Part shown: one piece after another, positions 1-64,000 of the stretch
How the letters are laid out: each line of letters begins with the position of its first letter
How positions within the stretch are numbered: the stretch's first letter is position 1
Source of the DNA: Candidatus Thalassospirochaeta sargassi
Lineage (GTDB): Bacteria; Spirochaetota; Spirochaetia; UBA9216
Length of the DNA: 64,000 bases
Direction: 5' to 3'
Assembly: GCA_028532855.1 (NCBI GenBank)
Contig: JAQQAL010000005.1
Span: 1 to 64,000, forward strand
Notes under the pieces: generated by a model
What the model was told of the DNA's origin: nothing
What the model saw: the letters and a program-made list of their open reading frames with translations, nothing else
Database searches by the model: none
Position numbers and translations under genes: made by a program

Positions 1-2
1 GG

Positions 3-89
3 AAGAAGATAAAAGGTCATAAACTTATTCCGAAGATATTGGAGGGCGTATTCTGCAAGGATGGTGTATTCCTAGAGGATGTTGCATAG
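3..89 (+). pseudogene. Possible C-terminal end of a transposase-like protein (partial)
   Basis: An open frame enters from the left edge and stops at 87-89. Its 28 visible residues include KIKGHKLIPKILEGV followed by a short Asp/Glu-rich end. This resembles the tails of some IS transposases, but that is only an impression from memory and the fragment is too short to assign. It is followed within 50 bases by a decayed Dabb gene, which fits an insertion or rearrangement boundary. It could equally be the true end of an unrelated gene lying outside the window. Confidence 0.2.
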
Positions 90-136
90 GATGTTGAAGG
101 ATTTGCTTTTTTCTGATCCACAACTATTGACAGTAA

Positions 137-244
137 CTCGCACTGGATGCCTATCAGGTGCATCCTCTTCATAAGGAAGCAGGGACAGTAATCAAAGCTT
201 CAGCCGAAGCCCGTCAAGCTGTAGATTATATCTTCAACTCTTAG
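137..244 (+). pseudogene. Remnant of a Dabb (stress-responsive alpha/beta-barrel) family gene
   Basis: The reading frame is open only from 137 and ends at the TAG at 242-244. It encodes 35 residues with the typical Dabb C-terminus: ALDAYQVHPLHKEAG, then an EARQAVDY motif. Dabb proteins are about 100 residues long, so roughly the first two thirds are missing. An in-frame TAA lies at 134-136 and no plausible start is present. I therefore call it a truncated gene. The GerMN gene on the opposite strand ends 3 bases further on, so the two are convergent. The family assignment rests on motif recognition alone. Confidence 0.5.
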
Positions 245-247
245 GAC

Positions 248-1045
248 TTAGAAATCAGCTCTGCTCAGCGGTTCTCCGATATACACTCCTTCAGGACCCA
301 TATATTCATTGAGAGAGCCCTCAATAAGAATCTGAACATTCTTTACGCTGCTAAACTCCGTAGCTGTATACACAACCTGTTTTAATTGTGCGTTATATCC
401 TTCAACGCCGAATGCGTTGAATCTGAAGCCGTCGGAAAAGTTTAGATATGCTGTTCCCCCCTTGATACTTATTGACAGCAGCTCGGTCTGTTCAGGAATA
501 AGGCTTATCAATCCCATGTTAAGCTCTGACCCGGACAGGCCTTCAAGCAGGGTATTAACTGTTTCCGTCAAAGGAGAATCAACATAGTAAACCGGTCTGA
601 TTATATCCTTGAGGCTGATATTGCCATCATCCTGTATTTCTATAAAATAGAGTCTGGATCTTCTCACCTTCTGTGCTGGTTTTACAGTTTCAGGTTCGGT
701 CTCCTTGGGTTCTGTGGTTTCCGGATCAACTTCTAGTGCAATAACTGTTTCTTCAGGGGGGGAAGTTTCAATCTCCGTTTCGGAGGTATCTTCTGGAGGA
801 GATTCTATAATTTCAACCTCAGTTACTCCGGAATTGTCCTCTGAAGCTTCAGGGGCTTCCCGCTGCTCCACTTCAGGTTTTCGTTCCTCACGTTCCCTTG
901 CCACTATATCAACAAAGCCTGTTTCATCGAGTACATTCTGTATCGTTTCTCTATTGAAAAGAAAAATTACGAGTACAAGCAGAATTAGGGCTATCCAGAA
1001 AAGACAACCGATAGATGTTTTATTGTTTTTTTTCCCACGAGCCAT
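248..1045 (-). CDS. Membrane-anchored GerMN-domain protein
   Basis: This 265-residue protein has a basic N-terminus, one hydrophobic segment at about residues 13-31, and a long acidic Glu/Pro/Thr-rich linker (about 40-125). A C-terminal GerMN-like domain follows, containing VNTLLEGLSGSELNMGLIS and a later TAYLNFSDGFRFNAFGVEG stretch. GerMN domains are extracytoplasmic modules first described in spore germination protein GerM and also found in non-sporulating bacteria, so no sporulation role is implied. The ATG at 1045 is preferred over a TTG at 1054, because a GATAAT box lies 8 bases upstream of it and there is no ribosome-binding site. It is transcribed divergently from ptsI. Its exact role, probably in the envelope, is unknown. 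Confidence 0.75.
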   Translation of the reverse strand: MARGKKNNKTSIGCLFWIALILLVLVIFLFNRETIQNVLDETGFVDIVAREREERKPEVEQREAPEASEDNSGVTEVEIIESPPEDTSETEIETSPPEETVIALEVDPETTEPKETEPETVKPAQKVRRSRLYFIEIQDDGNISLKDIIRPVYYVDSPLTETVNTLLEGLSGSELNMGLISLIPEQTELLSISIKGGTAYLNFSDGFRFNAFGVEGYNAQLKQVVYTATEFSSVKNVQILIEGSLNEYMGPEGVYIGEPLSRADF

Positions 1046-1053
1046 ACATAGCA

Positions 1054-1082
1054 ATTATCGGCATTTGACCGTGGCTTTTAAA
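1054..1082 (-). promoter_or_regulatory. Promoter of GerMN gene, probably leaderless
   Basis: On the minus strand, TTTAAA (1082-1077), a 17-base spacer and GATAAT (1059-1054) stand 8 bases before the ATG at 1045. No Shine-Dalgarno sequence fits, so transcription probably starts at or next to the start codon. The element interleaves with the divergent ptsI promoter. Confidence 0.5.
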
Positions 1083-1093
1083 TGCTTTATAGT
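1065..1093 (+). promoter_or_regulatory. Promoter of ptsI, probably leaderless
   Basis: TTGACC (1065-1070), 17 bases, TATAGT (1088-1093). The ATG of ptsI follows 9 bases later and no ribosome-binding site is present. The -35 region overlaps the spacer of the divergent GerMN promoter. Confidence 0.6.
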
Positions 1094-1102
1094 TAGTATG
1101 TT

Positions 1103-2845
1103 ATGAAAAAAATAATGGGCATTTCAGCATCACAGGGAATATCAATAGGAAGAGTCTTCTATTATCTCGATGAATATCTCAGAGTGCCTGAGTATACAGT
1201 TAAAGAAAATGAGGTAAATGTAGAAATCGCCAGATTTGAGATTGCGATTGAGAAGACGAGAGAAGAACTTGTTGAACTGAAAAATTCGCTGAATAAAGAA
1301 AACAGTATAAATGAAGCTGGATTTCTTGATGCCCATATTCTTATGCTTGATGACCCGGAGCTTTCTAAACAAATAAAAACAAAAATTATCGACAGTAGAT
1401 ATAATGCAGAAAGAGCGCTCTTTGAGACGGTTAAGGGCTTTGTAGAACTGATTAAGGCTTCAAGTGATCAGTATATAAAAGAAAGAACCTTCGATATCCG
1501 TGATGTTGCAAAAAGGGTTCTTGGAAATCTCTTGTATAAAAAGAGGGTCGACTTACGGGATTTAAATGAAGAAGTGATCCTGATAGCACATGAGCTTCTC
1601 CCTTCTGATACCCTGACGATGGATAAGCGTATGGTTAAAGGGATTGCAACCGACGCCGGTGGACGAACTTCACATACCGCAATTCTAGCCCGTGCCTTCG
1701 AGATTCCTGCAGTCCTCGGGCTTCGGAATATTACAGCGGAAGTTCGAAACGGGGATATGGTTATAATTGACGGCGGTAAGGGGATAGTTATAGTCCGGCC
1801 GGATGAACCAACGCTGGAACAATATAGAAAGAAACTGAATGACTGGCAGAAAAAAGAAGTCGAGCTTCTTAATCTAAATGTACTGCCCGCTGAGACGAAG
1901 GATGGAAAAAAGATCCTTCTGAAAGCGAATATTGAAATACCTGAAGAGACCGAATCTGTAATTTCGCACGGAGCTGACGGAGTAGGGTTGTATCGATCGG
2001 AATTCTTTTTTATTCAGCCGGGAGAATTTGCTTCTGAGGATGAACAGTATAAGGCCTACAGCCAGGTTCTGTCCTCAATGGGTGATAAACCTGTGACAAT
2101 AAGAACCATCGACCTCGGGGGCGATAAGATTCTCCCGGGTACTGCATATTTTGAAGAAACTAATCCTATACTCGGCTGGAGATCTATAAGATTCTGTATG
2201 ACCCGAAAGGATATATTTGAAACGCAGCTACGTGCTTTATTAAGGGCTTCAGTTCATGGGAACCTCAGGATAATGTTCCCGATGATTTCCGGGGTTGAAG
2301 AGCTTGATCAAGTGCTGGAATTCTATGAACTGGTGAAATTGGAGCTTGAGAAAGAAGGGGTCCAATTCGATAAGAATATTCCGCTAGGCATCATGATTGA
2401 AGTGCCTTCCGCTGCTTTAACTGCAGATATCCTTGCCCGAAAGGTAAAATTCTTTTCTATTGGTACTAATGATCTTATTCAGTATACAATTGCTGTTGAC
2501 AGAGGCAATGAAAAAATTGCATATCTGTATGAGCCGTTTCATCCCGGAGTTCTCCGGTTGCTGAAAATGATAATTGAAGGTGCGCATTCTCAGTCTATAC
2601 CTGTTGCTATGTGCGGTGAAATGGCCGGTGATCCGTATGCTGCCGTGATCCTTCTGGGTCTCGGGCTCGATATTTTCAGTATGAGCTCTTTCAGTGTGCC
2701 GGAAATAAAGAACATAATACGTTCAGTCTCTATGGTAGAAGCGGAAGAGCTTGTAGGTACGATATTCGAAATGAAATCCTACAAGGAGATTGACAGATTT
2801 GTGAGAGGATGGATGGATGAGCGTTTCGAACACCTCAGGCAATAA
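1103..2845 (+). CDS. ptsI: PTS enzyme I (phosphoenolpyruvate-protein phosphotransferase)
   Basis: Enzyme I takes the phosphate from PEP and passes it to HPr at the head of the sugar phosphotransferase system. In spirochaetes with few sugar permeases it may instead be regulatory. The 580 residues match the full family length. The N-terminal domain carries the phosphorylated histidine (His191) in GGRTSHTAI. The C-terminal PEP-binding barrel shows RTIDLGGDK, EVPSAAL, GTNDLIQYTIAVDR and the CGEMAGDP cysteine motif. The start is ATG 1103, without a ribosome-binding site but 9 bases after a good -10 box. The 3' end overlaps der by 29 bases, so the two are probably cotranscribed. No ptsH or EIIA lies in this window. 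Confidence 0.97.
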   Translation: MKKIMGISASQGISIGRVFYYLDEYLRVPEYTVKENEVNVEIARFEIAIEKTREELVELKNSLNKENSINEAGFLDAHILMLDDPELSKQIKTKIIDSRYNAERALFETVKGFVELIKASSDQYIKERTFDIRDVAKRVLGNLLYKKRVDLRDLNEEVILIAHELLPSDTLTMDKRMVKGIATDAGGRTSHTAILARAFEIPAVLGLRNITAEVRNGDMVIIDGGKGIVIVRPDEPTLEQYRKKLNDWQKKEVELLNLNVLPAETKDGKKILLKANIEIPEETESVISHGADGVGLYRSEFFFIQPGEFASEDEQYKAYSQVLSSMGDKPVTIRTIDLGGDKILPGTAYFEETNPILGWRSIRFCMTRKDIFETQLRALLRASVHGNLRIMFPMISGVEELDQVLEFYELVKLELEKEGVQFDKNIPLGIMIEVPSAALTADILARKVKFFSIGTNDLIQYTIAVDRGNEKIAYLYEPFHPGVLRLLKMIIEGAHSQSIPVAMCGEMAGDPYAAVILLGLGLDIFSMSSFSVPEIKNIIRSVSMVEAEELVGTIFEMKSYKEIDRFVRGWMDERFEHLRQ

Positions 2846-4169
2846 GCCTGAAACAGGCCGACGGCCTGTCGTTGCTATAGCAGGACGGCCCAATGTTGGT
2901 AAGTCGACCCTGTTTAACAGAATAATAAAATCACGCAAAGCAATAACTGACCCTACACCCGGCGTAACCCGCGATCCTGTTGAGGGTGTAGCGGAAATTA
3001 ATGGACTTGAGATTAAATTTGTTGATACCGGCGGATACAAACTTGATCAGGAAGAGCTGGATGATCTGGTAGTCAAGCGGAGTCTTGAGATAGTCGCCGA
3101 GGCTGATCTTGTTATACTTGTACTTGATCTGAAGGAAACAACTTCAGAAGATGAGATATTTATCGAAGAAATGCGGCCTTATTCCGACAAGCTGATGCTT
3201 GTGGTCAACAAGGTCGACGGACCCGAGAAAGAAGAGCAGATCTGGAATTACTATTCACTAGGTTTTGACAAGGTTTATCCGGTCTCCGCATCGCACGGAT
3301 TAGGCTTCGGTGATTTGATAGATGCCTTATACGAGAGGGTAAAGGATAAGGCGGCTGCAGGTGATGGTGGTGATGCTGGTGATGACTTAATCAATCTTGC
3401 GGTGCTAGGCAAACCTAATACCGGAAAGTCCACTCTCACTAACCTTTTTACAAAAACCAACTCATCAATCGTTTCTGATATTCCAGGAACAACGCGTGAT
3501 ATTGTAGAAGGGTTTTTCAGTTTTAAGAATCGCGGATTCCGGGTGCTTGATACCGCCGGAATACGAAAGAAAAAAAAGGTCAGCGAGAACGTTGAATACT
3601 ATTCGGTCAACAGGGCGATAAAAAGTATCGATGAATCTGATGTTGTGCTTCTGATGATTGATTCCATCGAGGGGCTTTCTGATCAGGATAAAAAGATTGC
3701 AAACCTGATAGTCCGTAAGGGTAAGGGTGTAATAATAGTACTTAACAAATGGGATCTTCAGGAAAATATTCCAAATGTTTTTGAAGCAGTTTCAGACCGG
3801 ATCAGGTTTTTATTTCCAATACTGAGCTTTGCACCTATTGTCGCTCTATCTGCTCTTAATAATGACGGCGTGGAGAATCTGCTTGATACAGTATTAAAGG
3901 TAAAGCATCAGCTGGGGAAACGCGTGGATACATCAACATTAAATAATCATCTTACCGACTGGATGGAAGAAAACGAACCACCCCGCTCTAAAAAGGGGCG
4001 CTATAAGATAAAGTATATGACTCAGGTAAGCTCCGAACCTATAAGATTTCTTCTTTTCGTTAATAACAAAAAGAGTTTTCCTGAAGCCTATCAGCGATAT
4101 ATTCTAAGGATGATCAGGCAGGATTTCGGATTGCCTTCCGTACCTATTACAATGGAACTAAGGGGCTGA
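2817..4169 (+). CDS. der: Ribosome assembly GTPase Der (EngA)
   Basis: Der is an essential tandem GTPase needed for maturation of the 50S subunit. At 450 residues it has the usual size. The first G domain shows GRPNVGKST, DTGG and NKVD. The second shows GKPNTGKST, DTAGIRKK and NKWD. A KH-like RNA-binding domain closes the protein, including the PPRSKKGRYKIKYMTQ stretch. The ATG at 2817 lies inside the end of ptsI and has a GAGAGG site about 8 bases upstream. A short Gly/Asp-rich linker separates the two G domains (near 3350-3390). A MerR-type regulator follows 12 bases downstream, so der sits in the middle of a ptsI-der-merR unit. Confidence 0.97.
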   Translation: MSVSNTSGNKPETGRRPVVAIAGRPNVGKSTLFNRIIKSRKAITDPTPGVTRDPVEGVAEINGLEIKFVDTGGYKLDQEELDDLVVKRSLEIVAEADLVILVLDLKETTSEDEIFIEEMRPYSDKLMLVVNKVDGPEKEEQIWNYYSLGFDKVYPVSASHGLGFGDLIDALYERVKDKAAAGDGGDAGDDLINLAVLGKPNTGKSTLTNLFTKTNSSIVSDIPGTTRDIVEGFFSFKNRGFRVLDTAGIRKKKKVSENVEYYSVNRAIKSIDESDVVLLMIDSIEGLSDQDKKIANLIVRKGKGVIIVLNKWDLQENIPNVFEAVSDRIRFLFPILSFAPIVALSALNNDGVENLLDTVLKVKHQLGKRVDTSTLNNHLTDWMEENEPPRSKKGRYKIKYMTQVSSEPIRFLLFVNNKKSFPEAYQRYILRMIRQDFGLPSVPITMELRG

Positions 4170-4181
4170 TATAAAGCGAAT

Positions 4182-4502
4182 ATGGAATACCTGACCATCG
4201 GCGAGATTTGCAGGCTGCTTGAAGTGAAACCCCATGTCCTCCGCTACTGGGAGCAGGAATTCGAGATTGTTAATCCTCGCAAGGATCGAAACGGCAAACG
4301 GCAGTATTCAAGAAATGATATTAATATTCTGTTCAGGATAAAACACCTCCTTCATGATGAGAAATTCACCATTGAAGGTGCAAAGCAGAAAATCTGGGCA
4401 GAGCTGTCACAGGATAATGTAGATGTTAAGGCTTCAGTTCACGCTCTGCGTGAGACACTTGTAAAACTTTCAATTAAAATTGATGAAATGAAGAATAAAT
4501 AA
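4182..4502 (+). CDS. MerR-family transcriptional regulator, short form
   Basis: This 106-residue protein has an N-terminal MerR-type winged helix: YLTIGEICRLLEVKPHVLRYWEQEF is the helix-turn-helix and RNGKRQYSRNDI the wing. A short helical dimerisation segment follows. No effector-binding domain or metal-binding cysteines are present, which places it with the small HTH-only MerR group. The target is unknown. It is 12 bases after der and probably cotranscribed with ptsI-der. Confidence 0.85.
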   Translation: MEYLTIGEICRLLEVKPHVLRYWEQEFEIVNPRKDRNGKRQYSRNDINILFRIKHLLHDEKFTIEGAKQKIWAELSQDNVDVKASVHALRETLVKLSIKIDEMKNK

Positions 4503-4528
4503 CGATTTTTGATTGGCCTGTATCTGTC

Positions 4529-4534
4529 GATAAT
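4529..4534 (+). promoter_or_regulatory. Candidate -10 box directly before a GTG start
   Basis: GATAAT ends 6 bases before the GTG start at 4541. No ribosome-binding site is present. The -35 is poor (TTTTTG at 4506-4511 gives a 17-base spacer), so this is the weakest of the leaderless candidates. Confidence 0.3.
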
Positions 4535-4540
4535 CATAGA

Positions 4541-5824
4541 GTGAAACGAGTTATTATTAGTCTGCTTATGCTGTCTGCAGCATTCCATCTGTCGGCATTC
4601 CCTGAAAATAATGAAGCCCGAACCTCGATGCGTGAAATGATCACAGCTCCAACAAGCGATGTGCTTGAAGCTAGAAATGAGATGATTGAACAGCTTACGG
4701 ACGGGTCAGTTGTCTCCTATCAGATTAAGATTCAGAACAACAGTTTTTATCAACTTTTTATAAATGAATCCGGTGGTCGCTATCCACTTTACAGTCAGGG
4801 AAGCTATATAATTAAAAGAAATCTTGAAGACGGGAAATTTGTCCAGATCAAGATTTTTCTCAAAAGACACAAGGAATGCTATGTTCGGCTGTATCCGCTT
4901 GATGAGCGGGCAATGATGGAGGTTGTGCTTTACGGGAAAACTATTTACAAAGGCATCAATCTTCCCTTCAGTTTTTCAGATGTCCTTGTCGAGCCATTCA
5001 GTGAAATTATTGATGCCTCATCAGGTATAGTGAACTGGGATCTTCTTTTACCTGAAAACAACGGTTACGTGTATTATGATAAAACTGAGCTGAGCGAGGC
5101 AATACGAGCTGGCTTGCCGCTAATAACTGATGTTGACGATGGAGCTCTGGATTTCGACGGCTCGTGGGTTTTTATAGAAGATCTAAGCATACAGAAGCCT
5201 GAAAATCATGGCTTTAACTGTTCCGGCTTTGTTAAATGGGTTGGTGACGGCTTATACTGGGCTGAAACCGGTGAATATATGTCAGTTTCAGATCTCAAAT
5301 CAAAACATACTGATATGCGCGGTCACAGATGGAGTGAGAGGCATGAAGATGATCGTGATCCCTATTTCGGGCTAGACTGGACTAGAAATATTGCCGTCTC
5401 AATTACTAATGCGGGAAGGAATACTACGGGGGGATATAAATCAGCTGATGTCCGTAATCTGCCTTGGGCGACATATATTGAAGATATTGGTTTTTCGATA
5501 GAAGATCTTAAACTGATTATGTACTACCTGGCAGTTTCTGAACCCGAATATATCTATTTTGCATCAGTTAATGAATCATGGGGAACCGAACCGGTTCTGC
5601 AGCAGCATATACATACAGCTGTTCTCATCCCGCTTATTAACAACCAGGGCCAGTTTGAAGACCTGATTTTTGAGCGTAATTTTGAGAGTGATGCTGAGTC
5701 GCTTGCAGAAAGATATCCTGATGCGCATGTACATCTTACAAGGGTAAGAGTTGATGGCGGTTTCAGGCTTCCTGAGTTGAATTCAGGGCCGGCATTGGGA
5801 CCTGGGAGTTATTTCAGGCGCTGA
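4541..5824 (+). CDS. Secreted NlpC/P60-like cysteine peptidase, predicted
   Basis: This 427-residue protein has a cleavable signal peptide (MKRVIISLLM, hydrophobic core, cleavage near LSAF). The middle of the protein has NHGFNCSGFVKWV, in which Cys227 sits in the NCSGFV context typical of NlpC/P60-type catalytic cysteines. QQHIHTAVL (His356/His358) could supply the catalytic histidine. The N-terminal 200 residues look like a beta-rich domain of unknown family. If active it would act in the periplasm, perhaps on peptidoglycan. The start is GTG 4541, chosen because the signal peptide begins there. The cysteine and histidine motifs are seen directly; the enzymatic role is inferred. Confidence 0.6.
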   Translation: MKRVIISLLMLSAAFHLSAFPENNEARTSMREMITAPTSDVLEARNEMIEQLTDGSVVSYQIKIQNNSFYQLFINESGGRYPLYSQGSYIIKRNLEDGKFVQIKIFLKRHKECYVRLYPLDERAMMEVVLYGKTIYKGINLPFSFSDVLVEPFSEIIDASSGIVNWDLLLPENNGYVYYDKTELSEAIRAGLPLITDVDDGALDFDGSWVFIEDLSIQKPENHGFNCSGFVKWVGDGLYWAETGEYMSVSDLKSKHTDMRGHRWSERHEDDRDPYFGLDWTRNIAVSITNAGRNTTGGYKSADVRNLPWATYIEDIGFSIEDLKLIMYYLAVSEPEYIYFASVNESWGTEPVLQQHIHTAVLIPLINNQGQFEDLIFERNFESDAESLAERYPDAHVHLTRVRVDGGFRLPELNSGPALGPGSYFRR

Positions 5825-5848
5825 CGCCCCAAAAATAGACGTAAAATA

Positions 5849-5877
5849 TTGAAAATTAACTTAAGCGGGTGTACCCT
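5849..5877 (+). promoter_or_regulatory. Candidate promoter of the TPR-TonB operon
   Basis: TTGAAA (5849-5854), 17 bases, TACCCT (5872-5877), then 9 bases to the ATG at 5887. The -10 matches only the key T/A/T positions. The geometry repeats that of the other leaderless candidates and supports ATG 5887 over GTG 5869. Confidence 0.4.
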
Positions 5878-5886
5878 TTCAGGGAT

Positions 5887-8763
5887 ATGAAAAGAATTAC
5901 ACTGATATTGTTGCTTATTATCTTATTCGTTTCTCAGGGATTCGGCGCAGACCAAGATTTATTCAGAGAGGCTGAGGGCCGTTACAAAAGCGGAAATTAC
6001 GCGGCGGCTCTGGATCTATATACAAGATTTATTGAATCCAACCGGATATCTCCTGATGCTGCTGATGCTCAGTTTAAAAGGGCTGTATGTCTGTATCAGC
6101 TTAAGAAGCCCCGGGAAGCCTTTAAACTGTTTGGAACAATCCGTAAGAGCTATGCATCAACTGCGTATATAACTATGGTCCCCTTCTGGCAGGGGCGGAT
6201 ATCGCTTGAGCTCGGAGATTATGAATCAGCTGCCGGTTATTTTAACGAATACATCGGTGACGGATCTTCTTTGCCCGCATCAGAAGCATATTTATACAGA
6301 GCGATGAGCTATATGCAAATGGGCAGAGCTGCTGATGCAGCATATTCCCTTGAATTGCTCCTGGAGCGACAGGACTTCACTGATGATGGTTATATTACTA
6401 CACTCCTGGGATCAATCTACCTCACCATCGGGAATTATAAAGAACTGCTTGCTTTGAGCTCGGGTGCTGATGTCCGGAGCTTTGAGCCCGAATACAGAAA
6501 CAGGATAAGGCTGTATGAAGCAGAAGGGCGTTACGGCACGGATGATATCAACGGAGCTCAGGAAATCTACTCCGAGCTGGTTGAACTTGATGACCCTGAC
6601 ATGAGTATTGCCTGGCAGCGACTGTTTACCATATATCGAAGACTCGGTCGGGCTGATGAGCTTGAGCAGCTTCTTTCTGAAGCTGAAAAGAGTCTTAAGA
6701 GTAAACCGGAAATTCTTCGGGACTTCAGGATGAGGATAGGCATCGCATCCTATAATTCCGGAGATTTTGATACAGCGGAGAGTTATTTTTTAACAATATG
6801 GGATACATCCGCTCCGTCAAATATTGATGGTCTGGTTCCACTGTATTATTCAAAGCTGCTTGAAGAGCGCGGCAGTACTAATCGTGCTATAGAGATACTT
6901 GAAATATATCTCTCTGAATCTGATGACAGAAGAGCGGAAATCCTTGTCCGGCTTGCTGAACTATATACCCGGGGCGGTGTGCTCGGCCGGGCCGAAAGCC
7001 GTCTTGATGAATTTTTTGCTGATTACGCCGAATCAAGCTTCTTTTATGAAGCAGCTTATCTGAAGGCGTTCATTGGATATAAGAATGAACGAATAGATGA
7101 AGCCCTCGAGTGGGTTTCGCGTGCATACTCGGCGGACAGCCGCGGAGAAAGAACAGCATCGCTTCTGAGATTGGAATCCATTCTCTTGAAACAGAAGGGT
7201 GATTACTCCGCAGCCGTAAATAAACTTGTCAGATATCTTGACTATCAACCGGAAGATACAGCCGCTGCGATGGATCTTTTTCGTCTGAGATTTCTTATGA
7301 ATGACTATAGTACGATTCTTGTTGAATCAATTGATTTTAAATGGCGTGATGATGTCCGAAGTGATGTAGCGTCATATCTACTGGTGTCCTACATAAGCGG
7401 TCTGTCGGCAATTGCCGTTTCGGATTATGAGAGGGCTGTTGACGAACTTTCACTCATCAGCCCTGTTAACACTGAAGATTCTGGGCTATCTGAAATCTAT
7501 CCCTATGCTCTGTTTTATAGGGGCTGGGCACTTTACCGTGGTTCGGATTACGCACGCGCGATGTCAACTTTTGATGAACTCTTAAAGAGTAATCCCGATT
7601 CCCCATCCGCAGTCGAGGCGGCTTATCTTGCCGGATGGTGCGGTTATATAATGGCTGATTATGAAAGCTCATCGACATATTTCCTGAAGTATTCAGGACT
7701 GGCCGGAGATGACGCACGCGGCAATTTTATGTACGCGAAAAATCTCGCGGCCCTGGAGCGCTACAGGGAGGCAGCAAATATCTTTGCTGAAATTACAAGA
7801 GAGGACGATGAGTCTCCGCTTGCCGATGACGCCCTGTTTGAAAAGGCGGCGCTTTATGCCCTCATGGGTGATGCCGAGGCAGCTGCCTCCGAATATGAAT
7901 ATCTATTTAAAAAATACGGAGGACGGCTGGCCGAAGAGGGCATGTTCCGGCGCGGCGAACTCTACTATGACAGCGGCAACTATGCGTCAGCAGCAGCAGC
8001 CTACTATGATTTCAGACGAAATTACCCTGAGAGCAGTATGTACGACGCAGCCCTTTACTGGGGTGGAATGTCGATGCTCGCGAACGGCGAAGGCTTTGGC
8101 GCTGTCCTGCTGTGGGAAAATATAATTGAAGACTACCGCTTATCTATTTTCAGGGCGCCTGCAATGCTGAAAACTGCTGAAGTCTATGCTGAGGCGGATG
8201 ATTACTCATCGGCGCTGGCAATGTATGAGCAGTGCCGCCTGGAGTACCCCGGAACTGAACGTGCCGCAACTGCAGCGAATGAATCCGAGAAGCTCAGGCT
8301 TCTTATTAACGGCCTCTCCGAAAGAGAAGCTGAGTTGAATGTAATAATAACAAGGGAAGGCGGCGCCGGCAGCCCGGAAGGGCGCAGAGCGATGATTGAG
8401 CTCGCAGCGCTCTATATTTCAATGGGCGGTTCTGACCTTAAGCCAGCAATGTCTATGCTGCAGCAGGTGTCCGAGCATGAGGCTGAAGACCCTGAGGCGG
8501 CGGCTGACGCACGGTTTTATATCGGTGAATACCACTACCGTCAGAATAATTATACTGAAGCAGTCAAAGCCTTTGTTGAAACCGCAAGTATTAATCCGGC
8601 TGACGGCGATTCTTCAGCCAGAGCGCTATACCGTGCCGCCGATACTGCTGTGCTTGCCGGCAGCATGAGCGACGCGCGTGAGCTGATTAAGCGTCTGAAA
8701 ACACATTATCCCGGAACGGAGTGGGCTATTGAGGCTGACAAACTTTTAGAGGAGGCAGAATAA
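5887..8763 (+). CDS. Large periplasmic TPR-repeat protein
   Basis: This 958-residue protein starts with a signal peptide (MKRITLILLLIILFVSQGFGA). It consists almost entirely of tetratricopeptide repeats of the YbgF/BamD type, with many copies of patterns such as Y-x-x-G-x-Y-x-x-A. Such proteins act as scaffolds in the periplasm. The GTG at 5869 would add six polar residues before the signal peptide, so ATG 5887 is preferred. The stop codon overlaps the start of the next gene by one base. The gene heads a run of seven closely spaced genes that includes exbB, exbD and tonB. A structural or partner-recruiting role in that TonB machine is an inference from this coupling. Confidence 0.8.
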   Translation: MKRITLILLLIILFVSQGFGADQDLFREAEGRYKSGNYAAALDLYTRFIESNRISPDAADAQFKRAVCLYQLKKPREAFKLFGTIRKSYASTAYITMVPFWQGRISLELGDYESAAGYFNEYIGDGSSLPASEAYLYRAMSYMQMGRAADAAYSLELLLERQDFTDDGYITTLLGSIYLTIGNYKELLALSSGADVRSFEPEYRNRIRLYEAEGRYGTDDINGAQEIYSELVELDDPDMSIAWQRLFTIYRRLGRADELEQLLSEAEKSLKSKPEILRDFRMRIGIASYNSGDFDTAESYFLTIWDTSAPSNIDGLVPLYYSKLLEERGSTNRAIEILEIYLSESDDRRAEILVRLAELYTRGGVLGRAESRLDEFFADYAESSFFYEAAYLKAFIGYKNERIDEALEWVSRAYSADSRGERTASLLRLESILLKQKGDYSAAVNKLVRYLDYQPEDTAAAMDLFRLRFLMNDYSTILVESIDFKWRDDVRSDVASYLLVSYISGLSAIAVSDYERAVDELSLISPVNTEDSGLSEIYPYALFYRGWALYRGSDYARAMSTFDELLKSNPDSPSAVEAAYLAGWCGYIMADYESSSTYFLKYSGLAGDDARGNFMYAKNLAALERYREAANIFAEITREDDESPLADDALFEKAALYALMGDAEAAASEYEYLFKKYGGRLAEEGMFRRGELYYDSGNYASAAAAYYDFRRNYPESSMYDAALYWGGMSMLANGEGFGAVLLWENIIEDYRLSIFRAPAMLKTAEVYAEADDYSSALAMYEQCRLEYPGTERAATAANESEKLRLLINGLSEREAELNVIITREGGAGSPEGRRAMIELAALYISMGGSDLKPAMSMLQQVSEHEAEDPEAAADARFYIGEYHYRQNNYTEAVKAFVETASINPADGDSSARALYRAADTAVLAGSMSDARELIKRLKTHYPGTEWAIEADKLLEEAE

Positions 8764-10412
8764 TGAATCGATTTTTTAAACCTACTGTAACTGCAGCCTT
8801 TTTCTTATTTACAGCTGCGTCAATTTTTGCGGCTGAGGGTGATATAACCGGACCCGATGAACCGGCTGAAACTGAGATAATTCTTCCAAGAATGTATCTT
8901 GAAATTGAAGATTTAACCATTGAAGAGATTGATGCCGTTATCCCGGATGACGCTGCTGTAATGCTTTCGTCAATTGAATTACCGCTTCCTGAGCCTGATC
9001 AGATAGTAATACCGGCAGAAGCCTTTGCTCTTAGTGATTCCGATGTTCCCGGTATTATTACAACAACTGATGCCGGGCAGCAGGGGAGTTCCTTCTTCAG
9101 TGAGGGTACAATAGGCGCTGGAACCTCGGCGCATATTACCGGTGATATAAATCTGTATCATATAGGCTCGCAGCCGGATTTCAGACTGCGCTATTTTCAC
9201 GATAGTTCCGACGGCTTTGCCGGAAGTGAAGCCGGTGAGGGTTTTTCATCCCGTGAAGAGCTTATAGAGGCTGAACTGAATTATACAGATGAAGCTTTAT
9301 CCGCCGATATCCTCATCGATTACAACGAGTTTGAAAACGGGCTGCAGGGGCAGACTGATTATTTCAGTGTAACCAGGCGTATCCCTGAGCTGGCAGGCGG
9401 GGCTACATGGCAGCTGTCTGATTTATTCAGTCTTACCGGGGAGGTTGATGCCTTTATTGCATCAATGCAGCTGAACGATCTTTCACCTGCATCATACAGT
9501 ACATATGCTATTTCTCCCGAGGCGGGTATCCTTTTGGGGAGCGACAAGTATAATACCGGACTTTCGCTGAATTATGAGCTGAACGGCCCATCCGGAGGTG
9601 TTGATCAACAGCTCGGGGCTGCCCTGGATTTTTCTTTGAATCCGGTAGATATTTTCAACGCGGATGGAGAGGTAGGAATATTATGGGATAATTACAGCAG
9701 CTTATATTATCCCTTCCAGCTTGAACTTTCGGGCACAGCTTCAAGCTTTGAATATGAAATCAGTGGCGGGTACTCAGCTTTTTACCGTGACCGCAGGGAA
9801 ATATGGGAAATCTTTCCGGCCGCAGCGGGTCCTGAATCGGAGGCCAGCCTGGGTGACATCCCGCTGACGACAGGTTGGGACGTCTTTGCGGGGTTCCGAT
9901 GGAATCTTTCGGATAATATGAGGATTAATGCTTCAGCCGGATTTTCTAAATTTGAGAATGCATTGATGCCGACTGGTTCAGCCGTATCCGGATTCAGTTC
10001 TTTCTCTGCTGTTGACAGCACCTGCCTTGATGCGTCTGTAGGGATTTATTTAAAGATAACTGAAAACTTTGATATGAGCGCCGGCTGGGAAGGTCAGCTG
10101 CTTGATGATATGGACTGGTTCAGCCCCCGGCACCTTTTCACAGGCAGTGCTGAAATGAAGTCGGCCGACCGTGATATGGGGATAATCGGAGATATTTCTC
10201 TGAGTATATATGATGAGGAGCAGAGCTGGTATACAAACGACTGGATGCCTGAGCTTGGACTTGAAGGCTATATCAGGCTGTCTGAGGGTTTTGTTTTTTC
10301 AGTAACAGCAAAAGATTTTGCAGCCGGGCTTCTTGAGAACGGCCGCACCGCCTGGGGCGATTACTTAGAAGAAGGTGCCATGCTTCAGGCAAAGATTAAG
10401 ATGTCTCTATAA
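8763..10412 (+). CDS. Predicted outer-membrane beta-barrel protein
   Basis: This 549-residue protein has a signal peptide (MNRFFKPTVTAAFFLFTAASIFA) and a Pro/Glu/Ile-rich segment (about 30-95). From about residue 100 it has repeated amphipathic beta-strand patterns rich in Gly, Ser, Tyr, Phe and Trp, such as LTGEVDAFIASMQL and NTGLSLNYELNGPSGG. The last residues (MLQAKIKMSL) look like a closing strand, though the C-terminal residue is Leu rather than Phe. I cannot see a TonB-dependent receptor plug. The start overlaps the TPR gene stop by one base (TAATG), and exbB follows 12 bases downstream. I know no named family for it. The barrel call is from sequence texture only. Confidence 0.55.
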   Translation: MNRFFKPTVTAAFFLFTAASIFAAEGDITGPDEPAETEIILPRMYLEIEDLTIEEIDAVIPDDAAVMLSSIELPLPEPDQIVIPAEAFALSDSDVPGIITTTDAGQQGSSFFSEGTIGAGTSAHITGDINLYHIGSQPDFRLRYFHDSSDGFAGSEAGEGFSSREELIEAELNYTDEALSADILIDYNEFENGLQGQTDYFSVTRRIPELAGGATWQLSDLFSLTGEVDAFIASMQLNDLSPASYSTYAISPEAGILLGSDKYNTGLSLNYELNGPSGGVDQQLGAALDFSLNPVDIFNADGEVGILWDNYSSLYYPFQLELSGTASSFEYEISGGYSAFYRDRREIWEIFPAAAGPESEASLGDIPLTTGWDVFAGFRWNLSDNMRINASAGFSKFENALMPTGSAVSGFSSFSAVDSTCLDASVGIYLKITENFDMSAGWEGQLLDDMDWFSPRHLFTGSAEMKSADRDMGIIGDISLSIYDEEQSWYTNDWMPELGLEGYIRLSEGFVFSVTAKDFAAGLLENGRTAWGDYLEEGAMLQAKIKMSL

Positions 10413-10424
10413 TTTGGAGGAGAA

Positions 10425-11042
10425 ATGTTTACTATAATTGAGAAAGGCGGAGTGGTGATGATTGTTATTATCGCTCTGTCAGTAATTGCAGCTGCGATAA
10501 TCATTGAAAGATTACTGTTCTTCAGACGAATCAGATCGGATGAAGCAAAGATTATTGCCAACATTCGCGGGGCACTCGAACAGAATCATTTTTATGAAGC
10601 CATAGCAATCTGTGAAAGCGATCCGTCTCCCATTGCAAACCTGATGAAGGTCGGAATTGAACACCGGTTTTATTCCCAGTCCGAGATCAAAGATGCCGTA
10701 ATGGGTGCAGCCAATCTTGAGGTTCCGCGGCTTGAACGTTATATCTCCGCCCTGGGAACTATTGCTCACATTGCGCCCCTGCTTGGACTGCTGGGAACGG
10801 TAACAGGTAATATCGATGCCTTTGGTATACTCGGATCCGGCGGAGCTGTTGGTGATCCGGGTAAGCTGGCTTCCGGTATTTCTGAAGCTCTGCTTACGAC
10901 TGCAGCTGGACTTATAGTCTCGATACCGGCAACTGTTTTTTATAATCATCTAGTAAACAGGGTGAATCATATCATCCTGAGGATGGAAAACTCGGTAAGT
11001 GAGCTGGTTCTGCTGCTGAAAGGAAAGGATAATGCATTTTAG
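10425..11042 (+). CDS. exbB: ExbB/TolQ-type proton channel protein
   Basis: This 205-residue MotA/TolQ/ExbB-family inner-membrane protein has three expected hydrophobic segments, at about residues 8-28, 105-130 and 150-175. The family core APLLGLLGTVTGNIDAF is clear, and SEALLTTAAGLIVSIPA is the third helix. With ExbD it forms a proton-driven stator that moves a periplasmic arm. A good ribosome-binding site (GGAGGA) precedes ATG 10425. The gene overlaps exbD by 11 bases. Whether the complex is ExbB-like or TolQ-like cannot be told from this sequence alone, but the adjacent tonB favours ExbB. Confidence 0.92.
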   Translation: MFTIIEKGGVVMIVIIALSVIAAAIIIERLLFFRRIRSDEAKIIANIRGALEQNHFYEAIAICESDPSPIANLMKVGIEHRFYSQSEIKDAVMGAANLEVPRLERYISALGTIAHIAPLLGLLGTVTGNIDAFGILGSGGAVGDPGKLASGISEALLTTAAGLIVSIPATVFYNHLVNRVNHIILRMENSVSELVLLLKGKDNAF

Positions 11043-11442
11043 AAGACGACTGACGCCGTCGGTCAAGGCTGATATGGTGCCGATGATCGATGTTGTATTC
11101 CAGCTTGTAATCTTCTTTATGGTTTCAAGCACCTTTATTCAGACACCCGGAATCTCTATTGTTCTGCCGGAGTCATCAACCTCCGAATCGGTTACGATGA
11201 CGAAAATCGTAGTTACGGTAGTGTCTGATGAAGAAATATATTTGAATAAAGATATGCACAGCCTTGAATCACTTAGCGGTGCTCTTGCCGCAATAACGGA
11301 AGAAGAGCGTGAAGCGGTTTCGGCTGTTGTAATAGAAGGCGATGAAACGGTTTCATATGAGCTTCTTGTCGAGGTTCTCGACATGCTGAGGCTTAACAGA
11401 TTTGAAGGCGTCAATTTGAGGATGCGGGATATTGCTGAGTAA
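11032..11442 (+). CDS. exbD: ExbD/TolR-type stator protein
   Basis: This 136-residue protein has one N-terminal transmembrane helix with the invariant proton-path aspartate in ADMVPMIDVVFQLVIFFMV. A periplasmic ExbD domain follows. The gene overlaps both exbB (11 bases) and tonB (11 bases), implying translational coupling and a fixed complex stoichiometry. As a member of the ExbB-ExbD-TonB module it would transmit the proton-motive force to the periplasm. Confidence 0.92.
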   Translation: MHFRRRLTPSVKADMVPMIDVVFQLVIFFMVSSTFIQTPGISIVLPESSTSESVTMTKIVVTVVSDEEIYLNKDMHSLESLSGALAAITEEEREAVSAVVIEGDETVSYELLVEVLDMLRLNRFEGVNLRMRDIAE

Positions 11443-12460
11443 TCTGAGCGAAGACAGAAGAAGAATTCTCTTCAGCGGGGGCATTGCTGCTGTTCTGCAT
11501 GTTGTGGTGCTGATTGCTATAGGCTTGAACAGTGAAGCCTTCACCTTCGAGCCGGAATACGGTCCCGTGACGGTGCAGATAAGCCTGGACAGACCGAACG
11601 AAAGGCTAAAGGAGCCCGATCCGGTTGAATCCTTCGATGCCGGGGATGCGCCTGAGGCTGCGGCTGTTCTGCCTGAGCCCGAAATCAGTGCGGTTCCGGA
11701 ACCTGTAAGTCAGCCTGTTACCGAACCGGTTATGGAGGCTTCAGAAGCGGCTACCCCGGGAAAATCAGCTCCGGAGATAATACCCGCTGCTGATGACTAC
11801 AACCCCGTGGAGGCTATTCAGAACAGGGCGGGGGGCAGCAGCGGCGGACTGGACGCAAGATCTGTTTTTGGTGACGACCCGGTGCCTGCTGTGACGGATC
11901 ACAGCTCATCTGCGGCTGCCTCTTATTTTTCAGACAACGGAGATGCCGGTTCGGCTATTGTTCTTTCGGATGCGAAGCCGGCAGAGAATCGCCCAACGGC
12001 TGCTGCAGCGGAGAGTCCAGCAGAGGTTTCGGTGGTATCTGATAGCGCGTTTGACAGCCTCGACAGCAGGCTTTCGTCATTTAACTCCTCTGCTGATGAA
12101 ACGATCAGCGCATCACATTCTACTGTAGAGTCGTCGAAAGTGTTCAGCGGAAATATAGAAGGCAGTTCGCATCAGCTGAGTTTTGAGGACCAGTCTTTAA
12201 GCCGTACTCCGATGAATGAATTAACCCCGGAGATACCCGAGGATGTACAAAAGGCGGGTATATCGGAGTATGAAATAGTAATATCCTTTTATATTGACCC
12301 TGACGGCATTACAAGTTCGCCGCAGATTGATAAACCGTCGGGAAATTCCAACCTGGATGCTGCTCTTATTCGGGCTGTCAGAGCCTGGGTATTCAGGGAG
12401 TCGTCAACAGTTGGAAAAAAAGTCCGGGCGACACTTACATATGTAATTAAATTAGATTAA
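11432..12460 (+). CDS. tonB: TonB-family energy transducer
   Basis: This 342-residue protein starts at TTG 11432, overlapping exbD. A short cytoplasmic N-terminus and one transmembrane helix (about residues 14-33) lead into a Pro/Glu/Ser/Ala-rich periplasmic linker of about 210 residues. A C-terminal TonB domain follows, with SFYIDPDGITSSPQIDKPSG and LIRAVRAWVF. The linker is long but rich in Ser and Ala rather than the Pro-Lys repeats of classical TonB. The protein presumably contacts a partner at the outer membrane or periplasm, with the barrel and TPR proteins encoded upstream as the obvious candidates. A HAD hydrolase follows 9 bases later. Confidence 0.85.
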   Translation: MLSNLSEDRRRILFSGGIAAVLHVVVLIAIGLNSEAFTFEPEYGPVTVQISLDRPNERLKEPDPVESFDAGDAPEAAAVLPEPEISAVPEPVSQPVTEPVMEASEAATPGKSAPEIIPAADDYNPVEAIQNRAGGSSGGLDARSVFGDDPVPAVTDHSSSAAASYFSDNGDAGSAIVLSDAKPAENRPTAAAAESPAEVSVVSDSAFDSLDSRLSSFNSSADETISASHSTVESSKVFSGNIEGSSHQLSFEDQSLSRTPMNELTPEIPEDVQKAGISEYEIVISFYIDPDGITSSPQIDKPSGNSNLDAALIRAVRAWVFRESSTVGKKVRATLTYVIKLD

Positions 12461-12469
12461 AATGCCCTC

Positions 12470-13123
12470 ATGAAAATAAAGGGCATAGGCTTCGACATAG
12501 ACGGAACCCTGTACAATAACTGCTTTATGTATCTCTGTACTATTCCGTCCTTTCTAAAACATCCGCGTCTTGTTTATCATTACAGCAGGGCGAGGACAGA
12601 GATAAGGAAAATAAGACCTATAGATAATTTCCGCCGAACTCAGGCTGAGCTTGTCGCCTCATCCATGAAGGTGGACGGCCACAGGGTGCGTACACTTATT
12701 GAAACAAAGCTATATGAAGACTGGGAGCGATCTTTCCGGATTATCCATCCGTTTGACGGTCTGCAGGAAGGGATATCAGGGCTTCGTACAGACGGATATA
12801 AGCTCGGCGTGCTGTCTGACTTTCCGGTACAGAATAAGCTCAAATTCCTGGGGCTTGAGGACTGGGACTGCTCTTTTACATCTGAAAGCACAAATTATCT
12901 CAAGCCTCATCCCGAGCCGTTTTTAGAGCTTGCAGCACGTCTTGAACTGCAGCCTGAGGAAATCCTCTATGTGGGCAACTCCTATGAAAAGGATGTTCTC
13001 GGTGCAGCAGCTGTTGGAATGAAAACTGCTCATCTGTCATCCCGGAGGCGGGGAGATACCGTTGCCGATTTCACTTTCAGCAGCTTCCCGGAGCTTTTTG
13101 AATATATAAAAAAAATGAATTAA
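12470..13123 (+). CDS. HAD-family hydrolase (phosphatase-like)
   Basis: This 217-residue cytoplasmic protein shows the HAD motifs: I, FDIDGTLYNN (nucleophile and acid Asp); II, VLSDF; III, a conserved Lys near YLKPHPEPF; and IV, LYVGNSYEKDVLGAAAVG. A helical cap lies between motifs I and II, as in subfamily I phosphatases. The substrate cannot be deduced. It is the sixth gene of the TPR-TonB operon, with 9 bases before it and 12 after, though nothing in the sequence ties it functionally to the envelope genes. Confidence 0.85.
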   Translation: MKIKGIGFDIDGTLYNNCFMYLCTIPSFLKHPRLVYHYSRARTEIRKIRPIDNFRRTQAELVASSMKVDGHRVRTLIETKLYEDWERSFRIIHPFDGLQEGISGLRTDGYKLGVLSDFPVQNKLKFLGLEDWDCSFTSESTNYLKPHPEPFLELAARLELQPEEILYVGNSYEKDVLGAAAVGMKTAHLSSRRRGDTVADFTFSSFPELFEYIKKMN

Positions 13124-13135
13124 CCGGAGTAATTA

Positions 13136-14161
13136 ATGTCTGATAAAAAATTGTCTGATCAGAGGTCTATTCTGAGGCTTGTGATTATAATTCTGATTCT
13201 CAATACCGTTTCAATTCTCGGTGTATTTTTTGTTCTTAACAATAGAATCGATAAGCAGGGTGAAACACTCGTGCAGGTGCTGACGCAGCTCACATCCGGC
13301 GGCTCGACTGTTAAAGCACAAGAAATAATCCTGCCTGAATCTGAATATGAAACCCTTGGCCGGTTTGATGCACCGGTCAAAATGAAGCTTGTTACTGATA
13401 TTGAATGTCCGCATTGCATCAGTCTTTTCAATATGATGTTTCCTGAGCTTCAGGATGCATTTATTGATTCCGGTCTCGTTGAGCTGAGCTATTACGCTTT
13501 TCCGCTTGAAAGTATTCATCCAAAGGCAATGCCCGCTGCGAAGGCACTGTATTGCGCGGATCGGCAGGGAGCTTTCTGGCCGCTTTACGGGTATCTAACA
13601 GAGAATATAAAGAAGCTGGATATGGTTCAGATTAATGATTCTCCGTCAAATGTGGACAACGATGTATTTAATCACTGCATGGCCGATGAAGAGGTTGAAT
13701 CGGCAATACGAGCCGGGGCGGCGGAGCTTCGGGAGGCTGGTATCAAGGGTACTCCTGCCGTGATCATAAACGGAATGCAGCTGAACAGGTTCCGGAACTT
13801 CGATGATATAAGAGCTGAAATAGATAGTGAACTTCAGCTCAGGACATCAAAAATTACAGCAGCTGCAGCGGTGAATATAATTGAAGAGGGCGGCTATAAA
13901 ATCATTGACGCTCGGACAGCGGAGGAATTTGCCGAAGGGCATGTAGGAGAAGCAATAAACCTCGATGTACTTAAGTATAAAGCTTCCATTGCCGGGATAC
14001 GGGAGTTTGATGCTGGAATGCCGTATATTGTGTACTGTAAATCAGGTACACGCAGCGCACGTGCCTGGCATATTATGCGACAGGAAGGCTTCGGTTCTGT
14101 TGTGGATATGCATGAAGGATACGAAGGCTGGAAAGCTGCAGGGTTTGTATTAGCGGAATAA
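13136..14161 (+). CDS. Membrane-anchored DsbA-like thioredoxin fused to a rhodanese domain
   Basis: This 341-residue protein has an N-terminal membrane anchor (about residues 13-34). Next comes a DsbA/DsbG-type thioredoxin-fold domain with the redox motif CPHC (91-94) and a cis-proline loop KGTPAVIING. A C-terminal rhodanese domain (about 240-341) starts at IIDARTAEEFAEGH and has an intact active-site cysteine in VYCKSGTRSAR. The anchor and family biology place both domains in the periplasm. DsbA-like domains form or isomerise disulphides, while rhodanese domains carry sulphane sulphur. The pairing suggests a shared thiol or persulphide chemistry, which is inference. A CCGGAG site precedes ATG 13136. 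It is the last gene of the operon. Confidence 0.85.
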   Translation: MSDKKLSDQRSILRLVIIILILNTVSILGVFFVLNNRIDKQGETLVQVLTQLTSGGSTVKAQEIILPESEYETLGRFDAPVKMKLVTDIECPHCISLFNMMFPELQDAFIDSGLVELSYYAFPLESIHPKAMPAAKALYCADRQGAFWPLYGYLTENIKKLDMVQINDSPSNVDNDVFNHCMADEEVESAIRAGAAELREAGIKGTPAVIINGMQLNRFRNFDDIRAEIDSELQLRTSKITAAAAVNIIEEGGYKIIDARTAEEFAEGHVGEAINLDVLKYKASIAGIREFDAGMPYIVYCKSGTRSARAWHIMRQEGFGSVVDMHEGYEGWKAAGFVLAE

Positions 14162-14164
14162 GAA

Positions 14165-14186
14165 GGGATTCCCAATTGGAAATCCC
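14165..14186. terminator. Weak hairpin between convergent genes
   Basis: GGGATT (14165-14170) pairs with AATCCC (14181-14186) around a loop that itself contains CCAATTGG. No T-run follows on either strand. It sits between the end of the DsbA-rhodanese gene and the end of the minus-strand lipoprotein, so a bidirectional stop is plausible but unproven. Confidence 0.3.
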
Positions 14187-14210
14187 GCTATTGAATAAGC
14201 AGTTAGATCC

Positions 14211-14551
14211 TTATCTTGCTGCAGTCCAGGTCCCGCCTGCATAGTCGCAGACAGTTTCTGCAGTTGATGCTGAACCATAGCTCTCATAGAATACGTAGTT
14301 TACATCTGCTTCATCAAGCGTTGTATAGCTTGAACAGGTTCCTATAGCATCAGCCGTAGGGCATGCTTCTTCCTCATAGCCGGCATCAAGGGCTGCACTT
14401 CCCACACTTGAACTGTTTGTGGTTAACTCATAACAAAAGCCCAGGGTGCCGGAGAAATCATAACTGTAGGTAGGTTGGCCGAAGAGTGAACATCCGACAA
14501 ATGCAACAGTTGCTGCTGCAACAAGGATAAGTAAGGATAGGATTTTTTCAT
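14211..14551 (-). pseudogene. Small cysteine-rich lipoprotein, apparently frameshifted in its signal peptide
   Basis: The minus strand has a good ribosome-binding site (GCAGGAGA) and ATG at 14551, but this frame runs into other sequence after an A6 tract (plus-strand T6 at 14543-14548). With one extra A the product would be a 112-residue lipoprotein: MKKILSLLILVAAATVAFVG, then lipobox Cys21, then a short Ser/Ala/Asp-rich domain with four more cysteines ending at 14211. The downstream part (14405-14211) is intact in that second frame. The in-frame codons between the upstream stop and the hydrophobic core contain no ATG, GTG or TTG. It is therefore either a real frameshift, slippage at the A-tract, or a sequencing error. 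The function is unknown. Confidence 0.65.
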
Positions 14552-14671
14552 TTTATTTCTCCTGCTTTTTTATTAATTCTATCATGATAAAAAAAGAAAA
14601 CAATTAGTTTTTTATTAAAAAATCGTGGGGAATAATAAATCCATGTATAGCCGCCTATAAATTGAAAATCA

Positions 14672-14705
14672 TTGACAAGAATGGTAAACTGTAACAATAT
14701 ATAAT
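14672..14705 (+). promoter_or_regulatory. Candidate promoter of the coiled-coil gene
   Basis: A perfect TTGACA (14672-14677) and a perfect TATAAT (14700-14705) lie upstream of the gene at 14767, but they are 22 bases apart, longer than the usual 16-18. Either an activator compensates or only one of the two elements is used. Confidence 0.35.
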
Positions 14706-14766
14706 GTAGAAGACGTGTATTCACAGCAGGTCTCAAGAGATATATAGCATTTAAACTGGGGGGGCT

Positions 14767-17700
14767 ATGTTATTCTCAATCGGAAACATAATAACCATAT
14801 TAATTGTATTAATCATACTCGCGCTTTACAGGCAGCTGGATAGAAATAATCGATCTCTGGATAAGGTGCGCAGGTATTCAGATAAAGTAACATCTGACAT
14901 TGAAGCATTCGTCGATCAGAAGACGCAGGATATGAGAAATCTTGCTATCGAGATTGATGTACATGAGAAAACCGGAAAAGAAGTTTTAAAGCGTATTTCT
15001 TCAATAGAAGAGGGCTTCCGTAACAAGGCTTCCGAGGTTGATGCCATCAATGTTAGGATTAATGAATACGACAAGGCGATAAACGAACTTGTCGGAATGA
15101 CGGGCAAGGTTGATGAAAACCTTAAAAGGCTGCATCAGGAATCTGAATTCGTTGATAAGGTCGGCAAACGCCTTAAGGATGCACAGGCCAGGATGACCGG
15201 GATAGAGAAGGCCATTCCGCAGCTGAGTGAAGACTTTGCGGTTAAGAATGAAAAAGAGATGGAGAAGCTAAGGGTTGAATTGTTCTCCGAGGTTGAGAGA
15301 CAGTCTGCTGTTGTTCTTGACGGTATCGCTCAGGGGCGCGACAGGGTTGAGGAGTTCACCGAACATCTGGACAACCTTGAACAGAGGCGTGACGAGGCTG
15401 CAGAACAGGCTGTACGTGATATTTCAGCTCGGGTGGACGGTTCCATTGATGAGGCGAATGAAAAGCTGAATCAGCTTAATGAGGATTTTAAGCTCAGCCT
15501 TGATTCTCTGATGGCTACCTCTGATTCAAGACGAGTCGAACTTTCTAAGCAGCTTGATGCGTCGGAAAGCAGTTTTCGGAAGCATGTTGAAGAGATCGGT
15601 GAAATGCTCAGCGACAAGCTTGTTACCTTCAAGGATAGTATAAATCTGCTTGAAGAGACATATCAGCAGAATTTGAAGGACTCGGCGGAGAAGGCGAGGG
15701 GGCTTGAGGATGATGTATTCGCAAGTCTGAAAAACTATATAGAAGAACGTTCAAGAGATACCCGAAAACAGGTCAATAACATTTTTGAAGAGATGAAAAA
15801 GAATGCCCTGAGCTATCGGAATGAAATCGATAATTCTTTCGGTGAAGCCCAATCCGAAATTACTGTTTGGCGAACAACCCTTAAAAAGGATCTTGATGAA
15901 GGCAGGACTGATGTAAGCGAAAGAATTACAGCCGTTGAGGCCGGGTATAATGAGCAGCTTTCAGCCCTGAAGCCTAAAATCGAGAAGATGCTCGAGGATA
16001 TTGAAGCTGAGAGCCGGTCTCTGGTTGAAGGTACAAAGGGTGATGTATTCAGACGTGTTGAGAATATGATTTCAAACGTAAATGAAAAGGAATCAAGGCT
16101 TTCGGAGTTTGAAGAGAATCTTGCATACAAGCTGACCAGAATTGAAGAGATAACAGCAGATATTGATCTGCTTGAAAACAACCTCAAGCAAATGGTTGAT
16201 AAGGCTGTAGGAGAGGTTAATGAGGGCTTTGAGTCCATTCGTGATGATATGAGCAGCAGATGGCAGCGCAGTCAGGATGCTCTTCAGACCGATATAAGCA
16301 GCACCCGTGAGACTATGAGTGAGCTTGAGAGCGAACTTGATTCCCTGAAGTCGAGAGCCTACGACAGCGTTTCTGAGCAGCTTAAGGTTTTTGAAGACAG
16401 TTTTTTTGACGATCTCAGAGAGAAGAGCGGCCTGATGGAGAAGCGGCTTGAAGAATGGAAGCAGTCGGTCGACGATAAACTTGAATCAATTTCTGAGGAA
16501 TCGGCTTCTGCACGTGAACAGCTTGAGCAGGCATTTAATGAAGATCTGAATGTAAAGATAGTAAATCTAACCGATAAAACCTCCGGGGAATTCAACAGAT
16601 ATGAACAGCAGGTTGACGACTATCAACATGTTATTCAGGGGAGGCTTGAGAGTATTGATCTTTCCATTGAAAATCTCAAAACTGGTCTTGAACAGGAACT
16701 CTCTGATGCGAATGCCGAATTAGGCAGCTTTCTGCAGTCTGAAATGGGCAAATCCAGAAGCTCCTTTGAAGCTGATATTACCAGATTTATGAGAGAATCA
16801 GAAACTGCACTCAGAGAGGCCGATGAGCAGAATAAACAGAACCGTGAACGAATTAAGCAGCAGGTTGAATCGCAGAATTCAGAGATAGAACTCTGGCAGG
16901 CAAGACTCAGGCAGCAGTTATCGGGAATGGAAAATGAAATGACTGAACAGAGCGCTATGATGAAGTCGGAAGTCTCTGAAAAGATCTCTGATGTGCGTGA
17001 GCTTATGAGTGAACAGCGCAGAGATTTCGATAGTCTAAGTGCTGATATCCTTAAAAGAAGCCGTGAGATGCAGATTGAATTGGATCAGCAGCTTCGTGGC
17101 TTTGATGAAAAGGCCGCAGAGATTAACGAGGGCTTTGCCCTTGCCAATAAGCGAATGTATGAAAAAATCGATGAGCAGAGTAGAGAACTGTCATTTACTT
17201 TATCAGAAATTGAAAGTAAACAGCAGGGCTTTATTGCTCAGACTAAGATTTTTGAACGTGCTGATTCATTGAAGGAAGCGCTTGAAAACGGAATCAGTGA
17301 TCTGCAGGTAGAGATTACCAGGGTCAGCTCTCAGGCGGCCTCTATCCATGAAGCAGAGAAGAAATTTGCCTCCATCAAAAAGTCTGCTGATGATATAAAC
17401 GAGAAAATGAACAAGTTTGCTGCTGATAGACGGCGGATTGAAGATATAGATGCTGATTTTAAACGGCTTACGGCTATTTCACAATCGGTTGAATCAAGGC
17501 TGAAGCAGGTCACCTCTGCTGACGACAGTCTTCAGCTGATACAGGCGAAGCTGATGGAGCTTGACGAGCTTCAGGCGGACATAGACGGCCGTTACGAGCG
17601 TCTGCAGAAGAAAGAAACAATAGTTGATACAACAATAGAGGGCGTAGATCGAAGCTTTAAGCAGCTGAGCGAACTTGACCATATGATCAGCGTGATTTCA

Positions 17701-18117
17701 GAAAAAAGTTCGCCTCTCGGCAGCAGGCTTGACGAGCTAACGCGGCGGATTGATTTTCTGTCCAGGAATAAAAAGCAGATTGATGCTGCAATATCCAATA
17801 TTGAAACAATTGATTCCACCCTTGTAGACCTTGAAGAACGAATTGAAAAGATGCAGAAAGCGCGTGAATGGCTTGCCGGAACCGAAACAAGGCTTGAAGA
17901 GGTTAATAAGCAGGCCGAAGAGCAGGTCAGACTTCTGGGGACCCTTGTGAAGGGCTCAGAGTCGAAGGTGAAGGGCGGAGGCGCTCCTCCTCATGAAATT
18001 CGTGATGTAGTAATAAAACTGGCTCGTCAGGGTTGGACAGTAGAGCAGATTGCAAAATCCATACAGAGATCAAGGGGTGAGGTAGAGCTTATACTTGAAC
18101 TTCAGCCTAAAAAATAG
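14767..18117 (+). CDS. Giant membrane-anchored coiled-coil protein (SpiroCoCo type)
   Basis: This 1116-residue protein begins with one transmembrane helix (FSIGNIITILIVLIILALY, about residues 3-21). About 1000 residues of heptad-rich, highly charged coiled coil follow (Glu, Lys, Gln, Ser, Leu dominate; no Cys seen). The C-terminal 40 residues differ: IRDVVIKLARQGWTVEQIAK and SRGEVELILEL resemble a small helix-turn-helix module. I recognise the family as the spirochaete coiled-coil proteins sometimes called SpiroCoCo, which are likely structural. The protein would project from the inner membrane, most probably into the cytoplasm given the HTH-like end, though topology is uncertain. grpE follows after 85 bases. 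Confidence 0.8.
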   Translation: MLFSIGNIITILIVLIILALYRQLDRNNRSLDKVRRYSDKVTSDIEAFVDQKTQDMRNLAIEIDVHEKTGKEVLKRISSIEEGFRNKASEVDAINVRINEYDKAINELVGMTGKVDENLKRLHQESEFVDKVGKRLKDAQARMTGIEKAIPQLSEDFAVKNEKEMEKLRVELFSEVERQSAVVLDGIAQGRDRVEEFTEHLDNLEQRRDEAAEQAVRDISARVDGSIDEANEKLNQLNEDFKLSLDSLMATSDSRRVELSKQLDASESSFRKHVEEIGEMLSDKLVTFKDSINLLEETYQQNLKDSAEKARGLEDDVFASLKNYIEERSRDTRKQVNNIFEEMKKNALSYRNEIDNSFGEAQSEITVWRTTLKKDLDEGRTDVSERITAVEAGYNEQLSALKPKIEKMLEDIEAESRSLVEGTKGDVFRRVENMISNVNEKESRLSEFEENLAYKLTRIEEITADIDLLENNLKQMVDKAVGEVNEGFESIRDDMSSRWQRSQDALQTDISSTRETMSELESELDSLKSRAYDSVSEQLKVFEDSFFDDLREKSGLMEKRLEEWKQSVDDKLESISEESASAREQLEQAFNEDLNVKIVNLTDKTSGEFNRYEQQVDDYQHVIQGRLESIDLSIENLKTGLEQELSDANAELGSFLQSEMGKSRSSFEADITRFMRESETALREADEQNKQNRERIKQQVESQNSEIELWQARLRQQLSGMENEMTEQSAMMKSEVSEKISDVRELMSEQRRDFDSLSADILKRSREMQIELDQQLRGFDEKAAEINEGFALANKRMYEKIDEQSRELSFTLSEIESKQQGFIAQTKIFERADSLKEALENGISDLQVEITRVSSQAASIHEAEKKFASIKKSADDINEKMNKFAADRRRIEDIDADFKRLTAISQSVESRLKQVTSADDSLQLIQAKLMELDELQADIDGRYERLQKKETIVDTTIEGVDRSFKQLSELDHMISVISEKSSPLGSRLDELTRRIDFLSRNKKQIDAAISNIETIDSTLVDLEERIEKMQKAREWLAGTETRLEEVNKQAEEQVRLLGTLVKGSESKVKGGGAPPHEIRDVVIKLARQGWTVEQIAKSIQRSRGEVELILELQPKK

Positions 18118-18146
18118 TTGACGCTCCCACGCAACATTATTATTTT
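18118..18146 (+). promoter_or_regulatory. Candidate promoter of grpE-dnaK
   Basis: TTGACG (18118-18123), 17 bases, TATTTT (18141-18146), about 55 bases before the grpE start. No CIRCE inverted repeat (TTAGCACTC/GAGTGCTAA) is present in the leader, so HrcA control at this site is not supported. Confidence 0.45.
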
Positions 18147-18202
18147 ATACACAAGGATTTGATAATCAATATCTATCTCTCACGATGTGCTTAGAGGAAG
18201 TT

Positions 18203-18877
18203 ATGGCAGAAGAAATAGACTTAGAAGGTGCGGCATCAGACCCCGTCGACGAGGTAAAGGCTCAGAAGGCTGAAACCGGGAAAAGCGGGGCGAAAAAGTC
18301 CAAAGAGACTGAAAAAGAAAAGGTCAAGGCTGAGCCGAAGGCCGCCCGCAAGGACAAGGAAATCAAGAAACTCCAGTCGGAAATAGAAGACTATGCGGGA
18401 AAACTTGTTGAAGCAAAGAACGAAATAGATGAACTGAAAGACCAGTATTTGAGAAAACAGGCGGATTTTGATAACTTCAGAAAGCGGATGTTGCGCGAAA
18501 AAGAAGATTCAATAAAGTTTGCAAATACAGCCTTGCTGAACGACATCATCAGTGTAATCGACGATTTTGAACGAGCACTTCAGTCATCTGAGGAATCACA
18601 GGATTTCAAGGCTTTTCATTCGGGAATCGAAATGATTGAGAAGCAGATGATAAGCATGCTGGAGTCTAACTGGGGTCTGAAAAGGTTCGATAGCGCCGGG
18701 GAGCCTTTTGATCCCGAAAAACATGAAGCGCTGATGATGGAAGAATCGACTGAGGTGGAAACTCAAACCGTTTTAGAAGATTTCATGAAGGGATATCAGC
18801 TTCATGACCGAGTAATCAGACATGCAAAGGTTAAGGTTGCAAAACCGGCGCCTGCACCGCAGAGCGGTGATGAATAA
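18203..18877 (+). CDS. grpE: Nucleotide exchange factor GrpE
   Basis: GrpE releases ADP from DnaK. The 224-residue product has a Lys/Glu/Ala-rich unstructured N-terminus (about 1-65), a long helix ([16 protein letters not shown] onwards), the conserved [14 protein letters not shown] motif, and a C-terminal beta domain with [10 protein letters not shown] and [17 protein letters not shown]. An upstream ATG at 18185 would add six residues, but the ATG at 18203 has an AGAGGAAG site directly upstream and is preferred. dnaK follows 32 bases later. Confidence 0.95.
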
Positions 18878-18909
18878 ATAAGAGGACACCCTATAAAGGA
18901 GAAATAATA

Positions 18910-20859
18910 ATGGGAAGAATTATCGGAATTGACCTTGGAACAACAAACTCATGTGTTGCGGTAATGGAAGGCGGCGAACCTGTAGTTATCCAGAATTCAG
19001 AGGGGCAGAGAACTACCCCCTCAATTGTAGCATTCACCGATAAGGATGAGCGACTCGTCGGTCAGCCGGCGAAGAATCAGATGGTAACAAACCCCGAGAA
19101 TACAATTTTCTCGATCAAAAGATTCATGGGACATAAATACTCTGAGGTTCCCTCGGAGGTTAAAATGGTTTCATACAATATCGTAGAGGGCGCAGGTGGC
19201 GATCTGAGAGTAGATGCAAGGAGTAAGCAATATTCCCCCCCTGAGATTTCAGCAGCGGTTCTTCAGAAGATGAAGAAAACTGCTGAAGACTATCTTGGTG
19301 AAGAGGTAACGGAAGCAGTTATTACAGTACCTGCATACTTCAATGACGCTCAGAGACAGGCTACTAAGGACGCCGGAAAGATAGCCGGTCTTGATGTAAA
19401 GCGAATCGTTAATGAACCCACAGCAGCATCACTTGCATACGGCAGCGGCCGGGAAAGCAAAGAAGAGAAGATCGCTGTTTACGACCTTGGCGGAGGAACC
19501 TTTGATGTTTCTATCCTCGAACTCGGAGACGGAGTATTTGAAGTAAAATCAACCAACGGTGATACTCACCTTGGCGGTGATAACTTTGACCAGGCGGTAA
19601 TTGAGTGGCTTGTAGAAAGTTTCAAGAAGGATCAGTCTATTGATCTTTCCCAGGACAAGATGGCGCTTCAGAGACTGAAGGAAGCCGCTGAAAAAGCAAA
19701 GATTGAGCTCTCTTCCCGTCAGACTACTGATATTAACCTGCCGTTTATTACAGCTGATGCTTCAGGACCCAAGCACCTGCAGTACAATCTTTCAAGAGCC
19801 CAGTTTGATCAGATGACTTCTAACCTTGTTGAAAGAACAAAGCAGCCCTGTCTGAATGCTATCAAGGATGCCGGACTTTCTGCAGCTGATATTGATGAGG
19901 TAATCCTTGTCGGCGGTTCAACACGAATTCCCGCTGTACAGGCGATTGTAAAAGACATTTTCAATAAAGAACCAAACAAGGGCGTTAACCCGGATGAGGT
20001 TGTTGCAATGGGCGCTGCCATCCAGGGCGGTATCCTCGGTGGAGATGTGAAGGATGTTCTTCTTCTTGATGTCACACCACTTTCTCTCGGTATTGAGACC
20101 CTTGGCGGTGTATCAACAAAGCTTATTGAAAGAAATACAACTATTCCGACCCGAAAGAGTCAGGTGTTCTCTACTGCTGCTGATAATCAGACAGCGGTAT
20201 CAATTCATGTTCTTCAGGGTGAACGCGAAATGGCTGCCCAGAATAGAACCCTCGGTAACTTCGATCTTGTCGGTATACCGCCGGCACCTCGAGGGGTACC
20301 GCAGATTGAGGTCGCATTTGATATTGATGCTAACGGTATAGTTCATGTATCGGCAAAGGACCTTGGAACCGGTAAGGAGCAGAAGATTAGGATTGAATCG
20401 TCTTCCGGCCTCTCAGAATCTGAGATTGACAAGATGGTTAAAGAAGCCGAAATGAATGCTGAAGCTGATAAGAAAGAGCGGGAAAAGGCCGAGGTAAAGA
20501 ATGAAGCCGAAACGCTTGTATATGCCACTGAAAAATCTGTAAAGGATTACGGCGACAAGGTATCAGATGATGAGAAAGCTAAGATCACTGCTGCAGTTGA
20601 GGAACTTAAATCTGCAATTTCTGCAAATGATGTAGAGCAGATGAAAACCAAAATTGAAGCTGTGAAAGAGGTTTCTCATAAACTTGCGGAAGAGATCTAC
20701 AAGGAAGCCGGCGCCCAGGCGCAGCAGGCGGGAGCCGCTGCTGACGGTGCACAGGCAGGAGCGCAGGATGCGGGAGCCGCACAGGGTGATGCTCCTACCA
20801 GCGGAAGCGTAGATGATGTTGATTTCGAGGTTGTGGACGATGAGGATGATGCAAAATAA
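18910..20859 (+). CDS. dnaK: Chaperone DnaK (Hsp70)
   Basis: The 649-residue full-length Hsp70 has an N-terminal ATPase domain: [43 protein letters not shown] and [14 protein letters not shown]. The linker is [13 protein letters not shown], and a substrate-binding domain and helical lid follow. The C-terminus is Ala/Gly/Gln-rich and ends [16 protein letters not shown] strong ribosome-binding site (AAGGAGAA) precedes ATG 18910. An intrinsic terminator follows immediately, so dnaJ may be transcribed partly or wholly on its own. The protein acts in the cytoplasm with GrpE and DnaJ. Confidence 0.98.
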
Positions 20860-20891
20860 TCTCCCGGGTCATACAATGTAAATGATTATTC

Positions 20892-20935
20892 AAAAGGCAC
20901 AGAGCACAGCTGCTATAGCGGGCTTTGTGCCTTTT
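20892..20935 (+). terminator. Intrinsic terminator after dnaK
   Basis: AAAAGGCACA (20892-20901) pairs perfectly over 10 bases with TGTGCCTTTT (20926-20935), leaving a short T-tract. It separates dnaK from dnaJ. Confidence 0.8.
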
Positions 20936-20978
20936 ATGGTAAACTGACGAATGAATTTTGCTGAACAAGGTGTAAAAG

Positions 20979-22112
20979 TTGGCTAAACGAGATTACTATG
21001 AAGTGCTTGGGGTTGATAAATCCGCAGGTAAAGATGAGATAAAAAAAGCATACAGAAAACTTGCTATCAAGTATCATCCGGATAAAAATGCCGGAAATGC
21101 TGAAGCAGAAGAGAAATTTAAAGAAGCCACTGAAGCCTATGAAGTACTCAGTGACGAACGTAAGAAACAGGCCTACGACCAGTTCGGGTTTGCCGGTGTA
21201 GACGGTGTTAACAGTCCTGGCGGTGGTCATGATTACTCTTCCGTTTTTCACGATTTTGAAGACATTTTCGGAGATATGGGCGGGATTTTTGACTCATTCT
21301 TCGGTGGCGGCGGTGGAGGCCGTAGACGAAGCGGTGGCGGCGGTGGGGTTTCCCGCGGTTCCGACCTCCGTTATAACCTTGAAATATCCTTTAAGGATGC
21401 AGTATTCGGCACCTCTGCCGAGATAAGTTATACCCATGATGTTGCATGTAAAACCTGTGGCGGAACAGGGGCTGCATCGGGGACAGGGCGTAAGGTTTGT
21501 CCGACCTGTCAAGGCACCGGTCAGGTCCGGCGTAATTCCGGATTTTTCTCCATTGCCTCTCCCTGTCATACCTGTGGGGGTGAAGGCCATATTATTGAAG
21601 ATCCATGCAAAGCCTGCCATGGAAGCGGGTTGAGCCGCAAGCAGCAGAAGATCAAGGTGACCATTCCTGCGGGTATAGAAAATGGAAAGAGAATAGCTAT
21701 TCCCGGGCAGGGGGATGCCGGTGCCAACGGCGGTCGCAACGGTGATCTGTATGTATATATAAAGATTAAACCGCATAAATTCTTTGAGCGTGACGGCAAT
21801 AACGTCTATTGTGCTCTGCCTATTTCGTTTACGCAGGCGGCACTGGGTGCTGAAGTTTTTGTGCAGAACCTTGAAGATAAGAAAATTAAACTGAAAATAC
21901 CCGCTGGAACACAGACCGGTAAAATGCTGAGGCTGAAGAACGAGGGGATTCCCTATCTGCAGTCAAAGGGGCGAAAGGGTGACATGTATATTAAAATCAT
22001 CGTAGAAACGCCTCAGAAGATAAATACAAAGGCTAAAGACCTCTTGAAGCAGTTCGCGGCACTTCAGGGCGAAGAAGAAACGCCCGATCCGATTCCGTTG
22101 TCGGAATTATAA
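20979..22112 (+). CDS. dnaJ: Chaperone DnaJ (Hsp40, type I)
   Basis: DnaJ stimulates DnaK ATPase and delivers substrates. The 377-residue protein has all the type I parts: a J domain with YHPDKN, a long Gly-rich region (about 85-125), four zinc-binding CxxCxGxG-type repeats ([32 protein letters not shown]) and the C-terminal substrate domains. The start is TTG 20979, giving [12 protein letters not shown], with AAGG 8 bases upstream. A terminator lies between dnaK and this gene. Confidence 0.97.
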
Positions 22113-22114
22113 AA

Positions 22115-22155
22115 AAAGGGGGAGTTCAATAATCATTGGATATCCCCTTTATTTT
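22115..22155 (+). terminator. Possible terminator after dnaJ
   Basis: AAAGGGG (22115-22121) pairs with CCCCTTT (22144-22150) across a 22-base loop, followed by an ATTTT stretch. The long loop makes it weaker than the others in the window. Confidence 0.45.
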
Positions 22156-22174
22156 GCAGTTCTCCAGTTTTTTT

Positions 22175-22206
22175 TCCGATAATTAAAAAAACTATTATTT
22201 ATCGGA
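22175..22206 (+). promoter_or_regulatory. Leader hairpin that would cover the ribosome-binding site
   Basis: TCCGATAA (22175-22182) is complementary to TTATCGGA (22199-22206) around a 16-base A-rich loop. The 3' arm includes the GGA of the CGGAG ribosome-binding site for the gene starting at 22213. Folding would hide that site. A regulatory role is inferred. Confidence 0.45.
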
Positions 22207-22212
22207 GAAATA

Positions 22213-22629
22213 ATGCACAGACTGATTTTATTTGTTTTATTGATACTATCTACAACAATTCTTTTTGCACAGGAACTTGAGGAAGATACTAATTCTGACG
22301 GTAGAGCTGACCGCTGGGTAAAACTCAACGCCGGCAGGGTTTCGGAAATAGAGCTGGACAGGAATTACGACGGTGATCTTGATTATATTGTGAAGTATAA
22401 TGATAATTCCGATAAAATAGAAGAACAGATGGATTTCAACTTCGATGGAGAAATGGATGACTACTATTTTTATGCATCCGGGAAAATGAAACGGCGTGAA
22501 ATTGACTCCAATTACGACGGAAAAGTTGATATCTGGGTTTATCTGAACGGAATTTATATTGAGAAGTATGAAAAAGATACAGACTTCGATGGAAAAATCG
22601 ATGTTGTTGAGGATTATACAGAGGAGTAA
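22213..22629 (+). CDS. Secreted acidic protein with five DxNxDG calcium-loop-like repeats
   Basis: This 138-residue protein has a signal peptide (MHRLILFVLLILSTTILFA). The rest is built from five repeats about 24 residues apart: DTNSDGRAD, DRNYDGDLD, DFNFDGEMD, DSNYDGKVD and DTDFDGKID. Each has the D-x-N/D-x-D-G spacing of EF-hand, dockerin or thrombospondin type 3 calcium loops, followed by an aromatic-rich strand. Calcium binding in the periplasm is inferred from the loops. There is no lipobox cysteine. rlmB begins 2 bases after the stop. I do not recognise a named family. Confidence 0.75.
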   Translation: MHRLILFVLLILSTTILFAQELEEDTNSDGRADRWVKLNAGRVSEIELDRNYDGDLDYIVKYNDNSDKIEEQMDFNFDGEMDDYYFYASGKMKRREIDSNYDGKVDIWVYLNGIYIEKYEKDTDFDGKIDVVEDYTEE

Positions 22630-22631
22630 AA

Positions 22632-23393
22632 GTGGAGAGGAATATTACAGGACTTCACGGAATTGAAGAGGCTTTAAAGGCAGGAAAACAGCAGGGTAGG
22701 CTTTTTCTTTCACGAAAAAGTTCCAGGATAAATAATATAAAGCAGGCTGCCGAAAAGACCGGTATTGAAGTTGTGAATATTTCTCCGGGCGAGATGAACA
22801 AACGTTTTGGTGATGAGACTCGAGGTGTTGTTCTCCAGCTTTTTAGCACTGAAGCAGCATTATCCGTAAGCGGGAAAAGAAAGGGTGGTGATTCGGTTAA
22901 GGGGGGAGCATTCGAGGAAATCATTGATGCTCTTGATACCCCCAACCCCCTTGTCCTGATACTTGACGGGGTAACGGATCCTCATAATTATGGTGCCATC
23001 CTGCGGTCAGCGGATCAGTTTGGAGTTGATTTGGTTTTGAGCAGGAGCCGGCGCTCTGTATCTGAAAATGATACTGTGGCAAGAACATCCTCAGGTGCGG
23101 TAAACTTTGTCCCGACTTCAGTGGTTAATAATCTGAATCGCTCTGTTGATTATCTGAAAAAAAATGGTTATTGGGTTTATGCCGCGGATATGGGTGACCA
23201 GCCCCTGTATAAAATGAACCTTACCGGGAAAACAGCAATTGTCATGGGAAGTGAGGGTAAGGGTGTTTCAAGGCTTCTATCTGAAAAATGCGACGGGGTT
23301 GTAAGCATACCGTCGAGCGGCCATATTGATTCGTTAAACGTGTCTGTAGCCGCCGGCATTATTCTGTATGAAATCCGCCGGCAGCAGGCATGA
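22632..23393 (+). CDS. rlmB: SpoU/TrmH-type 23S rRNA methyltransferase (RlmB-like)
   Basis: This 253-residue protein has an N-terminal RNA-binding domain (GLHGIEEALKAGKQQGRLFL) and a C-terminal knotted SpoU domain. That domain carries the three family motifs: ILDGVTDPHNYGAILRSADQFG (motif 1 region), VMGSEGKGVSRL (motif 2) and IPSSGHIDSLNVSVAAGI (motif 3). These enzymes 2'-O-methylate rRNA using S-adenosylmethionine. RlmB modifies G2251 of 23S rRNA in E. coli, but paralogues are hard to separate by eye. The start is GTG 22632, 2 bases after the calcium-loop gene. A similar gene sits beside dnaJ in Borrelia as I recall. Confidence 0.85.
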   Translation: MERNITGLHGIEEALKAGKQQGRLFLSRKSSRINNIKQAAEKTGIEVVNISPGEMNKRFGDETRGVVLQLFSTEAALSVSGKRKGGDSVKGGAFEEIIDALDTPNPLVLILDGVTDPHNYGAILRSADQFGVDLVLSRSRRSVSENDTVARTSSGAVNFVPTSVVNNLNRSVDYLKKNGYWVYAADMGDQPLYKMNLTGKTAIVMGSEGKGVSRLLSEKCDGVVSIPSSGHIDSLNVSVAAGIILYEIRRQQA

Positions 23394-23414
23394 CAGCGGG
23401 TGGCTGCCGTTATT

Positions 23415-23819
23415 TTAATTCTGACAGTTGATAATCCTCTCGGCAAGATGAATTGAGTTAAGAACTCCCTGTTTGCCGATTCCCATTGTTCCGCAGGGAA
23501 TCCCCTTCGGCAGTTGGAGGATGGAAAGCAGTGCATCCATTCCTGCAAGAGTTCCTGATACAAGAGGGATACCCAGGACTGGTTTTTTAACCATCGAGGC
23601 CACAACACCCGGCAAGGCTGCCGAGAGGCCTGCGGCTGTTATAATCACCTTATAGTTTTTTTCCTCTTTTCCTAGAAATTCGGTTAATTCGGGTAGGTTA
23701 CGATGTGCCGAATATACAACCAGGTCGCAGCTGAGCTCTTTTTCTGCGGCCAGGGTTATGCCGGGTTCTACCTGAGTCTTGTCTGATTCTGAGCCGATAA
23801 TAAATAAAATATCCTTCAT
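23415..23819 (-). CDS. purE: PurE, 5-aminoimidazole ribonucleotide carboxylase/mutase
   Basis: PurE makes carboxyaminoimidazole ribonucleotide in purine synthesis. The 134-residue protein is slightly short for the family. It has the IIGSESDKT phosphate loop, YSAHRN with the catalytic histidine, and LLSILQLPKGIPCGTMGIGK. The usual class I loop GGAAHLPG is replaced by GLSAALPG, and no purK is present here. A CO2-using (class II-like) or variant reaction is therefore possible, but this is inference. A GGAG site precedes the ATG. It is the last gene of the pur cluster, separated from purD by a 112-base gap filled with hairpins. Confidence 0.85.
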   Translation of the reverse strand: MKDILFIIGSESDKTQVEPGITLAAEKELSCDLVVYSAHRNLPELTEFLGKEEKNYKVIITAAGLSAALPGVVASMVKKPVLGIPLVSGTLAGMDALLSILQLPKGIPCGTMGIGKQGVLNSIHLAERIINCQN

Positions 23820-23842
23820 TTGAACTCCTAAAAATAAATGAT

Positions 23843-23889
23843 CTGCCTTTGCGGGCAGTCTACTGAACTGAGTCTGGGAATCTCAGTTC
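23843..23889 (-). promoter_or_regulatory. Two adjacent hairpins in the purD-purE gap
   Basis: Plus-strand arms CTGCC (23843-23847)/GGCAG (23854-23858) and GAACTGAG (23865-23872)/CTCAGTTC (23882-23889) form two stems just upstream of purE. Together with the AT-rich hairpin over the purD stop they occupy most of the intergenic RNA. They may be processing or stability elements. Confidence 0.35.
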
Positions 23890-23900
23890 TCAAATTCCAC

Positions 23901-23936
23901 AATGATAAAAAAATACAAAAGTGTTTTTTTATCATT
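23901..23936 (-). terminator. AT-rich hairpin overlapping the purD stop codon
   Basis: AATGATAAAAAAA (23901-23913) and TTTTTTTATCATT (23924-23936) are perfect 13-base arms. On the minus strand the transcript forms the stem right at the purD stop (23934-23932) and ends in U-rich sequence. It could attenuate read-through into purE. Confidence 0.45.
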
Positions 23937-25191
23937 GATCGTTCGTGAAAAATTTCTTGCCTATATCGTTACGGTGCCAGGCGCCCTTGAATTTAACGCC
24001 TTTTACCGCTTCGTATGCCCTTGCGTTTGCCTTAAGGCTGTTCGGGCCAATCCCAACACAGGTGAAACAGCGACCGCCGCCGGTGTGAACCTTGCCGTAT
24101 TCATCTTCTGATGTAGAAGAATGAAATATCAGAGCATCTTTCTCCGGATATACAGGAATCGGGCTGACAGGAATTCCCTTCTCGTAGCTTCCCGGATAAC
24201 CTTCCGCAGCGACTACTACACCCAAAGCTGAATTATTTGAGACCCTTGGGTTGTATTCATCGAGGTTTGAATTAAGCATTGCATCAGCGATATTCCCGAA
24301 ATCGGAATCGATCAGGGGTATGAGGACCTGAGCCTCAGGATCGCCGAAGCGAACATTATATTCAAGCAGCATCGGGCCTTCATCCGTCATCATGAACCCG
24401 AAATACAGAATGCCGGAATAACTGAGTTTGTCTTTTTCCATACCCTTGAAGGTCGGTTTTATTGCTTTTTCTTCAATTTCGTTAAGAATAGCGGTATTAA
24501 CGAAGGGGACGGGGCAGATGGCCCCCATTCCTCCGGTGTTAAGTCCGGTATCCCCGTCTCCTGCCCGTTTGAAATCGGCGCAGACAGGGAGAAGTTTGTA
24601 ATTTTTGCCGTCTGTAAGTGCGAAGATTGAAACCTCGTAACCCTCAAGACAGCTTTCAACAAGCAGGGTATCATCTTTAAGAATATCTTTGCCGAATGCT
24701 ATAAGCTCTTCAGGGTCGGATGATACAAGAACTCCCTTTCCTGCTGCAAGACCATCTTTTTTAATAACTACAGGACCCGTAAGACCGCGAATGTATGTTT
24801 CGAACTTGACCGTATCCTTGAATTCTACGGCATCGGCAGTCGGTATGTTATGGCTTTTCATAAAGTTTTTGGAAAAGACCTTGCTGCCTTCAAGCCTTGC
24901 AGCTGATTTATGCGGGCCTATAGCCGGTATTCCTGCTTTTTTCAGTTCATCTACAATACCGGCGGCAAGCGGAGCTTCCGGACCGACAAAAACATGGGAT
25001 ATGTCGTATTTCCTGCATGCCTCAATTACCTGTTCAGAGTTTTCCGGATCAACATCCGGAAGGTTTACACCAAGTTCACCGGTACCGGCATTGCCCGGTG
25101 CAATATACAACCCTGTAATGCGTTTACTTTTAGAGTATTTCCAGGTGACTGCGTGCTCTCTGGCTCCTGAACCAAGAATTAGAACTTTCAA
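23932..25191 (-). CDS. purD: Phosphoribosylamine-glycine ligase PurD
   Basis: PurD is an ATP-grasp enzyme that joins phosphoribosylamine and glycine. The 419 residues match the family. Visible motifs are VLILGSGAREHAV at the N-terminus, VFVGPEAPLAAGIVDEL, VIKKDGLAAGKGV (ATP-grasp lysine), NTGGMGAICPVP and EYNVRFGDPEAQVL. The start is TTG 25191, preceded by GGAGGA; an ATG start is absent. It follows purN after 47 bases. Confidence 0.96.
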   Translation of the reverse strand: MKVLILGSGAREHAVTWKYSKSKRITGLYIAPGNAGTGELGVNLPDVDPENSEQVIEACRKYDISHVFVGPEAPLAAGIVDELKKAGIPAIGPHKSAARLEGSKVFSKNFMKSHNIPTADAVEFKDTVKFETYIRGLTGPVVIKKDGLAAGKGVLVSSDPEELIAFGKDILKDDTLLVESCLEGYEVSIFALTDGKNYKLLPVCADFKRAGDGDTGLNTGGMGAICPVPFVNTAILNEIEEKAIKPTFKGMEKDKLSYSGILYFGFMMTDEGPMLLEYNVRFGDPEAQVLIPLIDSDFGNIADAMLNSNLDEYNPRVSNNSALGVVVAAEGYPGSYEKGIPVSPIPVYPEKDALIFHSSTSEDEYGKVHTGGGRCFTCVGIGPNSLKANARAYEAVKGVKFKGAWHRNDIGKKFFTNDQ

Positions 25192-25238
25192 AAAGATCCT
25201 CCAGTGATGAATAATTATAGTTTTTATATTTTAATCTG

Positions 25239-25799
25239 TTAAATTGCGTCTAGAATTTCCAGCAGTACAGCTGGGTAGTTTTGATGTTCGAGATCATGAA
25301 TTCTGGTCTCAATCTCATCCAGGCTTTCATTACCGACTCTACTGAAAGACTTTTGCATAATAATTGGTCCAGTGTCAAGACCGTGGTCTATCCGATGAAT
25401 TGTGATGCCAAGCTCAGTATCTTCCGATTCAAAACTGTCCTGTATTCCGTGTGTTCCGGGATATTTCGGTAAGAGGGAGGGGTGAATGTTGATTATCCGG
25501 TCCTGGAAATGGTCTACAAAAACCGGCGTTAGCAGCCGCATGAAGCCAGCAAGAGCTATCAAATCAGCTCGGCATTCTTCAAGTTTTGATATTATCTCAA
25601 GCTCGGCATCAGCCCTTTCCCGCTTGTAATATGATATATAGAATGATTGTATCCCGAACTTTTCAGCTCTTTTAAAAGCGTATGCGTCACGGCGATCACA
25701 GATCAGGCAGCATATTTCATGGCCGCTTTCGGCAAATGCCTCGGCTATAGCCTCAAAGTTTGAACCACTGCCTGATGCCAGAACAGCAAGCTTCGCCAT
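25239..25799 (-). CDS. purN: Phosphoribosylglycinamide formyltransferase PurN
   Basis: PurN transfers a formyl group from 10-formyltetrahydrofolate to GAR. The 186-residue protein has LASGSGSNFEAI at the N-terminus, AGFMRLLTP, and the active-site INIHPSLLPKYPGTHG (Asn and His). Catalytic Asp lies in the ITIHRIDHGLDTGPII segment. Its ATG overlaps the purM stop by one base (TAATG), so the two are translationally coupled. Confidence 0.96.
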   Translation of the reverse strand: MAKLAVLASGSGSNFEAIAEAFAESGHEICCLICDRRDAYAFKRAEKFGIQSFYISYYKRERADAELEIISKLEECRADLIALAGFMRLLTPVFVDHFQDRIINIHPSLLPKYPGTHGIQDSFESEDTELGITIHRIDHGLDTGPIIMQKSFSRVGNESLDEIETRIHDLEHQNYPAVLLEILDAI

Positions 25800-26755
25800 T
25801 ATTTTAACCTGCCGGCTTCAAAGATCTCTATTCCTGTTGAAGCCGCCTTATCCAAAACAGTCTGGGCGTCTTCCGGATGAACTATCATAGCTATTCCTAC
25901 GCCCATGTTGAATACCCTGCGCATTTCTGAGTCTTCAATCCCGCCTTTTTGGCTTATGACGTCGAATATCTCAGGTACATGCCAGTCGTATTTGAATTCA
26001 GATTCAACTCCTGCAGGTATAACACGTTTAAGGTTGCCCTCAAGACCTCCTCCTGTAATATGTGCGGCTGAAAGGATTTTTCCCGTTGACATCAGGCTTT
26101 TAAGCGCTTTTACATAGATAACGGTCGGTTTAAGCAGCATGTTCATTAGCGTTTTATCGGTGTCAGGGATAACTTTGCGTGCAAGCGACAGTCCGTTTGA
26201 ATGAATTCCTGAGGACGGAAGGCCTAGGATGATGTCTCCCGATTTTATCTTGTCGGTAAACGGCAGCATTTTTGATTTTTCTACAATACCAACACAGAAA
26301 CCGGCAAGATCGAAGTCATCTCCAGGATACATGTCGGGCATTTCAGCTGTTTCGCCGCCCGCAAGAATACATTCGGCTTGTTCGCAGCCGTCTACTATCC
26401 CTTTGATTACATCTTTCATGATGCCTTCATTAAGACTTCCGCATCCAATGTAGTCGAGGAAACTCAGAGGCCATGCGCCGCATACAGCCAGATCGTTAAC
26501 GCACATTGCGGTAAGATCGATACCTAGGGTGTCGTATTTTTTCAGTTTCTGAGCTACTATCAGCTTTGTTCCAACACCGTCGGTTGCAGAAAGCATAATA
26601 GGCTGTTTAAAACCTGTCATGTCCAGTTCTACGCCGCCTGCAAAACCGCCTATGGCGTTTGAAACCGCTGAAGATTTGATGGAAGATATGTATGAAGCAA
26701 AACGATCTCCCTTTTCAATATCTACACCTGCTTCTGAGTAAGATTTAATATCCAA
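25799..26755 (-). CDS. purM: Phosphoribosylformylglycinamidine cyclo-ligase PurM (AIR synthetase)
   Basis: PurM closes the imidazole ring to give AIR. The 318 residues are somewhat shorter than the common 340-350. Motifs include SYSEAGVDIEKGD at the start, GGFAGGVELDM, SATDGVGTKLIVA, GIDLTAMCVNDLAVCGA, LAGGETAEMPDMYPG and LPSSGIHSNGLSLAR. A GGAGAT site precedes the ATG. The gap to purF is 23 bases. Confidence 0.96.
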   Translation of the reverse strand: MDIKSYSEAGVDIEKGDRFASYISSIKSSAVSNAIGGFAGGVELDMTGFKQPIMLSATDGVGTKLIVAQKLKKYDTLGIDLTAMCVNDLAVCGAWPLSFLDYIGCGSLNEGIMKDVIKGIVDGCEQAECILAGGETAEMPDMYPGDDFDLAGFCVGIVEKSKMLPFTDKIKSGDIILGLPSSGIHSNGLSLARKVIPDTDKTLMNMLLKPTVIYVKALKSLMSTGKILSAAHITGGGLEGNLKRVIPAGVESEFKYDWHVPEIFDVISQKGGIEDSEMRRVFNMGVGIAMIVHPEDAQTVLDKAASTGIEIFEAGRLK

Positions 26756-26778
26756 AGTTTATCTCCTGTTTTATCTGA

Positions 26779-28152
26779 CTATTCAGCCTTTACGGGGTAA
26801 TCTCCGCAGAAACATGCATAGCAGTATTTATCGCTTTCACTGACACAGCTTTTTAGTTTTTCAACCGGCAGAAACATTACTGAATCAGCACCGATGTACT
26901 CGGCTATTTCTTGCGGGGTCTTACTGTTTGAAATCAGCTCCTGTCTGGTTGGAATATCTATACCGAAGAAGCAGGGCCATTTTAGTTCAGGTGAGGACAG
27001 TCTGAGATGAACCTCTGAGGCTCCTGCGTCTTTGAGCATTTTTACAAGTATTTTACTCGTTGTGCCCCGGACGAGGGAATCGTCTACCAGGATGATTTTC
27101 TTCCCGGCAATAGCCTCTCTGATAGGGTGAAGTTTCATCCTCACAGCAAGTTCCCGCTGTGCGGTGGTCGGCATAATGAATGAACGGCCGGCGTAATGGT
27201 TACGGGTCAAGCCGTGGTCAAAAGGAATTCCTGAAGCCTCGGCGTATCCTATTGCAGCGTTATTTCCGGAATCGGGCACTGGAACAACCACATCGCCCTT
27301 TACGGGGTCGCATTCCCAAAGGGCTGCGCCCATTCTTTTTCGTGTGCCGTGAACTGATTCGTCAAATACCCTGGAGTCGGGGCGTGCGAAATAGATCAAT
27401 TCAAAAATACACTGACTGATACTGTTGGAAGATTTAAGAAAACTGCTTTTCAGTCCTTTCTTATTAACCACAATGACTTCGCCGGGTTCTACCTGACGGT
27501 ATTCAGTCATATTCAAGGTTTCAAGCGCACATGTTTCTGAAGCTGCGGCCGTGATGCCGTCTTTTGTTCCGATATATAGCGGTCTGAAGCCGTTAGGGTC
27601 GCGAACAACGATCAGGCTGTCATCATGTATCAGCACCATGCTGAAAGCCCCCTCCAGTCTTTCCAAGGTTTCCGTAAAGGCCTCGAAAAAGCTTGTTTTA
27701 CGGCTGAGTGAAATCATGTGCAGTATCAGCTCGGTGTCTGAGGTGGTCTGGAATATCGAACCTGTTTCAGTAAGTTCGCTGTGCAGCTTTGCGGCATTTG
27801 AAATATTGCCGTTGTGGGCCAGGGCGATATCGCCCTTGTTGCAGGTTACCGAGATTGGTTGCGCATTTTCAAGACGATTCCCACCCCTGGTGGAGTAGCG
27901 TACATGACCGATGCCGGCTGAAGTGAGTCGTTGTTTCGTCAGATATCTTGATAGTACTGCTGAAACCATTCCCAGATCTTTGTAGGAAATAGTCTTTCCA
28001 TTTTCCCGATAAGAAATTCCGGCGCTCTCCTGGCCGCGATGCTGAAGCGAAAAAAGGCTGTAAAACAGCTTTTCGGGCAGGTTGGCGGGTTCGGCTGAGA
28101 AAAATCCGGCTACTCCGCAGTGATGTTTAAGATTGTCGTTTGATTCGTCCAC
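26779..28152 (-). CDS. purF: Amidophosphoribosyltransferase PurF
   Basis: PurF makes phosphoribosylamine from PRPP and glutamine. The preferred start, GTG 28152, puts the catalytic cysteine (HHCGVAGFF) at residue 12, behind an 11-residue propeptide, as in the B. subtilis-type enzymes. It also lies 7 bases after a GATAAT box. The N-terminal glutaminase domain is followed by a phosphoribosyltransferase domain with the PRPP loop KIILVDDSLVRGTTS. C-terminal cysteines (KYCYACFCGDYP) plus others suggest the 4Fe-4S form of PurF. A longer frame opens at 28218 but lacks support. It begins the five-gene purF-M-N-D-E run. Confidence 0.92.
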   Translation of the reverse strand: MDESNDNLKHHCGVAGFFSAEPANLPEKLFYSLFSLQHRGQESAGISYRENGKTISYKDLGMVSAVLSRYLTKQRLTSAGIGHVRYSTRGGNRLENAQPISVTCNKGDIALAHNGNISNAAKLHSELTETGSIFQTTSDTELILHMISLSRKTSFFEAFTETLERLEGAFSMVLIHDDSLIVVRDPNGFRPLYIGTKDGITAAASETCALETLNMTEYRQVEPGEVIVVNKKGLKSSFLKSSNSISQCIFELIYFARPDSRVFDESVHGTRKRMGAALWECDPVKGDVVVPVPDSGNNAAIGYAEASGIPFDHGLTRNHYAGRSFIMPTTAQRELAVRMKLHPIREAIAGKKIILVDDSLVRGTTSKILVKMLKDAGASEVHLRLSSPELKWPCFFGIDIPTRQELISNSKTPQEIAEYIGADSVMFLPVEKLKSCVSESDKYCYACFCGDYPVKAE

Positions 28153-28159
28153 ATGAAAA

Positions 28160-28186
28160 ATTATCAAAACGCGGGACAATTGTAAA
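28160..28186 (-). promoter_or_regulatory. Candidate purF promoter, leaderless geometry
   Basis: On the minus strand, GATAAT (28165-28160) ends 7 bases before GTG 28152. TTTACA (28186-28181) is the best -35, with a short 15-base spacer. There is no ribosome-binding site. Confidence 0.4.
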
Positions 28187-28225
28187 GTAAGGTTCCTGCG
28201 AAATCGGTTATTTAGCAAGAACCTT

Positions 28226-28255
28226 CTGAAGTATTTTCTGATGAAAATACTTCAG
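28226..28255. repeat. Perfect 13-base inverted repeat upstream of purF
   Basis: CTGAAGTATTTTC (28226-28238), loop TGAT, GAAAATACTTCAG (28243-28255). It lies 40 bases upstream of the purF -35 element and about 110 bases after the dus stop. The T-run follows on the plus strand (TCATTTTT), where no gene needs terminating, so an operator or minus-strand RNA hairpin is as likely as a terminator. Confidence 0.6.
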
Positions 28256-28341
28256 TCATTTTTCCTGTAGTTGAAACTTTGAAATTAAATTTTCTCGAAA
28301 TATTTTATATTAATCATTTTTGAGTACAGCTGGAGTCAATT

Positions 28342-28360
28342 CCGGCCTGTTTAATGCCGG
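28342..28360 (-). terminator. Weak hairpin just after dus
   Basis: CCGGC (28342-28346) and GCCGG (28356-28360) form a short GC stem 3 bases beyond the dus stop on the minus strand. No U-tract follows on that strand, so intrinsic termination is doubtful. Confidence 0.25.
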
Positions 28361-28362
28361 TA

Positions 28363-29352
28363 CTATCTTTTTAGTATTTCACGATACTCAGCGAGGCTTG
28401 CTGAGTGAACAATCCGGTTGCGAAGCGCTGCCGCACCTTCATTTCCCTTTGTGTAGGAACAAAGGTGTTTTTTCATTTCCCGGCATGCCTTCGTTTCACC
28501 GTTAAAACCGGCGGCAAGTTCAAGATGGGCCAGGGCAGTTAGGATTTTTTCATCTTCAGCCGGCATAGTGGGGGGTGTGCGGTGTTCCGCCAAAGCGCGT
28601 GTTTGCTCGAATATCCATGGATTTCCGAGTGAGCCGCGTGAAAACATTAGACCGTCGCAGCCAGTCTGCTCAAGCATTAAAACTGCGGCTTCGGGCGAAA
28701 ACAGATCCCCTGAACCTATAACTGGCACATCCACTGCTTCTTTAAGTTTTTTAAGGTGTTCCCAGTTGGCTTTGCCTGAGTATCCCTGAACCCTTGTTCT
28801 GGAGTGCAGGCTGACCATTGCCGCTCCCGCCTTGACAGCTGTTTCTGCGGCTTCAATATAATTCAGGCTGCCCGAATCCCAACCCGAGCGGATTTTAACC
28901 GAAACGGCAGGCGGTACGGATGCGTCTGATGCTGAAGCCCCCTCTACGAGGGCTGAAACTACATCAGCGAGCAGCGGAAGATCTTTCATCAATGCGGAAC
29001 CAGCTCCGTTTTTTACAACCTTCGGAACAGGACAGCCGCAGTTCAGGTCTATAACGTCGGGATTTGTTCTTAGGACTGTGGGCACTGATTTCAAAGCAAT
29101 TTCAGGTTTCGCGGTGAATACCTGGACCGCAAAATATTCTTCATTAGGCGCCCGCTGCATCAGATTGACGGTTTTTTCACTGTTATAGATAAGACCGTCA
29201 CATGAAACCATTTCGGTGAAGCCCATTGAGGCGCCTTTATCTATGCATATGCTGCGAAAAGCCGCATCCGAGAATCCTGCGATTGGGGCTAAAAAAAGAT
29301 TGCCCGGGATTTTACGCCCGGGCAGTTCTATGTCGTGATATAGATGAGTCAT
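28363..29352 (-). CDS. dus: tRNA-dihydrouridine synthase (Dus family)
   Basis: This flavoenzyme reduces specific uridines in tRNA. The 329 residues show NLFLAPIAGFSDAAFR, FTEMVSCDGLIY, DLNCGCPVPKVVKNGAG (catalytic Cys in NCGCP), VKIRSGWD, LHSRTRVQGYSG and CDGLMFSRGSLGNPWIF. This is a DusB-like arrangement, although the exact subfamily is not certain. It lies 7 bases downstream of tatD, so the two form a minus-strand pair. Confidence 0.93.
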   Translation of the reverse strand: MTHLYHDIELPGRKIPGNLFLAPIAGFSDAAFRSICIDKGASMGFTEMVSCDGLIYNSEKTVNLMQRAPNEEYFAVQVFTAKPEIALKSVPTVLRTNPDVIDLNCGCPVPKVVKNGAGSALMKDLPLLADVVSALVEGASASDASVPPAVSVKIRSGWDSGSLNYIEAAETAVKAGAAMVSLHSRTRVQGYSGKANWEHLKKLKEAVDVPVIGSGDLFSPEAAVLMLEQTGCDGLMFSRGSLGNPWIFEQTRALAEHRTPPTMPAEDEKILTALAHLELAAGFNGETKACREMKKHLCSYTKGNEGAAALRNRIVHSASLAEYREILKR

Positions 29353-29359
29353 TAGTCCG

Positions 29360-30133
29360 TCAGTCTGTTATCCCGAAGAAGTTCATTGAGTTTGTATAAA
29401 GAATTTCAGTAATTTCTTCGATCGGCATATCACGCAGTTCGGCAAGAAATTCGGCCGTTGCGTGCAGGTATGCCGGTTTGTTTCGCTTTCCCCTGTACGC
29501 TGAGGGAACCATGAAGGGGCTTTCCGATTCAATGAGCATTCTATCAAGCGGCATGTTTCTGGCGGTTTCATGCAGATTGCGTGCGTTCCGGTAGGTGACA
29601 TTGCCGGCAAAAGAAATGTATAGGTTCAGCTCAAGAGCCTTCTGAGCGTAGGCCCAGTCTTCTGAATAGCAATGAAGGATGCCGCCCCTGGCCGGTAGTT
29701 TCTCGCTGAGAATACTTAGAACATCCTCACCTGCTTCACGGTTGTGGATGATGACAGGTTTATCCAGTTTATCTGCAAGTTCCAGTTGACGGATAAACAG
29801 TTCAACCTGAGAATCCCTATTTCCGAATTTTCGATAATAGTCCAGTCCTATCTCTCCAACTGCAACTACACGGTCAAGTTTTGTTCCTTCTATTATTTTC
29901 ATCTCCCAATCTACGCCCGGATTCTGAACTTCTGAGGGGGAAACGCCGATACTATGATATATATGACTGGCTGTTTCAAGATTGGAATAAACATAATCAA
30001 AGTCCGAAAGACTGTTGCAGATGCTTATGATGTGCTCTACATTAGACTGTCTGGCTTCCTGAGTGATTATAAGCTGCTCAATTGGATCTTCATGAATAAG
30101 ACCTATGTGTGCATGAGTATCAAAAAGTTTCAT
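29360..30133 (-). CDS. tatD: TatD-family metal-dependent hydrolase
   Basis: This 257-residue TIM-barrel metallohydrolase has FDTHAHI at the N-terminus (metal-binding HxH), VGEIGLDYYRKFGN (metal Glu), VIIHNREAGEDV (His), GILHCYSED (His) and LIESESPFMVPSAYRGK. TatD proteins have DNase or other hydrolase activity. In the last motif SESPF replaces the usual ETD[SA]P, so the final metal-site aspartate appears to be Ser or Glu, a small deviation. An AGGAA site precedes ATG 30133. It is divergent from the M23 gene. Confidence 0.88.
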   Translation of the reverse strand: MKLFDTHAHIGLIHEDPIEQLIITQEARQSNVEHIISICNSLSDFDYVYSNLETASHIYHSIGVSPSEVQNPGVDWEMKIIEGTKLDRVVAVGEIGLDYYRKFGNRDSQVELFIRQLELADKLDKPVIIHNREAGEDVLSILSEKLPARGGILHCYSEDWAYAQKALELNLYISFAGNVTYRNARNLHETARNMPLDRMLIESESPFMVPSAYRGKRNKPAYLHATAEFLAELRDMPIEEITEILYTNSMNFFGITD

Positions 30134-30242
30134 ATTATTTCCTGCTTAATTTGTCGTTTAGTAAGATACTTGTCTCGATTTATACATCTAAAAGTAGCAC
30201 GTAGAGCCGATGCCGTCAATAATTATTTAAAGTTTGGGGACG

Positions 30243-30262
30243 ATCGGCCGCTATCGGCCGAT
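30243..30262. repeat. Perfect inverted repeat upstream of the M23 promoter
   Basis: ATCGGCCG (30243-30250), loop CTAT, CGGCCGAT (30255-30262), followed by ATTTTTG on the plus strand. It is in the divergent tatD/M23 intergenic space, upstream of the M23 promoter. It resembles a terminator but no plus-strand gene ends here; an operator is possible. Confidence 0.5.
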
Positions 30263-30280
30263 ATTTTTGTTCATAATGGC

Positions 30281-30309
30281 TTGCTAGTAAAAAGAATATC
30301 CCATATAAT
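30281..30309 (+). promoter_or_regulatory. Promoter of the M23-bactofilin operon
   Basis: TTGCTA (30281-30286), 17 bases, perfect TATAAT (30304-30309). The GGAGGAG ribosome-binding site at 30314-30320 begins almost at the expected transcription start, so the leader is only about 10 bases. Confidence 0.65.
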
Positions 30310-30326
30310 ATTCGGAGGAGAAGGGT

Positions 30327-31340
30327 TTGTCAGCTGAGCGTTATAAAAAAATTGAAAACAGATTTATTGAAACCCTGAGCAGAGTTTTCAGGAAACTTTT
30401 CAACGGTGTCGGTGGAGCGGTATCTTCATTCTATAATACCGGCCGTCAGAAGTTTACTGTCATGCTTGTTCCGCATTCGGAGAAGAAGGTTGTAAATTTC
30501 CGGATTTCTGTTTTTTCACTTGTATTTATCCTTTTTGTTACCCTCAGCGTGCTGGGTACCTTTTTTGTATATACAACCAGAATTTCAGGTGTATCTCAAC
30601 AGCTGGCTGAAAAATCCGGCAGCCTCGATGAATCTGAAAAGAATCTTGATCTCCTTCTTGACCAGGTATCTGATCTCAAGCGCGCTTCAAGAAATTTCGA
30701 AATATCCCTCGACAAAGCAATGGAGAATCTTAATATCAGCAGTGATAAAGAGCTGCAGGCAAGTGTTGTTGACGGTGATTTTTCATCACTCATTTCTGCA
30801 AATGAAACCGATGCCGGGGTTATGCGTGAAATAAGTGAACTTGAGAATCTTGCCGCCTATCTTGAAGATTCTGTTGAGTCCTTCAGTAAGATTACCGAGC
30901 TGATTATTTCTCAGGGTGATCTGCTCGTTGAAATGCCGACCCTCTGGCCTGTTGAAGGCGGTGATGGACGTATTACTAATTACTTTGGTCCGGCGGAGCA
31001 TCCATTTACACATACATGGTATCTGCATAAGGGTATTGATATAGGTTTCGGTTTTGGTAAACCTATTCTTGCAGCTGCCAACGGTAAGATTGTAGAACGC
31101 GGATATGAACCACTTGGATTTGGAAACTATATAGTAATTAGACATAACTATGGTTTTATTACGAAATATGCGCATCTGAATGATGTTTATGTGGATGAAG
31201 GTGATGTAATTACACAGGGGCAGGTTATCGGTGCTATGGGAAGTACCGGTTTATCAACCGGACCGCATCTGCATTTTGAAATCAGGATAGGCTCACAGGT
31301 AGTAGATCCTGAAAAATTCCTCAACGTTCGAAAGCGCTGA
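30327..31340 (+). CDS. Membrane-anchored M23 (LytM-type) peptidase
   Basis: This 337-residue protein starts at TTG 30327 behind a strong GGAGGAG site. A cytoplasmic segment of about 55 residues, one transmembrane helix (about 60-83) and a periplasmic coiled coil (about 85-190) lead to a C-terminal M23 domain. Zinc ligands are visible in KGIDIGFGFGKPILAA (the preceding His and Asp) and GPHLHFEIRIG (HxH). AHLNDVYVDEGD is also typical. It is a predicted peptidoglycan endopeptidase or LytM-like regulator. A bactofilin follows 37 bases downstream, a pairing known from cell-shape systems, where the bactofilin positions the peptidase. Confidence 0.9.
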   Translation: MSAERYKKIENRFIETLSRVFRKLFNGVGGAVSSFYNTGRQKFTVMLVPHSEKKVVNFRISVFSLVFILFVTLSVLGTFFVYTTRISGVSQQLAEKSGSLDESEKNLDLLLDQVSDLKRASRNFEISLDKAMENLNISSDKELQASVVDGDFSSLISANETDAGVMREISELENLAAYLEDSVESFSKITELIISQGDLLVEMPTLWPVEGGDGRITNYFGPAEHPFTHTWYLHKGIDIGFGFGKPILAAANGKIVERGYEPLGFGNYIVIRHNYGFITKYAHLNDVYVDEGDVITQGQVIGAMGSTGLSTGPHLHFEIRIGSQVVDPEKFLNVRKR

Positions 31341-31377
31341 TACCAAAACTGATAATTTAACAAACAAGGGTGCCTGA

Positions 31378-31854
31378 ATGAGCAATTATCTTTCAGAAGA
31401 CGGAACTTTTATAAATTCTCTTATAGGTGAAGGCAGTTTTTTCAAGGGTGATATAAGCCTTAAAGGATTGCTTCGTATTGACGGAGATTTCAAGGGTACA
31501 ATCAGCGAGGGCGGAAAGGTCCTTGTCGGGAAAAGCGGCAGGGCAGAGGCTATAGTAAGCGCCGGAACGGTTGTTATCGGCGGTGTTCTGAAAGGAAACA
31601 TTACTGCGACTGAAAAGGTAGTAATTCTTTCCACCGGAATGGTTATCGGTAATATCCTGGCTCCCCGTCTATTAGTTGAGGACGGTGTTATACTTAACGG
31701 AACCTGTACAGTCAGTGAAGTCGGCGGCAATACTGAATCCGCTGCGTTCAGCACTGTCGGAAGCAGTTTTTCTACCGGACGAATTAACAAGCCTTTTAGA
31801 TTCTCAGCTGGTAAAGAACGGGAGAGGGAGAGCGTTTCCTCGTGGAAAGAATAG
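31378..31854 (+). CDS. Bactofilin (first of two)
   Basis: This 158-residue protein has a central DUF583/bactofilin beta-helix (about residues 15-110): short hydrophobic turns such as LRIDGDFKGTISEGGKVLVG, followed by AGTVVIGGVLKGNITATEK. The tails are disordered; the C-terminal one is Ser/Thr/Arg-rich. Bactofilins polymerise into membrane-associated filaments without nucleotide. The gene directly follows the M23 peptidase and overlaps the YaaR gene by 13 bases. A paralogue lies at 36998. Confidence 0.92.
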   Translation: MSNYLSEDGTFINSLIGEGSFFKGDISLKGLLRIDGDFKGTISEGGKVLVGKSGRAEAIVSAGTVVIGGVLKGNITATEKVVILSTGMVIGNILAPRLLVEDGVILNGTCTVSEVGGNTESAAFSTVGSSFSTGRINKPFRFSAGKERERESVSSWKE

Positions 31855-32342
31855 GATCGCTAGATCCGGGTGACAGATACAGAAAATCTAATAAAAATAA
31901 AAAAGATATCAAGAAAAATGCGTCTGCGCCATCGGTGTTTGAAAGTATAGTTGAATCTGAAACCCTTACGGCAAGCGCGGTGCAGGGGATTGATTCATTT
32001 GATGAAGATTCTGATCTCGAAGATCTTCTTGATGATGTTCATCAGCAGGGTGAAAAACTTGTTAATAATCCTTCCGTTGGTTCAGTCGAAGCCTATAAAA
32101 AATCCGTCAGAAATTTTATTCATTATGTATTGAAGCAGGCTGTGAAGGTTGAAAATATCGAAGGAGCCAAATTTAACCGGTTTAAACCCTCGAATAAGCA
32201 AAAAAGGTATACACTGATCAGTGTAATAGATGATAAACTCGATAAGCTTGCGGCAGGAATCCTGATGAATCAGGGTAAACAGTTGGATCTGCTCGCAAAG
32301 GTTGAAGAGATAAATGGTCTGCTTGTTGATCTGACAAGCTGA
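31842..32342 (+). CDS. YaaR-family (DUF327) protein
   Basis: This 166-residue cytoplasmic protein has a charged N-terminus (about 1-45) and a helical C-terminal domain containing EAYKKSVRNFIHYVLKQA and a NRFKPSNKQKRYTLISVIDDKL stretch, which I recognise as YaaR/DUF327. It starts at GTG 31842 inside the bactofilin gene. In Bacillus yaaR lies near yaaT, and here too the yaaT/ricT homologue follows after 15 bases. The molecular function is unknown. Confidence 0.75.
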   Translation: MERIGSLDPGDRYRKSNKNKKDIKKNASAPSVFESIVESETLTASAVQGIDSFDEDSDLEDLLDDVHQQGEKLVNNPSVGSVEAYKKSVRNFIHYVLKQAVKVENIEGAKFNRFKPSNKQKRYTLISVIDDKLDKLAAGILMNQGKQLDLLAKVEEINGLLVDLTS

Positions 32343-32357
32343 TCTTTAGGAGAAGGA

Positions 32358-33212
32358 ATGGAAACTGTACAGAACGTGCAGACAAATTATAGAGTGAAAA
32401 TGGTTCACTCAAGTGAAACTCATGTTGTAAATATTGAAAATGCAGATGGACCGGCACCGGGTGAGTTTGTTATTGTAACGAGCAGATACGGCAAAGATAT
32501 GGCCAGAATTCTGGGGCCCTGCAATTGTAGTGCAAGGCATGAAGGTGAAAAACAGACCTTTGTCAGAATGGCTACCGAGAAGGATATAGAAATCTACGAA
32601 GCTAATCTGGAGAAGGAGAGGGTTGCGGTAAAAACTTGTCGGGCAAAGGTTGCTGAGCACAAGCTTGATATGAAACTTGTGTCTGCTCACTATCTTCCTG
32701 ATGAATCGAAGATTCTTTTCTTTTTTACTGCTGATGCCAGGGTTGATTTCAGGGCGCTGGTGAAGGATCTTGTTTCAATATTCAAGATGAGGATAGAGCT
32801 GCGGCAGATTGGTGTTCGTGACGAATCAAGGGTTCTCGGCGGAGTTGCTGTGTGCGGCAGGCAGTACTGCTGTCATAACGTGACCGACCGTCTTCAATCA
32901 GTGTCTATTAAAATGGCCAAAGAACAGAACCTTTCGTTGAATTCAATGAAGATCTCCGGTCCTTGCGGCAGGCTGCTTTGCTGTCTTTCATATGAATATG
33001 ATTTTTACAGAGAAGAAAAGAAGAAGCTGCCGTCTGTCGGATACAAGATGACTGTTAAGGGGACGAATTTCAAGGTTATCGAGGTGAATATTCAATCACA
33101 GCGTGTGACACTTCTCGGCGAAGACGGGCGTAAGGTTAATACGGGTGCTGAACACTTTTATAAAGAAGGTGATAATTCTCCCTGGAAGTTCCGGGGTGAA
33201 CTGGAAGACTGA
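32358..33212 (+). CDS. ricT: PSP1-domain protein (YaaT/RicT family)
   Basis: This 284-residue protein has the PSP1 C-terminal domain and conserved cysteines: GPCNCSARHEG in the N-terminal part, CGRQYCCH, and GPCGRLLCCLSYEYDFY. In Bacillus RicT (YaaT) forms a complex with RicA and RicF, carries Fe-S clusters through such cysteines, and affects RNase Y-dependent mRNA processing. The same role here is inference, and ricA/ricF are not in the window. An AGGAGAAGG site precedes ATG 32358. It closes the M23-bactofilin-YaaR-RicT run; a new promoter follows. Confidence 0.85.
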   Translation: METVQNVQTNYRVKMVHSSETHVVNIENADGPAPGEFVIVTSRYGKDMARILGPCNCSARHEGEKQTFVRMATEKDIEIYEANLEKERVAVKTCRAKVAEHKLDMKLVSAHYLPDESKILFFFTADARVDFRALVKDLVSIFKMRIELRQIGVRDESRVLGGVAVCGRQYCCHNVTDRLQSVSIKMAKEQNLSLNSMKISGPCGRLLCCLSYEYDFYREEKKKLPSVGYKMTVKGTNFKVIEVNIQSQRVTLLGEDGRKVNTGAEHFYKEGDNSPWKFRGELED

Positions 33213-33246
33213 TTTTTATGTGAGCTTTAAAAGCTGAAGCTTGACA

Positions 33247-33275
33247 TTGACTTTTAAAGATAATTTTGTTAAATT
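33247..33275 (+). promoter_or_regulatory. Promoter of the zinc-ribbon miniprotein
   Basis: TTGACT (33247-33252), 17 bases, TAAATT (33270-33275). A second TTGACA directly abuts upstream (33241-33246), forming a tandem -35-like sequence. The leader to ATG 33321 is about 40 bases. Confidence 0.55.
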
Positions 33276-33320
33276 ACGTCTCACTGGCGATAACTGAATT
33301 TTCATATAAAGGAGCTTATT

Positions 33321-33497
33321 ATGGCACAGGTATCAAAGAATGCGCGAACAGGCTCAACTACACATAAACACGTCTGTTCATCCTGCGGTGGCGACGTTAA
33401 GATGAGAGCCATTTTTCAGAGCGGTAAGCTCAGAAATGTAGCTGTTTGCGAAAAATGTAACAGAAGAGAGAGAAGACCGAAAGACTTCGATGCTTAG
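33321..33497 (+). CDS. 58-residue zinc-ribbon protein of unknown family
   Basis: A clear small gene with an AAGGAG site 8 bases upstream of ATG 33321 and a strong terminator behind it. The product begins MAQVSKNARTG, has two CxxC pairs (CSSCGG and CEKCNRRE, about 23 residues apart) that would form one zinc ribbon, and ends in a basic RRERRPKDFDA tail. The composition is Lys/Arg-rich, like ribosomal or RNA-binding miniproteins, but it is not L28, L31, L32, L33 or L36 as I know them. Its own promoter and position just before rpsT suggest a translation-linked role; this is inference. Confidence 0.8.
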   Translation: MAQVSKNARTGSTTHKHVCSSCGGDVKMRAIFQSGKLRNVAVCEKCNRRERRPKDFDA

Positions 33498-33554
33498 GCG
33501 TTGTCCTGAATTTCAACTTGTAATCTGTTGATTTCGAAATAATAATTTCGACGG

Positions 33555-33603
33555 AAGACCGTGTATAAGATCAAACTGATTTTATACAGCGGTCTTTTTT
33601 TTG
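33555..33603 (+). terminator. Strong intrinsic terminator after the zinc-ribbon gene
   Basis: AAGACCG and TGTATAA on the left arm pair with TTATACA and CGGTCTT on the right, with one extra G on the right arm, ending in a run of eight or more T (33595 onward). Confidence 0.9.
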
Positions 33604-33650
33604 GTATCATTTCCGCGAGGTTTTATGCATGCTTGAAGTGATACATATAC

Positions 33651-33679
33651 TTGACTATAAAGGATTTATCTGTTAATTT
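33651..33679 (+). promoter_or_regulatory. Promoter of rpsT
   Basis: TTGACT (33651-33656), 17 bases, TAATTT (33674-33679). It leaves a leader of about 90 bases before the TTG start of rpsT. Confidence 0.6.
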
Positions 33680-33713
33680 ATCTCACCGTCGGATAAACCG
33701 GCGATGCTAGGTT

Positions 33714-33743
33714 ATCAGTTAAAGAACTGTGATTATATCACTG
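33714..33743 (+). promoter_or_regulatory. Competing hairpins in the rpsT leader
   Basis: ATCAGTT (33714-33720) can pair with AACTGTGAT (33725-33733, one bulged T). The same GTGAT (33729-33733) can instead pair with ATCAC (33737-33741). The two folds exclude each other. S20 is autoregulated in E. coli, so a leader switch is plausible but unproven. Confidence 0.35.
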
Positions 33744-33776
33744 ATTAAACAGGAATAAATTTTCGGAGGACCAATT

Positions 33777-34046
33777 TTGGGAACCAGTAATTCAGCTGCA
33801 AAACGCTATAGACAGAGTGAAAAAAGACGCATCAAGAACAGAGCCGCCAAGAGCCAGGTGAAAACCGTCACCAAAAGCTTTATGGCTGCCGTAAAATCAG
33901 GTGATAAGGAAGCTGCAGAAGTTAAGTACAAAGAAATGGCTAAACTTATGGACACTGCTTCTGGTAAGGGTGTTTACCACAGTAACACCGTTGCAAGAAA
34001 AAAATCCAGAATGAACAAACTTCTGAATTCAATTTCTGCTGAATAA
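33777..34046 (+). CDS. rpsT: 30S ribosomal protein S20
   Basis: The 89-residue basic helical protein matches S20: SAAKRYRQSEKRRIKNRAAKSQVKT at the N-terminus, and KGVYHSNTVARKKSRMNKLLN near the end, where S20 proteins carry a conserved xNxAxRxKSRL motif. S20 binds 16S rRNA early in 30S assembly. It starts at TTG 33777 with a GGAGGA site upstream. A TTG start is also known for E. coli rpsT (UUG), where it matters for autoregulation. HU follows 25 bases later. Confidence 0.96.
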   Translation: MGTSNSAAKRYRQSEKRRIKNRAAKSQVKTVTKSFMAAVKSGDKEAAEVKYKEMAKLMDTASGKGVYHSNTVARKKSRMNKLLNSISAE

Positions 34047-34071
34047 TATAAATAATATAGGGGAAATGCCT

Positions 34072-34377
34072 GTGAGCCAGGATAAACTCACAAAAGCTGA
34101 GATAATTGAAAATATCCATGAGCGTGTAAATCTTAACAGAAAAGATGTTCATATGGTTATTGATGAATTATTCGAAGAATTAAAACAGGCGCTGGAAGAT
34201 GATAAAGTTGTTGAGCTGAGAGGTTTTGGTACTTTCGAAATTCGGACCCGAAAGGGCCGCGAAAAAGCCAGAAACCCTAAAACCGGCGAAATTGTTCCCG
34301 TCAAAGCACACGGTGTTGCAGTTTTCAGACCGGGTAAAGAGTTGAAGACCCTTGCATGGCCTCTCAGAAATGAGTAG
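34072..34377 (+). CDS. HU/IHF-family DNA-binding protein
   Basis: The 101-residue nucleoid protein has the family fold: LTKAEIIENIHERVN helices, VELRGFGTFEIRTRKGREKARNP, and the beta-arm tip motif RNPKTGE with the intercalating proline. The Shine-Dalgarno AGGGG ends 8 bases before GTG 34072, whereas the ATG at 34066 would be too close to it, so GTG (MSQDKLTK) is preferred. The gene overlaps lnt by 8 bases. Confidence 0.93.
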   Translation: MSQDKLTKAEIIENIHERVNLNRKDVHMVIDELFEELKQALEDDKVVELRGFGTFEIRTRKGREKARNPKTGEIVPVKAHGVAVFRPGKELKTLAWPLRNE

Positions 34378-35992
34378 TACAACTGCTGTTCAATCGCCTG
34401 TCGGCGGAGCAAAACGAATTTTTACAGAAATCGGCCTACTTGCTTTGTCGGCGGTACTCTTCGCACTCTCTTTTCCAAATGTACTGAATGTCTGGGGATT
34501 GTTTCCTCTGGCGTTCATCTGTCTTGTGCCCCTCTTTATAGTAGTACACACGGCAGGTTGGGGGCGGATTTTTGTTTACGGCATAGCTTTCGGTTATGCC
34601 TGCTATGCCTTATTCAATTATTGGCTGTCCACTTTTCACCCGCTTGCAATCGTTATAGTTCCTGTTATTTACGCTGCATATTTTCTAGTACTCGTACCTC
34701 TTATGAAGCTTGCGGACAGTCTTTTCCCGCGATGGGGATTTCTGCTGCAATCAGGCCTCTGGATGGGCTATGAGTATCTGAGGACTCTCGGATTTTTAGG
34801 ATATCCCTACGGTAATCTGGGGTACTCGCAATATCTTTTCAGACCCTTTATTCAGATATCATCCGTTTTCGGTTTCTGGTTTGTTTCCCTGATGGTTGTA
34901 CTGCCGTCGGCATTTCTAGGAAACGCACTAAAAAACGGCCTATCCGGTTTTAAACCCTATATAAAAAAGAACAAACTGTTTATCTATATATACGCAGCTG
35001 TTTTTATTGCGGTTTTAATCTTCGGATTTACTACTCCTTCAAATTTTGATGATTCCCCCCAGATTAAACTTGGATTTGTACAGCATAATGCCGACAGCTG
35101 GAAGGGCGGAACCAGACAGTTTGAGAGCAATAAAAATAAGTTAATTGAACTCAGCGGTAAAGCTCTTGAAGAAGATCCGGGTATAGAGATGATGATCTGG
35201 TCGGAGACCTGTTTTGTTCCCGGAATAGACTGGCATACGCGATATCGAAACGATCCGGTTCGTTATAGAATGGTAAAGGATCTCACGGATTTTTTTGCTA
35301 CACAGGATATTCCATATGTAATCGGTAATGACGACGGGCAGCTTGAACCTAATGAAGATGGTGAGCTTGTGCGCGTTGATTACAATGCGGTTCTTCTCTA
35401 TGACAAGGAGCTTAAACAGACCTATCGAAAAACTCATCTGGTTCCATTTTCAGAGAATTTTCCATATGAAAAGCAGTTGCCGTGGTTGTATGAAGAGTTT
35501 AAAAAACGTGAGTTTCACTGGTGGAAGAAGGGTACCGAATATACAGTTTTTGAAGCTGCGGGTATAAAATTCAGCACGCCCATATGTTTTGAGGATGTTT
35601 TCGGTTACCTGTCCCGGATTTATGTAAATAACGGTGCCCAGATTATTGTGAATCTGACTAATGACTCATGGTCAGGATCTGTTCCCGCAGAAATGCAGCA
35701 TATGGCGATGGGTGTGTTCAGGGCCGTCGAGAATCGGAGGACTATGGTTCGCGGTACTAATGCCGGCATAACCTGTACAATTGAGCCTGACGGTGAAATA
35801 ACAGCGATGATCGCACCCTTTGAAGAGAATTATATGATAAATACAGTACCTGTGTATGAAGAAACTACAACCCTGTATACAAGATGGGGTGATTGGTTTG
35901 CTGTGCTGAATCTTGTGGTAACACTTACCGTGCTTGCCGCAGGAATAGTCGTCAGCCTGGTTCGGATTATCAATCGCCGGCGGGCAAAATAG
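34370..35992 (+). CDS. lnt: Apolipoprotein N-acyltransferase Lnt
   Basis: Lnt adds the third acyl chain to outer-membrane lipoproteins. The 540-residue protein has several N-terminal transmembrane helices (about residues 15-230) and a periplasmic nitrilase domain with the Glu-Lys-Cys triad: WSETCFVPG (Glu), YRKTHLVPFSENFPY (Lys) and STPICFEDVFGYL (Cys). NLTNDSWSG is also typical. A final transmembrane helix is near residues 505-530. ATG 34370 overlaps the HU stop (ATGAGTAG). The alternative ATG 34352 lies deeper in HU. Confidence 0.95.
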   Translation: MSSTTAVQSPVGGAKRIFTEIGLLALSAVLFALSFPNVLNVWGLFPLAFICLVPLFIVVHTAGWGRIFVYGIAFGYACYALFNYWLSTFHPLAIVIVPVIYAAYFLVLVPLMKLADSLFPRWGFLLQSGLWMGYEYLRTLGFLGYPYGNLGYSQYLFRPFIQISSVFGFWFVSLMVVLPSAFLGNALKNGLSGFKPYIKKNKLFIYIYAAVFIAVLIFGFTTPSNFDDSPQIKLGFVQHNADSWKGGTRQFESNKNKLIELSGKALEEDPGIEMMIWSETCFVPGIDWHTRYRNDPVRYRMVKDLTDFFATQDIPYVIGNDDGQLEPNEDGELVRVDYNAVLLYDKELKQTYRKTHLVPFSENFPYEKQLPWLYEEFKKREFHWWKKGTEYTVFEAAGIKFSTPICFEDVFGYLSRIYVNNGAQIIVNLTNDSWSGSVPAEMQHMAMGVFRAVENRRTMVRGTNAGITCTIEPDGEITAMIAPFEENYMINTVPVYEETTTLYTRWGDWFAVLNLVVTLTVLAAGIVVSLVRIINRRRAK

Positions 35993-35994
35993 GT

Positions 35995-36023
35995 TTGACA
36001 AGAAACGATAAGTGTATCATTAT
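35995..36023 (+). promoter_or_regulatory. Promoter of the response-regulator gene, leaderless geometry
   Basis: Perfect TTGACA (35995-36000) right after the lnt stop, 17 bases, CATTAT (36018-36023), then 8 bases to ATG 36032. No ribosome-binding site is visible. Confidence 0.5.
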
Positions 36024-36031
36024 TGATTAGT

Positions 36032-36763
36032 ATGGAAAAAACTAGAATTCTTATAGCAGATGATGAACCGGTAAACCTCGAATTTTTTGATGTTACCCTT
36101 GGTAAACTCGGGTTTGACGTCTATAAGGCCGAAGACGGTTATGAAACGCTTGAAAAGGTTAAAGAAATTAATCCGGATTTAATTATCCTTGATAATATTA
36201 TGCCGAATCTTTCCGGCTGGAAGGTAACAAGTCTTCTGAAAGAGAGTGAAGAATACAAAGAATATCGTGATATTCCTATTATCATGCTCTCAGCAATGGA
36301 TAAGGTCAGGGATAAGGTCGAAGGTTTTGAACTAGGAGTAGAAGACTATATCACAGAACCGTTTAACTTTTCCGAGGTTTATGCGCGAATCAGGGCTGTT
36401 CTGAGGAACCGGGTGCTCAAAGAGCAGGTTTTGTCGAGAGAGAAAAGACTTTCGACTGTAGAATCAATGAATGATTCGTTAAAGTATTTCACCAGGCATA
36501 TTAAAGAGCCAATGGCCGAGTTAAACCGTTTAAGCACAGAGATTGATCTTGACGACAAAGAGGCAGTTCATACCCTGATAGCCCGTGTAAGTAAAGAAAG
36601 CGAAGAAGCTCTTGCTGCAATTGAGGGACTTGAAGAGGAAATTCAGGAACTTGAGCAGACTGCAGACAATGATTTTCACGGCAGTGCTTTGAATGATCTT
36701 GAAGAGAAATTCAAAAAACGTTATAAAGCACTAAAAGAAGAGAGTTTAAACGAAGAGGCATAG
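36032..36763 (+). CDS. Atypical response regulator with coiled-coil output
   Basis: This 243-residue protein has an N-terminal receiver domain (about 1-125): acidic pair Asp10-Asp11 (LIADDEP), phosphoacceptor Asp54 (LIILDNIMP) and Ser87 (IMLSAMD). The conserved lysine of the DYITKPF motif is Glu109 here (EDYITEPF). The rest is a helical, acidic, probably coiled-coil region without a DNA-binding or enzymatic domain. The charge reversal at the signalling lysine suggests altered phosphorylation-dependent switching. No partner kinase is nearby. The next gene begins 2 bases after the stop. Confidence 0.85.
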   Translation: MEKTRILIADDEPVNLEFFDVTLGKLGFDVYKAEDGYETLEKVKEINPDLIILDNIMPNLSGWKVTSLLKESEEYKEYRDIPIIMLSAMDKVRDKVEGFELGVEDYITEPFNFSEVYARIRAVLRNRVLKEQVLSREKRLSTVESMNDSLKYFTRHIKEPMAELNRLSTEIDLDDKEAVHTLIARVSKESEEALAAIEGLEEEIQELEQTADNDFHGSALNDLEEKFKKRYKALKEESLNEEA

Positions 36764-36765
36764 AT

Positions 36766-36987
36766 TTGATTACTGAAGAAAAAAAACAGGTTCTACAGTA
36801 TTTTGCCGAAGGACGAAAGAGTTACAAACTCATGGATTTTGAGTCGGCGAAAACTTCTTTTACAGAGGCGCTGAAGATAGATCCGGAAGACGGACCTTCA
36901 AAGGTTTATCTCGCAAGATGTAAACATTATATCGAATCCCCGCCGCCTGAGGATTGGGACGGTGTATTTGTGATGACAACTAAATAA
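36766..36987 (+). CDS. Small TPR-like protein with cyclase-tail motif
   Basis: This 73-residue protein starts at TTG 36766, 2 bases after the response regulator. It has one TPR unit (YFAEGRKSYKLMDFESAK, then FTEALKIDPEDGPSKVYLARC) and ends in IESPPPEDWDGVFVMTTK. That ending closely resembles the tail I recall after TPRs in many class III adenylate/guanylate cyclases. Here it stands alone without a cyclase. It probably binds a protein partner encoded nearby; this is inference. Confidence 0.65.
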   Translation: MITEEKKQVLQYFAEGRKSYKLMDFESAKTSFTEALKIDPEDGPSKVYLARCKHYIESPPPEDWDGVFVMTTK

Positions 36988-36997
36988 ACTGGTACTT

Positions 36998-37411
36998 ATG
37001 GGAAAAAAAACAGATTTCAGCATATTTGATAAAATAGAGACGGTTCTTCAGCCGGGTACTGTACTTGACGGTGTTTTGAGTTTCAGCAAACCGTTGAAGG
37101 TGAGAGGGAAATTCAGCGGAGAGATTGAATCCGAAGCTGTGTTATACATAGATGACGATGCGGAGATAAACGCTGATATCAGTGCACGTGTTGTTATAAT
37201 AAGCGGCAAGGTGAATGGAAATGTTTCCGCCAAAGAAAGGATAGAGATTCTCAGCGGTGGAAAGGTTTCAGGCGATCTTATCTCTTCGAGGATAAGGATT
37301 GCTGACGGTGTCGAGTTCAACGGTCGATGCAGGATGATAAAGGATCCTGAGACCATTGATATTTTTTCAGCAGGCGTAGATAAACTTAAAGAAATAGCCA
37401 GATCTATCTGA
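36998..37411 (+). CDS. Bactofilin (second paralogue)
   Basis: This 137-residue protein has a short N-terminus, then a bactofilin beta-helix: VLDGVLSFSKPLKVRGKFSG, a following DDDAEINADISARVVIISG and an AKERIEILSGGKVSG turn. It differs from the bactofilin at 31378 in both tails, so the two may make separate structures or copolymerise. It lies 10 bases after the mini-TPR gene in the response-regulator run. No strong ribosome-binding site is visible, so translation may be coupled. Confidence 0.9.
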   Translation: MGKKTDFSIFDKIETVLQPGTVLDGVLSFSKPLKVRGKFSGEIESEAVLYIDDDAEINADISARVVIISGKVNGNVSAKERIEILSGGKVSGDLISSRIRIADGVEFNGRCRMIKDPETIDIFSAGVDKLKEIARSI

Positions 37412-37462
37412 ATCAACTGAAAAGCATGAGGATTTCTTAGAAAGTCTTTCGGTCTTCCTCAC

Positions 37463-37491
37463 TTGACAAGTAATAAAACAGTGAATATATT
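37463..37491 (+). promoter_or_regulatory. Promoter of rho
   Basis: Perfect TTGACA (37463-37468), 17 bases, TATATT (37486-37491). The leader to ATG 37590 is about 90 bases, with a GGAG site. Confidence 0.75.
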
Positions 37492-37589
37492 GTAGGTATC
37501 GAAGAAAACACGAAATATTCGATTGCCCGCATGTTTTTTAATAATAATAAATACGAACAAACTAGTGTTAATAATCAACTGGAGATATT

Positions 37590-39386
37590 ATGGCAATTAT
37601 TCGAAAGAAGCAGGCTGTAGCCGAGTTGTCGGACGCATCTGAATCCGCCGAAGTGGAAGCTGCGGCTGTTACAGGTGATGCGGTTTCTGCCGACGACACA
37701 CAGCAGGAACTGAACCTCGAACAGAGCGAAACTAAAGAAGATAAAACTGATACTGCTTCAGAAAATAAAGAAAGAGAACCGGAAGAGGCTGAAAAAGATC
37801 AGACTTCTCCTGAAGAAAATAAGGCTGACGATGATTCTGCTGAAGAAAACAGCGATACCGCATCCAAAAAAAGGAAACCCAGGAAGAAGGTGAGGGTTGA
37901 AATCGTCAAATCTGACGACAACTCAACTGAAACTCCGGTTAAAACACCTGCGGCAAAAACGACCGCAGCTAAGCCGCAGTCGTCCAGAGACGGGCAGCAG
38001 GCTGATGGCGGCGGTTCAAGAAAATCAGGTTCACGCAATAATTATAATAGGAAAAACTATAACAGGTTTAAAAAAACCGATGATACTGCTGTTCCGCAGG
38101 ATGGCGAAAAACTGAGTATCAATGAGCTGACACTGATGAATATGAAAGAGCTCCGTGAATTTGCCGGCACATATAACATTTCCGGCGAAGAGCTGATGTC
38201 GATGAAGAAACAGGAAGTAATATTTTCCATCCTAAAGTCGCATACAGCCAACGGGGGATTGATTTACTCATACGGCTCACTAGAGATTCTTCCTGACGGT
38301 TACGGATTCCTGAGATCTCCTCAGAATTCCTATTTGCCGGGTTCAGATGACATATATATTTCCCCGTCACAGATAAGACTGTTCAATCTCAGAACAGGTG
38401 ATACTGTCGGCGGACAGATAAGACCCCCTAAAGAGGGTGAGCGCTTTTTTGCAATGCTCAGGGTTGAAAAAGTTAACTTCAACGACCCTCAGGAAGCGCA
38501 GACAAGGATACCCTTCGACAATTTGACTCCGCTCTATCCGGACTCAAAGCTCGATATGGAGATAAAGACAGAAGATGTTTCCACGCGAATGATCAACCTC
38601 TTCTGTCCGATTGGCAAGGGGCAGAGGGGACTTATCGTATCACCGCCCAGGACCGGTAAAACTATCCTGCTCCAGCAGATAGCAAATGCGATAACGACAA
38701 ATCATCCGGAAGTTTTTCTGATGGTTCTGCTTATCGATGAGCGTCCTGAAGAGGTTACCGATATGAGGCGGAATGTTAAGGGCGAGGTAATTGCTTCAAC
38801 ATTCGATGAACAGGCTACCCGTCATGTTCAGGTTGCAGAAATGGTGCTTGAAAAGGCAAAAAGACTTGTAGAACATAAGAAGGATGTTGTTATTCTTCTT
38901 GACTCAATTACCAGGCTTGCCAGAGCTTATAACCAGACTGTTCCTACATCAGGAAAGATTCTTTCCGGTGGTGTTGATTCAAATGCACTGCACAAACCGA
39001 AAAGGTTTTTTGGTGCGGCTCGTAATGTAGAGCAGGGCGGAAGTCTTACGATTGTTGCGACAGCACTTATTGATACCGGAAGCCGAATGGATGAGGTTAT
39101 TTTTGAGGAATTCAAGGGTACCGGTAATATGGAAATACATCTTGATCGTAAGATGGCAGACCGAAGACTCTATCCCGCAATAAATATTAAAAAATCCGGT
39201 ACACGAAAAGAGGATCTGTTATTGACCGAGGCTGAGCTTGGTAAGATGTGGGTTCTTAGAAAGGTAATAGGCCCCATGGATGACATGGAGTGTACTGAAA
39301 TGATGATTGACAAAATGCGAAAAACAAAGAATAATGAGGCGTTCCTCCGGTCGATGAATACCGGTGGAGTAAGCGCCGATAGATAA
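37590..39386 (+). CDS. rho: Transcription termination factor Rho with N-terminal extension
   Basis: Rho is an RNA-dependent hexameric helicase that ends transcripts. The 598 residues exceed the usual 420. About the first 165 are low-complexity: acidic Glu/Asp/Ser/Ala, then Lys/Arg, Asn and Gly-rich (near [16 protein letters not shown]). The Rho fold starts at [18 protein letters not shown], followed by the RNA-binding domain ([20 protein letters not shown]). The ATPase has Walker A in [26 protein letters not shown], a [13 protein letters not shown] segment and [18 protein letters not shown]. Extra N-terminal RNA-binding segments occur in Rho of some other phyla. rpmE follows 12 bases later. 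Confidence 0.97.
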
Positions 39387-39398
39387 CGGAGATGAAAC

Positions 39399-39605
39399 AT
39401 GAAAAGCGATATACATCCTAATTATGAAATGACAAAGATTAAATGTGCTTGTGGAAATGTTATTGAAACAAGAGCTACTGTTAAAGATATGGAAGTTGAA
39501 ATTTGTTCAAAATGCCATCCTTTCTTCACTGGAAAACAGAAACTCGTTGATACTGCGGGACGTGTTGAGAGATTTAACAGGAAATACGGAATTAAAGCTG
39601 AATAA
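39399..39605 (+). CDS. rpmE: 50S ribosomal protein L31, zinc-binding form
   Basis: The 68-residue protein [20 protein letters not shown] contains the C+ zinc ligands: CAC near residues 16-18 and [13 protein letters not shown] near 37-40. The end ([10 protein letters not shown]) is typical of L31. It follows rho closely, a common bacterial arrangement, and is followed by a strong terminator. Confidence 0.97.
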
Positions 39606-39630
39606 GCGGATTTTCGTCATTTTTAAACGA

Positions 39631-39666
39631 AAAGAGGCCCTCATTATGAGGCGCCTCTTTTTTTTA
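39631..39666 (+). terminator. Strong terminator after rpmE
   Basis: AAAGAGGC (39631-39638) pairs with GCCTCTTT (39653-39660) around a short loop that can pair further, followed by a T-run. Confidence 0.9.
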
Positions 39667-39737
39667 TAGGTGAGAGAGGCTTCAGTCAACTGAATTCTGA
39701 TGTGTAAAAGATGGATGACTCTTAAATCTTTTTTTGT

Positions 39738-39766
39738 TTGCAAATATACCGTATATCTTTTAATAT
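39738..39766 (+). promoter_or_regulatory. Promoter of galK, leaderless geometry
   Basis: TTGCAA (39738-39743), 17 bases, TAATAT (39761-39766), then 8 bases to ATG 39775. The bases before the ATG contain no ribosome-binding site. Confidence 0.55.
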
Positions 39767-39774
39767 AAATCAGA

Positions 39775-40935
39775 ATGGACGGTTTAATTGCCCGCCACAA
39801 AAATGAATACAGCTCAAAACCGCAGGTTATTGCATCCGCCCCGGGAATACTGAACCTTATGGGGGAACATACGGATTATAATGAGGGTTGCGTCATACAG
39901 ACAACAGTCAACAGACGTACCTCTATAGCCATATCCTCAAGAAAAGACAACTCCCTGCGTTTCTTTCTCGCGGATTCTGAGGAAAAAAAACGTACAACTG
40001 TACCTAATCTCAAATATAAACGAGAAGACAGATGGGCTAATTACATGAAAGGCGTCCTGTTTGAACTTGTGAATATGGGTTACCCTATTAAAGGCCTTGA
40101 TGTTACTGTTGTCAGTGATATTATCCCCGGCATCGGTCTTGGCGCATCCGCAGCACTAAGCGTAGCTTTTACTGCCGCAGTTAACGAACTGTACGGCTTC
40201 GGTTTATCCGACAGTCAGCTTATCCAGGCTGCTTCATATTCAGAATCGACCTTTGTGGGACGAAATACTGAAATCACTGATCAATTTGTTTCCACGATTG
40301 GCCGGAAGGATAATGCCGTTTTTCTTGATCTGCGAAGCCTTGATTTTGAATATCTCCCGCTGGATCTCGATGATAATGTAATTGTTATAGTTAATTCCAA
40401 TGTGCCCGGTACAGATGCCGTTCGGGAGGCTGAGCTGATTGAAAGAAAAGAGCAGTGTTCCGAATGTGTCGAATACCTTAACAAGAAGAAGCCGGGGCGG
40501 AGTCTCAGGGATTATTCGGTCGAGGATGTAAGCGGTGGCCTCGGTCTGCTGCCTGAGCAGATTCGCAGAATATGTAATCATGTTATAGGCGAAACGCAGC
40601 GCTCGGTTGATGCCTGCGATGCATTAAAGGCGAAGAATTTCGAGGTTTTCGGAAAAATGCTGAATCGATCTCATGAGAGTTTAAGAGATAATTATGAAGT
40701 CTCATGTCCCGAGCTTGACTGGCTGGTGAAACGTTCGCAGGAAATGGACGGTGTTCTAGGCTCCAGAATGACCGGAGGCGGTTTCGGCGGCTGTACTGTG
40801 ACGCTCCTTGAGTCGAGGGTGCTTGACAATTACCGTGAAAGACTACAAGAATATGAACATATCTTCGGATTTGAGCCGGAAATTTTTATCTGTGAACCAT
40901 CGGAAGGGGTAAAAATAGTTTTTCCGGATCATTAA
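39775..40935 (+). CDS. galK: Galactokinase (GHMP kinase family)
   Basis: Galactokinase phosphorylates galactose to galactose-1-phosphate. The 386 residues fit the family. ILNLMGEHTDYNEGCVI matches the galactokinase signature, GIGLGASAALSVAFTAA is the GHMP ATP-binding loop, and MTGGGFGGCTVTLL is the third GHMP motif. The signature core GEHTDYN is intact, but PGILNLMGEH differs from the common GRVNLIGEH, so another sugar substrate is possible. No galT or galE is adjacent. The ATG at 39775 is not preceded by a ribosome-binding site but by a promoter. surE follows 17 bases later. Confidence 0.85.
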   Translation: MDGLIARHKNEYSSKPQVIASAPGILNLMGEHTDYNEGCVIQTTVNRRTSIAISSRKDNSLRFFLADSEEKKRTTVPNLKYKREDRWANYMKGVLFELVNMGYPIKGLDVTVVSDIIPGIGLGASAALSVAFTAAVNELYGFGLSDSQLIQAASYSESTFVGRNTEITDQFVSTIGRKDNAVFLDLRSLDFEYLPLDLDDNVIVIVNSNVPGTDAVREAELIERKEQCSECVEYLNKKKPGRSLRDYSVEDVSGGLGLLPEQIRRICNHVIGETQRSVDACDALKAKNFEVFGKMLNRSHESLRDNYEVSCPELDWLVKRSQEMDGVLGSRMTGGGFGGCTVTLLESRVLDNYRERLQEYEHIFGFEPEIFICEPSEGVKIVFPDH

Positions 40936-40952
40936 AGGGTTTAAAGGAAAAC

Positions 40953-41693
40953 ATGCGAATTTTACTGACTAATGATGATGGCATAAAGAGCCCGGGGCTT
41001 GACGCTCTGAGGGAAACATTCAAAGAACATGAGGTCTGGGTTGTAGCTCCCGTCACCCAGCAGAGCGGCAAATCCCACTCCGTAACATTTATGGAGCCTG
41101 TCAGGTTTAATCAGCTCGAAGATCAGGTTTTTTCCGTTGAAGGCAGCCCCGCCGACTGTGTAATGTATTCGGTTCTAGGGGCTCTGCCGCAGAAACCTGA
41201 TCTGGTGATTTCTGGTATCAATATTGGTGCTAACCTGGGAACTGACCTGATATACTCTGGAACCGCAGCCGCAGCACGACAGGCTGCTCTTATGGGACTA
41301 CCCGGGATCGCGGTTTCTACTAATTCCTTCGTTGCTCCATTCTATTTTCAGGATACTGCTGAATTCATCAAAGATAACATTGAACTACTTCTCTCGCTCT
41401 GGCGTCCCGATCATTTTATTAACGTGAATACGCCTAACCAGCCGGAATTTCCGTCTGAGGTGCGCATTACTGCCCCGTCACGGCGTATATATGAAGACAA
41501 GGTAGTTAGGTTCGATGCACCAAGGGGGGGGAGTTATTTCTTTCTTGAAGGCAGCAGTGTTACCTTTTCAGGGACTGATTCAGACTCAGAGGCAATTGCC
41601 GCAGGGGCAGTATCGGTTTCCCCGATTTTTCTGCATCCGCAGAATCGTGATGAAGCACAGGCGTATCAGAAAGCGGAGTTCAGGATAAACTGA
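40953..41693 (+). CDS. surE: 5'/3'-nucleotidase SurE
   Basis: SurE is a metal-dependent nucleoside monophosphate phosphatase. The 246 residues show the metal site LLTNDDGIKSPGL (Asp8-Asp9 region), VVAPVTQQSGKSHSVTF, VEGSPADCV and the Asn-containing loop ISGINIGANLGTDLIYSGTA. An AAAGGAAA site precedes ATG 40953. The stop overlaps the next gene by one base. Confidence 0.96.
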   Translation: MRILLTNDDGIKSPGLDALRETFKEHEVWVVAPVTQQSGKSHSVTFMEPVRFNQLEDQVFSVEGSPADCVMYSVLGALPQKPDLVISGINIGANLGTDLIYSGTAAAARQAALMGLPGIAVSTNSFVAPFYFQDTAEFIKDNIELLLSLWRPDHFINVNTPNQPEFPSEVRITAPSRRIYEDKVVRFDAPRGGSYFFLEGSSVTFSGTDSDSEAIAAGAVSVSPIFLHPQNRDEAQAYQKAEFRIN

Positions 41694-42388
41694 TGGCGGA
41701 CAGATTTTTAGATGCAAAGCAGCTGTTTAAACTCGGCAAATACAGGCAGGCTCTTTCAGAGTTCCTGAAGGTCAGCGACGAACCGCTTGAAAATCCCGAT
41801 TTGTCCTATTACATGGGACTGTGCTACTCCAAAATTGAAGAGTGGGATGATGCCCTGCTTTATCTTGAGCAGGTGGTTAACAGCCATGACGATATTCTAA
41901 GGATTTATCAAAGTCGTATGATTCTCAGTTACATCTATACCATAACGGGGCGGATAAAGCTTGCCGAATTTGAACTGAACAAACTGATTGAAGAAGGCTT
42001 TGAATCCCCCCAGGTCTATTCAAATTACAGCTATATCTATTATGAGTCCGGTAAGGTGGAGAAGAGTATCGAATATCTTTATCTTGCACTTGATCTTGAT
42101 CCGGAAAATCCTAATGCCCTGAATTCTATAGGATACATACTTGCAGACAGGGGGATCGACGTTGATATGGCTGTAACATACTGCCAGAAGGCGGTTAAAG
42201 CCAAACCAGAGAATCCGGCCTATCTTGATTCGCTCGGCTGGGCATTTTTCAAAAGCGGTCAGAATGATGAGGCAAGACACTATCTTAAGCGCGCCTTTGA
42301 CATTGCAACTGGAAATAAGACGATAGCAGCACATCTTAGAGCCGTTATTGATGAAATTGAACGTATCAACAAGGCCAGACTTGGGTAA
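41693..42388 (+). CDS. Cytoplasmic TPR protein
   Basis: This 231-residue protein without signal peptide consists of about five TPR units (for example DLSYYMGLCYSKIEEWDDAL and PNALNSIGYILADRGIDVDM, then NPAYLDSLGWAFFKSGQNDE). It starts on the last base of surE, so translation is coupled. The partner is unknown. TPR proteins commonly scaffold complexes. Confidence 0.85.
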   Translation: MADRFLDAKQLFKLGKYRQALSEFLKVSDEPLENPDLSYYMGLCYSKIEEWDDALLYLEQVVNSHDDILRIYQSRMILSYIYTITGRIKLAEFELNKLIEEGFESPQVYSNYSYIYYESGKVEKSIEYLYLALDLDPENPNALNSIGYILADRGIDVDMAVTYCQKAVKAKPENPAYLDSLGWAFFKSGQNDEARHYLKRAFDIATGNKTIAAHLRAVIDEIERINKARLG

Positions 42389-42390
42389 TC

Positions 42391-42426
42391 TGAGGTTTAT
42401 CCCGGTGAACTCATGTCTTTTTTTTC
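42391..42426 (+). terminator. Probable terminator after the surE-TPR genes
   Basis: TGAGGTT (42391-42397) pairs with AACTCA (42408-42413) with one bulged G, followed by a T-rich stretch of about eight T. Confidence 0.45.
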
Positions 42427-42504
42427 TCTAATTACTCTATTTTTTAGATTTTTATCTAATCCCGATGAAAAAACCAGTCGAAATTCCAAATATAGAGGAT
42501 TATT

Positions 42505-42666
42505 ATGCGTGTTGAAAGTATGAATTTTAACAGTTCGACAGATTCCACAATCAGACACAGCGGAAAGGTTGCGAATGTTGATGAAATCAAGGCAATCCTC
42601 TTTCTCGGTATCAAGAGTGATATCCCGATGAAGGATCCAAAGAGAAAGGTAGATATAATTATCTAA
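42505..42666 (+). CDS. 53-residue hypothetical protein
   Basis: ATG 42505 has an AGAGGA site 8 bases upstream. The product MRVESMNFNSSTDSTIRHSG ends in MKDPKRKVDIII. It has no signal peptide, membrane segment or cysteines. The intact frame, the good ribosome-binding site and its own space between terminator and next gene support a real gene. I do not recognise a family. Confidence 0.55.
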   Translation: MRVESMNFNSSTDSTIRHSGKVANVDEIKAILFLGIKSDIPMKDPKRKVDIII

Positions 42667-42678
42667 CCGTTGTATACT
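42650..42678 (+). promoter_or_regulatory. Candidate promoter before the NHL gene, leaderless geometry
   Basis: TAGATA (42650-42655), 17 bases, TATACT (42673-42678), then 7 bases to the GTG at 42686. No ribosome-binding site is visible. Confidence 0.4.
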
Positions 42679-42685
42679 TTGCCTT

Positions 42686-44743
42686 GTGAAAACCGATAAA
42701 GTGTTCGTCAGCTTCAAGTTTGCGATAGCAATATTTTTCTTTCTGCTTCCTATTTCCAGCAGTTTTACACAGGATGTTATAGACCTAGACATGTTGAGCG
42801 CCCGAGAAGAATTCAAATGGGGCGTCAAGGCTTATCATAGAGGTCTGTTTAATGAGTCGGCCCGTGCCTTTGAAAAGGCACTTGCGTATAAACCTGAAAA
42901 CACTGAAATGCAGGAGTGGCTCGGCCTTGCCTGGTTTCGTTCAGGTTTTACCGATGCCTCGATTCACCTGTGGGAATCTATTCAGGCGGCCGGTGAGGCT
43001 GATTCTCTTTTAATGAACAGACTCGAGATTCTGCAGCAGCAGACCGGTGTTTTGGCTGGAGTCCCTGAAGCCGGCAGATACCTTCCCGCTATGGAGCTTG
43101 AAGGCGTTCAGGAAGATTTTACCCTTTTCAGGCGTCCGGCATCGATTTATCCCGATGATAACGGCGGGTTTTACCTTGTTTCGTACGGAACGAATGAGGT
43201 TCTGGGTTTTAATTCAAACGGAGCTCTTACCAATCGGATAAACGGCGGTCTTGAAGGTTTTAATCATCCTTTTGATATTGAGCTTGCCGGAAACGATCGT
43301 TTTTATGTTACTGAGTTCAACGGTGACAGAATAAGCAGTATGACTGTTGATGGCCGCGATATTATTAAATTCGGTGAATCGGGCAGACGCGACGGACAAC
43401 TTCTTGGCCCGCAATATATTTCATCCGATGAAAAAAACTTTATCTATGTAACTGATTCAGGCAACCGCAGGGTAGTAAAATTTGATGAAGCAGGTAATTT
43501 CATCCTTTCGTTCGGACGAAAGAATTATAATTTCTCAGGATTGGAAAATCCAACAGGAATAGTCAGTTTCGACGGCCGGGTTTATATAGCCGATGCCGAC
43601 AGGGGAGACATCTCAATATTTGATTACAGCGGGAACTACATAGCCTCAATGGCCTCCGAGGGGCTCTATGCTCCGGAGGGTATTTCGAGGCTCGGCGAAC
43701 GAACTCTGCTTATTGCGGATTCCGGGAGGGTAATGAGTTTTGACGCCGATACGGGAGTACTGCGTCTTGTTTCCGACATTGACGGCAAGGGTAGGCGGAT
43801 TACAAAGGCTGCTATAGATTCAAACGGTAATTTACTGACTGTTGATTTTGATCTCAGTCGTGTAACGGTTCTCACCGAACTTGCCAATATGTACTCAGGC
43901 CTGTTTCTGCAGATTGACAGGGTAGATTCTTCGAATTACCCGGAGGTTATTGTTGATCTCAGAATAATGGACAGAACCGGCAAACCCTTTGTCGGCCTTG
44001 CTTCAAATAACTTTGTAGTTACTGAAAACGGTTACCCTGTTCCTGACGCAGAACTGGATTACCGGGGAAATACTGATGAGCATATTGAGGCTGCCGTACT
44101 CCTGGACTGTCGTGCGGAAATGGAAGGTTATCATCCGGATATAATCAAAGCGGTAAATTCACTGATGAATTCAGCCGCCGGTCTTGCAGGTCTCAGACTG
44201 ACCACGGCTGGAGTGAATCCTGTTACAGATGCGCTACTTGCTGAAGGCAGCAGGCAGTTTATTGCCGCTGCTTCGAATCCTGCTATATTCAGTGAAGATT
44301 CCCGCTTTGATCTCGGATTACGGCACGCTGCTTCAGAACTAATGAACTGGCGGGGCAGGAGAAGTATAATCTATATTACCAACGGCCAAAACGGTGATCT
44401 GGCTTTTGAACAGTATCATCCTGTCGAGCTTGCTGCATATCTGAAAAACAACGGTATCAGTTTTTACTGCGTCAATGTCTCGAACGACAATCCTGTTTCT
44501 GAAGAGTTGAATTACATCTGTGAAGAAACCGGTGGCGGCGAGCTCTATTTATATCAGCCTGAAGGACTCAGCATGCTGTACCGCAATATTATTGAGAAGC
44601 CCGATGGTACATATACGCTGACCTTTAATTCTATCAACACACAGTTAACTGCTGATGATTTCATCTCGCTTGAGGTTGAAGCCTTTCTTTACAACCGCAG
44701 CGGTCGGGAATCAACAGGATATTTTCAACCTGGTAAATTCTAA
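42686..44743 (+). CDS. Secreted TPR / NHL-repeat / VWA-like protein
   Basis: This 685-residue protein starts at GTG 42686 with a signal peptide (hydrophobic core FAIAIFFFLLPISSSF). Two TPR-like units occupy about residues 40-120. From about 140 to 400 there are NHL/beta-propeller blades with recurring phrases such as YVTEFNGDRISSM, YVTDSGNRRVVKF and YIADADRGDISIF. The C-terminal part (about 420-660) resembles a von Willebrand A domain in texture (AAVLLDCRAEMEGYHPDI as the first strand, RRSIIYITNGQNGD later), although the MIDAS DxSxS motif is degraded to DCRAE. It probably acts in the periplasm as a protein-binding scaffold. The YkgJ-like gene begins at the next base. Confidence 0.75.
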   Translation: MKTDKVFVSFKFAIAIFFFLLPISSSFTQDVIDLDMLSAREEFKWGVKAYHRGLFNESARAFEKALAYKPENTEMQEWLGLAWFRSGFTDASIHLWESIQAAGEADSLLMNRLEILQQQTGVLAGVPEAGRYLPAMELEGVQEDFTLFRRPASIYPDDNGGFYLVSYGTNEVLGFNSNGALTNRINGGLEGFNHPFDIELAGNDRFYVTEFNGDRISSMTVDGRDIIKFGESGRRDGQLLGPQYISSDEKNFIYVTDSGNRRVVKFDEAGNFILSFGRKNYNFSGLENPTGIVSFDGRVYIADADRGDISIFDYSGNYIASMASEGLYAPEGISRLGERTLLIADSGRVMSFDADTGVLRLVSDIDGKGRRITKAAIDSNGNLLTVDFDLSRVTVLTELANMYSGLFLQIDRVDSSNYPEVIVDLRIMDRTGKPFVGLASNNFVVTENGYPVPDAELDYRGNTDEHIEAAVLLDCRAEMEGYHPDIIKAVNSLMNSAAGLAGLRLTTAGVNPVTDALLAEGSRQFIAAASNPAIFSEDSRFDLGLRHAASELMNWRGRRSIIYITNGQNGDLAFEQYHPVELAAYLKNNGISFYCVNVSNDNPVSEELNYICEETGGGELYLYQPEGLSMLYRNIIEKPDGTYTLTFNSINTQLTADDFISLEVEAFLYNRSGRESTGYFQPGKF

Positions 44744-45067
44744 ATGTTTTTCAGAAAGCTTAGAGAGGAATGGGATGCAATATGCCTCGGTTGCGGCAAA
44801 TGCTGCTGTGAAAAGATTCCATTTAAATATATTGAAAACAGGCCCCGGCGTGTACCGGGGGTAAAGGCTGTAAATAAGCGGTACTTTATCGACTACAGCA
44901 GTCCCTGCTCATATCTGGATATTGAAACAGGCAATTGTCTGGTTTATGAAAAACGTTTTCGAGTCTGCCGATCATGTCTGCCCATGACGATTTTTCACGC
45001 TCTTTTTGCTGATTATCTGCCTGAAGACTGCGCATATGTACAGAAGTTCCGATTCTGGCGGAAATAA
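44744..45067 (+). CDS. YkgJ-like CxxCxxxC cysteine cluster protein
   Basis: This 107-residue cytoplasmic protein has the N-terminal motif CLGCGKCCCEKIP and further cysteines in SPCSYLDIETGNCLVYEKRF and RVCRSCLPM. This pattern is that of the YkgJ/UPF0153 family, putative zinc or iron-chelating proteins of unknown function. It directly abuts the NHL gene stop. A new promoter precedes the next gene. Confidence 0.8.
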   Translation: MFFRKLREEWDAICLGCGKCCCEKIPFKYIENRPRRVPGVKAVNKRYFIDYSSPCSYLDIETGNCLVYEKRFRVCRSCLPMTIFHALFADYLPEDCAYVQKFRFWRK

Positions 45068-45071
45068 ATTC

Positions 45072-45100
45072 TTGAAAAACCCTGGAGCCTGATGTATATT
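45072..45100 (+). promoter_or_regulatory. Promoter with leaderless geometry
   Basis: TTGAAA (45072-45077), 17 bases, TATATT (45095-45100) with TG directly before it, then 8 bases to ATG 45109. No ribosome-binding site is visible. Confidence 0.6.
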
Positions 45101-45108
45101 CATGCGAC

Positions 45109-45960
45109 ATGAAAATTTATAGAATCCTGTATATTCCGACAGTTGTCGTTTTATTTACTATTTTCCCTTTATTTTTATCTGCAGAATCCCTGATGCCGGA
45201 TTCTGACATCTTTCTAAATCAGATAGGTGCTGCTGAACGGGCTGTCTTTGATGAAAACGGCTTCGTATTCAGATATGATGAAGAGGGTATGGGGCCTGTT
45301 TACCTCCCGGAGTCAGGATTCTACACTTTTGTTGAAAATATCCAGTCTTCTCTCAAGCCCGAGGTAATGGTTGAAGCCCTGTACTTTATTGAATATCCTT
45401 CCGGAATGACTATTGAATCGGAGGCTGTAAGGATGCGGATGAATGAGATTACGCATTCGGTTAGTTCAATAAGCGGTGCTATGTATTTTTCAAGAACAGA
45501 ACAGGATTATGCAGTTCTTTTTGATGATGTGTATGCGGTTGCAGGTGCCGGAAGCAGAAAAAAAGTAAATGATCCCGTCCCCCCCGAAATAATTCCTGAT
45601 GAGAAAAGCCTCTATCTTCACATGAACGAACATTCTCTTGGCCGTGGCTACTACCGGATGGATTATCTTTCACGTGGAAGTGACCTGGCGATATGCCTCA
45701 CAAACACAACAGCCATGAGCCGGATAATAAAAGCGGTGGATAAGGAGGAGATGAAGATATTTCTTCAGATGATTCCATGCACTGATGGACTGCTTGTGTA
45801 CGGCTATTGCGGTGTTGTGCTGCGGAATGACGGTATAGTTAATATGATGATGGATCCCTACTATTCTTTTTACAGGCGTATGACAGCAATGGAGACCTGG
45901 CTGTACAACAGTCTGCACAAAACCGATAAATTACCCCCGCTTGCCGAACCAATGCCGTAA
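45109..45960 (+). CDS. Secreted protein of unknown function
   Basis: This 283-residue protein has a signal peptide (MKIYRILYIPTVVVLFTIF, then cleavage near LFLSA). The mature part is mixed alpha/beta with regions such as EALYFIEYPSGMTIESEAVR and SSISGAMYFSRTEQDYAVLF. The C-terminal third has MIPCTDGLLVYGYCGVVLRN with two cysteines. I do not recognise a family. It lies just upstream of PEPCK but has its own promoter. Confidence 0.65.
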   Translation: MKIYRILYIPTVVVLFTIFPLFLSAESLMPDSDIFLNQIGAAERAVFDENGFVFRYDEEGMGPVYLPESGFYTFVENIQSSLKPEVMVEALYFIEYPSGMTIESEAVRMRMNEITHSVSSISGAMYFSRTEQDYAVLFDDVYAVAGAGSRKKVNDPVPPEIIPDEKSLYLHMNEHSLGRGYYRMDYLSRGSDLAICLTNTTAMSRIIKAVDKEEMKIFLQMIPCTDGLLVYGYCGVVLRNDGIVNMMMDPYYSFYRRMTAMETWLYNSLHKTDKLPPLAEPMP

Positions 45961-46006
45961 ACTTTTTCAATTTAACTAATTTATATGCACATTTGTTCAA
46001 AATCAC

Positions 46007-46036
46007 TTGACTATTCTTGTCAAAATTTCTTATTAT
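46007..46036 (+). promoter_or_regulatory. Promoter of pckG
   Basis: TTGACT (46007-46012), 18 bases, TATTAT (46031-46036). A second TATAAT at 46045-46050 could serve an alternative start with TTGTCA (46018-46023) at 21 bases. The gene has a normal AGGAGA site. Confidence 0.55.
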
Positions 46037-46095
46037 CGCAGAGGTATAATAAAAAAAATTTTACCTAAATAAAAGAATAAAAACAGGAGAACTAC

Positions 46096-48060
46096 ATGTT
46101 AGAAATGAAAAAGGGCATAGACATTCTGGCGGATGTTGGTGGAGTTGCGGATATCACAGCTGCTAAAGCGCTTTTTGAATCAAAGCTCGATAAATCAAAC
46201 CTTGCAAAAATTAACACTATTAAAAATGAGGATGCTCTTTTAAAGATTGCCAACGCAATTGCAATGTGTGAACCTGATGATGTTTTTATTATCGATGATT
46301 CAAGAGAAGATGCCGCTTATGTCAAGCAGAAAAGTATCGAAACAGGCGAGGAAAAGAATCTTTCTATTAAGGATCATACGATTCACTATGATCTTCCCGA
46401 AGATCAGGGGAGACTTGTAAATCAGACCTTTTATATTGTTAATGAAGGCGAAGATATCAGTTCTATAGCAAAGAAAGAACTCAGAGCCGATTCCCACAAG
46501 TATATTAAAGAAAACATGAAGGGGATCATGCACGGACTAACAATGTATGTATCTTTTCTTAATCGAGGTCCCGTTGGTGCTCAGGCTTCAATACCGGCGC
46601 TGATGATCACTTCATCAACCTATGTCCAGACTTCTGGCGACCTTCTTTACAGAAATGTATTCAAGGACTTTGATGCAGAAGCTGAAAGATGCGGAACCTT
46701 TTTCACAAATGTTCACAGTCAGGGTCCCGGCCGTTCAGAGGATGTCCCCAAGGCTAAAATCTACATGGATAGAAGCTGGCAGACATGTTTCTCGACATTC
46801 TGTACCTATGCTGGCAACACACTCCTTCTCAAAAAGGGAAACCATAGATTTGCAGTAGACCGTGCAACATACTATAAGGTTGAAGAAGAGCTTTCAGAGC
46901 ATATGTTTTTAACTGGTATGACAGGGCCCGGGGGGCGTAAGACTTTTTTTGCGGGTGCTGCTCCTTCAGGTTGCGGCAAGACAACAACAGCAATGGTCGG
47001 TACTGATTTTATCGGCGACGACCTTTGTCAGATGTGGATTGATGAAAAGACCGGTTCTGTTCGCGGTATCAACCCTGAAGCAGGCATATTCGGAATTGTT
47101 GCGGATGTAAACTATGAAGGTGATCCGCACCTGATGCCGCATCTAAGAAATGAGGGTGCAACGGTTATTTTTACCAATGTTCTCATTGATGAAACAAATA
47201 ACCCACACTGGACCGGAGACGGCGATCCTGTACCTGCCAGGGGGGTGAACTTTCAGGGTGAATGGTTCCCCGGCAAGAAAGATGCAGACGGAAAAGAAAT
47301 TCCTGTTTCTCATCCGAACGCAAGATGCACAATACTTTGTGACGCAATTGACAACTATAACCCGGTAGCGGCTGAAGATCCAACTGGTGTTCATGTTCAG
47401 GTTGTTACTTATTCAGGTCGTGATTCAGATACAATGCCCCCTGTATGGGTTGCAAAAACAATGGATGAAGGTGTCGCGATTGGTGCTTCAATAGTTTCTG
47501 CCGCAACCGCAACCGAGGTTGGGGTAGCAGGGGTGAGACGTCAGCCATGGGCAAATGCTCCATTTATTCCCGGCGCCCTCGGAGACTACATGGACGCCCA
47601 GTTTAAATTCTTCAACTCAAGCAAGATAACTAAGAAGCCGATAATGGCAGGCCTTAACTACTTCCTTACAGAAGGCTCAAGAGGCGGAGAGGGAAAGAAG
47701 CTCCTCGGTGAAAAGAAAGATGTTAAGGTCTGGCTGGGATGGCTTGAACTGCGGGCTAACGGAGATGTTGACGCAATCGAGACTCCTATTGGATTTATCC
47801 CTCTTTATGAAGATCTCAAAAAGCTTTTTGAAGGCATCAGCAAGCCGTATCCGAGAGACCTCTATGACAGGCAGTTCTCTTTTTACATTGATAACATCGT
47901 TGCCAGACTAGATCTTCAGGATGAGGCATTCAAGAAAGATGAACGTGTTCCTGAGAAGATCTTCAAGATTTACGCAGCTCAGAAGGCTGAACTTCTTGCA
48001 CTTAAAGAGAAATACGGTGCAATTGTTAGCGTTGAGAAGCTTGCTGAAGCAGCTAACTAA
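46096..48060 (+). CDS. pckG: Phosphoenolpyruvate carboxykinase, GTP-type
   Basis: PEPCK interconverts oxaloacetate and PEP. The 654 residues fit the GTP-type family rather than the shorter ATP-type. Motifs include the P-loop APSGCGKTTTAM with the reactive cysteine, the metal/kinase segment FIGDDLCQMW, and PWANAPFIPGALGDYM, with TPIGFIPLYEDL near the C-terminus. In fermenting bacteria it often runs in the carboxylating direction, conserving the phosphate bond as GTP. The divergent carboxyltransferase at 49831 acts at the same metabolic node. Confidence 0.92.
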   Translation: MLEMKKGIDILADVGGVADITAAKALFESKLDKSNLAKINTIKNEDALLKIANAIAMCEPDDVFIIDDSREDAAYVKQKSIETGEEKNLSIKDHTIHYDLPEDQGRLVNQTFYIVNEGEDISSIAKKELRADSHKYIKENMKGIMHGLTMYVSFLNRGPVGAQASIPALMITSSTYVQTSGDLLYRNVFKDFDAEAERCGTFFTNVHSQGPGRSEDVPKAKIYMDRSWQTCFSTFCTYAGNTLLLKKGNHRFAVDRATYYKVEEELSEHMFLTGMTGPGGRKTFFAGAAPSGCGKTTTAMVGTDFIGDDLCQMWIDEKTGSVRGINPEAGIFGIVADVNYEGDPHLMPHLRNEGATVIFTNVLIDETNNPHWTGDGDPVPARGVNFQGEWFPGKKDADGKEIPVSHPNARCTILCDAIDNYNPVAAEDPTGVHVQVVTYSGRDSDTMPPVWVAKTMDEGVAIGASIVSAATATEVGVAGVRRQPWANAPFIPGALGDYMDAQFKFFNSSKITKKPIMAGLNYFLTEGSRGGEGKKLLGEKKDVKVWLGWLELRANGDVDAIETPIGFIPLYEDLKKLFEGISKPYPRDLYDRQFSFYIDNIVARLDLQDEAFKKDERVPEKIFKIYAAQKAELLALKEKYGAIVSVEKLAEAAN

Positions 48061-48097
48061 ATATTAACTGAGGTTTAAACTCAAAAATAACATTTAA

Positions 48098-48132
48098 GCC
48101 GCTTCGGAGAAATCTGAAGCGGCAATCTTTAT
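48098..48132 (+). terminator. Terminator after pckG
   Basis: GCCGCTTC (48098-48105) and GAAGCGGC (48116-48123) form a perfect 8-base stem with a 10-base loop, followed by the moderately T-rich AATCTTTATT. Confidence 0.6.
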
Positions 48133-48139
48133 TATAAGA

Positions 48140-48168
48140 TTGACTTTGTTCTATCATCAGATTAAGCT
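48140..48168 (+). promoter_or_regulatory. Weak candidate promoter of the chemoreceptor gene
   Basis: TTGACT (48140-48145), 17 bases, TAAGCT (48163-48168). The leader to ATG 48250 would be about 75 bases and very AT-rich. Confidence 0.3.
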
Positions 48169-48249
48169 TGGTATTATATATTTTAATTCTAAATTATTTA
48201 AAAGTACTGTCATAAAAGTTGAAAAAATTTCAAATAACGAGGCGGCAGT

Positions 48250-49731
48250 ATGAGTAATGAACTCACAGCATACTTCAACAGCTTAAAAAGTAATTCAATA
48301 GACTCCTCTCAGATTTTCCAGATTATAATGATGTTTCAGCAGGAATATCTAAAAGCCTCAGGTGAAGTTCAAGAGCTTGTTCGCTCTTCTTATGATGATT
48401 TGAAGGCTGTGAACCGGAATGCTGAAGAAGTTGTTTCACTTGTCAATAATTATTCTCAGACCATATGTCATAATATCAACTCATCCAAAGAAAATATCAC
48501 GGCTATGACAACATCGGCTGATTCACTACTAAAGCTTGAAGAAGGTTTTAGTGAGCTTCGTGGTATCTTTGAGGCATTGAATACTTCAATCTCGATGATA
48601 GTTGAGCGGATCGGGGTCATAGAAGATGTGTCAGAGCTAACAAATCTCCTTGCCCTTAATGCTGCAATTGAAGCCGCCCGTGCAGGCGAGGCGGGGCGGG
48701 GATTTCAGGTTGTAGCTAAAGAAATACGAAAACTTGCTGACCGCAGCCGCAGTAATACCTCGGAAATTACTACCGTTCTTAATGAACTCACCAGCCGATT
48801 GGGACAGGCGAAAGGAATAATTGGAAGATACGGAGAGATGCAGCAAAATGTTGTGAACAACATGACCAGAACCAGCAGCAGTCTTGGTTCTTCTACTGAT
48901 GAACTTGAAGAGATAAACTCCGAAATAAGTGAGATTAATAACCTGGTTGAAAAACAGGCTGATAATACTTCCTCATTACTTAACTCTCTCGATTCCGTAT
49001 ACCAGAATAGTCAGGAAACCATTGCCAACTCGCCATATATTGAGCAGGCTGTAGAAAAATATACAACACTGATGGAGAATACGGAATCTGATTTCGCGGA
49101 GATTAGTAATCTCCTTGGTGATTCGAAGGATAGAGGTACTGCAATTTCAATCGGCCATGATATAGCATATCCGCCCTGGTGTTATATAAAAGAAGGCCGA
49201 TCAGCTGGAATAAGTATTGAATATATGTCAAATCTGATTGCAGATAAGGGGGCGAAAGCTGAGTTCGCTGGTGGGCAATGGGCTGAAATTTATAAACAGA
49301 TGCTTGATGGAGATCTCGATTTAATTACTAATGTCGGGTGGCCGAATCATTTCTTCGACAATGAACCGGTTATAGCCTCCGCACCATATGAGCAGTTCAG
49401 GATTAGAGTGTTTGCCAGGGATGATAGAAAGCGGGATATCGAAACCTTCAGGGGGCTGAAGATAGGAGTTCAGAAGGGGTCTTTTACCGGAAATGTTGTG
49501 CGAGAGCTCGGTATGGAGCCGGTTGATTTTGAAAATGATATTCAGGGTATGGTTCAGCTGCTATGGAACAATATTGCCGGTGTTGCAACCGAAGAAAGGG
49601 TAGGCAATTACATTTCCGAAAGTCTCTTTCTGGGTGAGATCAAACCGGTGACCGAGGTTATCAGCTCGCTTGATGTCGTATACCTGGCAAGGAAGGGCGA
49701 TGAAAACAGGAAACTGAATGTACTTTTTTAA
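48250..49731 (+). CDS. Soluble chemoreceptor with C-terminal solute-binding domain
   Basis: This 493-residue protein has no signal peptide or transmembrane helix. The N-terminal 290 residues form a methyl-accepting chemotaxis signalling coiled coil with the hairpin tip at about 125-155 ([20 protein letters not shown], then [16 protein letters not shown]), which contacts CheA/CheW. From about residue 298 to the end is a type 3 solute-binding fold ([34 protein letters not shown] and [20 protein letters not shown]), normally found outside the membrane. The order is reversed from usual receptors, where sensing precedes signalling. The protein would sense a cytoplasmic small molecule, such as an amino acid; this is inference. 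A GAGG site precedes the ATG. Confidence 0.88.
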
Positions 49732-49764
49732 AATGACTACGATATAAGATCAGTTCCTTATAAG

Positions 49765-49803
49765 AAAGGCCATTCACATCGGGGTGAATGGCCTTTTTTT
49801 AAA
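49765..49803. terminator. Bidirectional terminator between chemoreceptor and carboxyltransferase genes
   Basis: AAAGGCCATTCAC (49765-49777) pairs perfectly over 13 bases with GTGAATGGCCTTT (49784-49796), with T7 on the plus side and a T-rich flank on the minus side. It separates two convergent genes. Confidence 0.9.
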
Positions 49804-49830
49804 CTGTTAGTTTTATCGAATCGGCTGAGG

Positions 49831-51513
49831 TCAACCTATAGTTCCCAGAAGGCTGTTTGCAGCAATCTCGGAACCCGGTGTGACTGTTATGCTCTGAACT
49901 GTTCCGTTCGCGAGCGCAGGAATCTGAATTTCAACCTCGCCTGTCTGGTAAGCTAATACCGGTTCTCCGAATACAACTGCATCTCCGACGTTTTTGTAAA
50001 CAGCTGTGACTTTTCCGGGGATTGCCCCGATAATGTTGTTGTCTGCAACTGTGGGAGCGGCTGTTTCCGCTGCTGCAGCGGCAGGCTGTGCTGAGGGGGT
50101 TTCTTCCTTTTCGGCATTTTTGCGAACCATTGTTTTTGCTTCACCCTTAAGGTAGGTGATTCCCTTTTCCTTGCAGGTCGCCGCAATGAAAATGTTTTCG
50201 TCGCTGACGGGAAGCTCACTGTCTTTAAGCAGAGCTGTTGCTGCAGCAATTCCCTTTTTAGGATCTTCATCGTTGATATCAACAGCCTTGCGGTCAGTAG
50301 GTTCCATTTCCATCTGTTCTTTGCAGAGTTCGATGATTTCCGGATCCGGCTGAACGGGAGTTTTTCCGAAATAGCCTAGAACCATCTTACCATAGCCTTC
50401 GGCGATCCTTTTCCATGGACCGAAGAATACATTATTAAAAGCCTGCTGAAAGTAGAACTGTGAAACGGGGGTAACCGAGGTTCCGAATCCGCCTTTTTCA
50501 ACTACTTCGCCCATTGCAGCAATAACCTCAGGAAATTTCTCAAGACAGTTGTTGTCTCTCATCATCTGGGTGTTTGCTGTAAGCGCCCCGCCGGGCATGG
50601 GTGAGAACGGGATAAGGGGTTCAACCCTCTCTGACTCAGGCGGCTTAAAATAGTCTTTCATGCAGTCCTTGAATACTGATTCAGCCTTGATTACCTTATT
50701 GATATCTATTCCGAGGTCGAAGTCGGTTCCCCGAAGTGCATGCCACATTGTGACTACATCCGGCTGACACGTACCGCCGCTTACCGGTGCAAGTGAAAGG
50801 TCTATCTGATTAGCTCCTGCTTCCAGGGCTGCTTTATAGCCGTCGATGCTGATTCCAGCTGTTTCATGCGAATGAAAAACTATCTTTGTATCCGGGCCTA
50901 GAAGCTTGCGAGCACCCTTTATTGTGTTGAATACCTTGCTCGGTACGGCTGTACCGGAAGCGTCTTTAAAACATACTGAATCGTATGGGATTCCTGCATC
51001 GAGTATGCCCTTTAGGACCTCCATATAGAATTCAGCTGTGTGTGCCCCGCTACATCCGGGAGGAAGCTCCATCAGCGTAACGCATACCTCATGTTTCAAG
51101 CCTGCATCATGAATAGCCTTTCCGCTGTCAATTAGATTGTTAACGTCGTTGAGAGCGTCAAAATTCCGAATTGTTGAAATGCCGTGTTTCTTGAACATTT
51201 TGGCGTGAAGATCAATTATATCTCTCGGCTGAGAATCAAGACCTACAACATTTACACCTCTAGCGAGAGTCTGCAGATCTGCATCCGGTCCGGCGGTTTC
51301 TCTGAATGAGTCCATCATATCAAAGGCATTCTCGTTGCAGTAGAAGAACAGAGACTGGAACCTTGCTCCTCCGCCGGCTTCAAAGTGGTTCATTCCGGCT
51401 TCTACACATGCCTCAACAGCGGGTAAGAAATCAGGCGTGAAAACCCTTGCTCCGTAAGCGGACTGAAATCCGTCTCGGAAAGCGGTTACCATGAAATCTA
51501 CTCGTTTTTTCAT
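49831..51513 (-). CDS. Biotin-dependent carboxyltransferase (OadA/PycB-like) with degenerate biotinyl domain
   Basis: The 560-residue protein has an N-terminal carboxyltransferase TIM barrel: VTAFRDGFQSAYGAR (metal Asp), VCFKDASGTAVP (carbamylated Lys), FHSHETAG (metal His pair) and MPGGALTAN. A PycB-type conserved domain follows, then an Ala/Pro linker (SAQPAAAAAETAAPT) and a C-terminal biotinyl-like domain. That domain lacks the biotin-accepting lysine: the canonical EAMKM position reads QTGEV, with Glu526 exactly 35 residues from the C-terminus. It probably works at the oxaloacetate/pyruvate node with a separate carrier; this is inference. ATG 51513 has an AAGGAAGGG site; a longer frame from 51552 is unlikely. 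Confidence 0.85.
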   Translation of the reverse strand: MKKRVDFMVTAFRDGFQSAYGARVFTPDFLPAVEACVEAGMNHFEAGGGARFQSLFFYCNENAFDMMDSFRETAGPDADLQTLARGVNVVGLDSQPRDIIDLHAKMFKKHGISTIRNFDALNDVNNLIDSGKAIHDAGLKHEVCVTLMELPPGCSGAHTAEFYMEVLKGILDAGIPYDSVCFKDASGTAVPSKVFNTIKGARKLLGPDTKIVFHSHETAGISIDGYKAALEAGANQIDLSLAPVSGGTCQPDVVTMWHALRGTDFDLGIDINKVIKAESVFKDCMKDYFKPPESERVEPLIPFSPMPGGALTANTQMMRDNNCLEKFPEVIAAMGEVVEKGGFGTSVTPVSQFYFQQAFNNVFFGPWKRIAEGYGKMVLGYFGKTPVQPDPEIIELCKEQMEMEPTDRKAVDINDEDPKKGIAAATALLKDSELPVSDENIFIAATCKEKGITYLKGEAKTMVRKNAEKEETPSAQPAAAAAETAAPTVADNNIIGAIPGKVTAVYKNVGDAVVFGEPVLAYQTGEVEIQIPALANGTVQSITVTPGSEIAANSLLGTIG

Positions 51514-51560
51514 ATTCCCTTCCTTATCATCTTTTGTTTCTTTTCTAAACAACAGCCAAT

Positions 51561-51589
51561 ATTATAAGTAGAATGCGCACAAATGTCTA
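51561..51589 (-). promoter_or_regulatory. Promoter of the carboxyltransferase gene
   Basis: On the minus strand, TAGACA (51589-51584), 17 bases, perfect TATAAT (51566-51561). The leader is about 45 bases with a good ribosome-binding site. Confidence 0.7.
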
Positions 51590-51678
51590 TTTTAATAGAT
51601 CTTAAAGTTTTAATATTTTTTACAAAACTGTAATTATTATGATTAAAATTATAGTGAAAACACTATGTTTTGCGTTAT

Positions 51679-51684
51679 TATAGT
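51679..51684 (+). promoter_or_regulatory. -10 box of clpS, leaderless geometry
   Basis: TATAGT ends 6 bases before ATG 51691. The -35 region is poor and no ribosome-binding site precedes the ATG. Confidence 0.4.
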
Positions 51685-51690
51685 ATATAT

Positions 51691-52002
51691 ATGGCAGGAA
51701 AATCCGACACCGACAGCCTGGTCCTCAATAAGACCAATACTGAGATAAAGCCGCCCGATATGTACAGGGTGGTCTTGCTGAATGATCATTACACCCCAAT
51801 GGATTTTGTAGTGGATGTATTGCGTACTGTTTTTCATAAGAACCCCGTTGAGGCTACAAAGATTATGCTCGAAGTGCATAAAAAGGGCAGGGGGCTTGCG
51901 GGGGTTTATATACATGATATCGCTGCAACCAAGGTTCAGCAGGTTGAAGGCCTGGCAAAGATTGAAGAATATCCGCTAAAGTGCACAATGGAGAGAACAT
52001 AA
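51691..52002 (+). CDS. clpS: ClpS, N-degron adaptor of ClpA
   Basis: ClpS delivers proteins with destabilising N-terminal residues to ClpAP. The 103-residue protein has the binding-pocket motif LLNDHYTPMDFVVDVL and the conserved His in IMLEVHKKGRGLAG. The usual NDDYTP reads NDHYTP: the Asn and first Asp that bind the N-degron amino group remain, while the second Asp is His. ATG 51691 is preferred over TTG 51670. clpA begins at the next base after the stop. Confidence 0.93.
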   Translation: MAGKSDTDSLVLNKTNTEIKPPDMYRVVLLNDHYTPMDFVVDVLRTVFHKNPVEATKIMLEVHKKGRGLAGVYIHDIAATKVQQVEGLAKIEEYPLKCTMERT

Positions 52003-54276
52003 ATGGAAATCAGCGAAGATGTACAGGGCATGCTGAATGCCGCATATCTAGATGCACGTGAACGAAAACACGAATATATAACCCCGGAGCATATTCTTTA
52101 TGCCTCACTTTATTTCGATTTACCGAGACAGATTATACATGCCTGCGGGATTGAACCGGAAGAGCTGCGGATTGAGCTGGAAGAACATCTCAAACACAAT
52201 ATCCCTGTAGCGGATAACGCGGAGCCTATTCAGACAGTCGGCTTTCAGGATGTTATTGAGCGGGCGGTTGTGCATACAGAATCTTCATCCAAGCAGATCC
52301 TTGATCTAGGAGATATCCTTGTTTCTATTTTTGATGAGGAAAAATCATTCAGTTCTTATTATATGAAGCGGGCCGGACTCAACCGGTTGAATCTGCTCGA
52401 GAAGATATCTCACGGGGTTTATGAGGATGATGAGGATCTTTTGTTCGATGCTGAGGAGCTTGAACCGTATCAGTTCTTTGACACTGAAGAGAACGCTACT
52501 CCCCTGCCTGTGACGGAACCGCAGGAACAACCACAAAAGAATCCCCTGCATGCCTACACCAGAGACTTGACAGAGGAAGCTTCCCAGGGGCTTCTGCAGT
52601 CCTTCATCGGCAGAAGGGACCTCTTAAACCGTATATCGGAAGTTCTTTGCAGAAAGCTCAAGAATAATCCTATCCTCGTCGGAGACCCAGGCACAGGTAA
52701 GACCGCTCTTGCTGAAGGCCTTGCCCTTCTTGTTGTATCGGATAAATGTCCATCTTTTTTGAAAGATTACAGAATTCTCTCCCTTGATATGGGAAGTGTA
52801 ATTGCCGGTACACGTTTTCGCGGGGATTTTGAGGATCGGCTGAAAAAAATTATATTTGAAGTAGAGAAAATTAAGCGGGTGGTTCTTTTTATTGATGAGA
52901 TACACACAATTATCGGTGCAGGCTCCGTTTCGGGCGGATCGCTTGACGCCGCTAATCTGCTCAAACCAGTCCTTGCTCAGGGTAAAATCCGCTGCATCGG
53001 ATCGACCACTCATAAAGAGTTTAAAAAGTCATTTGAAAATGAACAGGCGCTGCTCAGACGCTTCCAGAAGATTGATGTACCTGAGACCGATCGAGAGGAA
53101 ACCCTTGATATTCTCCGTGGGTTGAAGGCTGAGTTTGAAGAGCACCATGAGGTTGTTTACGCAGAGGGGAGCCTTGAAGCCGCCGTAGACCTGTCGAAGC
53201 AGTATATTAACGACCGCTTCCACCCTGATTCGGCCATTGACGTGATTGATGAGGCGGCAGCATGGATGAGGGTTCATTCCGAGCCGCCCCACAATATTGA
53301 AGTGTCTGATATAGAGAGAATTGTTTCAAGGATATCTAATCTGCCGCAGAAATCCGTCAGCTCAACCGAGGCCGACCGCCTTCGCGAGCTTGGGAATGAC
53401 CTGCAGAATGATATTTTCGGCCAGGATGAAGCACTCACTGCTATTGTCAGAGCTGTCAGACGCGGCCGTGCAGGATTTAAAAATCCGGACAAACCTGTGG
53501 CATCATTTCTTTTTGCCGGACCTACCGGCGTCGGAAAGACAGAAACAGCCCGCAGCCTTGCAGAAGCCCTTTCGATGCCTCTGCATCGCTTTGATATGAG
53601 TGAATATCAGGAAAAACATACGGTTGCCAGGCTGATAGGTTCGCCACCGGGGTATGTGGGCTTTGAAGAGGGCGGACAGCTTACCGACCTTATCAGGCGT
53701 ACGCCGCATGCAGTCCTGCTTCTTGATGAGATCGAAAAGGCTCATCAGGATATTTTCAATGTTCTGCTGCAGATTATGGATTATGCTACCCTTACCGACA
53801 ACAACGGCAAAAAAGCTGATTTTAGAAATGTTATTCTGATTATGACGTCTAATGCCGGTGCACGCGATGTAGGCAAGGCTATGATAGGCTTCGGCAGCAA
53901 TGAAATTACTGAAAGTGCCATAAACACTGCGGTCGAGAAAACTTTCTCACCGGAGTTCCGCAACCGTCTTGATTCCGTTATCAGATTCAACCGGCTCGAT
54001 AAAAGCGTGATTCTGAAAATTGTTGATAAGGAAATCCTGCTTTTTAAGAAGCAGCTGGAAGAAAAAAATGTTGAACTAGAGGTTACTGAAGCATGCCGTA
54101 ATTATCTGGCGGAAAAAGGGTATTCATATGAGTTTGGCGCAAGAAATATTTCAAGACTCATTCAGGATGAGATCAAAACCTTCTTTGTCGACGAGGTACT
54201 CTTCGGCCGCCTGACAAGTGGCGGCAAAACCGTTGCAGATATAGTAGACGGAATGGTCGAGATAAGGGTCATCTGA
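52003..54276 (+). CDS. clpA: ClpA, AAA+ unfoldase of the ClpAP protease
   Basis: The 757-residue protein has the full ClpA plan: an N-domain (about 1-145) that binds ClpS, then AAA module 1 with Walker A VGDPGTGKTALAEG and Walker B VLFIDEIHTIIGAG. AAA module 2 has FAGPTGVGKTETARSL and AVLLLDEIEKAHQD. The ClpP-docking loop AMIGFGSNE (IGF type) is intact, and there is no ClpB-type middle domain. It starts immediately after clpS. It unfolds substrates and feeds ClpP, which is not in this window. aat follows 30 bases downstream. Confidence 0.96.
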   Translation: MEISEDVQGMLNAAYLDARERKHEYITPEHILYASLYFDLPRQIIHACGIEPEELRIELEEHLKHNIPVADNAEPIQTVGFQDVIERAVVHTESSSKQILDLGDILVSIFDEEKSFSSYYMKRAGLNRLNLLEKISHGVYEDDEDLLFDAEELEPYQFFDTEENATPLPVTEPQEQPQKNPLHAYTRDLTEEASQGLLQSFIGRRDLLNRISEVLCRKLKNNPILVGDPGTGKTALAEGLALLVVSDKCPSFLKDYRILSLDMGSVIAGTRFRGDFEDRLKKIIFEVEKIKRVVLFIDEIHTIIGAGSVSGGSLDAANLLKPVLAQGKIRCIGSTTHKEFKKSFENEQALLRRFQKIDVPETDREETLDILRGLKAEFEEHHEVVYAEGSLEAAVDLSKQYINDRFHPDSAIDVIDEAAAWMRVHSEPPHNIEVSDIERIVSRISNLPQKSVSSTEADRLRELGNDLQNDIFGQDEALTAIVRAVRRGRAGFKNPDKPVASFLFAGPTGVGKTETARSLAEALSMPLHRFDMSEYQEKHTVARLIGSPPGYVGFEEGGQLTDLIRRTPHAVLLLDEIEKAHQDIFNVLLQIMDYATLTDNNGKKADFRNVILIMTSNAGARDVGKAMIGFGSNEITESAINTAVEKTFSPEFRNRLDSVIRFNRLDKSVILKIVDKEILLFKKQLEEKNVELEVTEACRNYLAEKGYSYEFGARNISRLIQDEIKTFFVDEVLFGRLTSGGKTVADIVDGMVEIRVI

Positions 54277-54306
54277 GCCTCCGGGCGGATGTAAGCAGCG
54301 GCAGTT

Positions 54307-55017
54307 ATGGAAGATCCGGATTTTCCCGTACTCGAGGAATCGCAGCGAATTGATTTTCCCCTTCCTGCAGAAGCGAATGCCGACGGTATAATAGCAGCAG
54401 GCGGCAACCTGAGCCCCGGAATGCTGATATCAGCCTACAGTCAGGGCGCCTTTCCCTGGTATTCACAAAACGATCCGATTCTCTGGTGGAATCCGGATCC
54501 GCGCTGTGTGCTCTATCCCGCCAAACTGCATGTCTCCAGGAGAATGGAACGCAGACTTCGAAGCGGCGCATTTAATGTCAGTAGTGACTCTGCTTTCGAG
54601 GATGTTATAAGAAGCTGCGCCGGAATAAAGAGGCGTCATGAAGACGGTACCTGGATAGACGAGGATATTATTCGATCTTACTGTGAGCTGCATGAGCTGG
54701 GACTGGCGCATTCGATCGAAACCTGGACTGAATCGGATGCCGGGCCGGTGCTTGCAGGCGGACTTTACGGTATATCACTGGGCAGGTGTTTTTTCGGTGA
54801 ATCGATGTTCTCCCGCGTTACTGATGCGTCAAAGACCGCGTTTATTTCAATGGTCAGGACCCTTGCTGATCGAGGAATCGAGCTGATTGACTGTCAGATT
54901 ACTACTCCGCATCTGCAGTCGCTGGGCGCTGAGGAGATTTCACGCGCTGATTATATGAAAATTTTGAAAGAACTGCTGGACTATCCGGATTTGCGCGGAA
55001 AATGGGAACTGTTTTAA
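54307..55017 (+). CDS. aat: Leucyl/phenylalanyl-tRNA-protein transferase Aat
   Basis: Aat attaches Leu or Phe to proteins beginning with Lys or Arg, creating N-degrons that ClpS recognises. The 236 residues carry YSQGAFPWY, WWNPDPRCVLYP, EDGTWIDEDIIRSYCELHEL, LAGGLYGISLGRCFFGESMF and SKTAFISMV. The clpS-clpA-aat order puts the complete bacterial N-degron branch in one transcription unit. The ribosome-binding site is weak (GCAGCGGCAG), so translation may depend on upstream ribosomes. Confidence 0.95.
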   Translation: MEDPDFPVLEESQRIDFPLPAEANADGIIAAGGNLSPGMLISAYSQGAFPWYSQNDPILWWNPDPRCVLYPAKLHVSRRMERRLRSGAFNVSSDSAFEDVIRSCAGIKRRHEDGTWIDEDIIRSYCELHELGLAHSIETWTESDAGPVLAGGLYGISLGRCFFGESMFSRVTDASKTAFISMVRTLADRGIELIDCQITTPHLQSLGAEEISRADYMKILKELLDYPDLRGKWELF

Positions 55018-55236
55018 TCGTTATCGAATAATTAACATGTTTGCAGTTTGAAACAGCCATTAACTATAATATGTATCAGGGATAGGATGTTTCTTTTATA
55101 CGTGTAAACAATAATTTATAGAGTTTTATTAATAAATTTGTTGAATACAGAAGATCCTGGTCTGGTGCTGCAAAAGCAGAAGACTGAGAAATTTGAATAT
55201 AATTCCCGTTGAAGTGTAAGTTATTCCTGATATGCC

Positions 55237-55265
55237 TTGACAACAGGCCAATGGTGCTGTACTTT
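55237..55265 (+). promoter_or_regulatory. Promoter of the ABC/GntR operon
   Basis: Perfect TTGACA (55237-55242), 17 bases, TACTTT (55260-55265). The inverted repeat described next begins 7 bases after it, so it covers the expected transcription start. Confidence 0.6.
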
Positions 55266-55272
55266 ATAAGTG

Positions 55273-55296
55273 TATTAGTAAGATAGAACACTAATA
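55273..55296. promoter_or_regulatory. Candidate operator for the operon-encoded GntR regulator
   Basis: TATTAGT (55273-55279) and ACTAATA (55290-55296) are perfect 7-base arms with a 10-base spacer. Position over the start site suggests repression by the GntR protein encoded third in the operon. The AAGGAG ribosome-binding site overlaps the right edge. Confidence 0.55.
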
Positions 55297-55307
55297 AGGA
55301 GATTGTT

Positions 55308-56147
55308 ATGCTTGAAGTCAAGAATCTTTCTTTTAATTATTCGAAAAAAAATCTGTTTGATGATCTTAGTCTTGAGGTCCAGCCGGGGCTTTACGGTCTG
55401 CTTGGCAAGAACGGCGCCGGTAAATCAACCCTTCTGAAGCTGATGAGCGGTGAGCTTTTTCCTCAGAGTGGTAGCTGTCTGACCATGGGGGTTGAGGCAT
55501 TAAAGCGAACACCTGAGATGCTATCGGAGATTTATTATCTTCCGGAAGAGTTTGAGCTGCCGTCAATGACCGGAAACCGGTATGTTGAATCTTACTCGCC
55601 TTTTTATCCCAAATTCAGTATGGATTTCTTCAGGAACTGTGCTGAAGAGTTTGAAATATATCCTGGAGATAAGCTCAATTCAATGTCGTACGGTCAGCGG
55701 AAGAAATTCATGATTTCATTCGGCCTGGCTACATGGTCAAGCATCCTTCTGCTTGATGAGCCGACCAACGGTCTTGATATCCCATCAAAGAGTCAGTTTA
55801 GAAGGCTTGCTGCTGCCGGTGCATCGGATGAGAGGATAATACTTGTTTCAACTCATCAGGTTCGGGATATGGAAAATCTGATCGATCCGATTATTATCGT
55901 TGAAGAGGGTAAAATTATTTTCAACCGAAGCATGGAAGAAATTTCCGAATGTATATCTTTTCAGGTTTCTGATATCGAACCGGTAGGAGATGATGTTGTC
56001 TATTACGAAAAAATTCTCGGCGGTTTTCTGACAGCATACGGAAAAAAGGATATGAACAGCCGGGCTGTTGATCTTGAGTTTCTGTTTAACATGGTAGTAG
56101 CAAAAGGCAAGTCCGTTAACGGGCTATTTAACGGAGGTGTAAAATGA
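55308..56147 (+). CDS. ABC transporter ATP-binding protein (YtrB-like)
   Basis: This 279-residue ABC ATPase has Walker A LLGKNGAGKSTLLKLMSG, a somewhat degenerate signature MSYGQRKKFMISFGLA, Walker B ILLLDEPTNGLDIP and the switch His in LVSTHQVRDMENL. The C-terminal extension of about 75 residues is common in exporter or YtrB-type ATPases. It overlaps the permease gene by 4 bases (ATGA). The transported substrate is unknown. Confidence 0.92.
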   Translation: MLEVKNLSFNYSKKNLFDDLSLEVQPGLYGLLGKNGAGKSTLLKLMSGELFPQSGSCLTMGVEALKRTPEMLSEIYYLPEEFELPSMTGNRYVESYSPFYPKFSMDFFRNCAEEFEIYPGDKLNSMSYGQRKKFMISFGLATWSSILLLDEPTNGLDIPSKSQFRRLAAAGASDERIILVSTHQVRDMENLIDPIIIVEEGKIIFNRSMEEISECISFQVSDIEPVGDDVVYYEKILGGFLTAYGKKDMNSRAVDLEFLFNMVVAKGKSVNGLFNGGVK

Positions 56148-56944
56148 ATATAGGGAGGTTCTTCAGCCCTGTCAGAATTTGGTTTCTGTTCAAGAGAGAT
56201 TTTCGGAGCAAATGGAAAGATACCCTGATCTCGATTTGTGCTGCACTTGGTGTATTCCTGCTTATAATGATAATTGTAGCCAAGGCAGGCCGGCTTGATT
56301 ACGGAATTCATTATGCATACGTTAGTATTCTGCTTTATGTTTTCGGAATGATTTTTGCCAGCATGGCTTTCAAAGACGCGCACAGGAAGCTTCTTAACCA
56401 TGATTGGTTGATGCTACCAGCGTCGACCTTTGAAAAGTTCTTTGAGAAGGCGGTTCTGTATTCTGTTATTATTCCGATTGCAACAATTATTATCTATTGG
56501 GTGTTTAATTTTGTTGCACTGCTGGTGATAAGATTGTTTTTCGGTGAGTATTACCCGATTTTCAATATTGCAGATCCCTCTATATGGCAGATGTACGGAT
56601 ATTTTGTAATCGGTGTTTCGGTTTTTATTCTTGGCGCAGCCTGGTTTAAAAATAATAATTTTATTAAAACGATAGTAGCAATTGTAGTTTTTTCTATAAT
56701 TATGTCTCTGCTGTCAACATTGATTATCTGGCTTGTTTTCAATGATTATTTTTGGCCGCTTGTAAGGGGTAACTTTGACTTTTACTATGATTTCAACACC
56801 GGTTTTAAATTTGATGGCATTGAAGCCTACGGAAAGGGTGCATATTATCTGATAAAATTCATCTTCTATGGACTGTTAACACCTGTGTGCTGGCTGGGTG
56901 CCTGGCTGAAGCTTCGTGAAGTGGAGGTTAAAGATGGAGTTTAA
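56144..56944 (+). CDS. ABC transporter permease
   Basis: This 266-residue integral membrane protein has about six hydrophobic helices: LISICAALGVFLLIMIIVA, YVSILLYVFGMIFASMAF, SVIIPIATIIIYWVFNFVA, MYGYFVIGVSVFILGAAWF, TIVAIVVFSIIMSLLST and a final YYLIKFIFYGLLTPVCWLG. There is no close match to a named substrate family. It pairs with the ATPase directly upstream, and the GntR gene starts inside its last 11 bases. Confidence 0.85.
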   Translation: MNIGRFFSPVRIWFLFKRDFRSKWKDTLISICAALGVFLLIMIIVAKAGRLDYGIHYAYVSILLYVFGMIFASMAFKDAHRKLLNHDWLMLPASTFEKFFEKAVLYSVIIPIATIIIYWVFNFVALLVIRLFFGEYYPIFNIADPSIWQMYGYFVIGVSVFILGAAWFKNNNFIKTIVAIVVFSIIMSLLSTLIIWLVFNDYFWPLVRGNFDFYYDFNTGFKFDGIEAYGKGAYYLIKFIFYGLLTPVCWLGAWLKLREVEVKDGV

Positions 56945-57305
56945 AGACGGAAAGGCAATATATCTGCAGATTGCAGATTATATAAGTGAAAACATTCTGC
57001 AGGGTAAATGGAAGGGGGGTGACAGGATAGCCTCAGTTCGCGAATTCGCTGTTGATATTGAGGTAAATCCGAATACGGTGATGAGGGCTTATTCCTACCT
57101 GCAGGATGAGGGAATAATATATAATAAAAGGGGAATTGGTTATTTTGTGGGGGAGGATTCGATGGAAAAAGTTATGACGCTTAAGAAAGAGGATTTTATC
57201 AGCAAGGAGCTGCCGTATTTCTTCAGGATACTGGATATGCTCAATATAGATTTCGATGGACTGAAGGCTATGTATGATGAGTACAGGAGAGAAAGGAGCT
57301 TGTAA
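56934..57305 (+). CDS. GntR-family regulator, YtrA subfamily
   Basis: This 123-residue protein has an N-terminal GntR winged helix (YLQIADYISENILQGKWKGG, then VREFAVDIEVNPNTVMRAYSYLQDEG) and only a short C-terminal helical tail. That is the YtrA pattern, usually linked to ABC transporters. ATG 56934 is preferred over GTG 56916 because GGAGG lies 7 bases upstream. In most YtrA operons the regulator comes first; here it is third. The inverted repeat at 55273-55296 is its likely binding site. Confidence 0.9.
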   Translation: MEFKDGKAIYLQIADYISENILQGKWKGGDRIASVREFAVDIEVNPNTVMRAYSYLQDEGIIYNKRGIGYFVGEDSMEKVMTLKKEDFISKELPYFFRILDMLNIDFDGLKAMYDEYRRERSL

Positions 57306-58051
57306 TGAAGAATTCAAACAAATTTATCTTGATAGTACTATCGTTCATGGCAGCCGTGATGATAGTTCTTACTGTGATGTTCAGAGTGATGTTTGCCGGC
57401 CATTTTGAGATTACAAACGATGGTGACGGATTCAATTTTTCCAATGGTTCGGAATTGATGTTATCTGACGAGTTTGACTATAAAGGATTTGATGAAATCA
57501 AAGTTGTCGGTGGCTGGGATATTCTTGTTATCTCAAGCAGTGAGTTTGATATCAGTGTAGATTACAACGAGGCTGCCCGTGATAGTGCTGAGATCAGAAA
57601 GTCAGGTGATGTCCTTTATCTAAGCCTTGATTATCAGCGAAGCGGAATGGCCAGTGATTTTCATGGAGCATCGGCTACTATCTACATGCCCGAGCTTGAA
57701 GCCGTATCGGTTGACGGCGCGGTGAACCTGAACATTGAGAATTTTTCCGGAGACAAACTTGATTTTGACCTTGACGGTGCGGGCCAGATAATAGGAGAGA
57801 ACTGCAGTTATGAACAATTTGATATCGATACCAACGGGGCAGTCAATGTGGATTTTTACGACAGCAAGGTTGTCAGCGCGGATGTCAACATAGACGGCGC
57901 CGGAAATGTACAGCTTAGAATGGCCGGCGGAGAGTTATCAGGCCGGTTATCCGGGCTTGCCCGTCTTGAATACACCGGTAAGGTCAGCGAATTGACTGTT
58001 GCTGAAGACGGCATAGCAAATGTAGAATATGTGAAAAATGCGGGGAATTGA
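57305..58051 (+). CDS. Exported DUF2807 (GIN-domain) protein
   Basis: This 248-residue protein has an N-terminal hydrophobic segment (about residues 7-32), a signal anchor or signal peptide. A right-handed beta-helix-like domain follows with repeated short turns: AVSVDGAVNLNIENFSG, FDLDGAGQIIGENCSYEQFD, DTNGAVNVDFYDSKVVS and NIDGAGNVQLRMAGGELSG. This matches the putative auto-transporter adhesin head GIN domain. It begins on the last base of the GntR stop. A role beside the ABC transporter at the cell envelope is likely but undefined. Confidence 0.85.
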   Translation: MKNSNKFILIVLSFMAAVMIVLTVMFRVMFAGHFEITNDGDGFNFSNGSELMLSDEFDYKGFDEIKVVGGWDILVISSSEFDISVDYNEAARDSAEIRKSGDVLYLSLDYQRSGMASDFHGASATIYMPELEAVSVDGAVNLNIENFSGDKLDFDLDGAGQIIGENCSYEQFDIDTNGAVNVDFYDSKVVSADVNIDGAGNVQLRMAGGELSGRLSGLARLEYTGKVSELTVAEDGIANVEYVKNAGN

Positions 58052-58091
58052 TTGCTACGATTACAATTGAGTTTTATTTGTGGATATTACG

Positions 58092-58125
58092 ACCGGGGGC
58101 AGTATCAAACTGTCCCCGGTTTTTT
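58092..58125 (+). terminator. Strong terminator after the ABC/GntR operon
   Basis: ACCGGGGGCAG (58092-58102) pairs with CTGTCCCCGGT (58110-58120) with one mismatch pair, loop TATCAAA, then T6. Confidence 0.9.
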
Positions 58126-58444
58126 ATGCCGGAGAAATAAGCTTAGTTAAAGATTTCAAGGAATTCCAGAGGATTTTCAGTTTTCACGTGTTGAAGAGGC
58201 CGTTAGAAGCCGGGGTGTAGAGAAGAACTGAGTAAACTTCAGGAATAACTGCTTGATTTTATCATATTATTCCTGTAGATTTATCTCATACCATTGAAGG
58301 TATTCGTATTATTAGTTAGTTGAATTGTTTCTGATTATTATCAAAGATGCGTAAAGATCCAAGTAATCCCGCCTTTTTTTTAATTTTGTACTTATCAGCG
58401 AAAAATAACTGTGAATTATCTAATTAATTGGTAAAAACTAAATA
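58126..58444. other. Gene-free AT-rich stretch
   Basis: About 320 bases between the terminator and the RRM leader hairpin hold no convincing gene. I see a weak promoter-like pair TTATCA (58393-58398)/TTATCT (58416-58421), 17 bases apart, which could drive the RRM gene, and a 26-codon reading frame at 58347-58427 without a ribosome-binding site. An RRM autoregulatory leader is possible. Confidence 0.4.
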
Positions 58445-58464
58445 TACCGACAGGAATCGGTATG
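58445..58464 (+). promoter_or_regulatory. Hairpin directly before the RRM gene ribosome-binding site
   Basis: ATACCGA (58445-58451), loop CAGGAA, TCGGTAT (58458-58464). The GAGGAG ribosome-binding site begins at the next base (58465). The loop itself looks like a Shine-Dalgarno core. An RNA-binding product and a structured leader suggest autoregulation; this is inference. Confidence 0.45.
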
Positions 58465-58474
58465 AGGAGACAAT

Positions 58475-58753
58475 ATGGCTAAGAAGATTTATGTAGGAAA
58501 TATCAGTTTCAACGCACAGGAAGACGACCTGAGAACACTTTTTTCTCAGTATGGTGAGGTTGTTGATGTAAAGATTATCACTGATAAGTATACAGAACGC
58601 TCAAAAGGATTCGGCTTTATCGAGATGCAGGAAGACTCAGCTGCAGAAGCTGCAATCTCCGCTCTGGACGGAAAAGAGATGCTCGGACGCGAATTGAGAG
58701 TGAACGAAGCACAGGAACGAAAGGAACGACCGAGGTATAACGATTTTCGTTAA
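58475..58753 (+). CDS. RRM-domain RNA-binding protein
   Basis: This 92-residue single RRM protein has RNP2 IYVGNISF and RNP1 KGFGFIEM, plus a short basic tail (RKERPRYNDFR). Such bacterial glycine-poor RRM proteins are often cold-induced or post-transcriptional regulators. A strong GAGGAG site precedes the ATG, with the hairpin just upstream. A terminator follows, then a small charged protein. Confidence 0.95.
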   Translation: MAKKIYVGNISFNAQEDDLRTLFSQYGEVVDVKIITDKYTERSKGFGFIEMQEDSAAEAAISALDGKEMLGRELRVNEAQERKERPRYNDFR

Positions 58754-58768
58754 GCAGACCTGTTGAAG

Positions 58769-58798
58769 AAAGCAGTCGATTATCGGCTGCTTTTTTTT
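58769..58798 (+). terminator. Terminator after the RRM gene
   Basis: AAAGCAG and the following TCG-containing arm pair with GCTGCTTT, ending in T8. The stem is 6-8 bases with a short loop. Confidence 0.85.
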
Positions 58799-58823
58799 AC
58801 TTCCAATATCAGAGGAGCTATAG

Positions 58824-59012
58824 ATGGCAAAGAATTTTTACTCATATGAAAAAAGACAGAATGAGCTGAAAAAGCAGAAGAAAAAGCAAGAGAAAATGAA
58901 GAAAAAACTCGAACGTAAAAAACTAAAGGCTGAAGGAGAACCGGGGCAGGAGCAGGAATCTTCTATTGAAGATGTCGAAAACAATGCACCCGTTGAAGAG
59001 GAAGATAACTAG
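58824..59012 (+). CDS. 62-residue highly charged protein
   Basis: This small protein has a Lys/Glu-rich helix (about residues 12-36, over half Lys or Arg) followed by an acidic tail (about 37-62) rich in Glu, Asp and Gln. There are no cysteines, signal peptide or membrane segment. AGAGGAG precedes ATG 58824, which supports a real gene. It lies just behind the RRM gene terminator. The bipolar charge suggests binding to RNA or ribosomes, or a disordered chaperone-like role; I cannot name a family. Confidence 0.7.
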   Translation: MAKNFYSYEKRQNELKKQKKKQEKMKKKLERKKLKAEGEPGQEQESSIEDVENNAPVEEEDN

Positions 59013-59098
59013 ATTTTTCTGATATCCGTATTATGCGGCAGTTGACGGTTACAAGCCTGATGTTGTGCCGCTGTTTTCAAACAGCTCAATATTCAAAG

Positions 59099-59124
59099 AG
59101 AGCCGCCCGGTTCTGGACGGCTCT
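59099..59124. terminator. Hairpin between convergent genes
   Basis: AGAGCCG (59099-59105) pairs with CGGCTCT (59118-59124) with a 12-base loop. Neither side has a T-run, so function as a terminator for the charged miniprotein or crt is tentative. Confidence 0.4.
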
Positions 59125-59148
59125 GTAAACTAAAGATTACTCAGGTAA

Positions 59149-59940
59149 TCAGTAGCCGGCCCATACCGGTTTTCTTTTACCGACGAAAGCCTCTTTTCCT
59201 TCCTTGGCATCCTGATGAGAAAATATTAAACCGAATTTATTAGTCTCAAAAGCCATCATAGTTTCAAGATCATTGTCGCTACAGAGGTTAAGCATTGCTT
59301 TTGCTTCTTTAACTGAGTTGGGGCTTGCCTTATCCATTTCTTTTGCCAAAGATAGAACGGTATCCATAAGTTCATCTGCAGGGCAGACCTTATTTACGAT
59401 TCCGAGTTTCAGAGCGTCTTCCGCACCGATCATTCGGCCTGTGTATATAAGTTCTTTGGCTGCAGCCTTGCCGATTCTGTCAACAAGCCGCTTGTTGCCG
59501 CAGAAGCCGGGGATTATACCGAGTGTAGCCTCGGGAAATCCGAGTTTTGCCTTGTCGGAAGCGTATGCAAAATCACATGAAAGTGCAACTTCCAAACCGC
59601 CGCCGAGGGCAAATCCGTTAACAGCAGCAATGACGGGTATGCTAAGTTCCTCTATCTTGCGCATTACAGTTCCACCGGCCTGAGAGAATTCGCAGGCTTC
59701 AATGGGCTTGAGTTTATCCATTTCCTTGATATCGGCACCTGCAATAAATGCCTTTCCTTCTCCTGTCAGGATCAGGCATCTTAGGCTTGGGTCATTAGAC
59801 GCCTTTTTCTCAACTTCGGTAATAGCTTCAGATATTTCAGCAATGACCTCTGAGCTGAGCGCGTTTAAACTTGCAGTATTGGTGAAGGTGAGAAGCACTG
59901 CATTTTCAATTCTTTCATATTTAAGATATTTAAATGACAT
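59149..59940 (-). CDS. crt: Crotonase (3-hydroxybutyryl-CoA dehydratase / enoyl-CoA hydratase)
   Basis: The 263-residue crotonase-fold enzyme has the oxyanion-hole segments AFIAGADIKEM and ALGGGLEVALSCDFAYAS, and the catalytic glutamates in GGGLEVAL and FPEATLGIIPGFCG. It hydrates or dehydrates crotonyl-CoA/3-hydroxybutyryl-CoA. It is the last gene of the bcd-etfB-etfA-hbd-crt operon, 12 bases after hbd. The context makes the Crt role in butyryl-CoA formation the best call. Confidence 0.93.
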   Translation of the reverse strand: MSFKYLKYERIENAVLLTFTNTASLNALSSEVIAEISEAITEVEKKASNDPSLRCLILTGEGKAFIAGADIKEMDKLKPIEACEFSQAGGTVMRKIEELSIPVIAAVNGFALGGGLEVALSCDFAYASDKAKLGFPEATLGIIPGFCGNKRLVDRIGKAAAKELIYTGRMIGAEDALKLGIVNKVCPADELMDTVLSLAKEMDKASPNSVKEAKAMLNLCSDNDLETMMAFETNKFGLIFSHQDAKEGKEAFVGKRKPVWAGY

Positions 59941-59952
59941 GATGTTCTTTCC

Positions 59953-60807
59953 TTATTTAGAATAGTCGTAAAAACCCTTACCGGTTTTTCGGCCAAGGTA
60001 TCCTGCACTGACCATTCTTCGCAGAAGCGGTGACGGCCTGTATTTTGGATCTCCAAAGTCATCATAAAGAACTTCCATAACCTTCAGGCAGACATCAAGT
60101 CCAACAAGATCTCCAAGAGCCAGGGGGCCTATCGGGTGGTTTGCACCGAGCTTCATGATTTCATCAATCTGTGCAGGGCTTGCAATACCGTCTGCAAGAC
60201 AGCCAATTCCTTCGTTTATAACAGGAATTAGTATTCGGTTCAGGACGAAACCCGGAGAGTCTTTCACTAGTACGCCGGTCTTGCCAATCTGCTCAGAAAG
60301 TTCCATTACAGCTTTGGATGTTTCTTCATTCGTCTGAAGAGCTTCGATAACCTCGATAAGTTTCATAACCGGTGCCGGATTCATGAAGTGCATGCCTATA
60401 AAGCGTTCGGGCTTATCAACAGCCTTGGCAAGCTCGGTGATAGAAATGGTAGAAGTATTTGTAGCTATAATACAATTATCAGAAACTATTTCAGAGATAG
60501 CTTTAAACGATGTTTTTTTCAGATCACGATCCTCAAGAATCGCTTCAACTACAATTTCACAATCTTTAAAATCTTTTAAATCAGAAGATGTTGTGATATT
60601 AGCTAAGACGCTGTCTTTTTTTTCAGCAGTAATTTTGTCCTTTGCTACAAGTCTTTCAAGATTCTTTGTTATACCGGCTATCGCCCTCTCAAGCTCACCG
60701 TCTACAACCGAAACAAGAACCGTTTTGAGTCCTGCAGCTGCAAATACCTGTACTATGCCGGCACCCATTGTTCCGCCGCCGTAAACTCCTGCATTATTGA
60801 TATTCAT
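59953..60807 (-). CDS. hbd: 3-hydroxybutyryl-CoA dehydrogenase
   Basis: The 284 residues match the short bacterial Hbd. The NAD-binding motif is [20 protein letters not shown]. Catalytic elements are [24 protein letters not shown] (active-site His), [14 protein letters not shown] and [19 protein letters not shown]. It ends in [12 protein letters not shown]. It reduces acetoacetyl-CoA in the fermentative direction. It lies between etfA (15 bases) and crt (12 bases). Confidence 0.96.
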
Positions 60808-60822
60808 ATGTTTACTCCTTTC

Positions 60823-61851
60823 CTATTTGACTGCTTCTACGTCTTTATCTTTTTTGAGCGCTTCAAGCTCATCTTTCAGAGCCGGGATGACCTTGTGAAC
60901 ATCGCCTACAATTCCAACATCTGCAACATCAAAGATGGGCGCCTGGGGGTTCTTATTTACAGCAATGATGAACTCGGAGTCTTCCATTCCTGCAATATGC
61001 TGAATCTGTCCTGAGATTCCCATTGCGAAATAAAGGTCGGGGCGAACGGTTTTTCCAGTCTGACCAACCTGATGTTCTTTCGGGAGCCATCCTGCATCAA
61101 TTACAGCGCGTGAACCGGAAACTTCTCCGCCGAGCTGATCAGCAAGCCCTTCGAGAGGGGCAATATTCTCCGGCCCTCCGACTCCGCGGCCCGCAGAAAC
61201 AAGTACAGTTGCATCTTCAATGTTAACCTTTTTTCCGGTTTCTTTTACATATTCCAGGATCTCAACGTTCATATCCATGGCGCTGAGTTCTACATCCAGA
61301 ATTTCGACTTCTCCGGTACGTGCTGAATCATATTCACTTTTGATCATAACTCCGGGGCGTACGGTAGACATCTGTGGACGGAAATCCGGACAGATGATTG
61401 TTGCCATAATATTGCCGCCGAATGCGGGACGGGTCATCAGCAGGTTGCCGGTTTCCTCATCAATGTCGAGTGATGTGCAGTCTGCAGTGAGGCCTGTATG
61501 AACCCTTGCGCTTACACGGGGGGCAAGATCCCGTCCGATTGAGGTTGCTCCGAAGAGGACAATTTCGGGATTGACATCTTTAATTGCAGCAAAGACTGCC
61601 TTTACATAAACCTCGGTGCTATAGAGTTCAAGTACGATATTATCTATCACAACTACCTTGTCCGCCCCGAAACCGACTAATTCTTTAGCGGTTTCAGAAA
61701 TATTGTAACCCGGGATAATCGCAATTACATCCTGCTTTCTGGTATCCGCAAGTTCTCTAGCCTTTCCAAGGAGTTCATATGCAACGGGCTGTATCTTTCC
61801 TTCTCGCTGTTCAATTACGACAGCTACACCATTATAATTAACTTCTGCCAT
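60823..61851 (-). CDS. etfA: Electron transfer flavoprotein alpha subunit
   Basis: The 342-residue EtfA has an N-terminal domain and a C-terminal FAD-binding domain with SGRAVIDAGWLPKEHQVGQ, VRPDLYFAMGISGQIQHIAG, then AVNKNPQAPIFDVADVGIVG. With EtfB and Bcd it may form the flavin-based electron-bifurcating complex of butyrate formers, which couples crotonyl-CoA reduction to ferredoxin reduction. The bifurcating type is inferred from the operon, not from diagnostic residues. Confidence 0.95.
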   Translation of the reverse strand: MAEVNYNGVAVVIEQREGKIQPVAYELLGKARELADTRKQDVIAIIPGYNISETAKELVGFGADKVVVIDNIVLELYSTEVYVKAVFAAIKDVNPEIVLFGATSIGRDLAPRVSARVHTGLTADCTSLDIDEETGNLLMTRPAFGGNIMATIICPDFRPQMSTVRPGVMIKSEYDSARTGEVEILDVELSAMDMNVEILEYVKETGKKVNIEDATVLVSAGRGVGGPENIAPLEGLADQLGGEVSGSRAVIDAGWLPKEHQVGQTGKTVRPDLYFAMGISGQIQHIAGMEDSEFIIAVNKNPQAPIFDVADVGIVGDVHKVIPALKDELEALKKDKDVEAVK

Positions 61852-61862
61852 TTTAAGTCTCC

Positions 61863-62654
61863 TTATAGAATATATTGTTCCTGAAGTTTTTCAACAACAA
61901 GTTTGGCTGCTTCACGCGGTGGAAGTTCGAATACCTTTCCTGCAGCCTTTACGCCTTTTGTTCCTGATTTCTTAACCTTCGTCGGGGAACCCTTGAGCCC
62001 TACATTTGCCAGATCAACATCAACATCATCAAAGCCCCAGGTCTCAACATTGTCTGCTTTATAGGCCTTGTATATCCGTCCAATGCGCATATAGCGGGCT
62101 TCATTCATCTCTCTGAGTGTGGTTATAAGGCAGGGATAGTTTACGCGCAGCTTCTGGTATGAATCTTCAAAAATACGCTTTACAACAATTGAGGATTCCC
62201 CACGTTCAACATCAGCTACATATGAAACTGAGGGAATACCGAGATGTTCCGCTATCTGAGGTCCAACCTGGGCGGTGTCTCCGTCAATTGCCTGACGGCC
62301 TGCGATAATCAGGTCGAAATCGATTTTCTTTAATGCGCCGGCAAGCACCGAGCTTGTCGCCCAGGTATCGGAACCTGCGAAAACCCTGTCGGTGAGCAGG
62401 ATTGCCCTGTCGGCGCCCATTGCGAGGGCTTCATTCAATGCAAGTTTGGCCTGTTCGGGACCCATGCTTACTACAGTTACTGTTACATCGCCTTCCGGTG
62501 CTGCGTCCTTGAGTTCCAGCGCGGCTTCTATACCTGCTTTATCATCAGGATTTATAATGCTCGGTACTCCCTTTCGGATAAGGGTTCCTGTCACCGGATC
62601 CAGTTTTACTTCCGTTGTATCAGGTACCTGCTTAATACATACTACTATATTCAT
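61863..62654 (-). CDS. etfB: Electron transfer flavoprotein beta subunit
   Basis: The 263-residue EtfB begins VCIKQVPDTTEVKLDP, has MGADRAILLTDRVFAGSDTW and IIAGRQAIDGDTAQVGPQIA, and ends in a recognition-loop region. The REMNEARYMRIGRIYKAYK stretch is the EtfB signature region. It is 11 bases upstream of etfA and 12 bases after bcd. In bifurcating Etfs this subunit holds the second FAD; here that is expected, not shown. Confidence 0.95.
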   Translation of the reverse strand: MNIVVCIKQVPDTTEVKLDPVTGTLIRKGVPSIINPDDKAGIEAALELKDAAPEGDVTVTVVSMGPEQAKLALNEALAMGADRAILLTDRVFAGSDTWATSSVLAGALKKIDFDLIIAGRQAIDGDTAQVGPQIAEHLGIPSVSYVADVERGESSIVVKRIFEDSYQKLRVNYPCLITTLREMNEARYMRIGRIYKAYKADNVETWGFDDVDVDLANVGLKGSPTKVKKSGTKGVKAAGKVFELPPREAAKLVVEKLQEQYIL

Positions 62655-62666
62655 ACATAACCTCTC

Positions 62667-63806
62667 TTATTTTAACAGTCCACCCGAGATGACCATTTTC
62701 TGCACCTCAGTGGTTCCTTCGTAGATTTCGGTAATCTTTGCATCTCTGAACATGCGTTCTACGTCATATTCCCGGGTGTATCCATAACCGCCGTGCAGCT
62801 GTATGGCGCGGGTAGTTACATCCATTGCTGCTTCTGATGCATAGTATTTGGCCATCGCGGCGTCTACAGAATAGGGCTTGCCTTCCTGCTTTGCCATTGC
62901 AGCTTTGTAGACAAGAAGTCTTGCAGCTTCAACCTTAGTAGCCATTTCGGCAAGCTGGAACTGTGTGTTCTGAAACTGAGCGATTGCCCTGCCGAATTGA
63001 CGTCTTTCTTTTACATATTCCACAGCCTTGTCGAGTGCGCCCTGAGCAATACCGAGAGCCTGAGCTGCTATACCTATTCTTCCGCCGTCGAGGGTTTTCA
63101 TGGCAATTTTAAAGCCCTGTCCCTCTTTACCGAGGAGATTTTCTTTGGGGATCCGTACATCTTCGAAGATAAGCTCTGAGGTAGCGGAGCCCCTGATACC
63201 GAGTTTCTTCTCATGAGGCCCCACAGAAAAACCTTTTCTGTCAGCTTCTACGATGAAGGCGGAAATTCCCCGGGTGCCGGCTGACTTATCGGTCATTGCC
63301 ATAATGATATAGATGTCGGCATGGCCTGAGTTTGTAATGAACATCTTGCTGCCGTTGAGCACATACTCATCACCGTCAAGAACTGCGGTAGTCTGCTGAG
63401 CTGATGCGTCTGTTCCGGCATTGGGTTCGGTAAGCCCGAATGCTCCGAGTTTTTCACCGGTAGCAAGAGGAACCAGAAACTTCTTTTTCTGCTCTTCAGT
63501 TCCGAATTCATAAATAGGCGTGGCTCCAAGCGATACGTGTGCCGAGAGGATAACACCGGTTGTACCGCAGGCCTTTGAAAGTTCTTCAACCGCCATTGCG
63601 TAACCGAGGACATCACCGCCTTCACCTCCGTATTCAGCGGGGAAGGGGATTCCCATAAATCCCGCTTTCACCATCTTTTCAACGGTTTCGGCTGGGAAGC
63701 GTTCTTCCTCATCCACTTCCTGAGCAAGTGGAGCAACTTCGGTCTCCACAAACTCCGTATACATTCTTCGAAGCATTTCATGCTCCGGCTTAAGATTGAA
63801 ATTCAT
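62667..63806 (-). CDS. bcd: Short-chain acyl-CoA (butyryl-CoA) dehydrogenase
   Basis: The 379-residue flavoprotein has the ACAD plan: FGLTEPNAGTDASAQQTTA (FAD-binding loop), MFITNSGHADIYIIMAMTD, LDGGRIGIAAQALGIAQGAL, and QLHGGYGYTREYDVERMFRD. The catalytic base lies in ITEIYEGTTEVQ. It reduces crotonyl-CoA to butyryl-CoA in fermentation. It is the first gene of the operon, with a GGAGAAA site before the ATG and a clear promoter about 110 bases upstream. Confidence 0.95.
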   Translation of the reverse strand: MNFNLKPEHEMLRRMYTEFVETEVAPLAQEVDEEERFPAETVEKMVKAGFMGIPFPAEYGGEGGDVLGYAMAVEELSKACGTTGVILSAHVSLGATPIYEFGTEEQKKKFLVPLATGEKLGAFGLTEPNAGTDASAQQTTAVLDGDEYVLNGSKMFITNSGHADIYIIMAMTDKSAGTRGISAFIVEADRKGFSVGPHEKKLGIRGSATSELIFEDVRIPKENLLGKEGQGFKIAMKTLDGGRIGIAAQALGIAQGALDKAVEYVKERRQFGRAIAQFQNTQFQLAEMATKVEAARLLVYKAAMAKQEGKPYSVDAAMAKYYASEAAMDVTTRAIQLHGGYGYTREYDVERMFRDAKITEIYEGTTEVQKMVISGGLLK

Positions 63807-63930
63807 AGATTTCTCCTGTCGTTTATTCTTTTACCTTAGAATCCTTTTGACTCGAAGGATTAAACTTCATACTCTTTACCGACGACCCAAGTCAGTGACT
63901 ACGGTCAAGATAGCCTGTTGTTATATATAT

Positions 63931-63959
63931 AAAGTAAGTCAATAAAAACAGTCTGTCAA
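63931..63959 (-). promoter_or_regulatory. Promoter of the bcd-etf-hbd-crt operon
   Basis: On the minus strand, perfect TTGACA (63959-63954), 17 bases, TACTTT (63936-63931), immediately followed by a TATATATAT tract. The leader of about 120 bases before the bcd ATG (63806) has no obvious riboswitch. Upstream to 64000 is AT-rich with nothing else recognised. Confidence 0.6.
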
Positions 63960-64000
63960 TAAAAAATTATCTATTTAACAGGGGTTTTTTTAAAAATACG

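Follow-up and report, generated by a model that had tools for sequence, protein, structure and literature searches.

The window, a stretch of 64,000 nucleotides from Candidatus Thalassospirochaeta sargassi, carries on its forward strand a chemoreceptor gene whose product begins with an MCP signalling rod and ends with a family 3 solute-binding (SBP) domain. Pfam placed MCPsignal at residues 105–248 (E = 3e-29, 102.5 bits against a cut-off of 34.6) and SBP_bac_3 at residues 299–411 (E = 3.2e-8, above the Pfam cut-off), in the order that a sequence-only reading of the locus had given and that recurs in relatives of the protein. The features of the gene and its flanks are listed below.

48098–48123, + strand: terminator-like hairpin 3' of the upstream PEP carboxykinase gene, from fold computation
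48250–49731, + strand: receptor gene, ATG start, 493 amino acids plus stop, identified by its Pfam domains and full-length orthologues
48253–49119, + strand: MCP rod, residues ~2–290, a long helical region (a hairpin by homology) that includes MCPsignal and is helical over residues 2–290 in the model
48550–48804, + strand: hairpin tip, residues 101–185, the intact CheA/CheW-binding and trimer-contact region, matching the tips of Tsr and Tm1143 (52% mean identity in orthologues)
49138–49728, + strand: family 3 solute-binding domain (SBP_bac_3), residues 297–493, two lobes, from Pfam, alignments, model and Foldseek
49156–49179, + strand: signature 1, HDIAYPPW, residues 303–310; H303, D304, Y307 and W310 invariant in 32/32
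49330–49347, + strand: signature 2, NVGWPN, residues 361–366; N361, G363, W364, P365 and N366 invariant in 32/32
49471–49485, + strand: signature 3, QKGSF, residues 408–412; Q408 and S411 invariant, 412 always F/Y
49588–49605, + strand: signature 4, TEERVG, residues 447–452; T447, V451 and G452 invariant, 448 always E/D
49762–49800, + strand: strong hairpin with a T-run directly 3' of the receptor gene (fold −23.5 kcal/mol, z −7.4)

An in-frame stop lies just 5' of the receptor ATG, leaving an open frame of 497 codons (RGGS-M...), and a Shine-Dalgarno-like GAGG precedes the ATG, from which we conclude that the receptor has no hidden upstream fused segment. Its most hydrophobic 19-residue window is located in the rod and has a Kyte-Doolittle mean of 1.24, and by the same measure no signal peptide or hydrophobic N-terminus was found on the window receptor and no credible transmembrane segment inside the gene in any orthologue. 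The highest orthologue values were 1.85, inside the SBP domain of L087, and 1.84, at the beginning of the open frame of L085, where the start is uncertain. The start context and the hydropathy of the orthologues together rule out a hidden N-terminal transmembrane segment or an upstream fusion, and the sequence-only description of a soluble protein with no membrane segment stood up on both points. Nor does the domain look like a transport-type SBP destined for export, being fused behind a soluble rod with no hydrophobic N-terminus. A sequencing or frameshift artefact is ruled out by the presence of the same fusion at more than 30 loci.

Terminator-like hairpins on both sides of the receptor gene suggest that it is transcribed on its own, and the hairpin at its 3' end could serve as the transcription end for both the receptor and the convergent carboxylase genes. 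Within the genus, the receptor is flanked by a PEP carboxykinase-like gene (window positions 46096–48060) and a carboxylase/decarboxylase-like gene with a biotinyl-type tail (49831–51552). No neighbour conserved beyond the genus was found when neighbourhoods were compared across families, where an isopropylmalate dehydrogenase-like gene, an mraZ/rsmH cluster and others take these places. Gene context therefore offers no clue to the ligand, and we dropped it as a line of evidence because the PEP carboxykinase and carboxylase flanks are restricted to the genus.

We modelled the SBP domain from a 32-row family alignment and obtained a confident two-lobed structure (pLDDT 92.7, pTM 0.86) whose top Foldseek match was 3h7m (E = 6e-16, TM 0.78), a histidine-kinase sensor of the SBP type, with amino-acid SBPs next, bearing out the fold assigned from the sequence. 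The second and third PDB sequence matches of the domain were ancestral proteins from the lineage leading to cyclohexadienyl dehydratase. The full-length model, a monomer that cannot show a dimer, was of moderate confidence (pLDDT 80, pTM 0.55) and drew the rod as one uninterrupted helix. The C-terminus of the window protein is 10–20 residues shorter than in many relatives. Because the isolated SBP domain comprises ~200 residues, is probably soluble and is confidently modelled, the question of its ligand is directly testable.

Full-length orthologues were 58–61% identical to the window protein in sister species, 47% in a sister genus and 27–35% in other families of Spirochaetia. Among 60 relatives, the receptor was present in all four other members of the genus (one copy cut by a contig end), in one of the two other members of the family, with two copies, and in five genomes from other families. 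We then extended the search with the motif HD[IVS][AT]YPPW to 84,980 species, at one genome per species, and confirmed 34 loci, several of them in the same genomes as the 60-relative set. The rod was upstream and in the same frame at all 34 loci, and in the proteins scanned with Pfam MCPsignal was found in 27 of 27 and SBP_bac_3 in 26 of 27. The records are labelled Spirochaeta, Spirochaetes, Spirochaetales or similar, with two (L071 and L077) given just as 'bacterium'; the motif is restrictive, as members with HDVSYPPW exist, and carriers beyond the phylum are therefore possible. Among 393 genomes sampled evenly from the phylum, nine carriers including this one scored 194–308 bits, whereas the remaining SBPs reached at most 64 bits and, where read, were membrane sensor kinases or stand-alone SBPs, a gap indicating that across these 393 genomes the SBP subfamily is seen only as a receptor tail. 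No relatives were found in plasmid and virus collections.

Conservation is unevenly spread along the protein. Mean identity to the window protein was 23% in the N-terminal arm, 52% at the tip, 19% in the C-terminal arm and 42% in the SBP domain, and the spacing between tip and SBP was 176 residues in 15 of 29 measured members (range 166–179). In sequence terms this pattern fits that expected of a lever whose functional ends, tip and pocket, are both fixed. The family shares a near-invariant signature, GHDxxYPPW...NxGWPN...Q..S[FY]...T[ED]xxVG. In the usual chemoreceptors the sensor is the most variable part; here, in contrast, a fast-changing rod carries a strictly kept cleft, which suggests that the members respond to a common internal signal.

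To map the pocket we aligned the family profile (32 aligned members) with AncQR and transferred the contacts of LAOBP, taking the ligand contacts of LAOBP/AncQR to be D11, Y14, F52, S120, D161 and R77. The first five correspond to D304, Y307, W/F344, S411 and E/D448, each retained in 32/32, and the acidic D304 and E/D448 fall at the places where LAOBP binds the amine. R77, which holds the alpha-carboxylate in LAOBP, corresponds to position 370, where D, A, E, S, K, N, T or Q occurs and Arg is found in 0/32. Near residues 361–366 the register includes a one-residue gap relative to AncQR, and the exact contacts there are approximate. A basic residue occurs in at least 80% of members at positions 403, 404 and 487 only, none of which coincides with a known ligand contact. 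Judged from these alignments, the pocket is well kept yet altered, acidic and aromatic and without the carboxylate clamp. We read a kept but changed pocket as a sign that a ligand does exist and that it is unlikely to be an ordinary alpha-amino acid in the canonical binding mode.

These observations bear on several explanations of the domain. The sequence-only reading had the receptor reporting cytoplasmic amino acids or similar compounds, and the amino-acid part of that proposal is weakened by the loss of the carboxylate-clamping Arg in 32/32, although the acidic residues of the amine-binding places are kept. A version in which an ordinary cytoplasmic amino acid is sensed through a rearranged pocket would accord with the nearest solved folds, which are largely amino-acid SBPs, and with the retention of D304, acidic 448 and S411; we nonetheless consider it unlikely, given that the conserved basic positions 403, 404 and 487 meet no known ligand contact and the Arg is missing throughout. 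The loss of the Arg could be taken to mean that the domain binds no ligand and acts as a structural cap or protein-protein module, for example in joining two opposed receptor layers in array sandwiches or in docking a transporter or enzyme. A cap would have no need for invariant or near-invariant residues in the cleft, however, and D304, Y307, W364, S411, T447 and acidic 448 all map there while many other positions vary, which makes this explanation rather improbable. Cyclohexadienyl dehydratase arose from amino-acid SBPs, and its ancestors are among the closest PDB sequences, raising the idea of a catalytic flytrap whose turnover the receptor senses; those ancestors are general SBP3 relatives and no catalytic residue is shown as shared, and we regard a catalytic role as very improbable.

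For a ligand-sensing domain, we put the chance that all members bind a single conserved ligand at about even on the evidence of sequence conservation. Given the pocket residues, the better guess is a cationic or neutral compound contacted by aromatic and acidic side chains; that the ligand is specifically cationic seems doubtful, and a quaternary amine, a polyamine or a neutral ring compound can be named only as guesses.

We propose, with a probability of roughly 0.75, that the protein is a soluble cytoplasmic chemoreceptor that docks CheW and CheA and senses a cytoplasmic small molecule through its C-terminal flytrap; we are highly confident that it acts in chemosensing from the cytoplasm and that the SBP is its sensor. 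The N-terminal part would fold into the helical hairpin usual in receptor dimers, with CheW and CheA docking at its tip within a chemosensory array, and the C-terminal 200 residues would form a Venus flytrap at the end of the rod away from the tip, the point at which membrane receptors meet HAMP and the membrane. Closure of the flytrap on its ligand may alter how the C-terminal helices pack in the dimer and thereby change CheA activity and swimming. We infer that the receptor is located in an array and binds a ligand, along with the direction and route of signalling, and that ligand binding reaches CheA. By analogy, the receptor could assemble into cytoplasmic arrays, in which the sensor ends of receptors are presumed to meet in the middle of the sandwich (PMC3964821), or it could join the membrane array. 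More tentatively, and at somewhat below even odds, the family could represent a class of cytoplasmic receptors specific to Spirochaetia, with a Venus-flytrap SBP relocated from the exterior to the cytoplasm. Its ligand would then be a single conserved core metabolite, not an alpha-amino acid bound canonically, and the receptor would adjust swimming to the metabolic state.

Family 3 SBPs are known from textbooks as extracellular binding proteins; here, everything points to a fold at work in the cytoplasm, on a chemoreceptor of reversed domain order. The architecture is unusual, as had been noted from the sequence, but not unprecedented. Ortega and Krell (2020, PMC7390727) give at least 17 LBD types in Pfam for C-terminal-LBD chemoreceptors, a topology class that the fusion receptor shares, and call this subfamily poorly characterised. 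The studied example of C-terminal-sensor chemoreceptors is the CZB receptors; Helicobacter pylori TlpD and other C-terminal CZB MCPs (PMC12871147, PMC6715182) are likewise soluble and place the sensor after the rod, and in TlpD, with its full-length structure, only the tip and CZB core are conserved across species (PMC12871147), matching the conservation pattern of the fusion family. Their sensor is a zinc-binding helical bundle rather than a two-lobed SBP, and TlpD also has an N-terminal PAS domain. The SBP_bac_3 sensors of the membrane receptors 3h7m, BvgS and RmcA share the fold and its use in signalling, not transport, but are extracytoplasmic, N-terminal to the output and linked to it by a membrane segment. 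CheWS of Treponema denticola (CheW-CheRlike; PMC10653840) is also an intracellular small-molecule sensor, for SAM, within a Spirochaetia chemotaxis array, with the difference that its sensor is CheR-like and fused to the scaffold CheW rather than to a receptor. In a literature search mostly outside subscription journals, we found no paper on MCPsignal with SBP_bac_3 in this position or on its function. If our reading is true, this receptor and CheWS would supply the motility systems of Spirochaetia with information on at least two internal metabolites.

The genome that carries the receptor encodes 20 other MCP genes above the Pfam cut-off. The tip of the fusion reads EAARAG, as in L010, L018 and L020, whereas most membrane MCPs of the genome have EAAHAG, and the CheA partner of the fusion is therefore uncertain. 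Over ~235 residues around the tip, the fusion shows no heptad gap relative to most MCPs of the same genome and agrees in rod length with the EAAHAG majority, while L010 and L020 have one heptad fewer on each side of the tip; alignment with Tm1143 suggests that the rod is shorter than that of Tm1143. No match to the E. coli methylation consensus or to a relaxed form of it was found in the receptor. Many MCPs lack the strict consensus, and its absence is no bar to MCP membership. With no classical methylation site, the usual adaptation may differ or be absent, and the receptor may report without it.

Two chemotaxis clusters were identified. On contig 8, CheA lies beside a CheW-CheR-like protein (L128:652-2007, − strand) with the architecture of T. 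denticola CheWS, the SAM sensor; CheW-CheRlike is a mark of the Spirochaetia F2 system (PMC7666581). On contig 11, a second CheA is accompanied by CheR, CheB and a divergent MCP-like gene, with CheW close by. The product of that gene (L021:1102-2988, + strand) is a soluble protein of ~585 residues with a degenerate tip (LNALCNAVKAGRGGEGF) followed by ~350 mostly helical-looking residues without a Pfam match and with no clear transmembrane segment; it may be a scaffold or a further receptor whose sensor is C-terminal. A short soluble MCP with no recognised sensor domain is encoded on contig 22 (L018:1414-2292, − strand; open frame of 293 amino acids), and relatives have similar proteins of 280–305 amino acids that rank among the best non-fused matches to the rod. 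Contig 11 also contains a 508-residue frame (L058:1339-2862, + strand) with an N-terminal SBP_bac_3 domain and ~230 further residues without a Pfam match.
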